Source: a virus. Taken from it: a stretch of 31,786 nt of DNA. Numbering within the stretch: the stretch's first letter is position 1; every line of letters begins with the position of its first letter. The stretch lies in IMG/VR virus record IMGVR_UViG_3300006102_000005, positions 1-31,786 of that record. One strand, 5' to 3'. Positions 1-31,786 of this stretch are shown piece by piece. The notes under the pieces are model-generated. The model saw only the letters and a list, made by a program, of their open reading frames with translations. It did not search any database and was not told the DNA's origin. A program made the translations under genes and the position numbers.

Positions 1-223
1 CGTTGGCCGCGCGCAGTGCGACCAATTCGCGGGCGAGAGCTGCGTTCACCTTGCGCATTTCCTCCAACTCCTTCGCACCGCCACGCATCACCAGATCGAG
101 CATCAAATGCGCCCGATGCGGATTCTGCAATTCGCGCCGCCGCGCCTTGTCCGAGCGGATGTCCGCGATCAGCCCGTCGATCCGCTGCACCAACGTCGGC
201 GCCGTGGCGGTGTCTCCGCTCAT
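1..223 (-). CDS. Unknown early protein, partial (runs off the left edge)
   Basis: The reading frame begins with ATG at 223-221, overlaps the stop codon of the Gam-like gene as ATGA, and stays open for all 74 remaining codons to the window edge. The visible N-terminus starts MSGDTATAPTLVQRIDG and is helical and charged, with a stretch rich in Arg, Glu and Leu (RSDKARRRELQ) and no signal peptide. The tight coupling says it is the next gene of the leftward early operon. Its family is not recognisable from this fragment. In Mu-type phages the genes after gam are mostly small accessory early genes, so this is probably one of those. Confidence 0.6.
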   Translation of the reverse strand, partial: MSGDTATAPTLVQRIDGLIADIRSDKARRRELQNPHRAHLMLDLVMRGGAKELEEMRKVNAALARELVALRAAN

Positions 224-777
224 TTCGCGATCTCCTGCACGGTGCGCGCGGTCTGGAGTTCGAGCTTCGGTTCCACGAAGAACGCCTCGTCCTGGACGAC
301 GGCGACCCCGAACTGGCGCTCCTCGCCCACGAGCATGTTCCCGGCGGTCACGGCGGCGATGATGGCCTCCTTGTTCACTTCCTCCTTCGTGCGGATGAAG
401 CCGGCGACGGGAGCGCCGAGCCCGCGCAACTTTTCCAGCACGCGATCCCACGTCCATTTGGCGAGCGTCTTCAGCTTCGGCGTGCCGGTGCGATAGCCGA
501 TCGTGCCATGCAGCAGGTCGATGCTCTTGCGCTGCTTTGGAAATTCGGCGGGATTCGCAGAGGCCCACGATTCCAGCAGCGCGGTCTTCTCCTCGATCTG
601 CTTGCCGAGCGCCGTCAGCGGAGCCTCGTATTTTTCGCGCGCCGCCGTCAGCTCGCGGTCGAGTTCGTTCTTCTGTGCGCGCTGCTCGATCGTCAGCGTC
701 GCGATCTCGCCCAGGATTTCCTCCGCGCGGGCGCGGGTGATGATGGTCGTCGGGAGTTTGATTCGGTTGGTGCTCAT
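220..777 (-). CDS. gam: Mu Gam-like host-nuclease inhibitor (DNA-end protection protein)
   Basis: This 185-residue protein resembles the Mu Gam family, dimeric proteins that bind double-stranded DNA ends and shield them from host exonucleases. What is visible fits. A long charged helical segment lies at about residues 15-70 (ARAEEILGEIATLTIEQRAQ), followed by the conserved-looking stretch KSIDLLHGTIGYRTGTPKLK and the WTWDRVLEKLR region near residue 115. The length is close to the family norm of roughly 170-180. I chose the ATG at 777 rather than one 14 codons upstream because the bases just before it form an A/C-rich leader (CCAAACCCAAACCAACACCC) like that of other genes here. It lies directly after the MuB-like gene, as a replicative transposition module would predict. 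Confidence 0.88.
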   Translation of the reverse strand: MSTNRIKLPTTIITRARAEEILGEIATLTIEQRAQKNELDRELTAAREKYEAPLTALGKQIEEKTALLESWASANPAEFPKQRKSIDLLHGTIGYRTGTPKLKTLAKWTWDRVLEKLRGLGAPVAGFIRTKEEVNKEAIIAAVTAGNMLVGEERQFGVAVVQDEAFFVEPKLELQTARTVQEIAK

Positions 778-815
778 TGGGTGTTGGTTTGGGTTTGGTT
801 GGAAAAAACGCGCGC

Positions 816-1862
816 TCATTTCGACGGCACCAGGTCGAGCTGCTTCTGCACGAATTGGATCGCCGCCTTCACGTCCTCGATGGTCGGGTGGCGCGAGTCG
901 CCGGCGGTGGCGTCGATGCGGGCGATGACCCGCGCGACGAAATCCATCGCGCCGAAACTATTCGCCGCCTTCGCGAGCAGCAGCGCGGATTCCTTCGCGT
1001 CGCCGTTCAGCCCGGCGTCCGCGAGCACGCGCTGGCACTCCGCGCTTGTTAGCGGGCTCCAGCGATAGACGGTGTGGATGCGACGCTGGAGCTGGCTCCA
1101 TTCGGTGTAATACCGCTTCATCTTGTCGAAGTCCGCGGGCGTGAGCCCCACGACGACCGTCCACTCCGTCTCGTTCAGCACGTCCTTCACGAGATTGATG
1201 CTGCGCGGGCCGAAATAATTCCCCTCGTCAATCGCGAGCACCTTCACGCGGCCCTTCATCGCGTTGATCATCTCGCTGCGCGCCTCGCCCGCGCTGGCGA
1301 ATTTGCCGGTTACGCCGAGCGCGCCCAGGATGTCGCGCGCCGCGTAGAAATACGAGCCGTGCCACGCCTCGTTCGCGTTCACCGCGGTCACATCCTCGCG
1401 CGCCTCCAGCTCCGTGAAAAAGCGCGTCTTGCCCGCGCCGGTCGGCGCCGCGAAAAAGATCAGCCGGTTCTGCCCCTTCTTCGTGAGGCATTCCCTCACC
1501 GAGGCAAAGAGCGCCGCGAAAAGGTCGAACTCGTAAAACTTCCCGCCATCGGAAAGCGTGGCCAGCCGCGCGATGCGGCGGCGGATGGAGATGAGCGCCT
1601 CGCTCAATTCCGCGAAGGTCTTCTTCACATCCTTCGCCTCGTAAAACCCGCGCGTCACCTTGCTATACGTCGCTTCGCTGTAGGTCTTGATCCACTGGTC
1701 GCAAAACTCCTTGTTCGAGAGCGGCACGCCTTCGCGGCCAAGGTGTCGCTGGCATTCCAGCAGGCCGTCCACGATCGCCTGCTGTTCGTGCGTGTAGGTG
1801 GTCCGGGTGCGTTCGGTTTTGAGGTCGGGTTTCGTGGGGGCTTCGATGGTGTGTGTGCTCAT
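816..1862 (-). CDS. AAA+ ATPase, MuB-like transposition protein
   Basis: The 348-residue product has a Walker A motif APTGAGKT at residues 139-146 and a Walker B motif LAIDEG at about 209-214. This is the AAA+ arrangement used by MuB-like transposition ATPases, which coat target DNA and activate the transposase. An N-terminal segment at about residues 22-75 looks like a helix-turn-helix domain, as in MuB. It follows the transposase gene and precedes gam, the Mu order. A start at 1943 would overlap the transposase stop and add 27 residues including eight Thr-Gln pairs. Those pairs are just the translation of an AAACCC repeat. Since AAACCC-rich sequence precedes other early start codons, I prefer 1862, but the longer form cannot be excluded. 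Confidence 0.87.
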   Translation of the reverse strand: MSTHTIEAPTKPDLKTERTRTTYTHEQQAIVDGLLECQRHLGREGVPLSNKEFCDQWIKTYSEATYSKVTRGFYEAKDVKKTFAELSEALISIRRRIARLATLSDGGKFYEFDLFAALFASVRECLTKKGQNRLIFFAAPTGAGKTRFFTELEAREDVTAVNANEAWHGSYFYAARDILGALGVTGKFASAGEARSEMINAMKGRVKVLAIDEGNYFGPRSINLVKDVLNETEWTVVVGLTPADFDKMKRYYTEWSQLQRRIHTVYRWSPLTSAECQRVLADAGLNGDAKESALLLAKAANSFGAMDFVARVIARIDATAGDSRHPTIEDVKAAIQFVQKQLDLVPSK

Positions 1863-1870
1863 GGTTTCTT

Positions 1871-1918
1871 GGGTTTGGGTTTGGGTTTGGGTTTGGGTTT
1901 GGGTTTGGGTTTGGGTTT
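1871..1918 (-). repeat. Eight perfect AAACCC hexamers upstream of the MuB-like start
   Basis: Eight exact copies of the hexamer GGGTTT on the plus strand (AAACCC in the direction of transcription) end eight bases before the ATG of the MuB-like gene. The array can act as an unstructured A/C-rich mRNA leader or, if translation starts at 1943, encode a Thr-Gln run. Changes in copy number would be in steps of six bases and would not shift the frame. Confidence 0.95.
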
Positions 1919-1933
1919 TGTCCTGGGGAAAAA

Positions 1934-4048
1934 TCAGAGCCATGCGGCGGCGGGGTCGGCCTTCGGTTTGCGCGTGGCGGCGTCTTTCAGCGTCTCCTTC
2001 ACGAGATCCACCTTGCGCGTCTCCTGCACGGCGCGTTCAACCTCCGTGCGCGCGGCCTGCACGGCCTCCACCGCCTCCAGCGCGGGCGTCGTGCCGCGGC
2101 GCGCGTTCGGCGCGAGCAGGCCGTTCTCCTCGGCGACCTGCACGTTGTTCGCGTGCGCGGCGCGCACGGCCTCGCGCTGCTCCTCCGTCGCCTTCGTCGC
2201 GAGTTCGTAGCGGTGATTGAAGTGCGCCTCCTTGCGCGCGAAGAACGCGCTCCGCGTGCCGGCATCCGCGTCGCGCCGCAGCTTGCCCTCGCTCGCCCAG
2301 GTCAGCAGGTATCGACGGTTTTTTCCATCGGCGCCGGAGAAAAGATGGATCACTTCGCCATCGGGCCGGTAAAAGCCGCACACCTGCTCGCCGGGCTTCA
2401 GGTCGCCGGGCTCGCCGAGGAAGCGGAATTTCTTCCCGCCCTTGTTGAATTCAAACGCGCCATCCTTCCCGATGCGGTCGATCACCATGCAGTCCTCATA
2501 AAAGATGCTCATCGCTCCCGAGGGCGGCACCAGGAAACGCCCCTGCGCGGAGAGCCGCGCCTTGCGCTCCTCGCGCGTCTCGGGCCGGTCGAAAAATTCC
2601 ACATACTCCGCGAGGTTGTCCTCCGTCACATGCGGCATCGCGGCGAGGAAAGCCTTCAGCTCGTGCCACGGCGCGGGTTCCGCCCGCGTGAAGCCGCGCG
2701 GCCTCCACTCCGTCACCCGCTCAAATCCCTCGCACGTATGATTCGGATTGCGATGGATGCGCTTGAGCGCGTCGAACGTCTCGCGCCACACCTCGTTCTC
2801 CCGCAGATACCCGGTGATGATCCGCTGCTGCTCGTGCGGCGGGAGCTGCACGATCAGATCATCGAGCCGCTTCGCCTCCTGCTCGCGCCCGTAGTCCAGA
2901 GCCGGCGCGTGGTCGCGATCCTTCCCGCTCTGCCCGATGAGATGCGACATCTCATTTTTCAAAATCGAATGGCATCCTTCGTGTCCCGCCTTCGCCTTCG
3001 AGTTCCCGCGCATCCGCTCGCGCCAGCCCTGCATGGATTCGCCTTCCATCCGGTTGAAATGCACCACGACCTGACCCTCGGTGATCGTCTCCAGCATCCG
3101 CGCCTGCGCCGCCGTCAGCGTCGCCGTGCCGTTTTCGCAAAGGAGGTGCATCTGCCAGTCGAGCGGCCATCCATGCTTCTCGAAAAACATCCCGATGAAC
3201 CATAGGAAATCCCGGCTCGTGAGCTGCTCCCAGGTGCCGTCATTCCGAGGCGTCCGCGCCCGCTGGATAAATGTCCGCTCGTCGTAGTAGCTCGCCGAAA
3301 ATTCCCACGCGCCGAATTGAAGCACGCGGCACGGGCCGCACCCCGGCACATGCGTCCGCACGTCGAGCCATACATCGTCCACGCTCACATGCTCCATCCA
3401 CCGCGCACCCTCGCGCGTGCCGGGGATGCCCGGCAGCAGCGCGCGGCCCGCCTGCGTGCCGTGGCGCACCATTTCCACCACGACGGGATCGATCTTCACG
3501 CGGCGGAGATTGTGCTCCTGCAAGCAGCGCGGCAGATACCCCGCATCCGGCGGCGGGCACTGCGGATTCCCGTCCGCGTCCGTCATGCCAGGGATCGCAA
3601 ATTTCGGATCGCCCGTGCGCCACCACGAGCGCCATTGCGCATGGATCGCCTGGATGCCGCGCATCAGCGTCCGCTGCGGCTTCAGCAGCTCCTTGCGCAC
3701 CCAGTCCTCCGTGAGCGGATGCAGCTTCGGCTTGCGCGCCTCGGGAAATTTCCGCTTGTCCAGCAGCCAGCGCCAGTCGCGCCCCGCCGACTCCCATTCC
3801 GCATGAAGCCGCTGGAGATACTGCCAGCTCCATCCGTCCCGTCCCTTTTGCGCCACCGCCCGCGCTCCCGCGTGGCGGTTCGGTGCCGCGGAGATCCGCA
3901 GCATCGCGTCGTGCAAATCCCGCACTTCCTCCGCCGCCTCCGGGTTCGCGGAAAAGTAATGGAAGAACTCCGCGCGATCCGCGTCGTCGGTAAAGGTCAG
4001 CGGTTTGCGCTTCGGATCTGTGGGTGGCAAGAGCGATAGAATCTTCAT
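1934..4048 (-). CDS. MuA-like DDE transposase
   Basis: This 704-residue protein is the candidate DNA strand-transfer enzyme of the element. The family joins the phage ends to target DNA with a metal-binding D, D, E triad in an RNase H fold. Candidate residues are Asp224 or Asp225 in EHVSVDDVWLDV, Glu305 in LLCENGTATLT (a position that is normally Asp), and Glu357 in GNSKAKAGHEGCHS. The first 200 residues look like the helix-turn-helix and end-binding region, and about residues 540-630 (FEFNKGGKKFRFLGEPGDL) resemble the beta-barrel that follows the catalytic core. Length is near MuA (663 residues). It starts 13 bases after the stop of the upstream DUF3102-like gene with no Shine-Dalgarno site. 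The MuB-like and Gam genes follow. Confidence 0.87.
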   Translation of the reverse strand: MKILSLLPPTDPKRKPLTFTDDADRAEFFHYFSANPEAAEEVRDLHDAMLRISAAPNRHAGARAVAQKGRDGWSWQYLQRLHAEWESAGRDWRWLLDKRKFPEARKPKLHPLTEDWVRKELLKPQRTLMRGIQAIHAQWRSWWRTGDPKFAIPGMTDADGNPQCPPPDAGYLPRCLQEHNLRRVKIDPVVVEMVRHGTQAGRALLPGIPGTREGARWMEHVSVDDVWLDVRTHVPGCGPCRVLQFGAWEFSASYYDERTFIQRARTPRNDGTWEQLTSRDFLWFIGMFFEKHGWPLDWQMHLLCENGTATLTAAQARMLETITEGQVVVHFNRMEGESMQGWRERMRGNSKAKAGHEGCHSILKNEMSHLIGQSGKDRDHAPALDYGREQEAKRLDDLIVQLPPHEQQRIITGYLRENEVWRETFDALKRIHRNPNHTCEGFERVTEWRPRGFTRAEPAPWHELKAFLAAMPHVTEDNLAEYVEFFDRPETREERKARLSAQGRFLVPPSGAMSIFYEDCMVIDRIGKDGAFEFNKGGKKFRFLGEPGDLKPGEQVCGFYRPDGEVIHLFSGADGKNRRYLLTWASEGKLRRDADAGTRSAFFARKEAHFNHRYELATKATEEQREAVRAAHANNVQVAEENGLLAPNARRGTTPALEAVEAVQAARTEVERAVQETRKVDLVKETLKDAATRKPKADPAAAWL

Positions 4049-4061
4049 GGCAAAAAACGGT

Positions 4062-5066
4062 TCAGCGTTTCAGCGACTTCGGCGCGTGCTCCGCCCGCTC
4101 CTTTGCCAGTGCGTCGAGATGCCCGGCGAGATCCGCCACCGCCGCACGCATCGCCGTGAGTTCGTCCGCCGTCGCACTCACGAAATACTTGCGATCGATT
4201 CCGAGATGAAGTGCCGGCGTGATCTGCTCGCACCAGGATCGCGCATCCTCCTCAAACTGCATCGCGTCGCGTTCCTTCTGCGTGAGCCGCAGCTCGTATC
4301 GCGGCACCTCCGCCTTCGCGCGCTTCAGCACCTCGGGTGGCAACGATTGCAGCGAGCCACCCACGACGCACGCAATGAGTTCTTCTGCCTGCTCAGGGTA
4401 TTCCTGACGTAGCCAGCGCGACAGCACCGCCATGCTCGGGCGGAACCCGCCGGGATTGTTCCGCCGTCCGTCGCCCTCTTCCTTCAGTTCCAGTTCGAGC
4501 TGATAGGCGGAGCGGTTGCCCACCCAGGCCGCGACGCGCGCCACGAGCGGGTTTGCAAGGTCGAGCTGATGATTCGCCGCCGCCTCCAGCGTCGCGGCAA
4601 GATCGTGCGTGAGCGCATCAAAAGTAACCCTAGGGTTACTTTTGGCAAAGACATCCGCCAGCCGCATGTATTTGGCGGAGGTTTTCTTCGTCTTCGGGAA
4701 GTGCTCCTTCAGCCACGCGCCGAACTTTCCGTGCCCGAGTTTCAGCTTCACCTCCGTGAGCACCAGCCCCTTCATCGTCGCGCAAATGCCGCTCAGCTTC
4801 GAGTAATTCTCCTGCGCCGCATCCAGCCCGCGGAACGCCTCGCCGAGCTGCGGCACCGTGAGATCTTTCAGTGCGACGGAATGCGCCGCGACCGGAGGCA
4901 TCGCGTCCAGCCGGGCCAGCGTGAGCGGTTCGCGTTTCGATTGCGCGGGCCGGTTGCGGGCGCAGTGCGCCGATTTCCGGTGCGCGGCGAGTCCGCGTGG
5001 CATGATATTGTTCTGCCCGCAGTCCGGGCACGTCGCGAGTTCTTCCGTGGTGGTTTGGGTGTCCAT
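4062..5066 (-). CDS. Zinc-finger, DUF3102-like early phage protein
   Basis: The 334-residue product begins with a classical C2H2 pattern, Cys13-x2-Cys16-x12-His29-x4-His34, likely to bind zinc and perhaps DNA. The middle part (KLGHGKFGAWLKEHFPKT, then KYMRLADVFAK) resembles the DUF3102 group found in phages and plasmids, whose function is not established. The C-terminal third is helical and charged. ATG at 5066 is used here. A TTG three codons upstream would overlap the previous stop as TTGA and is also possible. A 26-bp perfect DNA palindrome (4619-4644) sits inside the gene and encodes the residues around SNPRVTF. Position just before the transposase suggests a helper or regulatory role, which is inference. 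Confidence 0.75.
   Translation of the reverse strand: MDTQTTTEELATCPDCGQNNIMPRGLAAHRKSAHCARNRPAQSKREPLTLARLDAMPPVAAHSVALKDLTVPQLGEAFRGLDAAQENYSKLSGICATMKGLVLTEVKLKLGHGKFGAWLKEHFPKTKKTSAKYMRLADVFAKSNPRVTFDALTHDLAATLEAAANHQLDLANPLVARVAAWVGNRSAYQLELELKEEGDGRRNNPGGFRPSMAVLSRWLRQEYPEQAEELIACVVGGSLQSLPPEVLKRAKAEVPRYELRLTQKERDAMQFEEDARSWCEQITPALHLGIDRKYFVSATADELTAMRAAVADLAGHLDALAKERAEHAPKSLKR
4619..4644. repeat. 26-bp perfect palindrome inside a coding region
   Basis: Every base from 4619 to 4644 pairs with its symmetric partner. The left half is CAAAAGTAACCCT and the right half is its exact reverse complement. It is clearly more AT-rich than the flanking DNA. It is a possible binding site for a dimeric protein or a cruciform. 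The terminal runs of four A/T bases are too short, and the fold too loop-less, for a convincing terminator. Confidence 0.95.
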
Positions 5067-5071
5067 AAAAT

Positions 5072-5596
5072 TCAATGCCTCTCCTCCGCGTCTCCGCGTC
5101 TCTGCGTTTCACCTTCCGTGCGGGTCAGCACATCCGCCGCGCGCCGCAGCCCCGCCAGCCGCCGACGCTCGATCCCGCGGGCTATCAGCTTCTTCCCCGC
5201 GTCGATGAACGCATCCCCGCTCCGATAGATTTCCTCCGCGCTCGCGAACCGCTCCAGCACATACCCCTCGCTGCCGGGATGACTCAGCACCGCCGGCGTC
5301 ATCGAGGCGAGCTTCCGCACATACCGTTTGTTGTCCTCGCAGTCCTGCCAGCCGAGCACCGCGCAGAGCTGCGCCGCCGTCCGGTGCGCGCCATCCGCGA
5401 GCGCCCTCACGAGCGCATCGCAATCCTCCGCCTTGCGCTCCGGCGAGCGCCGCATCTTCGATCCCAGCGGCAGTTCAATTTGGAATGCGGACAATCCTGT
5501 CCGCGGCGCACCCTGGAAATGTTCCGCCGCCAGCGTGACGTGCGCCGGTTCATCGTAGGCCAGCGGGCTGGCCGGGGCATTCATCGGCGCGCTCAT
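5072..5596 (-). CDS. Unknown early protein with a winged-helix-like core
   Basis: The 174-residue product is not a family I can name. Residues 54-110 (RKAEDCDALVRALADGAHRT, then QLCAVLGWQ, then RYVRKLASM) have the rhythm of a winged-helix DNA-binding domain, and FASAEEIYRSGD follows. The start ATG overlaps the stop of the upstream gene as ATGA. The last dozen residues (ETQRRGDAEERH) are encoded by a dispersed GCGTCTCTGCGTT-type repeat, so the natural C-terminus may have been extended when the repeat inserted. A small GCGGACA hairpin also lies within the gene. The gene lies mid-operon between small unknown genes and the zinc-finger protein. Confidence 0.65.
   Translation of the reverse strand: MSAPMNAPASPLAYDEPAHVTLAAEHFQGAPRTGLSAFQIELPLGSKMRRSPERKAEDCDALVRALADGAHRTAAQLCAVLGWQDCEDNKRYVRKLASMTPAVLSHPGSEGYVLERFASAEEIYRSGDAFIDAGKKLIARGIERRRLAGLRRAADVLTRTEGETQRRGDAEERH
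5078..5113. repeat. Dispersed GCGTCTCTGCGTT-type repeat (single arm)
   Basis: Bases 5078-5113 read CTCC GCGTCTCC GCGTCTCTGCGTTTCACC in short blocks. The same motif occurs as a single arm near 8819-8842 and as an inverted pair at 23616-23711. Such sequences are known, from memory, as dispersed intergenic repeats in several environmental phyla. Here the repeat forms the 3' end of a coding region. Confidence 0.7.
5487..5504. repeat. Short GCGGACA hairpin within a gene
   Basis: GCGGACA and TGTCCGC form a perfect 7-bp stem around the loop ATCC. It is inside the winged-helix-like gene. It may be a small dispersed repeat rather than a regulatory structure. Confidence 0.6.
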
Positions 5597-6024
5597 TTCC
5601 GTCCTCCCTTGAGCCGTGAAAGTTCCGTCTCGATTTCCGCGATCTGCGCGCGGCTCAGATTCGCGAGCAGCGACTTCAGCCGCTCCATGAAAAGCGGCGC
5701 CTGCGGCCGTCCGTTCCGCAGCGCCACCATCCCGCCCTCCAGCGCCTCGCGCGCCATCTGCAATTCGACGCTCCGGGCCGTCAGCCGGATCTCCGCGCGA
5801 TCCACTCCCACGCGCCGCTCGGCCTCCAGCCAGGTCGTCGGGCGTTCGAGTTCGGCATAGATGCTGTCGACGCCCTTATACCCGAGCGCCTTCGCGGCCT
5901 CGTCGGGCCGCACGGTGATCTTCGCCGGTCCCCACGGGAGCAGGAAATTCAGCCAGCCCTGCTGGCGGATCTCCTCGCACATCGCGCGGAGCTGCTGATC
6001 GATCGTGGCGGGTTGCGCGTGCAT
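5593..6024 (-). CDS. Unknown early protein
   Basis: The 143-residue protein begins MHAQPATIDQQLRAMCEEIR. I choose this ATG because it lies 2 bases after the stop of the upstream membrane-protein gene, while upstream in-frame sequence is just that gene read in another frame. It contains TVRPDEAAKALGYKGVDSIY, which looks like a helix-turn-helix or excisionase-type segment, and a helical C-terminus (RAQIAEIETELSRLKGG). Its stop overlaps the next start as ATGA. A DNA-binding role is possible but unproved. No further family is recognisable. Confidence 0.65.
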   Translation of the reverse strand: MHAQPATIDQQLRAMCEEIRQQGWLNFLLPWGPAKITVRPDEAAKALGYKGVDSIYAELERPTTWLEAERRVGVDRAEIRLTARSVELQMAREALEGGMVALRNGRPQAPLFMERLKSLLANLSRAQIAEIETELSRLKGGRK

Positions 6025-6026
6025 GT

Positions 6027-6215
6027 TCACAGCGGGCTTCCGTGCGTCAGCCCGGCCATCGCGCACACGGCCCACACCAGCGCGGCGAGGGCGCCGGAAA
6101 AAAGGGCGAGGATCACGATGGCGAGCAGCCACGAGACGATCTCCGTGGCCACGTCCGCGGCGACATCGCGGATGCGATGCAGGGTCGAGGGCACGTCCGA
6201 GAAATGGCGTTTCAT
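6027..6215 (-). CDS. Small single-span membrane protein
   Basis: This 62-residue protein has a short charged N-terminus (MKRHFSDVPSTLHRIRD) and one strongly hydrophobic segment at about residues 26-54 (IVSWLLAIVILALFSGALAA onward), so it is probably an inner-membrane protein. It lies 7 bases downstream of another small membrane protein and 2 bases upstream of the next gene. Early phage membrane proteins sometimes act in superinfection exclusion or host control, but nothing in the sequence says which. It is too short for family assignment. Confidence 0.6.
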   Translation of the reverse strand: MKRHFSDVPSTLHRIRDVAADVATEIVSWLLAIVILALFSGALAALVWAVCAMAGLTHGSPL

Positions 6216-6222
6216 GGCGCGT

Positions 6223-6531
6223 TCAGCGGCGGGAGGTCAGGCAGGCCGCGAAGACCGCCGCGAGGAACACCGGGCCGGTCACGACGCCGAGCACGCACAC
6301 CACGAGGAACGTCTCGTCCAGGTTGCACCACACATGCACCGCCAGCGCGCCGGCCAGGGCCAGCACGAGCGCGCCGGTGAGCGCGATCAGCGTGTCCGCG
6401 CGGCGCTCGCGACGCCGCTTCTCGCGCGCCTCCGCCATCTCGCGTTCGCTGTGGTAACGGCGCAGCAGCGCCGCGCCGGAGCGCGTGTCGCGCCGCCGGG
6501 CTTCCTTCGTCATCTCAGTCGTTGATTTCAT
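6223..6531 (-). CDS. Small two-span membrane protein
   Basis: The 102-residue product has a basic, charged N-terminal half (EAREKRRRERR) followed by two hydrophobic segments at about residues 45-65 and 75-97. The ATG at 6531 is chosen because an AAACCC-rich leader (positions 6532-6566) directly precedes it. That leader is also the coding sequence for the Asn-Pro-Lys-rich tail of the upstream gene, whose stop lies 17 bases inside this gene. The basic cytoplasmic face and paired membrane helices fit an inner-membrane protein of unknown role. No family is recognised. Confidence 0.62.
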   Translation of the reverse strand: MKSTTEMTKEARRRDTRSGAALLRRYHSEREMAEAREKRRRERRADTLIALTGALVLALAGALAVHVWCNLDETFLVVCVLGVVTGPVFLAAVFAACLTSRR

Positions 6532-6934
6532 CGGTTTCGGGTTTTGGGTTTGGTTTTGGGTTTGGGTTGCTGAAATTCTCGTGCGCGAAATACGCCGCCT
6601 CCGCGCGGAGCACGCGCTCGCGCATCGCATTGCCCGCATCGCCGACCGCCATCCCCGCGCGCACCACCGCATCCCACACCTCGCGCGGCAGCGCCTCGCG
6701 AGCGCTGTCGCCGCAGTCCGCGAGATAATTCTCCCACCACGCCTCGATCAAATCCTCCGCCGGGGCGATCCGTGCCTCCGCGGGCGAAGCCTCGGGCTCG
6801 GGCTCGGGCGGGATCACCGGCAGCATCGCGAGAATGTCCTGCACTCCATCCGCGCCGAGTTCGCGCGAGAGCCACGCGGCGAGGGTGCCGACCGCGCGGG
6901 TGAGCTTGCGGATGTCTGCTTTCACGGCGTTCAT
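6515..6934 (-). CDS. Unknown early protein with Asn-Pro-Lys-rich tail
   Basis: The 139-residue product starts MNAVKADIRKLTRAVGTLAA and contains an acidic, Pro-Glu-rich linker (PPEPEPEASPAEARIAPAED) and then a helical domain with WWENYLADCGD. The last 20 residues (NPNPKPNPKPETDEIND) are translated from the AAACCC-type leader of the next gene, so the same bases probably serve both coding and leader functions. Its ATG overlaps the stop of the upstream gene as ATGA. I do not recognise the family. Confidence 0.62.
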   Translation of the reverse strand: MNAVKADIRKLTRAVGTLAAWLSRELGADGVQDILAMLPVIPPEPEPEASPAEARIAPAEDLIEAWWENYLADCGDSAREALPREVWDAVVRAGMAVGDAGNAMRERVLRAEAAYFAHENFSNPNPKPNPKPETDEIND

Positions 6935-7188
6935 CGTGCCGCTCCTTCCATGCGGGCGAGATATTGCCCGATTCCGCCCGTGCCCGTCGCCGCCTCCGCC
7001 GCCTCGCGGTGGAGCTGCGCCTGGCAGGAGTGTTGCATCGCGAGGTCGAGGTCGCCGGAATCCATCGCCCGCCGCGCCGCCGCCGCCTCGCGCGCCTCGC
7101 ACCTGCGCAGTTCCGAGATCCGCACCTCATCCCCCTTCAGCGAAAGCCCGAGGGCAATCGCATCGCCAGTGGTCTTTAGCGCGGTCAT
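6931..7188 (-). CDS. Unknown small helical early protein
   Basis: The 85-residue protein MTALKTTGDAIALGLSLKGD is followed by an Ala-, Arg- and Glu-rich helix (ELRRCEAREAAAARRAMDSG). Both ends are coupled: its ATG overlaps the previous stop as ATGA and its own stop overlaps the next ATG in the same way, which is the main evidence that it is translated from this start. There is no signal peptide or recognised motif. Confidence 0.58.
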   Translation of the reverse strand: MTALKTTGDAIALGLSLKGDEVRISELRRCEAREAAAARRAMDSGDLDLAMQHSCQAQLHREAAEAATGTGGIGQYLARMEGAAR

Positions 7189-7403
7189 CGTGCTGCCCTC
7201 CGTTTCAACGGGCCACCTGGCTTTTGAATTGTGCGCCCGGCTTGCGCATCGAACCACCCGCGCAGTTCCGACATGAAGCGCATAATTTTCGTGAGGTGGT
7301 AACGCACTTCCGAGGGAAGCTCATCCTCCGCCTGAAGCATCGCCATTTGCCCGGCGGCATCGCGGCAGCGCCGGGCGCATTCCTTGATCTTGTCCTGGGT
7401 CAT
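7185..7403 (-). CDS. Unknown small early protein
   Basis: The 72-residue protein starts MTQDKIKECARRCRDAAGQM and ends in a basic tail (KPGGPLKRRAAR). It is the second gene of the leftward operon, and its ATG overlaps the stop of the RHH regulator (ATGA at 7400-7403). Two cysteines near the start (Cys9, Cys13) and a helical pattern are visible, but no family can be named. Location right after the regulator suggests early expression. Confidence 0.6.
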   Translation of the reverse strand: MTQDKIKECARRCRDAAGQMAMLQAEDELPSEVRYHLTKIMRFMSELRGWFDAQAGRTIQKPGGPLKRRAAR

Positions 7404-7579
7404 AGCGCGGGGATGTTGATCTGGCCGCGCTCGATGCGGGGCAGTTCGTTGAGCAGTGCGAAGCGGAACACTGCGGAATTATTCGAGCCCATCGCCTTCG
7501 CGGCGCGCCGCAGGCGGCGGTGCAAATCCGCGTCGATGCGGACCGGGATGGGCGTCGTCTTCGGGCGTTTTTCTTTCAT
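7400..7579 (-). CDS. Ribbon-helix-helix DNA-binding protein, first gene of the leftward operon
   Basis: The 59-residue protein has the Arc/CopG-type layout: a beta strand TTPIPVRID (residues 8-16), helix LHRRLRRAAKAMG, turn SNNS, and helix AVFRFALLNEL. RHH proteins bind short palindromes as dimers, usually to repress their own operon. The ATG at 7579 is chosen because a near-consensus promoter ends only 9 bases upstream, so an ATG further out at 7660 would lie before the promoter. It is divergent from and clearly similar to the RHH protein at 7663, with about 16 identities over 39 residues by eye. The likely role is repression of the early operon and/or of its divergent partner. Confidence 0.82.
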   Translation of the reverse strand: MKEKRPKTTPIPVRIDADLHRRLRRAAKAMGSNNSAVFRFALLNELPRIERGQINIPAL

Positions 7580-7588
7580 CGTTCGCAA

Positions 7589-7607
7589 TGTATAGCTGAG
7601 ATATACA
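7589..7607. promoter_or_regulatory. Putative RHH operator, TGTATA-N7-TATACA
   Basis: A perfect 6-bp inverted repeat with a 7-base spacer covers the -10 region of the leftward promoter. Short, AT-rich dyads of this kind are typical RHH operators. One flank extends to GTATAGC (7590-7596), whose inverted copy GCTATAC occurs at 7646-7652 next to the other start. Confidence 0.65.
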
Positions 7608-7618
7608 AAAGCTGTCAA
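7589..7618 (-). promoter_or_regulatory. Leftward early promoter, near-consensus sigma-70 type
   Basis: On the minus strand a perfect TTGACA (7618-7613) is followed after 18 bases by TATACA (7594-7589). Transcription would start near 7582, only 3-4 bases before the ATG at 7579, so the first mRNA would be almost leaderless. The -10 element overlaps an inverted repeat that is a likely operator. Confidence 0.8.
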
Positions 7619-7645
7619 AGAAAACTTTTGGATTTTTTCAAGGGT

Positions 7646-7653
7646 GCTATACG
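7646..7653 (+). promoter_or_regulatory. Putative rightward -10 and operator half-site (GCTATACG)
   Basis: TATACG at 7648-7653 lies 9 bases before the ATG at 7663 and could serve as a -10 element, again giving a nearly leaderless mRNA. Upstream, TTTTGG (7626-7631) is only a weak -35 match. GCTATAC is the inverted copy of GTATAGC at the opposite promoter, so one regulator could bind both. Confidence 0.5.
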
Positions 7654-7662
7654 ATACCACCG

Positions 7663-7977
7663 ATGGCAGACACCACGCCGATCCCGATTCGCCTCACACG
7701 GACATTCATTTCGCGGATGGACGTTGCGGCGAAGCGCATGGGCACGAACCGCTCGGCGATGATGAAATTTCTCCTCAAGACGTTTCTCGACAAGTTCGAG
7801 CGCGGCGGCTTTTCGGCGCTTCCCCACGATTGGGAAAACATCATGCACGATCTCGACGGGCGCACCTTCGGCCAGCAGGCATCGCTTCGCGCCGCCGAAA
7901 CCCCCGGCGAGTCGCCGCTCGCAAACCTCCCGCGCAAGCCCGTGAAATACAGTTCGCCTCCGAAAAAGAAAAAATGA
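7663..7977 (+). CDS. Ribbon-helix-helix DNA-binding protein, first gene of the rightward operon
   Basis: The 104-residue product begins with an RHH domain: strand TTPIPIRLT (residues 4-12), helix FISRMDVAAKRMG, turn TNRS, helix AMMKFLLKTFLDKF. A C-terminal extension of about 55 residues ends in PPKKKK. The N-terminal domain aligns with the divergent RHH protein at 7579 without gaps, suggesting duplication. It sits first in the rightward set, and its stop overlaps the ATG of the following secreted protein (ATGA). By analogy with Cro/repressor pairs it probably opposes the leftward RHH protein. Which is repressor of lysogeny and which of lysis cannot be told from sequence. Confidence 0.8.
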   Translation: MADTTPIPIRLTRTFISRMDVAAKRMGTNRSAMMKFLLKTFLDKFERGGFSALPHDWENIMHDLDGRTFGQQASLRAAETPGESPLANLPRKPVKYSSPPKKKK

Positions 7978-8786
7978 AAGCAGCATTCATCGCCTTGCTC
8001 GCGTTTGCCACTTCCGCGCTGGCGCTCGACATCAGCATCCCCGGAGATCGCACATACAGGGATTGCACGAACCTCCGAGCGGATAAAGACATCCTTGCAT
8101 TCACCCACGCAGATGGCGCCGCGCGGGTTCCCTATGAAAAACTGCCTTCCGCAATGCAGTCAAAGTTTTTTGATGGAACGAAGATCGCGGGATGGCAGGC
8201 AGAGCGCCGAGCCATGGAGGGGCGAGCAGCCGTGGCGGCGGCAGAGGCCGCGCGCCAGCGTGAGGCTGCGGAAGCGGCAAGACGCGAGCTAATCGCGACT
8301 GCTGCTGCGGAGGCGACAAGGGCGAAGGCGGACGCCGCAGCAGCGGATGCCAAAAAACGCGCGAAGGCCGCGGCGGCAGAAGCAGAGAACCGGCGTCGTC
8401 TCGACAATTATCGCAGCGGCAAATGGGAGCGATTCATTGCAACGATGGTCGGGCCTGCTGAGGGCGGGCAGATCATGCGCAAGCCGGACGGAACCACAAT
8501 TTACGTCGCGAATGACGCTGGCATCGCCCAAGGCGAGCATTTACGAGGGTATTTCGAGCGGGACGGGAACTACGAATACACGGCAGCGGGCGGTGGCGCT
8601 GCACGAGTGAAAAAGTATGTTTACCGCCAGAATGCCAGTCACGACATGGGAGAAGATTTGATTGAGCTGATGAAATTAAAGAACGCGATGATGGCGAGAA
8701 AAATCACCAGAGAAGAGATTGAAAAAATTGCCGATCTGGAGGTGCGCCTGCGCAATGAAGGCGAATCGCCGATTTTGTTGCAATAG
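7974..8786 (+). CDS. Secreted coiled-coil protein, possible host-derived cargo
   Basis: The 270-residue protein has a signal peptide (MKAAFIALLAFATSALA, cleavage probably after residue 17). Residues 18-65 (GDRTYRDCTNLRADKDILAF, then HADGAARVPYEKLP) resemble a small domain I associate with many secreted Verrucomicrobia and Planctomycetes proteins. An Ala-, Arg- and Glu-rich coiled coil follows at about residues 85-140, then a globular C-terminus (GKWERFIATMVGPAEGGQIM). It is not a known structural or lysis protein. It lies between the regulator and the lysis cassette, where phages often carry accessory genes. ATG at 7974 overlaps the regulator stop. A periplasmic or envelope location is inferred from the signal peptide. 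Confidence 0.68.
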   Translation: MKAAFIALLAFATSALALDISIPGDRTYRDCTNLRADKDILAFTHADGAARVPYEKLPSAMQSKFFDGTKIAGWQAERRAMEGRAAVAAAEAARQREAAEAARRELIATAAAEATRAKADAAAADAKKRAKAAAAEAENRRRLDNYRSGKWERFIATMVGPAEGGQIMRKPDGTTIYVANDAGIAQGEHLRGYFERDGNYEYTAAGGGAARVKKYVYRQNASHDMGEDLIELMKLKNAMMARKITREEIEKIADLEVRLRNEGESPILLQ

Positions 8787-8818
8787 CTGCGGACTTGCTG
8801 CCGTAGGCCCTGCCGCTC

Positions 8819-8842
8819 CCCTTCCGCGTCTCCGCGTTTCAC
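8819..8842. repeat. Dispersed GCGTCTCCGCGTTT-type repeat (single arm)
   Basis: The gap 8787-8949 contains CCTTCC GCGTCTCC GCGTTTCACCCC, related to the repeats at 5078 and 23616. The rest of the gap shows no gene. It holds a TTTCCGG direct repeat and the hairpin at 8933. Confidence 0.6.
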
Positions 8843-8932
8843 CCCAAAAATCCCTCCCCGAAAAAAGGTCCAATCTTTCCGGCGTTTCCGGTCTTTCCGA
8901 TGCGGCATCCCGCGGGAAATGAGACGAAAGGC

Positions 8933-8948
8933 GCACTCGCAAGAGTGC
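8933..8948 (+). promoter_or_regulatory. Hairpin abutting the start codon of the spanin-like gene
   Basis: GCACTC and GAGTGC form a perfect 6-bp stem around a GCAA tetraloop, a stable GNRA type. Only one base separates it from the ATG at 8950, and there is no Shine-Dalgarno site, so it could restrain translation of the first lysis gene. It may instead be a chance or dispersed repeat. Confidence 0.5.
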
Positions 8949-8949
8949 C

Positions 8950-9711
8950 ATGCCTTTCCAAACCTCTAAAAATAAATCCGGGCGGTCAAGCTTTCCGTTT
9001 GCGCGCACCGCGGCATCCGCGGCGCTCTCGGCGCTTGCGGCGCTGACGCTCGGCGGCTGCGCGGCGCACAAGGCGCAGCACTTCGACGCGCCGGACGCGG
9101 CCACGCTGCGCGGCAAGCGCGACGAGGCGGCGAACCTCGTGACCTCCGCGCGCACGAAGGCATCCGATGCGGCGGAACAATTCACCGCGGCATCCCCGAA
9201 ACTGCGCGAGGCGACGGACAGCCGGGCGAAGGAGACGGAGATCGTCGCACAGCTCGCGCCGAAGCTGGCGGACCTGCGGATGCGCGTGACCGTGGAATTG
9301 CGGCCCGAGGTGGACGCGGCCATCGCGCAGCTCGACGATTTGAAATCGCAAAGTGCGATCACCGGCGCCGCGCTCGATGAAGGCTGGAAGCGGATCGAGG
9401 CCGGGCGCACGGAACTCGCATCCAGCGTGACCGACCTCCAGGGCGCGCACACGGTGCTCGACGAAATCTCCGGCAAATACGGCCCGGAATACGAGAAAGC
9501 CGTCGCCGCTCTCACGGAAAAGGCAAACCTCGCGGAGCAGGGCTGGCACGACGCGAGCGCGCAGGTCGTCGCGCTGCGCAGCGAATCGCTCATGCACCGC
9601 ATCCTCGGCATCGCGGGCGCGCTCGGCGTGCTGGCCATCGCGATTCTTTATTTCACCGGGCGCATCGGCAAAGCCGCCGCGACCGTCGCCACGGAGGTCG
9701 CCAAATTATGA
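8950..9711 (+). CDS. Lipoprotein with C-terminal membrane helix; candidate unimolecular spanin
   Basis: The 253-residue protein has a lipoprotein signal with lipobox LGGC ending at Cys37, a long helical Ala/Glu/Lys-rich middle (residues 50-215), one hydrophobic segment at about 218-236 (ILGIAGALGVLAIAILYF) and a short basic tail. A lipid anchor at one end and a membrane helix at the other is the layout of unimolecular spanins such as phage T1 gp11, which link outer and inner membranes and fuse them at the end of lysis. It is longer than gp11 and predicted helical. The neighbours support the call: a holin overlaps its stop (ATGA), then an endolysin. The alternative is an unrelated lipoprotein. 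Confidence 0.65.
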   Translation: MPFQTSKNKSGRSSFPFARTAASAALSALAALTLGGCAAHKAQHFDAPDAATLRGKRDEAANLVTSARTKASDAAEQFTAASPKLREATDSRAKETEIVAQLAPKLADLRMRVTVELRPEVDAAIAQLDDLKSQSAITGAALDEGWKRIEAGRTELASSVTDLQGAHTVLDEISGKYGPEYEKAVAALTEKANLAEQGWHDASAQVVALRSESLMHRILGIAGALGVLAIAILYFTGRIGKAAATVATEVAKL

Positions 9712-9968
9712 AGCGCTTCCTCACATGGTTCGCGGAATTCTTCCAGGAGGACAACGGCGGGCTCTCCTCGATGCGGCTCGTGGTGATCTTCGCCTGCCTC
9801 GTGGTCGTGCCCGGCTTCCTCATCGCCTGCCTGTTTTTTCCGGAGGTCCGCAGCCTCGCGAATGGCGTGCTCATGTGGGCCGGCGGGCTCGTCGGCATCA
9901 AGTGCGGGCAGAAATTCGGCGAGAAGCCCTACGTCGCCGGCCCCAACCCTGACACGGATTCCAAATGA
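9708..9968 (+). CDS. Putative holin
   Basis: The 86-residue protein has two hydrophobic segments, at about residues 22-44 (MRLVVIFACLVVVPGFLIAC) and 52-66 (NGVLMWAGGLVGIKCG), and a charged C-terminal tail. The EDNGGLSSMRL stretch before the first helix is like that of small phage holins. Holins form inner-membrane holes that release the endolysin. Gene context is strong: it overlaps both the spanin-like gene and the endolysin gene by ATGA, so all three are translationally coupled. Confidence 0.75.
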   Translation: MKRFLTWFAEFFQEDNGGLSSMRLVVIFACLVVVPGFLIACLFFPEVRSLANGVLMWAGGLVGIKCGQKFGEKPYVAGPNPDTDSK

Positions 9969-10576
9969 GCGGCTTCCTTTTCAACGCCACCAAACGCAGG
10001 GTCCGCGACCGCGGGGCACCGCCGGATGCCTTCCTCGCCGAGCTGCTCGCGTGGGCGAAGGACGCGCCGGAGGAAATCTTCGCGCCGAACACGGACCCGG
10101 AGGACGTGATGGATCGCCTCGCGCCGATCCTCGGCCCGTGGACTTCCCCGCTGCACCGCCGTGCGGCGATGTGCGAGCTGCTCCGCGTGCTCGCGGGATT
10201 CGAGTCCTCGTGGAACTGGAAGGAAGGCGTGGACAAAACGAACGCCACGAGCCAGCGCCTCATCACCGCGCAGGAGACGGGCATCTTTCAGGTGAGCTAC
10301 GATTCGCTGGGGCTCGACCTCGCGGGCAACGACCATTCCGACGATCTCCACCGCTGCGTGCTGCGCCATTGCGACAGCCTGCAGGTGCAAATCTTCATCG
10401 ACCGCATGAAGACGGATCACGTGTTCGCGCTCGAATACGCGGCCCGGCTGCTGCGGAACTCCTTCTATTGGGACGGCCCCATCAAACGGCACGAGATCGA
10501 TTCCAGCCTGAGCCGCGACGCGGTGCAGGAATTCCAGCGGCTCCTCACTACCGGCCAGCAGGTCGGCGCGGCATGA
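9965..10576 (+). CDS. Endolysin, lysozyme/transglycosylase-like
   Basis: The 203-residue protein has the soluble lytic transglycosylase/lysozyme-like signature. A candidate catalytic Glu80 lies in LLRVLAGFESSW, followed by QETGIFQVS at 103-111, where the GIFQ motif normally lines the peptidoglycan-binding groove. It would cut the glycan backbone of the cell wall. No signal peptide is present, consistent with export through the holin. The first 60 residues form a helical N-terminal extension. Its stop overlaps the next ATG. The exact glycosidase family is not certain. Confidence 0.78.
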   Translation: MSGFLFNATKRRVRDRGAPPDAFLAELLAWAKDAPEEIFAPNTDPEDVMDRLAPILGPWTSPLHRRAAMCELLRVLAGFESSWNWKEGVDKTNATSQRLITAQETGIFQVSYDSLGLDLAGNDHSDDLHRCVLRHCDSLQVQIFIDRMKTDHVFALEYAARLLRNSFYWDGPIKRHEIDSSLSRDAVQEFQRLLTTGQQVGAA

Positions 10577-11529
10577 CCATGAAAAAAACACCCCGCACAT
10601 CCAGCGGCGCGAAGACGCGGGCAGGCAAGAGTTGCGGCGGGACGAAAATGATCCCCGCGCAGGCGCGCACCGGCCAAAAGGCAACGCCCCAGGCCCGCGT
10701 GCCATCCACCGCGCCGGCCCGCGTCTCCGCGCTGATGCGCGCACTGTGCCGCGCATCCGCGGCGCGCGCCCGCTTTTACCGGCTCGGCGGTGCGCTCTGC
10801 GCCATCCTTTCCGCAATCCGGTATCCGCTATCCGCCATCGTTTTTTTCGCAGGGGTCACGGCTGCGGCGGAGCTGGGAACTCCACAGGGGCCGCAGCCGT
10901 GCGCTCCCGCTTTGGCTACCGCCGGGATTCGGAAAGTGGATGCGCCCACCGCTATAGAACAGCTCGGAGGCACGTTCGCCCTGCCGCTGCCCTGGCAGCC
11001 GATGCTTGCCGACCTCGACGTGAAGGGGATGACGCTCGGCGGATTCGGACTGCTCGCGGCGCTCATCGGGTATCACTTCGTATTCCGGAGTTACATCCGG
11101 GAGCAGGCGGGCATCACGGAAACTCAGACGACCGAGATCTCCGGTCAGCCCATCCAGGTGCAGAAGGCGGTGAAATTCATCGCGGAGGCGGAGCTGGATG
11201 AACGGCTCGCCGGCTACGTGCGAACGGAGGACCTGCAACAAATGGAGCGCCGGATCTGCACGAAGATGGAGGAGGACTTCCGCGAACTGGACAACAAGCG
11301 GGGCCACAGCATCGGCAACCTCCACGAACATCTCACCGGCACCACGAAGTCACTCACCGAGAAGATCGAGCACGCCAGCGCCCGGCAGCACGATCGCACG
11401 GATGCGCTCGCTCAACAGGTCGGCGTGCTCATCGGCGAAGTGCGCGGGCTCACCGCCAACGTCACCGAGGCCACGCGCACAGCCCAGGCCGCGGCCGTCG
11501 CCGCCGCGCAGGCGGGGAGGAAATCATGA
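10573..11529 (+). CDS. Membrane-anchored coiled-coil protein, unknown
   Basis: The 318-residue frame has three parts: a basic low-complexity N-terminus (residues 1-50), a hydrophobic region at about 70-100, and a second membrane-like segment GFGLLAALIGYHFVFRSYIR near 155-175, followed by a long coiled coil (ELDERLAGYVRTEDLQQMER onward). The C-terminal half looks like a genuine phage protein. The first about 140 codons include a dispersed-repeat-like stretch (TATCCGCTATCCGC) and a 12-bp hairpin, so the true start may be further in, for example near ATG 11029. I start it at 10573 because that ATG overlaps the endolysin stop. Function unknown. Confidence 0.5.
   Translation: MTMKKTPRTSSGAKTRAGKSCGGTKMIPAQARTGQKATPQARVPSTAPARVSALMRALCRASAARARFYRLGGALCAILSAIRYPLSAIVFFAGVTAAAELGTPQGPQPCAPALATAGIRKVDAPTAIEQLGGTFALPLPWQPMLADLDVKGMTLGGFGLLAALIGYHFVFRSYIREQAGITETQTTEISGQPIQVQKAVKFIAEAELDERLAGYVRTEDLQQMERRICTKMEEDFRELDNKRGHSIGNLHEHLTGTTKSLTEKIEHASARQHDRTDALAQQVGVLIGEVRGLTANVTEATRTAQAAAVAAAQAGRKS
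10857..10901. repeat. 12-bp inverted repeat (hairpin) with 21-base loop
   Basis: CACGGCTGCGGC at 10857-10868 pairs perfectly with GCCGCAGCCGTG at 10890-10901. It is inside the coiled-coil gene and just after the TATCCGCTATCCGC stretch, and may mark a small inserted repeat element. Confidence 0.75.
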
Positions 11530-11753
11530 AGCTCGAAAAATTCATCCTCAAGGTGCTCGCGAATGCGGAAGACCGCCGCATGTGCTCCCCCGAGGCGATC
11601 CTCGTCATGCTGCCCGCCGGCATCGTCGCCTCGCTCGGCGACGTGGAGGCCGCGCTGCGCTCGCTGGAGGAAAAGCGCCAGGCATTCGGCACCGCCACGG
11701 ATGACGGGATGCTCTGGAAAATCACCCCGAACGGAAAGGCCCGGCTGGCATGA
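11526..11753 (+). CDS. Small winged-helix-like protein
   Basis: The 75-residue protein starts MKLEKFILKVLANAEDRRMC and ends with MLWKITPNGKARLA. The helix-helix-beta pattern (SPEAILVMLP, LGDVEAALRSLEEKRQAF, then WKITPNGKARL) is typical of small winged-helix domains. It overlaps the upstream gene by ATGA. The DNA-binding assignment is only a fold-level guess. It is the last clear gene before a 386-base gap and the packaging genes. Confidence 0.55.
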   Translation: MKLEKFILKVLANAEDRRMCSPEAILVMLPAGIVASLGDVEAALRSLEEKRQAFGTATDDGMLWKITPNGKARLA

Positions 11754-12139
11754 GTTCCATTGTTTTCATCACGAAGGGCGCGAAGCCATTTACAGGCATA
11801 CCCACAAAGAAAGGGGTGCCAGAGCAACGAACGGCCGTGCGGCCAAGTGACACGCGACGACACCGGTATTCAGCGTCTTCGGACGCGCGGAAATGTTCCT
11901 GCCGAGATTGGAGCTTGGTCGCGCCCAGCAACCGCACCGCCGCGTCGCCGAGTCTGGCACCCCGCGTTTTTTACCCCGAAACCAAAACCGCGCCAGCGCC
12001 CCAAGGTCGTGCCGGAAGCCGTCCGGCCATGACTCCACAGCCGACGCGGGGGGTGAGGGCCTTGAATACCCCTTGCACGGCCTTGAATGACGGCAATCCG
12101 CGCACGCGCGCCGAACTCGACACCCCTTTTTTTCCGTGA
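11754..12139. other. 386-base gap without a convincing gene
   Basis: An open frame of 129 codons starts at 11750 (overlapping the previous stop) and ends at 12139, but its Ser/Pro/Arg/Thr-rich translation looks random, so I do not call it. The gap holds a GCCGGA hairpin (12011-12027) and two copies of GGCCTTGAAT (near 12058 and 12080). On the minus strand a stretch near 11754-11815 reads like a dispersed intergenic repeat. It may contain a promoter for the packaging and head genes, but none is clear. Confidence 0.5.
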
Positions 12140-12844
12140 ATGGAAACCCCAACCCCAAAAGCCGGCCGCAAACCGCACCCGCGTTCATGGATCATGAACC
12201 TGCCCTTCAACGCGGCGGATGCGGAGGAGAAGGGCCTTACGCCGGAATGCACTCAGGAGATCGTCTACCGCATGCTCTGCGAGCCGGGCGCGACGCTCGA
12301 ATCCACCGCCGCGCGCTGCAAATCGGAGTTCTCGGACTTTGGCTGCACGCAGTCGCCGCATGGGCTGGCCAATGCGCTCAGCCTCTGGCGGTTCGAATAC
12401 GAGATGAAGCGCATGTTCCGCAGCCTGGACACGCGGGCCAAAGCCTACGAGGCCCAGCGCAAGGCGGAGAATCCCGACCTCACGCCGGAACAGATCGCCG
12501 CGGACGGACAGCGATTTTTCACCGCGGTGGCCAGCGCTGCGGGCGACGCGAAGACCTTTCAGGATCTGGAGTATCTGCGGCTGGCCAAGGAAACCGCAAA
12601 GGTCAAGGGCGAGCTGGAAACCGCGAAGCTGGAACTGAAGAAAAAGCAGGTATCCCTCAAGGGCACGGAGGTGCAGCTCGCGATCGACAAATTCCAATGG
12701 GACGGCGCGAAGGAGGCGCTCGCGAAACTCAAGGAGCTGAAGTCCATCGCGGCGGACCGTTCGCTGAACGACGATCAGAAAATCGAGCAGGTGCGGCTGC
12801 GGCTGTGGGGCGCGCCGCCGAAGGAAATGGAGGGCAAGGCGTGA
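12140..12844 (+). CDS. Small terminase subunit-like protein
   Basis: The 234-residue protein directly precedes the large terminase and overlaps it as GTGA, the place of Mu gp27. It starts METPTPKAGRKPHPRSWIMN. Residues 35-90 (LTPECTQEIVYRMLCEPGAT onward) look like a helix-turn-helix DNA-recognition domain. The rest, about 90-215, is a long helical region with coiled-coil character (KETAKVKGELETAKLELKKK). This matches the usual small-terminase layout, which binds phage DNA and feeds it to the motor. Sequence similarity to a named family is not obvious, so the call rests mostly on position and architecture. Confidence 0.68.
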   Translation: METPTPKAGRKPHPRSWIMNLPFNAADAEEKGLTPECTQEIVYRMLCEPGATLESTAARCKSEFSDFGCTQSPHGLANALSLWRFEYEMKRMFRSLDTRAKAYEAQRKAENPDLTPEQIAADGQRFFTAVASAAGDAKTFQDLEYLRLAKETAKVKGELETAKLELKKKQVSLKGTEVQLAIDKFQWDGAKEALAKLKELKSIAADRSLNDDQKIEQVRLRLWGAPPKEMEGKA

Positions 12845-14478
12845 GCAAGCTCACCCGCAAAGTCCGCGCCGGCATCGTGCGTGCGAAAGGCACTGCCGCC
12901 GCCGTCGTCGCCGCGGTGGCCATGACGGCCGTGCAGGAGGCTCCGCCGGCCTTTCCTGTCGCGAAGGAGGCCGCACCCGGCGCGATCCACTTCCGCAAAT
13001 ACCAGGAGCCGGTCTTTTGGGATCACACCACGAAGACGCAGATCATCCACTGGTCGCGGCAAATCGGAAAGAGCTACACGCTCGCGGCGTGGGCCGTGGA
13101 ACGGCTGCTGCGCTTCCCCGGCCGGCTTGTCACCGTGCTTTCCAATTCTCGCGACAACGGCGCGGAGTTTGTGCTGAAGGTCGAGGACATCTGCCGATCG
13201 ATGGGTGCCGTCATCGAGGGCATCGAGGCGGAGAGCAACCAGGACGAACTGAACGCGAACCAGACCCTGAGCGAGGATCTCAAGTTCGACGCCATGCGCT
13301 TCGAGGTGAAGATCACCGTGCGCGGCAAGACCGGGCGCATCAAGGTGCTCGCGGCGAATCCCCGCACGGCGCGCGGCTTCTCCGGTGATCTCATCCTGGA
13401 CGAATTCGCCTTCCACGAAAACAGCGCCGCCATCTGGGAGGCCGCGGAACCGATCATCTCCAGCAACCCGGATTACCTCTGCCGCATTTCCAGCACGGGC
13501 AACGGGAAGCGGAACATGTTCTACCAGCTCATCAGCGCCGGCGAGATTCCCTACTACCGCGTGCGCCGCAGCGACGCCTGGGCGATGGGCGAGATCAAGA
13601 TTCACAGCATCGTCAGCGGCAAGGAAATCACGCCCGACGAAGCGCGCCGGCAGGCCGCGGACAAGCGGGCCTACGATCAGAACTACGAGTGCGCGTTCAA
13701 CGACGAGAACGCCGTGCTGCTCACGCAGGAACTCATCAGCGCCGCCGAACGCGCCAACATCCCGATTGATGCCCAGGCGTGGAGTGCGGGCAGCGTGCAG
13801 CGGATGTATCGCGCCGAGGGCGAGCTGTTCGCCGGGCAGGACTTTGCCCGCATCGGCGATCTCAGCGTGTGCGCCGTCTTTGAAAAGATCGGGCGCATCA
13901 AGCGCATCATCGGCCTGCTCATCATGGAAAACATGCGCATCAGCGCGCAGTTTGCCGAGTTTGAAAAAGTGGGGATGCTGCCGAAATTCCGGCGCGCGTG
14001 CTTTGACATGACGGGCAACGGCCTCGGCCTTTTCGAGATGGCGGAGGAGAAATTCGGAACCGCGCGGATCGAAGGCGTGAACTTCTCCAGCACGGAGCCC
14101 GTGACGGATCGCATCCGCAGCGAAGGCCGCAAGGCCCCGACCGCGAAGGTCACGGAGATCATGGCGACGAATCTCGTCGCCGAGTTTGAGGACCGGACGA
14201 TCGAGATCATGCCCGACGCCGCGCTGCGCGACGACCTGCGCAAGCCCGAGAAAATCACCAGCCCTGGCGGACGCGTGAGCATCGCCGCCGCGCGCGACGT
14301 GAAGGATCACGCCGATCGCTTCTGGGCCATCGCGCTGGCGATCCGTGCATCGCTCAAACAGGCGGCACCTTTCGGATTCGATGCGGTCTCCGCCGGCGCG
14401 CGGCTCGGGGATGAGGACGGCTTGGATCGCACCGCCGCGCGCGACCGGAACCTCGGCAGAAAGGCGGTGTCCGCATGA
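12841..14478 (+). CDS. Large terminase subunit, Mu gp28-like
   Basis: The 545-residue product is the DNA-packaging motor and headful nuclease. A Walker A-like SRQIGKS lies at residues 72-78 and Walker B LILDEF at 184-189 (Asp187, Glu188). The C-terminal nuclease half shows acidic candidates Asp334 (FAGQDFARIGD), Asp389 (RACFDMTGNGLG) and Asp489/Asp492 (DVKDHADRFWA), as in the RNase H-like domain of the family. Translation starts at GTG 12841, overlapping the small-terminase stop by GTGA, and the gene ends in an ATGA overlap with the portal. Length fits Mu gp28 (about 550 residues). Confidence 0.9.
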   Translation: MSKLTRKVRAGIVRAKGTAAAVVAAVAMTAVQEAPPAFPVAKEAAPGAIHFRKYQEPVFWDHTTKTQIIHWSRQIGKSYTLAAWAVERLLRFPGRLVTVLSNSRDNGAEFVLKVEDICRSMGAVIEGIEAESNQDELNANQTLSEDLKFDAMRFEVKITVRGKTGRIKVLAANPRTARGFSGDLILDEFAFHENSAAIWEAAEPIISSNPDYLCRISSTGNGKRNMFYQLISAGEIPYYRVRRSDAWAMGEIKIHSIVSGKEITPDEARRQAADKRAYDQNYECAFNDENAVLLTQELISAAERANIPIDAQAWSAGSVQRMYRAEGELFAGQDFARIGDLSVCAVFEKIGRIKRIIGLLIMENMRISAQFAEFEKVGMLPKFRRACFDMTGNGLGLFEMAEEKFGTARIEGVNFSSTEPVTDRIRSEGRKAPTAKVTEIMATNLVAEFEDRTIEIMPDAALRDDLRKPEKITSPGGRVSIAAARDVKDHADRFWAIALAIRASLKQAAPFGFDAVSAGARLGDEDGLDRTAARDRNLGRKAVSA

Positions 14479-16571
14479 GCATCGCGAAGTTCAACGGCGC
14501 CGGCGGGCGCAATGGAGCGCCTGTGCTCAAGACCGAGACGGAAATCTGCGCCGACGTGGTGCAGCTCGCGTTGCGCACGCGGTTCAACCCGCTGCGCAAC
14601 CTCACGCCTTCCGCGCTGTCCTCGCAGCTCGACAATTTCCAGCTCGGGCTCATCGCGTATGCGGCGCTGACGTGGGAAGCCATCGAGCGGCGCGACGACG
14701 TGCTCAAGGGCGTCGCCGCGAAACGGAAAAAGAACGTCGCGAAGCTCAAGCGCGAATCGCTCCGGCGCGAGGAATCGCCCGAGGCCGAGGCGCACGCGGA
14801 AGCGCTCGATGAGTTCTACGACAATCTCTCCTGCATCAATGCCCTCGACGAAAACGAGGCGGGCGGTTTCTCGCTCCTCGTGCGGCAGATGATGGATGCC
14901 GTGGGCAAATACTACGCCGTCCACGAGATCGTCTGGCAGCCCGGCGAGGATGGCACGCTCACGGCGCAGCTCCGCTTCGTTCCGCTCTGGTTTTTTGAAA
15001 ACCGCGACGGGCGGCTGAAGTTCCTGCGCATCCCTCTCGGCGGTGCGATGGGCACGCCACTGGAGGAGGGCGGATGGATGATCACCAAGGGCGACGGCCT
15101 CATGGAGGCGTGCAGCGTCGCCTACATGTTCAAGAATCTCCCGCTGAAGGACTGGCTTTCCTACTCGGACAAATTCGGCACGCCCGGCGTGCTGGGGCAG
15201 ACGAATGCCGCCAAGGGCAGCGACTCCGGCAACGCGATGCAGGCCGCGGTCGCGAGCTTCGGACAGAACTGGAGCGGCGTCGTGTATGGCGCGGACGGCG
15301 CGATCAAAGAGCCGCTCTCCCTCATCACCGCGAAGGGCGAGGGCACTCTCCCTTTTCCCCCGCTCATCGAGCGCATGGATCGCGCGATGGTCGCGCTCTG
15401 GCGGGGCTCCGATCTTTCCACGATGAGTGCCGACACGAAAGGCGCGAGCGTGCAGGACGGCGAGAGCGACATTCTTTTGCAGGACGACGCCGAGATGATC
15501 AGCGACACGCTGAACCTCTACCTCGACAAATTCATCATCGCGCAAAAGTTCGGCCAGGGCACAAAGCCGCTCGCATATTCCAAGCTCATCGTCCCGCAGA
15601 AGGAAAACGTGGAGCTGGATCTGAAGATTGACGAGCTGTTGCTCAAGGCCGGCGCACGCCTCGGCGAAAACGAGCGCCTCGAGCACTACGGTCGCCCGCA
15701 AATGAATGCGAAGGATACGCCCCTGCGCAACCCGGCGACGATCACAGAAAAAGTCGCGGACACCTCCACGGCGCCGATTCCCACCGGTGAACTGGCGAAC
15801 GAGCGCGGCACCGCGACAGCGAAAGGCGCGGACTCGCCTTCGCTCGGCAAGCTGCTCGCGAAGTCTCGCGCCCTTTTTGGCGAAAGCCTTGCGGGCGACC
15901 TGAAACCGCTGCGCACCGCGCTTGCGCGCGTGCTGCACGGCGAGGACGACGGCCTGCTCGCCCGCGCACAGGCGCTCTCCGCGAAGCTGAACGATCCCGA
16001 CTTCGCCGGGCAGCTCATCGCCGCGAAGGGCAGCAGCGACGCGCTTTTCAAAATCCTTTCCGCCGCTGCGGCCTCCGGCCTCGCGACACAATCACGCGAC
16101 GAATCATTGGCGAACGGCGACGTGACAGGGCATGAGTTCCACGGGAACCAGCACACCGGCGGTCACGGTTCGGCGATCAATGACAGCGACTTTCAGCCAT
16201 CACCGAAACCTATCCCGACGCATGAGGCGGTGAAACGGCTGACGGCGGGGTTTGAGCATGTCGGCCACGATGGACGGCGATACAAGTTTGGCAAAAACCT
16301 GCTGGATAAATTCGCCGGGAAGGAAGACGGCGATTTCCGACTGCGCCATCTCCCGCACGCACAGGCCACGCTCTCCACGCCGTTCCGCGTGGATCACCAG
16401 GCGAATCAGGACATGCACATCGGCCTGTTCCGGCATGGCGACAAAGAGCTGCACACTTTCGTGTTCACCGGCAAGGAGGGGAACGTGACCGGCGTCTCCG
16501 GTTACTACCTGCCTCGGCGCGCCCAGGTCGAACGCGAGGTCCGCGCAATGGACGGAGGGAGGAAGAAATGA
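14475..16571 (+). CDS. Portal protein, Mu gp29-like (DUF935), with a C-terminal extension
   Basis: The 698-residue protein is the connector at the capsid vertex through which DNA enters. Residues 1-420 match the DUF935 portal pattern in content (LRNLTPSALSSQLDNFQLGL, then WQPGEDGTLTAQLRFVPLWF, then LWRGSDLSTMSADTKGASVQ). Mu gp29 is about 510 residues, so about 180 residues here are extra. After a variable linker comes GDVTGHEFHGNQHTGG (about 548-563), a short motif seen in phage head proteins, then a compact domain of about 120 residues rich in His (PHAQATLSTPFRVDH, HIGLFRHGDKELHTFVFTG). That resembles, weakly, the barnase/EndoU/RelE-type toxins fused to phage head proteins. Confidence 0.88.
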   Translation: MSIAKFNGAGGRNGAPVLKTETEICADVVQLALRTRFNPLRNLTPSALSSQLDNFQLGLIAYAALTWEAIERRDDVLKGVAAKRKKNVAKLKRESLRREESPEAEAHAEALDEFYDNLSCINALDENEAGGFSLLVRQMMDAVGKYYAVHEIVWQPGEDGTLTAQLRFVPLWFFENRDGRLKFLRIPLGGAMGTPLEEGGWMITKGDGLMEACSVAYMFKNLPLKDWLSYSDKFGTPGVLGQTNAAKGSDSGNAMQAAVASFGQNWSGVVYGADGAIKEPLSLITAKGEGTLPFPPLIERMDRAMVALWRGSDLSTMSADTKGASVQDGESDILLQDDAEMISDTLNLYLDKFIIAQKFGQGTKPLAYSKLIVPQKENVELDLKIDELLLKAGARLGENERLEHYGRPQMNAKDTPLRNPATITEKVADTSTAPIPTGELANERGTATAKGADSPSLGKLLAKSRALFGESLAGDLKPLRTALARVLHGEDDGLLARAQALSAKLNDPDFAGQLIAAKGSSDALFKILSAAAASGLATQSRDESLANGDVTGHEFHGNQHTGGHGSAINDSDFQPSPKPIPTHEAVKRLTAGFEHVGHDGRRYKFGKNLLDKFAGKEDGDFRLRHLPHAQATLSTPFRVDHQANQDMHIGLFRHGDKELHTFVFTGKEGNVTGVSGYYLPRRAQVEREVRAMDGGRKK

Positions 16572-16605
16572 GGTCGAGATCGTCGGGTAGCCGCGAACTC
16601 AGCGC

Positions 16606-16640
16606 CTTGGTGGCTATGGCCGCTACCGGCAGCCACCAAG
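16606..16640. repeat. 10-bp inverted repeat between portal and protease/scaffold
   Basis: CTTGGTGGCT (16606-16615) and AGCCACCAAG (16631-16640) form a perfect stem around a 15-base loop in the 121-base gap 16572-16692. The sequence AGCGCCTTGGTGGCT just before the loop looks like another dispersed intergenic repeat. There is no T-run after it, so an intrinsic terminator is unlikely. Confidence 0.7.
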
Positions 16641-16692
16641 CTCACGCGCAGCATCTCTCTGCCCGCCAAAAAAGCAATCAGCAAATCAACCT

Positions 16693-18195
16693 ATGAAAAA
16701 CACACTCCGCAAACTCCGCGCCGCGTTCCGCCGCGCATTCACCCGCGCGATTTACCTCGCGAACGAAACCAAGGCAGCGCTCGAATCGCTCTTCCTGCCG
16801 AACGCCTTCACGCCAGGCAAGGACAACTGGGTGCAGCTCTCGCCCTTCGGCGACTTCGGCAACAAGGATGCCAAGGGCAACCGCGTTATCCAGCGCTTCC
16901 GCAAGGAGGATGCCGAGCACATCTGCAATGAGTTCAACGGCCTCGGACGCAAGATCACGCAGCCGCTCGGGATGCCGTTTTACGTCGGCCACCCGGATCA
17001 TGCGCGCTTCAAGGGCCAGCCGGGCCACACCGACACCGCTGCGAAGGGCCGCGGCAAGGAGATGGCCGTGCGCCACGACGCCGGATGCGCCGCGTGCCAG
17101 GCGTTTGCCAACAGCAAGGACGGCAAGGCCAGCGTCGCGCCGTGCGCGGAGCACGGGCTTTTTGTGAAGATGCACTGGAACCCGGACGGCGAGGAGTTGA
17201 TCACCAACGAGGCATTCCACGGCCACAGCGTGAACTGGGCGGCGGTGCCGGACGGCAAGGAGGCCGGCGCGGTCATCATGCGCCCGATCCGCGTCAAGAG
17301 CACCGGCTTCACCAACGAGCCGAACATCCCCGTGACGCCCGCTCAGCTCGCGAACGAAGAGGAAGGCGAGGAAGTGGCCAATGCGGACGGCGCGATCATC
17401 CCGCCGAAGCTGAAGCTCATCGCCGGATTCAAGGAGAACGAGGACGTAACGATGGAACAGATCATCGCCGCGCTCGAAAAGGCGAAGCCCGCGCAGGTGG
17501 CGAATGAAGGCGACGGCGATCTGCTGTGCGCTGCCATGTTGCTCGCGAACGATGCGGACGGCGACAACGACGCGCCGCTGCCGCCCTGGGTGCATGAAGC
17601 GGCCGGGACCGACCCGAAGACGGCGAAGAAGGAGGACGTGAAGGCCGCGCTCACCGACAAGGCGACGAAGGCGGGCCACATGGACCGCGTGAAGCGCACG
17701 GGCGACGAAATGCGCAAGGCGCAGGACAAACACTACAAGGCGCGCGCCGAAATGGAGCAGGCGCTCGCGAATGAAAAGGCGGCACGCACTGCGGCTGAAA
17801 CGAATCTCGCGAATGAGCGCAAGGCCCGCGCAACGCTCATCGTCGAGCCGCTGGTGAAGGCGGGCAAGGTCGTCCTCGCGGACAAGGACAAGCGCATCGA
17901 GGAGCTTTGCAACGCGGGCGACGAGTTCGACGCCAAGGTCGCGCAACTCGCGAACAGCAAGCCCGTCGTGAAGACGCAGGCAGTGAGCGCCGGGCTCGGC
18001 GGCAAAAACACCGTGCTTGTGGCGCACGTGCGCGAGCGCACGCAGAAATTCGAGGCGCTGATGCAGAAGCGCGAGCAGGAGCTGCCGAACGAAGCTTACC
18101 AGGACCGCTACGAGGCCGTGGCGAACTCCGCCGAGGGCGTCGCGCTCTTCGCCTCCATGCAGCGGGCCAACGCGCCCCAGGACAAGAAGGACTGA
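16693..18195 (+). CDS. Head maturation protease with C-terminal scaffold, Mu gpI-like
   Basis: The 500-residue product lies between portal and head proteins, where Mu-type phages encode a protease fused to a scaffold. The N-terminal half has features of a serine protease: FYVGHPDH (His100) and HGHSVNWAAVP (Ser179), which I suggest as catalytic candidates. The C-terminal half is a charged, helical, coiled-coil-like scaffold (AEMEQALANEKAARTAAETN onward). It repeatedly contains LAN followed by Glu, Asp or Ser. Start ATG 16693 is preceded by an A/C-rich leader and no Shine-Dalgarno site. The protease would process head proteins after assembly. Confidence 0.75.
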   Translation: MKNTLRKLRAAFRRAFTRAIYLANETKAALESLFLPNAFTPGKDNWVQLSPFGDFGNKDAKGNRVIQRFRKEDAEHICNEFNGLGRKITQPLGMPFYVGHPDHARFKGQPGHTDTAAKGRGKEMAVRHDAGCAACQAFANSKDGKASVAPCAEHGLFVKMHWNPDGEELITNEAFHGHSVNWAAVPDGKEAGAVIMRPIRVKSTGFTNEPNIPVTPAQLANEEEGEEVANADGAIIPPKLKLIAGFKENEDVTMEQIIAALEKAKPAQVANEGDGDLLCAAMLLANDADGDNDAPLPPWVHEAAGTDPKTAKKEDVKAALTDKATKAGHMDRVKRTGDEMRKAQDKHYKARAEMEQALANEKAARTAAETNLANERKARATLIVEPLVKAGKVVLADKDKRIEELCNAGDEFDAKVAQLANSKPVVKTQAVSAGLGGKNTVLVAHVRERTQKFEALMQKREQELPNEAYQDRYEAVANSAEGVALFASMQRANAPQDKKD

Positions 18196-18213
18196 CGCCG
18201 ATTTCACCACTGA

Positions 18214-18225
18214 AAAACCAACACC
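18214..18225 (+). promoter_or_regulatory. A/C-rich leader motif AAAACCAACACC
   Basis: This motif sits 20 bases before the ATG at 18246 in a G-poor leader. Nearly the same 12-mer occurs at matching distance before 18522 and 22794. It probably replaces a Shine-Dalgarno site. Confidence 0.55.
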
Positions 18226-18245
18226 ACACCAACCACACCACGATC

Positions 18246-18449
18246 ATGGCAGCCAAGAAAAAGAAAGTCCCCGCACCCGTTGCGGAAATCACCGACGCCG
18301 AAGTGCAGGCGAAGCGCGCGCAATGCGGCTTCCAGCTCTCCGCGCACCAATGCCGGCAGGTGCTCGAAGCGCAGGCCGCGCACGACGCGACCGACCCGCA
18401 CGATGAAGCGCCCGCCGTGCCTGCGGCGGATGAAACAGGCGAAGCCTGA
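18246..18449 (+). CDS. Small head-region protein, unknown
   Basis: The 67-residue protein begins MAAKKKKVPAPVAEITDAEV and continues with a short helical, Cys-containing middle (RAQCGFQLSAHQCRQVLEAQ) and an acidic tail (DEAPAVPAADETGEA). It lies between the scaffold and the decoration protein. ATG 18246 is favoured because an A/C-rich leader precedes it, whereas the upstream part of the frame is the protease gene read in another phase. A role in head assembly is inferred from location only. Confidence 0.6.
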   Translation: MAAKKKKVPAPVAEITDAEVQAKRAQCGFQLSAHQCRQVLEAQAAHDATDPHDEAPAVPAADETGEA

Positions 18450-18490
18450 CCACTCTCGCCAGCGGGCAATCACGCACGCGGGCAAGCAAC

Positions 18491-18502
18491 AAAACCAACA
18501 CC
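18491..18502 (+). promoter_or_regulatory. A/C-rich leader motif AAAACCAACACC
   Basis: Second copy of the leader motif, ending 19 bases before ATG 18522. The whole 20-base spacer to the ATG contains only one G, striking in GC-rich DNA. Confidence 0.6.
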
Positions 18503-18521
18503 AACAAAAACACACACGAAC

Positions 18522-19055
18522 ATGAAACACATGCTCATCCTCACCGCCGTGGCGTTGCTGCTCGCAGCTCTGCCGTGGCTCATCACTCGCGCGAAGGCCG
18601 CAGGCGAATTCCTCACCAACGCCATCAGCGCGATCAACATCACGCACAAGGGCAGCGGCACGCGGCTCGCGGACGCCTCGTTCACCGCGCGCTACCTGCT
18701 CGCCAAGCAGGGCAGCGACGCGACCCACATCGCCATCTGCACCGCGAGCGACAAGCCGTTCGCCGTGGTGCCGGACATGACGCCCACCACGGATCAGGCG
18801 AACAGCGACCTGAGCTATCCGCTCCCGATCAACATGCTCGGCCTCAATGAGGACACTGAGCGCATGGTCGCCAGCGGCGCAATCGCCGTGGACGACATGC
18901 TTGTGCCCGATGCCGGCGGCAAGGTGAAGACGCTGCCCACCAGCGGCGGCGGCACCACTTACGTCGTCGGCAAGGCTGTGACCGCCGCGGCTGCAAACAA
19001 CGACCTGATCGAGGCCATCCCCTGCTTCCCGTATCTCGTCACGATTCCCAGCTAA
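18522..19055 (+). CDS. Head decoration-like protein with a signal-like N-terminus
   Basis: The 177-residue protein directly precedes the major head protein, the usual place of a capsid decoration or cement protein. Residues 30-177 fit that type: a Gly/Thr/Ala-rich beta protein with a typical C-terminal stretch VVGKAVTAAAANNDLIEAIP. Oddly, residues 1-27 (MKHMLILTAVALLLAALPWL, then ITRAKA) form a strong signal-peptide- or membrane-like segment, unexpected for a cytoplasmic capsid protein. The leader motif just upstream supports this ATG as the real start. The decoration call is moderately firm. What the hydrophobic segment does is unknown. Confidence 0.68.
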   Translation: MKHMLILTAVALLLAALPWLITRAKAAGEFLTNAISAINITHKGSGTRLADASFTARYLLAKQGSDATHIAICTASDKPFAVVPDMTPTTDQANSDLSYPLPINMLGLNEDTERMVASGAIAVDDMLVPDAGGKVKTLPTSGGGTTYVVGKAVTAAAANNDLIEAIPCFPYLVTIPS

Positions 19056-19108
19056 CCGCTGAACGCACCGCACACCACTGAACGAAAACACGAATCAGAA
19101 TCACACCC

Positions 19109-20176
19109 ATGAAAATCACCAAAGCTGAAATCCGCGAGATGGTCGCCCGCAATGCGGAGGCCCTCGCCAACATCGCCCATGTCGAACGCGAACCCATGTT
19201 CGCGAACGCACAGGGGAACGACATCAAGCCGGGGGAAATCTACCTGGCGAACGAAAGCGTGTTCACGCAGCAGTTCTTCGATGAGCCGCTGACGAACTAC
19301 GCGGTCGGCTGGCGCGACCCGAACAAGATCGAGGACGCGCTGGAGTTCTTCGCGCCCGAAGTCTCCGTGCCTCGCCGCTTCACCTACAAGGAGTTCACGA
19401 ACATCGAGGAATTCCTCGCGGAAGGAACGAATGCGGACCTGCGCGCCATCGGTGCCGAGTTCCCGACCGTGAAATACACGGGCGTCGAGACTCACGCCCG
19501 CACGGACAATCGCGGTCTGCGCATCCGCGTGGACCTCGATGAAGTCGCCGATCCCACCAGCGTGCTCGCAGGCGGACTGCCCGCCTACCAGGCGCGCGCC
19601 GTGGAGAAGATCAAGCGCCGCCTCGCCCGCAACTCGCTGTTGCGCGTCGTCGCGCTGCTGAGCGCGGCTGCAACGAACACCGCGAAGACGTGGGACACCA
19701 CGGCCGGGAAAGACCCCGACATGGACGTGCTCACGGACCTAGTCACGGGGACGACGGCCCGTGGCATCCGCAGCAACCGCATCGGCTTTGGTGAAACCGC
19801 GTGGACCAAGCGCAGCCTCTCGCTGCGCGCGCAGAACACCGCGGGCGGCTACGCCAGCGCCGGGCTCACGCCTGAAGCGCTCGCGATGCTCCTCGCCGTG
19901 GATCAGATCCACATTGATCGCTCCCGCTCCAGCGCCAACGGCGCAGCGATGGCGGAAGTGGTGAACAACCTCGTGCTCATGTTCCTCGCCTTCAGTGGCG
20001 CCGACACGGAGGACGCCAGCAACATCAAGCGCTTCACCTCGCCGACCGATGGCGGTGGCCCGTTGCGCGTGTATGTCCAGCAGGTCACGAGCAAGCTCGT
20101 GGATATCACCGTGGAGAAATACGAGCTGCTCAAGGTCACGAGCACGCTCGGCATCCGCAAGTTCACCGTCTCCTAA
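19109..20176 (+). CDS. Major capsid protein
   Basis: The 355-residue product fits a major head protein in size and position, following protease/scaffold and decoration genes. It starts MKITKAEIREMVARNAEALA, and the bulk reads as HK97-like: an N-terminal arm, RRFTYKEFTNIEEFLAEGTN (E-loop-like), then VDLDEVADPTSVLAGGLPAY, and a C-terminal domain ending LLKVTSTLGIRKFTVS. The KPGEIYLANESVF stretch (about residues 41-53) shares IYLANE with the protease/scaffold and may be near the processed N-terminus. An A/C-rich leader precedes the ATG. Confidence 0.86.
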   Translation: MKITKAEIREMVARNAEALANIAHVEREPMFANAQGNDIKPGEIYLANESVFTQQFFDEPLTNYAVGWRDPNKIEDALEFFAPEVSVPRRFTYKEFTNIEEFLAEGTNADLRAIGAEFPTVKYTGVETHARTDNRGLRIRVDLDEVADPTSVLAGGLPAYQARAVEKIKRRLARNSLLRVVALLSAAATNTAKTWDTTAGKDPDMDVLTDLVTGTTARGIRSNRIGFGETAWTKRSLSLRAQNTAGGYASAGLTPEALAMLLAVDQIHIDRSRSSANGAAMAEVVNNLVLMFLAFSGADTEDASNIKRFTSPTDGGGPLRVYVQQVTSKLVDITVEKYELLKVTSTLGIRKFTVS

Positions 20177-20178
20177 AC

Positions 20179-20194
20179 CGCGGCGCAATCCGCG
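20179..20194. repeat. Small CGCGG hairpin after the capsid gene
   Basis: CGCGG and CCGCG pair around CGCAAT just after the capsid stop, in the 99-base gap 20177-20275. The hairpin is too short and lacks a T-run, so a terminator is not supported. Confidence 0.45.
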
Positions 20195-20275
20195 CATCAA
20201 CGAACCGTTTAGCGACCGTTCACACCCCGCGCATCGTCCGTGAAAGGGCGGTGCGCGGCAGTGAGCGAAAGCAAA

Positions 20276-20731
20276 ATGAGCAACTGGACGAACATCACCG
20301 AAACCGCCGTGCGCACCGGCAAGAACACCGCGATCCTCGATGCGGTGCAGTCGCTGGCGTCCTCGCGCGGCGAGGCGGACCCGCTGCCGGAGATGATCGC
20401 GGACACCGTTGCCACATTGCGCGCCGCGTGCAGCACAGGCAACGCGCTGGACACGGACACAACGAAGATCCCGAACAGCCTGAAGGGACTCGCGCTGCGG
20501 ATGCTCACGCGCCGGCTGAAGGATTATCTGGAGATCGAGCTTTCGCCCGGCGAGACGGCGCAAGCCAATGACGATCGCAGCTATGTGAACCGCATCACCG
20601 ATCAGAAGCTGCGCTTCGAGACACCGGACAACAGCGCGGGCGGCGCGGAGATGCAGCAGGCGGGCGGGATTGATACCATCAGCAGCACGAACCGGGACGA
20701 CTACACGCGGAAGGGGATGAACGGGCTATGA
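20276..20731 (+). CDS. Head-tail connector-like protein
   Basis: The 151-residue protein follows the capsid gene, the place of head-completion proteins (Mu gp36 type). It starts MSNWTNITETAVRTGKNTAI. A helical domain (LPEMIADTVATLRAACSTGN, then LALRMLTRRLKDYLEIELSP) looks like the helix bundle of connector proteins, and the C-terminus is flexible and Asn/Gly-rich. ATG 20276 is used because the earlier in-frame ATG lies in the gap hairpin region. The stop overlaps the next start by ATGA. Confidence 0.65.
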   Translation: MSNWTNITETAVRTGKNTAILDAVQSLASSRGEADPLPEMIADTVATLRAACSTGNALDTDTTKIPNSLKGLALRMLTRRLKDYLEIELSPGETAQANDDRSYVNRITDQKLRFETPDNSAGGAEMQQAGGIDTISSTNRDDYTRKGMNGL

Positions 20732-21660
20732 TCTTTGACGAGCCAATGACGTGGGAGGAGGCGCTGGCGGAACTCGCGGCGAAGAAGCTGCTGCCCTCGT
20801 CGCTTTCCTCCCGCGAGCTGCGCGAGGAGTGGGGCACGGACATCCTGCACCGCTCGATCTTTTCCGCGCGCACGACCAAGGCGCAACTGCTCCAGGACTA
20901 CCGCGAGCGGATCGCGGAGCTGCTGGACGGCACCACGAACCTCGCGACGGCGCGGGCGCGGATTCAGGATTTGCTCGACGCGCTCGGCTACGATTCCGAG
21001 CGGGGCGGGTTTCCGGATGACACGGACATTCCGCCAGCGGAGCGCGGTTCACTGCGCGATCTCGCGAGCAATGAGCGCGTGGACCTCGTGCTGCGCACGA
21101 ACATGCAGCAGGTTGGCAACTTCGCGGCGCGCGAGGCCGGGCAGACGGCCGCGGCGCTCTACGCATTCCCCGCCTACGAATTACTGCGGGTGGCACCGCG
21201 CTCGGTCCCGCGGGGAGAAAAGCGCGCAAGGGGCGGTGCGATCGTGCCCGATGCTGGCAACGACTGGCCTTCGCGCTGGGAAACGGTCGGCGGGCAGTTT
21301 TACGACGGTCGGATGATTGCCAGGAAGGATGATCCAATATGGGAGAGAATCGGGAGCAGCGGGGAATTCAGCGACGGGCTGGATGCGCCATTCCCCCCCT
21401 TCGCGTTCAACAGCGGATTCGGCTGGCGATCCATCGGGCGCGACGAGGCGATTGCGCTCGGCGTCATTGATGAGGACACTCAGGTGCAAGCGCGTGATGC
21501 GCGGATGAACGAAGGCGTGAAGGCTGCTGCGGATCTCGATCCCGATTTGCGCGACTCAATGCTCGCCGGGCTGCATGTGAAGATCGCGCAAGGCGTCGCA
21601 ACATTGGAGGCGGCGGGTGACAAGTCCGCGCGCTACCTCAGAAAGGCGGCGGGGCTATGA
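20728..21660 (+). CDS. MuF-like head morphogenesis protein
   Basis: The 310-residue product resembles the MuF (Mu gp30) family, minor head proteins near the portal. Characteristic features are the Arg/Asn-rich helix VDLVLRTNMQQVGNFAAREA (about residues 113-132), the middle region IVPDAGNDWPSRWETVGGQF and a C-terminal PFPPFAFNSGFGWRSIGRDE, which matches the Pro-Pro-x-x-x-x-x-Gly region of MuF. In Mu this gene normally comes right after the portal. Here it comes after the capsid, so the order is changed. ATGA overlaps join it to both neighbours. Confidence 0.72.
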   Translation: MIFDEPMTWEEALAELAAKKLLPSSLSSRELREEWGTDILHRSIFSARTTKAQLLQDYRERIAELLDGTTNLATARARIQDLLDALGYDSERGGFPDDTDIPPAERGSLRDLASNERVDLVLRTNMQQVGNFAAREAGQTAAALYAFPAYELLRVAPRSVPRGEKRARGGAIVPDAGNDWPSRWETVGGQFYDGRMIARKDDPIWERIGSSGEFSDGLDAPFPPFAFNSGFGWRSIGRDEAIALGVIDEDTQVQARDARMNEGVKAAADLDPDLRDSMLAGLHVKIAQGVATLEAAGDKSARYLRKAAGL

Positions 21661-22265
21661 GCTACGGCATTGCCATTGATGTGCGGGATGCGATCTCGCC
21701 ATACCTCGACGCGATCCAAGACGGTTTTGGAAATCCGAAGGGGCTGCACGAATTCATCGCGAACGAGGAGCTGGAGCTGATCCGCGATTATTTACTGACG
21801 GAAGTCGCAACGCGCCACAAGACAGCGTCGGCGCTCGGTGCCACGCCGAGCGGGCACTGGGGCGATCCACAATCCTACACCTCCGCGAGCTGGGATGATG
21901 AGGCGGCGACGGTTGCGATCCGCAAGGCCGGCATCGGCCGTGCGGTTCACGACGTGGATATTGAGCCGGGTGCCGGGAAGCAATGGCTCACGATCCCGCT
22001 CATCGCGGAAGCCTACAATCAGCGGGCCTGCCGCATGGCGGGACTCTTTTTCACGCAGCCCAAGGGCAAGGGCTACGCGCTGCTTGGGCGCAGGACGGAA
22101 AAGGGAGTGCCGCCGACGTGGGTTTATCTGCTCGTGAAGAGCGTTCACCAGGCGCAAGACCGCACGCTGCTTCCGACGCAGCAGGCAATGGTGGTCGCGG
22201 CGGACATCGGCGCGCGGAAATATCTCAAAACCCTGAAGCTGCAAGCGGCGGGAGGGCCGAACTGA
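21657..22265 (+). CDS. Virion morphogenesis protein, Mu gpG/HK97 gp10-like
   Basis: The 202-residue protein begins MSYGIAIDVRDAISPYLDAI. It has the size and position of the tail-completion or virion-morphogenesis proteins between head connectors and tail tube genes. The C-terminal half (GRRTEKGVPPTWVYLLVKSV, then TQQAMVVAADIGARKYLK) fits the HK97 gp10-like pattern of a beta sheet followed by a helix. It is coupled to MuF by ATGA and its stop overlaps the next ATG (TGATG). Function inferred mainly from location and general fold. Confidence 0.62.
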   Translation: MSYGIAIDVRDAISPYLDAIQDGFGNPKGLHEFIANEELELIRDYLLTEVATRHKTASALGATPSGHWGDPQSYTSASWDDEAATVAIRKAGIGRAVHDVDIEPGAGKQWLTIPLIAEAYNQRACRMAGLFFTQPKGKGYALLGRRTEKGVPPTWVYLLVKSVHQAQDRTLLPTQQAMVVAADIGARKYLKTLKLQAAGGPN

Positions 22266-22747
22266 TGAGCACGACCACGGGCACTCTCATCGCACTTCAG
22301 GAGGCCGCGGCGGCATTTCTCCGCACGGGCGATTCCGCGGCGAAGACGTATTTCACGGACACGACGCCGGTCATCGGCATCTTCACGGAGCAGCTCGCGG
22401 CGCTTCAGCAGAAGATCGACGAAGGGCTGCGGCGCACGGGCGTCAGCGTCCTGGTGCGGACCGTCACGGCGTCGAAGGCGAACAACGCCATCCCCGGCAA
22501 AAAGGGCTTTGGCCGCGTGGTGCTGGCCTTCATGGTCGGCTGCACGCCGAACGTGAACCCGAGCGGGCTGCACCCGGCGACGGTGGCGGAGAAAATCGTG
22601 TGGGTGATGGGGCGCTTCAAATTTCTCGGCGTCACGCCGGAGCACGAGAGCACCGAGCTGCTGCCCGTGCAGATCGCGGATCAAGTCCACTACGCCGTCC
22701 TCTTTTCGCTCGGCGACCTTTTCACCAACGTCGAGCCGACTCGCTAA
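22265..22747 (+). CDS. Tail terminator-like protein, Mu gp37-type
   Basis: The 160-residue product lies between the gpG-like gene and the tail tube gene, the usual place of a tail terminator or head-tail joining protein. It starts MSTTTGTLIALQEAAAAFLR. Segments KGFGRVVLAFMVGCTPNVNP and VMGRFKFLGVTPEHESTELL have the alternating beta/hydrophobic pattern of small joining proteins. The TGATG overlap with the preceding stop fixes the start. No firm family match is possible by eye. Confidence 0.6.
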   Translation: MSTTTGTLIALQEAAAAFLRTGDSAAKTYFTDTTPVIGIFTEQLAALQQKIDEGLRRTGVSVLVRTVTASKANNAIPGKKGFGRVVLAFMVGCTPNVNPSGLHPATVAEKIVWVMGRFKFLGVTPEHESTELLPVQIADQVHYAVLFSLGDLFTNVEPTR

Positions 22748-22763
22748 CCCTTTCCGCACCGGA

Positions 22764-22775
22764 AAAACCAACAAC
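22764..22775 (+). promoter_or_regulatory. A/C-rich leader motif AAAACCAACAAC
   Basis: Third copy of the leader motif, ending 18 bases before the tail tube ATG 22794. A small TTTCC-GCACC-GGAAA hairpin (22751-22765) lies just upstream. Confidence 0.55.
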
Positions 22776-22793
22776 CAATAACCAACACACATC

Positions 22794-23573
22794 ATGTTAA
22801 ATCTGAAGCAAACAGTTCTGGGCGGTCATCTCGGCCTTGCCCTCGACGGAGCAAAAACCTACACCACGCTGGCGGGCACCGTCGGCGTCACCAATGGCGG
22901 CACGGGCCTTGTCGGCACGGGCACCACGTTCACCGCCGGAATGGCCGGCAAGACGTTCGCGATCGTCACGAACACGGACCCGATCAACCCGGTCGTCGTG
23001 ATCGTCACGATCTCGGCATTCGTGGATACCACGCACATGACGCTCTCCACGGCATGGACGGGCAACACGCTCACCGGCCTGAAGGGCTACAGCGAGGCGG
23101 CGAATGCCGCGAGTTCCACCGTCCTCCCCGCGGCGACGGTGCCGGCGAACTGGACGAATATCGGCACGCTGCTGAAGCTCAAGTATTCCCGCAACGCATC
23201 CTTCGACGACGTGATGGCGCCGGCGCCGGGCGCGATGGCGCGCACCGGGAAGCTGCTGAAGGAAATGAAGCCGTCTTTCGCGCTCACGCTGAACGAAGTG
23301 AGCGAGGCGGTGCTCGGCAGCGTCTTCGGCGTCGCCCTGCCGACCGACAGCACGCCCTTCACGCCGGAGAGCGACCCCGGCCTGATCGTCGGCTGGTGGA
23401 TGATGAGCTGGTATGACCAGTCCTCGAATGAGGGAGTTTTTATCCAGCAATACGGCGCGGGCATGGTGAAGGACTTCGAGACGGACGGCGGGCAGATCAA
23501 GCCCGTGATCGAAGTGGACATCTTCCGCAACCCGCTCGCGACGGGCACGACCACGCTCGCGTCGCTCAGCTAG
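22794..23573 (+). CDS. Major tail tube protein with an inserted beta-rich domain
   Basis: The 259-residue protein fits a siphovirus tail tube protein in size and place, after the joining genes and before tape measure. The C-terminal part (KLLKEMKPSFALTLNEVSEA, then FIQQYGAGMVKDFETDGGQI, then VIEVDIFRNPL) looks like the conserved tube fold. Residues about 20-100 carry an extra, Gly/Thr-rich beta domain (GTVGVTNGGTGLVGTGTTFT, then AGMAGKTFAIV). This motif is common in phage fibres and surface proteins and would probably project from the tube. An A/C-rich leader with the conserved motif precedes the ATG. Confidence 0.75.
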   Translation: MLNLKQTVLGGHLGLALDGAKTYTTLAGTVGVTNGGTGLVGTGTTFTAGMAGKTFAIVTNTDPINPVVVIVTISAFVDTTHMTLSTAWTGNTLTGLKGYSEAANAASSTVLPAATVPANWTNIGTLLKLKYSRNASFDDVMAPAPGAMARTGKLLKEMKPSFALTLNEVSEAVLGSVFGVALPTDSTPFTPESDPGLIVGWWMMSWYDQSSNEGVFIQQYGAGMVKDFETDGGQIKPVIEVDIFRNPLATGTTTLASLS

Positions 23574-23615
23574 TTTTTTCTCAAACTGAGAATAAACCCA
23601 CACGCAAAGAAAATG

Positions 23616-23711
23616 AAACGCGGAGACGCAGAGACGCAGAGGGGGGAAACGGTCCGGCAGATGCCGGCGCCGGCCCGCCTGCTTCCTCTGCGTCTCTGCG
23701 TCTCTGCGTTT
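23616..23711. repeat. 27-bp inverted repeat of the GCGTCTCTGCGTT family
   Basis: Bases 23616-23642 and 23685-23711 are inverted copies matching at 26 of 27 positions, with a 42-base GC-rich loop. They fill most of the 144-base gap between the tail tube gene and the next gene. The arms are the same repeat found singly at 5078 and 8819. The transcript would form a strong hairpin ending 6 bases before the ATG at 23718. Confidence 0.9.
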
Positions 23712-23717
23712 TAATCA

Positions 23718-24206
23718 ATGTCCGACCTTCTCGCATCGCAATTCCGCGTGACCCACCTCGGCGTGGTGCGCGTGGATTTCGGCGACGCGGGCAGGCAGGA
23801 GATCAAGATGCCCTGGCAGGCGTCCGGCGAGACGGCGCCCGTGGCGCGTGCGCCGTTCGCCGTGCAAATGACGTATGCAAACGCCGTGAACGAAATCACC
23901 TTCGACCGGGTGCTGGCGTTCGATAATTCATTCGAGGCCCGCAACGCGATGCTCGCGCACAATGCGGGGCTCTCCAGCGACGTGGGCGACGCGGTGATCG
24001 AGACGCTCGACGGCGACACCTACACGCTGCGCGGGGCAAGGCTCACCTCCGTCAGCCCGCGCATCGAGGACGGCTGCCGTTTTGTGTGCGATTACACGCT
24101 GACGGGCGGCCAGCTCGACGGCGGCACCACTTCCACCACGGACCTCGGCGATAGGATGCCGCTCGACGTTCGTTCCGCCCTCGCGGGCGACACCTCTTCG
24201 CTCTGA
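23718..24206 (+). CDS. Unknown tail-region protein
   Basis: The 162-residue product starts [20 protein letters not shown] and is mostly beta by pattern ([20 protein letters not shown], then [20 protein letters not shown], then [13 protein letters not shown]). A small beta-sandwich tail protein is plausible, such as a distal tail or minor tail protein, but no family can be named. The gene follows the large inverted repeat by 6 bases, which suggests its translation may depend on that hairpin being open. The stop is 19 bases before the fibre ATG. Confidence 0.6.
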
Positions 24207-24225
24207 CCCTTTTCATTCCCATTTT

Positions 24226-26505
24226 ATGTCCGATTTATACCTCCTGAAAACCGATTCGCGGGCCGCGATCCTTGCCGCCATTGACGCAGGCACGCTCGAC
24301 GCGCGCAGGCCCACCATCGAGGCCGATGGCGGACGGCTGCGCATCGGCAACCACGTCGTGACTGAGACGGATGTGCAGACCGCCGCCATCAGCGCCGCGG
24401 GCACCACGACGCTCGCGCTGAAGGCGCAATGCGCGAAGCATATCGCCGCCGTCACGGTCGCCGCCGGGAGCGGAGCCTACATCGCAGAGATTGTGGCGCC
24501 ACCGATCGCCACCGCGCTGGACGCCACGACGCTCGCGCCGGTCGCCGGAGACACGATCGAGATCGGCATCGCGATGCCGGCCTCGGCAAACCCGACGATC
24601 CAGATCTACGATAACAACGCGGGCGGAACGCTGCTGCTCACCATCGCGGGCACCGGCGCCGCCTTCACGCAGACCGTGCGGCTCTACTACACCGGGGCGT
24701 GGGCGGTGCTGGAATCCGCCCTCGGCGCAGCGGGTCAGGCGGCCGACGTGAACCCCGCGGGCACAAGCATCGCGGCGGCGCTAGATGCGGCGACCAATCA
24801 CAGCCGCGCCGTCACGAACCGCTTCAACGCCGACCACACCGGCTGGAAGCTCGGCGACATCATCGCGCAGAGCGGCGGAGGTCTGCCGCGCATTGCCACC
24901 ATTACGATCCCGGCCGACCTGCCTGGGACCCATGATTACGCCCTGACCTTTTACGACGAAACTTCGTCGGCATTTGAAGATTTCAACTGCTTTGGAACAG
25001 GCATGGCCAAGGAGGACGCTGCCGCAGCGCTCGCGGCACAGATCAACGCGTCGGGCCTGAATTGCAGCGCGACGGCCTCTGGCAATGTGGTCACGATTAC
25101 CAGCTACACGGCGGGTACCCTCACGAGCGGCGGATATTATGGAGACGGACGCTGGGCGGTGGTGGAATACTCTCCCGGAAGCGACGTGCCGCCGTCGTGG
25201 ATCGTCTTTACCATCACCCAGGCGGATGCCGCGGCGCTGCCGCCCGGCACCTTCCTAGTCACCGACCTCGCCAATCTCGGCAATGCAGCGGGCTACAAGG
25301 GCATCGGGGACACCGTGGACTTCCTCAGTGGCTACGGTGCGCCAGACAACAGCATCGGCGAGGAGGGCAACGGCTATGTGGACTTGAACAATGGCGACTT
25401 CTACCACCGCAGCGAGAGCGGATGGAGCTTCGTCCTCAACATCAAAGGCCCGCAGGGTGACACCGGCCCAACGGGGCCAACGGGAGCAACGGGAGCAACG
25501 GGAGCAACGGGAGCAACGGGAGCAACGGGAGCAACGGGAGCAACGGGAGCAACGGGAGCAACCGATGCACTTTCATCGGCCGCAGCAACAAAGGCAGTTA
25601 CAACGTGGAAATCGGTGACCCTGCCGTTTGCCTACACATGGAACGACGTGGCTTGGTCGCCGGATCTGCCGTTGTTCTGCGCTGTTGCTTCAAGCGGTTC
25701 TGGGACCAATCGGGTGATGACTTCGCCCGATAGCATCACGTGGACGATCAGGACCGCTGCCGCATCCAATTCGTGGAACAGCGTGGCATGGTCGCGTGAA
25801 CTGAGCCTGTTCTGCGCCGTTTCATCCGACGGCACGAATCGGGTGATGACCTCGCCGGACGGGGTGACATGGACGGCACGCACAGCGGCGAGCGCCAACA
25901 CCTGGTCCAAGGTGGTGTGGTCGCCAGCATTGGCTCTTTTCTGCGCGGTCTCTTGGAATGGGAATGTGATGACATCGCCGGACGGGGTGACTTGGACGGC
26001 ACGCACAGCAGCGGCGGCGAATACGTGGAACGGCTTGGTGTGGTCGCCAGAATTGGCTCTTTTCTGCGCCGTGTCTTATGACGGCACTAACAGGGCAATG
26101 ACATCCCCGGACGGAATCACCTGGACAAGCCGGGCATTGTCATCGGCCAGCAACTGGCAGCGAGCGGCATGGTCGCCAAGGCTAGGGTTGTTCGCTGCCG
26201 TTGCCCCGAACGCGGTGCAGACTTCGCCGGACGGGATCACCTGGACCTCGCGGACTATCCCGGCGGCGAATTACCAGGACGTGCAGTGGTCGCAGGAACT
26301 GGGGCTGTTTCTGGCCGTGAGTAACGCGGGGGCGGCGACGTCGCCGGATGGGATCACGTGGACAAGCAGGACGCTGCCCGGCTCCCCGCAATGGCTGTCG
26401 GCCGCATGGAGTCCGCAGCTCGGAGTCTTTGTAGCGCTCGCTCAAAACACCACGGCTGGAATGTCCACCTGCATCCGCAAGTGGAAGTGGTCCAACTTTC
26501 CCTAG
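24226..26505 (+). CDS. Tail fibre with collagen-like and seven-bladed propeller parts
   Basis: The 759-residue protein is a strong tail-fibre candidate. Residues about 1-405 are beta-rich and repetitive, probably a shaft and attachment region. Residues about 408-446 are collagen-like Gly-x-y: [15 protein letters not shown] and then Gly-Ala-Thr repeats. Residues about 460-750 hold seven repeats of the form W-x3-W-S-P-x-L-x-L-F-x-A-V ... T-S-P-D-G-x-T-W-T, so a seven-bladed beta propeller of the kind that binds sugars or proteins. Such a head domain is probably receptor-binding. The sequence ends with a Cys-containing tail ([11 protein letters not shown]). Confidence 0.86.
25483..25563 (+). repeat. 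9-bp tandem repeat GGAGCAACG
   Basis: Eight exact copies and a ninth with one changed base encode the Gly-Ala-Thr run of the fibre. Because the unit is three codons, slippage would change the length of the collagen-like stalk without breaking the frame. Confidence 0.95.
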
Positions 26506-26514
26506 TTCTAACCA

Positions 26515-27048
26515 ATGAAATTCCAGATCACACCCGACGCCAAAGGCAACTACTTCACCGAACGCGGAAACACCCTCACGGTGGCACCCGCGACCGCGGG
26601 CAAAGACTTCGCGGACGAGGCCACATTCGCTGCCGCATTCAAACTGACCCCGCGCGCACTCTACATCGCCCGGCAGACGAAGCTCGGCGCATTGCAGCGT
26701 GGCCTGGATCAGACGCTGGCCGCCGGCGCGGAAGTCACGCGCGCGGACGGCACGACGAAGGTCAAGCTCGCCATCACGCCGGAGGCGCAGGCGCAATGGC
26801 AGCGCGCCATCGCCGGCGCCCAGCTCGCCGAGAAGGCCGGCGCGACGGATGCGATGCTCTACGCGCAGGCCATCGGCAGACCCGTGACGGACTTCGACGG
26901 CAAGCCGATCGAGGGCTGCACCCTCGGGGAGTTTTTCTCGCTCATGGTGCAAGCCATGAAAGCCATCGCGACCGCCGAGGGCGTGCTCCTCGCGAAGCAG
27001 GCGGCCGTCGCGGCGGCGCAGACTGTGGAGGCGGTTAATGCGATCTGA
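26515..27048 (+). CDS. Unknown protein upstream of the tape measure gene
   Basis: The 177-residue protein starts MKFQITPDAKGNYFTERGNT. The gene just before a tape measure gene in siphophages usually encodes a tail assembly chaperone, and this fits by place. It is helical in its second half (KVKLAITPEAQAQWQRAIAG, then MVQAMKAIATAEGVLLAKQA). No slippery site for a chaperone frameshift is evident. An 11-codon frame follows after its stop in the same phase, and I do not call it a gene. The function is inferred from position only. Confidence 0.6.
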   Translation: MKFQITPDAKGNYFTERGNTLTVAPATAGKDFADEATFAAAFKLTPRALYIARQTKLGALQRGLDQTLAAGAEVTRADGTTKVKLAITPEAQAQWQRAIAGAQLAEKAGATDAMLYAQAIGRPVTDFDGKPIEGCTLGEFFSLMVQAMKAIATAEGVLLAKQAAVAAAQTVEAVNAI

Positions 27049-27118
27049 GCCATGAACACCTGCGCCGCGGCGAAGATTACGGTGTGAAGCGCCGCCACCG
27101 ACTGAACGCAACCGCGAC

Positions 27119-29401
27119 ATGGCTGACGGCACCGACAACATTCTGAACATCAAGATCCGCACGCAGGCGGAGCTGGCTGCGTTGAAGGAGACGAAGGCCG
27201 TCGTCGCGGAGACGACGGAGGCGGTGAAGGAATCCACCGAGGCGCTGGAGGCGAACGCGGCGGCGGGAGGAAGAGTGGGAACGAAGGCGAGCGTCGCGCT
27301 CGCGGGACAAAGCAACGGCGGGAGCGATGCGGAACTCGCGGCGCTGGAAATGAAGCGCAAGATCCGCGTGGATCTTGCGGCGGCGATCGAGCTGGAGGCC
27401 AGGGGCGAAACTGCGGCGGCGGAGGCCATCCGCGAGGAAGTCGCGGAATTGATGCTGGCGGCGAAGCTGAAGAAAGAAATGCTGCTGACCGATGAGGCGG
27501 CGGCGGCATTTGCAAAAAAGATTCGCACTGACGCGGCGGCAGCGGCGGAGCTAAAAGTCGCACAGGCGGCGGCGGCGAAAGCCGCGGCGCGGGCCGAGGA
27601 GGAGCAGGCTGCGGCGGCGCGGCGGGCGGCTATTGCAGAGGAGGAACAGTTGGCCGCAGGCGAGAAAGAGGCGTCCTTGCTGGCTCGCGCGGCGGGTGTT
27701 CGTGGGGCGCGCGGCGGAATCGGCCTGATGGCGGCGTTCGGAATCTTCGAGCTGATCAAGGGCATCGGCAGTGTGATGGCGGAATTCCGCAAGCTGGATG
27801 AGGAGGGGCAGAAGACGATGGCGGAACTTGGCGAGGCCATCCGAAATGACGCGGGGAAGGGATTTGAGGCTGCCGGACACGCGGCGAAGAAGCTGACCGA
27901 ACAAATCCGCGAGCTTCATGACGCGCCGCACACCAACATTTTTTCGGAAATGTATGATGATGCGAAGGCGGAAAAGCTGCGCGCGATCCTGCATGAGGTG
28001 CGGAAGGAGGAGATGGTCGCCGCTGAGGGGGTTCACAAATCCGCACAGGAAGATCAGGCAGTTTCAGCGCTCCGGCTTCAGGGGTATGATGAGGCGGCGA
28101 AAAAGCTGGCGGCGCTCAATGAGCTGATGCGGGAGGAGGCGCGCATCAATGAGCGGTTCAAAACGCCGCTGCTACCGGAAACCACGCAGGAACTCCTCGA
28201 CCGCCGGGCAGCGAAGGAAAATGCGCTCAACGACGCGCGGACGAAGTGGAGTGACGAGCAGGACGAAAAAGCGCGCAAGCTGGCCGAAACTCAGGGCGCG
28301 ATCACCGAGAGCGTCCAGGAGCGCGCGGCGGAAGAGGATCTGATCGCCAAGGGAATGACGGACGAGGCGGCGGCGATGAAGGATGTCAACGAACTTGGCA
28401 AGGCGCTGCTGGAAATCCAGAAGCAGGAGCGGGCGGGCGTCATTGATACGGTGGCGGCGGAGCAGCGGCGGGCGGCGCTGATCGATATTTTCAACAGCAA
28501 GGCACAAATCCGCGCCGACAAGGCGATGGAACTCTACAAGACCGAGCAGGCGCGTGTGAAGGGCGAGGAGGAAAAGGCGGCGGAGGAAGCGGCGCGCGAT
28601 GCAGAGAAAAAGCGGAAGCTGGACGAGCAATTTCAGAAAGAGAAAGACGATGGCGAGGCGCTGATCGCCATCGCGCAGGCGAAGGCCCGCGGCGAGGATG
28701 ACGTGGCGAAGCAGCTCCAGATCCAGAAGACGCTGAAGGACCGGCTGGCGCAGATCGAAAAGACGGACCTGGAACCCGCGCAAAAGGCGCGGCTGGCAGA
28801 CCTCGCGAGGGAAAAGGCGGCGCTCGATGAAATCGCGAACGCGCGGGACAAATTCAACAAGCACACTGATGCTGCAATCGCGGAGCGAAACAAGACGCCG
28901 CGGCAAAAGCAGCAGGAGCGGGAAGGGAAGATCAAAGGAAGGCAGCAGGAGAGAATCCAGATCCAGAAGCAGCTCGACGCGGAGGATCAGGAGGCGCTGA
29001 AAAATCACACACATCGGCGCACAAACGCCGAGCAGGATGCTCGACGGAAGGAGCTTGAACGCATCCGCGGAAAGGCCCTCTCAGCGGAAGAGGAAAGAAA
29101 GAACAGCGACCCAGTCGCGGATGCGAAAAAACTGGCCGAGGCGGAGGGCAAAAAGGCCAATGTTCAAAAGCCGCCGGCGAATGCAGCTGCGGCGGCGGGT
29201 GGCGATGCCGCTGGAGCGGTGCAGACGGCGGTGCAGGCTGGTGTGCAGGTGGCGCTTGCGGCCGTGCCGGGCGCCATCACGCAGGGATTGCAAGGCCTGA
29301 AGGAGCTGCCCCAACAAATCGCGGACGGGCTGCAAACGGCGCTCGACGCGTTCGCGGCGGACGTGAATAGCCGGATCGACAGCCTGCGGGCGGAGGGCTG
29401 A
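27119..29401 (+). CDS. Tape measure protein
   Basis: The 760-residue product is the longest helical protein here and lies after the presumed chaperone and before the hub gene, where the tape measure is expected. It is rich in Ala, Glu and Lys with long coiled-coil stretches (KEMLLTDEAAAAFAKKIRTD, then EEAARDAEKKRKLDEQFQKE) and contains one hydrophobic segment near residues 195-220 (GGIGLMAAFGIFELIKGIGS). Such proteins set tail length and are injected with the genome. Start ATG 27119 follows a 70-base gap with no other gene. Length is at the low end for a tape measure. Confidence 0.75.
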   Translation: MADGTDNILNIKIRTQAELAALKETKAVVAETTEAVKESTEALEANAAAGGRVGTKASVALAGQSNGGSDAELAALEMKRKIRVDLAAAIELEARGETAAAEAIREEVAELMLAAKLKKEMLLTDEAAAAFAKKIRTDAAAAAELKVAQAAAAKAAARAEEEQAAAARRAAIAEEEQLAAGEKEASLLARAAGVRGARGGIGLMAAFGIFELIKGIGSVMAEFRKLDEEGQKTMAELGEAIRNDAGKGFEAAGHAAKKLTEQIRELHDAPHTNIFSEMYDDAKAEKLRAILHEVRKEEMVAAEGVHKSAQEDQAVSALRLQGYDEAAKKLAALNELMREEARINERFKTPLLPETTQELLDRRAAKENALNDARTKWSDEQDEKARKLAETQGAITESVQERAAEEDLIAKGMTDEAAAMKDVNELGKALLEIQKQERAGVIDTVAAEQRRAALIDIFNSKAQIRADKAMELYKTEQARVKGEEEKAAEEAARDAEKKRKLDEQFQKEKDDGEALIAIAQAKARGEDDVAKQLQIQKTLKDRLAQIEKTDLEPAQKARLADLAREKAALDEIANARDKFNKHTDAAIAERNKTPRQKQQEREGKIKGRQQERIQIQKQLDAEDQEALKNHTHRRTNAEQDARRKELERIRGKALSAEEERKNSDPVADAKKLAEAEGKKANVQKPPANAAAAAGGDAAGAVQTAVQAGVQVALAAVPGAITQGLQGLKELPQQIADGLQTALDAFAADVNSRIDSLRAEG

Positions 29402-29405
29402 GCGC

Positions 29406-31229
29406 ATGGCCATCATCAACTACGTGGAGGAAATCTCGGTCGAGTGGACGGCTGGCGGCACGGCCTACGCGAAGACCTTTGCGCAGCTCAACGTGGAAGC
29501 CGCCGAGCTGATCGAGGCGGTGCGCGGCGGGGACTGGCTCTCGCTGACGGTGATCCGGGCAGTGGACGCGGCGCCGCTCTGGATGCGCGGGCAGCGGATT
29601 CGCTTGCGCAACGAGAGCGGGAAAATCTTCTTTCATGGCTGGTGCAAGGAGCCTGGCGCGTCGCTGAAAGCGGCATCCGAACGGCACACCTACGAATTCG
29701 AGCCGGCGTCGCGCTTCCTCGCGAGCACCTACACGCAATACATCCCGCACCACTGGGACAAGCTCTCGCCGGAGGTGATCCTGAACCGTCTGGCAACGCA
29801 GGATGGCAGCAACGTGAGCGTGGCCCAGGTGCGGGTGCTCACGCAGACGACAGACATTCTCGATAAGGCGAAGGCGACGGGGAATGCCGGCGGCGCGGCG
29901 CCTTTCACGTATGATCTGACGGGGCTGACGGATTTCGATGTGCCGATGAACAAGAAGTCGAGCATCAGCTTCGAGGAGGCGCTGAAGTATGAGCTGATGT
30001 GGGACCCGGCGATTGACTGGCACTGGGATTGCCGGGGCGCCGACCCGGTGCTGCGGCTCGTGCGCTATGACATGAGCACGACGCCGCCGACCGTGACCGG
30101 GGCCGCATACGCGGACGTGAGGACGCTGCCGAATGACGGCACGGTGATTTCCGAGGCGGCGCCGAAGGCCGTGGATGGCAAGCTGTGCTCGAGCATCGTG
30201 ATCACCTACCAATACGAGCAGCTCAACGTGGGGACGGGGAATTACGACATCCTGTATGCCCAGGAATCCGCGACGGCGGCCAATGGATCGCCGACCAGCC
30301 TGGCGATGCAGGTGACACTTTCCCAGCCGACCTACGTGAACGGGGTATTCGGCAACCCGGAGGCGAAGCCATCCGAAGGGCTGGCGGTGCGGATGATGAA
30401 CGCGTGCCGCGCGGTGCTCTGGCAGCTCAATTTTTCCTCGGCGACGACCGGCCTGCGCTGGGAATGGCGGCTCGGGCAGCTCTGGAATGTGAGCGGGATG
30501 CAGAGCAACCAGGCGGCAGCGTATTCCACGGCGACGCGGATCACGCGCGACCTGGTGAAAGGCGTGGTGCGGGTGGAGACCGGGCCGCCGAGCTTCCTGA
30601 GCATGGACGACCTGCTGGCGATCCTCCGCGTGACGCGGACGAATGCGCAGACGCCGAGCCAGGACCAGACCTCCACGATGCCGCACAAAACGCCGCCTAT
30701 TGCGCCGCCAAACGGGCCGCAGCACACTACGACGGGCGCGCCGGGCACTGACGCCAGTGTGACTGCGTCAATCGCGGATGAACAATGGTCGTTTGATTTC
30801 GTGATCCCCGTCGGGCCGCGGCTGCCGTTCGACTGCCGGGCGACGGCCGCGATGTCCGGCTGGAATGTGGACGTCGTGCCTGGGTATTTCGCCGGCCATG
30901 CGCCGACGATCGGCGGTGTGGCGATCAATGCCGGGACGCCTTTGCTCCTCATCGGGACCGGGACGCAGGTCGTCTATCTCAAAGTTCAGCTCACGCTCCA
31001 GACGGCGAACGGGTATGTATATGGAAGCTCGTTCGCGAGCGCGCTGATCGACGTGGACTACACGCTGCCCGCTTCCGACAAGGCAGCCGGCACCTATTAT
31101 TTCGAGCTGGCCACATTTGTGGACGGCGTGAAGGGCACGCCTCAGGCGACGCTCACAAACCTGAGCTATTACGTCGAGGACACCGGCGACGCGACCAGCT
31201 CGGCAACGTGCTACCCCATCGCCGCCTGA
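29406..31229 (+). CDS. Tail hub or baseplate-type protein
   Basis: The 607-residue protein follows the tape measure, where siphophages encode distal tail and hub proteins. Residues about 1-85 (VEEISVEWTAGGTAYAKTFA, then GQRIRLRNESGKIFFHGWCK) look like an N-terminal beta domain of hub proteins, and the middle (SISFEEALKYELMWDPAIDW, then KLCSSIVITYQYEQLN) continues the pattern. About residues 420-450 are a Pro/Thr-rich linker, followed by beta-rich C-terminal domains that may be receptor-facing. The start lies 4 bases after the tape measure stop. Confidence 0.68.
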   Translation: MAIINYVEEISVEWTAGGTAYAKTFAQLNVEAAELIEAVRGGDWLSLTVIRAVDAAPLWMRGQRIRLRNESGKIFFHGWCKEPGASLKAASERHTYEFEPASRFLASTYTQYIPHHWDKLSPEVILNRLATQDGSNVSVAQVRVLTQTTDILDKAKATGNAGGAAPFTYDLTGLTDFDVPMNKKSSISFEEALKYELMWDPAIDWHWDCRGADPVLRLVRYDMSTTPPTVTGAAYADVRTLPNDGTVISEAAPKAVDGKLCSSIVITYQYEQLNVGTGNYDILYAQESATAANGSPTSLAMQVTLSQPTYVNGVFGNPEAKPSEGLAVRMMNACRAVLWQLNFSSATTGLRWEWRLGQLWNVSGMQSNQAAAYSTATRITRDLVKGVVRVETGPPSFLSMDDLLAILRVTRTNAQTPSQDQTSTMPHKTPPIAPPNGPQHTTTGAPGTDASVTASIADEQWSFDFVIPVGPRLPFDCRATAAMSGWNVDVVPGYFAGHAPTIGGVAINAGTPLLLIGTGTQVVYLKVQLTLQTANGYVYGSSFASALIDVDYTLPASDKAAGTYYFELATFVDGVKGTPQATLTNLSYYVEDTGDATSSATCYPIAA

Positions 31230-31232
31230 GCC

Positions 31233-31691
31233 GTGGGATTTGCGCCGCCAATCAAATTTCTGCAATTCCTCGGCACGCTCGGGGCGGACACCTCTGGCCT
31301 CGTGGTCGATGCATGGTGCGGGGCGAACGCGTGCATCAATGCCTTCACGATTCTTTACCCATATTCCGATTTTCGCGGGGCAAACGTCGGCACCGGCGAT
31401 GCTGACAACGCGAGTCCGGCTGGAGGTGGGGCGGATTTTCGATTCACGCGCAACCGTGGCTTCGGCGTGCCGGCCCGGTTCACCGTGGAGGTCTATCGGC
31501 AGACATTCACCGATGGTCCTCTGACGGCCACTGACACCGTTGGCAGCGGCCAGCTCACGATGGGCTCGACTGATTTAGTCAGCACCGCCATTGCCGTGCC
31601 CGCCGACACTGAGACATTCGGCCCCCCGCATGTGCTGAAGAAATACAACGTGCGGCTCACCAAGGCCGAGGTGCCTTGGATTCTTGCGTGA
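31233..31691 (+). CDS. Unknown distal tail-region protein
   Basis: The 152-residue product uses a GTG start four bases after the hub stop. It starts MGFAPPIKFLQFLGTLGADT and then is Gly/Ala/Thr-rich beta (ARFTVEVYRQTFTDGPLTAT, then VSTAIAVPADTETFGPP), fitting a small structural or fibre-associated protein. Both the weak start and the short length lower confidence, and an alternative is that it belongs to the C-terminus of the hub or to a fibre accessory. Confidence 0.55.
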   Translation: MGFAPPIKFLQFLGTLGADTSGLVVDAWCGANACINAFTILYPYSDFRGANVGTGDADNASPAGGGADFRFTRNRGFGVPARFTVEVYRQTFTDGPLTATDTVGSGQLTMGSTDLVSTAIAVPADTETFGPPHVLKKYNVRLTKAEVPWILA

Positions 31692-31702
31692 ACGGTCAAT
31701 TC

Positions 31703-31786
31703 ATGGCCGGTTCACGCAGCGTTCAGCGCCCCGGATTTCTCCGATATTTGTCAAAACTTCTCCGACCGATTGCGCGGCTACTGCTG
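31703..31786 (+). CDS. Start of a further gene, partial (runs off the right edge)
   Basis: ATG at 31703, eleven bases after the previous stop, opens a frame of 28 codons to the window edge: MAGSRSVQRPGFLRYLSKLL and then more basic and leucine-rich residues. No Shine-Dalgarno site is seen. The spacing fits the next gene of the tail cluster, but 28 codons are not enough to be sure it is translated. Confidence 0.4.
   Translation, partial: MAGSRSVQRPGFLRYLSKLLRPIARLLL

Follow-up and report, generated by a model that had tools for sequence, protein, structure and literature searches.

Two small genes that face away from each other across an 83-bp control region, both encoding ribbon-helix-helix (RHH) proteins, probably act, in a Mu-like Verrucomicrobiota phage, as the primary lysis/lysogeny (transposition) switch. 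The window that we analyzed is a 31,786-base IMG/VR virus record. The right-hand protein (RHH_R) would act as the repressor and the left-hand protein (RHH_L) as a Ner/Cro-like regulator, the two would share half-sites in the control region, and the genes with their operators would be exchanged as a unit. The relevant features of the window are the following:

816–1943, minus strand: MuB-like DNA transposition protein (AAA; phrog_296, E 2e-12; Pfam AAA_22)
1934–4048, minus strand: MuA-like transposase (26% identical over 630 aa, E 9e-27, to a protein of L010)
7400–7579, minus strand: RHH_L, 59-aa ribbon-helix-helix protein (ATG at 7579, stop to 7400; Pfam RHH_1)
7580–7662, no strand: AT-rich divergent control region, 83 bp, read from the sequence
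7587–7592, minus strand: left -10-like box TACATT (TANNNT), 7 nt to the ATG
7590–7606, no strand: candidate left operator GTATAGC-TGA-GATATAC, over the left -10 (inverted repeat; perfect repeats at the left start in relatives)
7643–7661, no strand: candidate right operator around GCTATAC, over the right -10 (imperfect palindrome GGTGCTATACGATACCACC)
7650–7655, plus strand: right -10-like box TACGAT (TANNNT), 7 nt to the ATG
7663–7977, plus strand: RHH_R, 104-aa ribbon-helix-helix protein with a C-terminal extension (ATG at 7663, stop at 7977)
7974–8786, plus strand: exported-looking protein, overlapping the RHH_R stop (ATGA)
12136–14478, plus strand: large terminase subunit (phrog_2, E 4e-29), the anchor for finding related phages

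Gene order and the two RHH proteins

The MuA- and MuB-like genes run leftward and the late genes (terminase, portal, head protease, scaffold, major head protein and tail fibre) run rightward, so that RHH_L opens the leftward group and RHH_R heads the rightward genes. By strand and order, the divergent pair stands at the head of the MuA/MuB-like gene group, which is the arrangement of a Mu-type switch. The MuA-like protein of the window presented no direct family match of its own and no match in phage records; the L010 protein that it resembles matches the phrog_310 transposase (E 5e-11). In the early region, a 108-aa protein (6931–7257) gave a weak PADLOC match to PprPIWI (E 2e-4), which we take as chance.

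The first-pass annotation had described two small divergent RHH genes separated by 83 bases, and its coordinates are correct. RHH_L scores 20.7 bits against Pfam RHH_1, above the cut-off of 20.5, and on this score belongs to the RHH (CopG/Arc/MetJ) superfamily. RHH_R by itself gives a weak Pfam RHH match below the cut-off (E 0.29); its relative in the L134 phage lies above it (20.8 bits), and a profile built from RHH_L, RHH_R and related proteins matched solved RHH proteins. The AlphaFold model of RHH_R (mean pLDDT 70.6) is a monomer that shows both helices (residues 13–26 and 30–48, at about 90), with the beta-strand and the dimer not resolved in it. Residues 2–49 of this model match RHH chains almost exclusively (CopG, PutA, AtaR, Arc and others), with scores that make the structural match weak when taken alone (Z of about 4; Foldseek E >0.2), as expected for a 45-residue domain. 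Based on homology, profile and model together, we assign RHH_R to the same superfamily.

The two proteins were also thought to be paralogues, from about 16 identities in an ungapped alignment of 39 residues. This count was too low: we found 21 identical residues out of 48, again without gaps (E 8e-12), and RHH_L and RHH_R are, judging from their sequences, true paralogues. The beta-strand is the DNA-reading part of RHH proteins, and the two strands are nearly identical (TTPIPVRI and TTPIPIRL), which suggests that the two proteins share half-sites. The C-terminal extension of RHH_R contains a motif around W57 and DGR, and P8, R10 and W57 are conserved.

The control region between the two genes

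The heptamer GTATAGC and its inverted copy GCTATAC, previously noticed at the leftward and rightward -10 elements, are present at 7590–7596 and 7646–7652 and lie symmetrically, each 10 nt from its respective ATG. GCTATAC occurs three times in the whole window (0.19 expected). A single 7-bp pair is weak by itself, since an inverted repeat of this length is not rare when the AT-rich gap is shuffled (P = 0.16); requiring that each arm be no more than 14 nt from its ATG brings the shuffle P to 0.024. The candidate left operator presents 6-bp arms (TGTATA/TATACA at 7589–7607), and the 19-bp palindrome of the right operator was picked out by eye from the sequence.

The -10 elements had been placed 9 bases from the ATG. 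This distance is right if the hexamers are read as TATACA and TATACG, but TACATT and TACGAT, exactly 7 nt from the start codons, are the better-placed -10 reading. Leaderless genes in other bacteria carry TANNNT about 6–7 bp ahead of the start codon (PMC3160421, PMC12340547), and both RHH genes of the window have this spacing. Moreover, RHH_R of the L134 phage is preceded by the identical hexamer TACGAT at identical spacing. We found TANNNT 5–9 nt ahead of 7 of 16 starts of RHH pairs (2.6 expected; P = 0.01), against none of the 21 control starts taken from the other genes of the window. In this count, L181, L118 and L189 had their right-hand starts misplaced by one base; the spacing of L181 changes from 8 to 7 and the count stays the same. 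No enrichment was observed in the kin that carry HTH/HTH pairs (5 of 36 starts, chance level), so the leaderless spacing is not a family-wide rule. A missing Shine-Dalgarno sequence says little, since 15 of the 21 other window genes also lack one. A sigma-70 promoter scan of 7200–8100 called no strict promoter; a TTGACA (7613–7618) lies 18 nt upstream of the TATACA that overlaps the left -10-like box. On the TANNNT reading, transcripts would start close to both ATGs and be nearly leaderless.

We propose that RHH_R dimers would hold down the leftward early promoter and so maintain lysogeny. Upon induction, RHH_L, as the first early product, would act back on the control region in a Ner/Cro-like manner, and the switch would operate in the way of Mu c/Ner or lambda CI/Cro. 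Both proteins, as dimers, would use their beta-strands to compete for TATAC-centred half-sites that overlap the two -10 boxes, and each bound protein would block one or both of the very short-leadered promoters. From sequence, TATAC half-sites and the constraint on a -10 box cannot be told apart.

Related phages and exchange of fold

Relatives were gathered with the terminase as anchor. The closer genome matches to the terminase are mostly named as Verrucomicrobiota, and the host of the window phage presumably belongs there. Direct scans of IMG/VR with RHH_R and with MuB returned no relatives, and a tblastn search of 50,697 phage records with RHH_L and RHH_R gave no match. A family search found RHH_1 in 6 of 37 kin records. 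Divergent RHH/RHH pairs are present in the window, in L134, L024, L119 and L023 (the prophage of Verrucomicrobia LW23, L072), and in prophages of the genomes G131 and G089. In L134, the orthologues of RHH_L (41% over 51 aa) and RHH_R (34% over 98 aa; E 4e-14) are divergent, and RHH_L is followed on the same strand by a phrog_310 transposase and, further along, the terminase, with RHH_R pointing the other way. In the Verrucomicrobiota genome G131, an RHH pair including an RHH_R orthologue lies near MuA, MuB and terminase genes; the L023-like RHH pair of G089 has a MuA transposase nearby. The database search suggested by the first-pass annotation therefore shows the divergent layout recurring beside transposase genes in related phages, which argues for a real regulatory module.

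The same annotation had left room for homologues to reveal two unrelated proteins, and they did not. Across two phage groups, the right-hand proteins resemble right-hand proteins and the left-hand proteins resemble left-hand proteins, which indicates that the duplicate pair is old and has been kept. G131 is an exception, as its own left and right proteins are closest to each other. The right protein of L119 has no Pfam match, and only its sequence pattern and the topology of its model are RHH-like, the fold search having given no clear assignment. In L118 the left RHH_L-type gene is intact, and the right-hand repressor gene is truncated to about 31 codons (L118:6548–6645; MPGKHAEGTKLIGLYAEAQLV...); the repressor may have been lost there, or the contig may contain an error.

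Several relatives carry perfect inverted repeats at their left start sites, with lengths of 13 bp (L024), 10 bp (L023) and 11 bp (L119) and shuffle P values of 0, 0 and 0.002, respectively (500 shuffles). By eye, a 10-bp inverted repeat at a start site is given for L192 (left start) and for G131. These repeats bear on the most serious alternative to shared operators, namely that the switch is real but its sites owe their symmetry to -10 boxes and chance, with the two proteins using different operators. TATAC does resemble a -10 box, the 7-bp repeat of the window has the unremarkable shuffle value given above, and Arc and Mnt of P22 are homologous RHH repressors yet use different operators (PMC7549136). 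Against this stand the longer perfect repeats of the relatives and the near-identity of the beta-strand residues, both in the window pair and in the G131 pair (IPTRF/IPTRF). We consider separate operators a possible outcome, if a less probable one than shared half-sites; they are compatible with the repressor roles and incompatible with the shared-operator step of our proposal.

Two observations in relatives place RHH_R, by analogy, in the repressor position. The order in L134 is that of Mu (c followed divergently by ner-A-B), and the right RHH protein of the LW23 prophage is fused to a peptidase domain. Indeed, this protein joins RHH_1 (E 0.01) to a LexA-type Peptidase_S24 (E 2.5e-12); by eye, it seems to have the catalytic Ser and Lys together with an Ala-Gly site for cleavage (predicted). 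Among 388 Verrucomicrobiota genomes, the RHH-S24 fusion was found in LW23 only; the N-termini that were read among the other S24 matches look HTH-like by eye. RHH together with peptidase S24 was found nowhere in 5.39 million open papers, a weak absence since most of the subscription literature lies outside. Two of these open papers, PMC3564109 and PMC8987985, bring up RHH and transposable phage together, and PMC3564109 mentions RHH solely for AlgZ.

Other kin present a different fold in the same place. In 19 of them, the left gene of the divergent pair in the equivalent slot encodes a short Cro-like protein and the right gene a longer CI-like HTH protein; 13 of 18 right proteins match HTH_3 and four carry Peptidase_S24. 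The HTH/HTH pairs were chosen by eye among divergent pairs, and some left proteins without a Pfam match were likewise assigned by eye, so that mixed RHH/HTH pairs could have been missed. The classification leaves out L006, L133 and about a dozen kin without a clear pair. Within this by-eye set, left and right agree in fold in every pair that could be classified, and the independent-pairs concordance is 3 of 3 (P = 0.25; three contrasts are too few for significance). With 23 kin on a terminase tree, five changes are required to account for the five RHH rows; well-supported branches force at least four of these changes, and the AU test rejects a single RHH clade (P = 9e-11). A larger terminase tree, with more rows and long branches, gave seven changes. 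The nearest kin of the window, L004 (terminase 81% identical), has a CI-like HTH right protein in the slot, with a left protein that is HTH by eye and has no Pfam match.

These results suggest that both genes and their operators would form a cassette passed between phages as a unit, with the cassette of the kin built from HTH proteins. We lean slightly towards a more general form of this proposal: the primary lysogeny switch of transposable Verrucomicrobiota phages would be a cassette in which both regulators and their operators change fold together, between HTH/HTH and RHH/RHH at least four times, and whose RHH version has also been joined to a LexA-type S24 domain, giving an SOS-cleavable RHH repressor.

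Two further features of the slot were observed. RHH_R (window 7930–7977) and the HTH repressor of L004 (L004:5026–5074) have similar C-terminal tails, PVKY and then basic residues, and each gene overlaps the next ATG by four bases. The tail comparison covers RHH_R and the L003/L004 HTH repressor; read from the sequences, the common tail hints at a swap within the gene, although a tail of this length is too short to be reliable evidence. Finally, the right-hand proteins of L006 (4789–5100) and L133 (3340–3639) have no Pfam match and a common C-terminal motif, EHRL.EI, and they may represent a further, unrecognised DNA-binding type in the slot.

Relatives of RHH_R were also found in 13 of the 388 Verrucomicrobiota genomes. 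Most have a divergent RHH gene beside them and often adjoin ordinary chromosomal genes, which indicates that the module is not phage-only; some neighbours are response-regulator-like, and an integrase-like gene is nearby once. To judge by these sequences, divergent RHH pairs are a broader theme in Verrucomicrobiota, beyond transposable phages. The RHH_R-related divergent pairs of L222, L223 and L225 (near 9270, 3640 and 9505, respectively) have ordinary chromosomal genes next to them and a response-regulator-like protein following one partner, and are perhaps a host-side use of the module. L228 (8620–9877) carries a divergent RHH pair of 293 and 60 aa with a weak integrase match nearby (E 0.014) and a nearby protein that is terminase-like by eye, with no Pfam match; this is perhaps a non-transposable prophage with a similar switch. 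In genome G165, the RHH_R relative (L195:5989–6264) contains an in-frame TAG stop and its divergent RHH partner is intact.

Alternative roles and comparison with known systems

The RHH pair might instead run an accessory gene, such as an antirepressor or cargo, in a secondary immunity circuit with the main repressor elsewhere. The immI region of P22 has the equivalent divergent RHH/RHH anatomy, with mnt (minus strand) and arc (plus strand) divergent across 90 bp and the Arc and Mnt operators between them (NC_002371), and it controls ant and not the early operon. However, the window pair opens the transposition gene group, at a position taken in the kin by CI/Cro-like HTH pairs, and in LW23 the S24 domain carried by the RHH protein speaks for a main repressor. 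In addition, the gene that follows RHH_R (7974–8786) had no match in a Pfam search, so no antirepressor domain is recognised there, and none was recognised in the scanned genes after RHH_L. We regard a secondary circuit as unlikely. A role as antitoxin-like or partition-like proteins with autoregulation only, and no lysis/lysogeny switch, is slightly less likely still and not favoured: RHH folds are common in antitoxins, the best structural neighbours include AtaR, MazE and ParG, and divergent RHH pairs also occur in host chromosomes, but the adjacent genes scanned matched no toxin family, and two observations favour repressors: the slot is that of the HTH repressor pairs, and RHH is found fused to S24.

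If the proposed primary switch is true, these phages offer a natural experiment in which a bistable switch has been rebuilt from unrelated DNA-binding folds, its wiring of two divergent regulators around one control region being kept. It would give RHH proteins, beyond side roles such as antitoxins and P22 immI, a place as the main lysogeny switch in a group of bacterial phages, and it would suggest an SOS-responsive RHH repressor. It would also put on offer a compact regulator pair from Verrucomicrobiota phages.

An RHH/RHH genetic switch had been thought unusual among Mu-type phages. Such a switch is not without precedent, as Mnt/Arc of P22 immI and F55 of SSV1 illustrate, but its proposed use at the primary switch of transposable phages would be new. 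P22 immI and the window pair are alike in having two homologous divergent RHH genes over a short gap, which in P22 holds operators over overlapping promoters. They differ in that immI is a second immunity region controlling the antirepressor Ant, whereas the window pair heads a transposition gene group, and RHH_R presents no BLAST similarity to Mnt. In the archaeal virus SSV1, lysogeny is maintained by an RHH protein, F55, which covers early promoters as well as the promoter of its own gene (PMC5569661). There a single regulator acts on tandem ATAGATAG sites, with no divergent paralogue in the account of PMC5569661 and no transposition genes.

Closer in gene order is phage Mu itself. The Mu repressor gene c is divergent from the small regulator gene ner, the first gene of the transposition operon, and both c and Ner are winged/HTH-type proteins. 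The order of repressor, small regulator and transposase is seen again in the L134 phage. In the window, however, both proteins are RHH and the late genes lie on the strand of the repressor; since both regulators are RHH and not winged/HTH, the likeness would be one of c/Ner-like working, with no homology to c or Ner. The kin L005 and L021 carry CI-like HTH repressors with Peptidase_S24 in the equivalent slot, as the right-hand gene of the pair, and thus combine HTH with S24, whereas L023 combines RHH with S24 and the window has RHH without S24. Relative to these known systems, what is new is an RHH pair at the proposed primary switch of transposable phages, the repeated exchange of fold and the RHH-S24 fusion.
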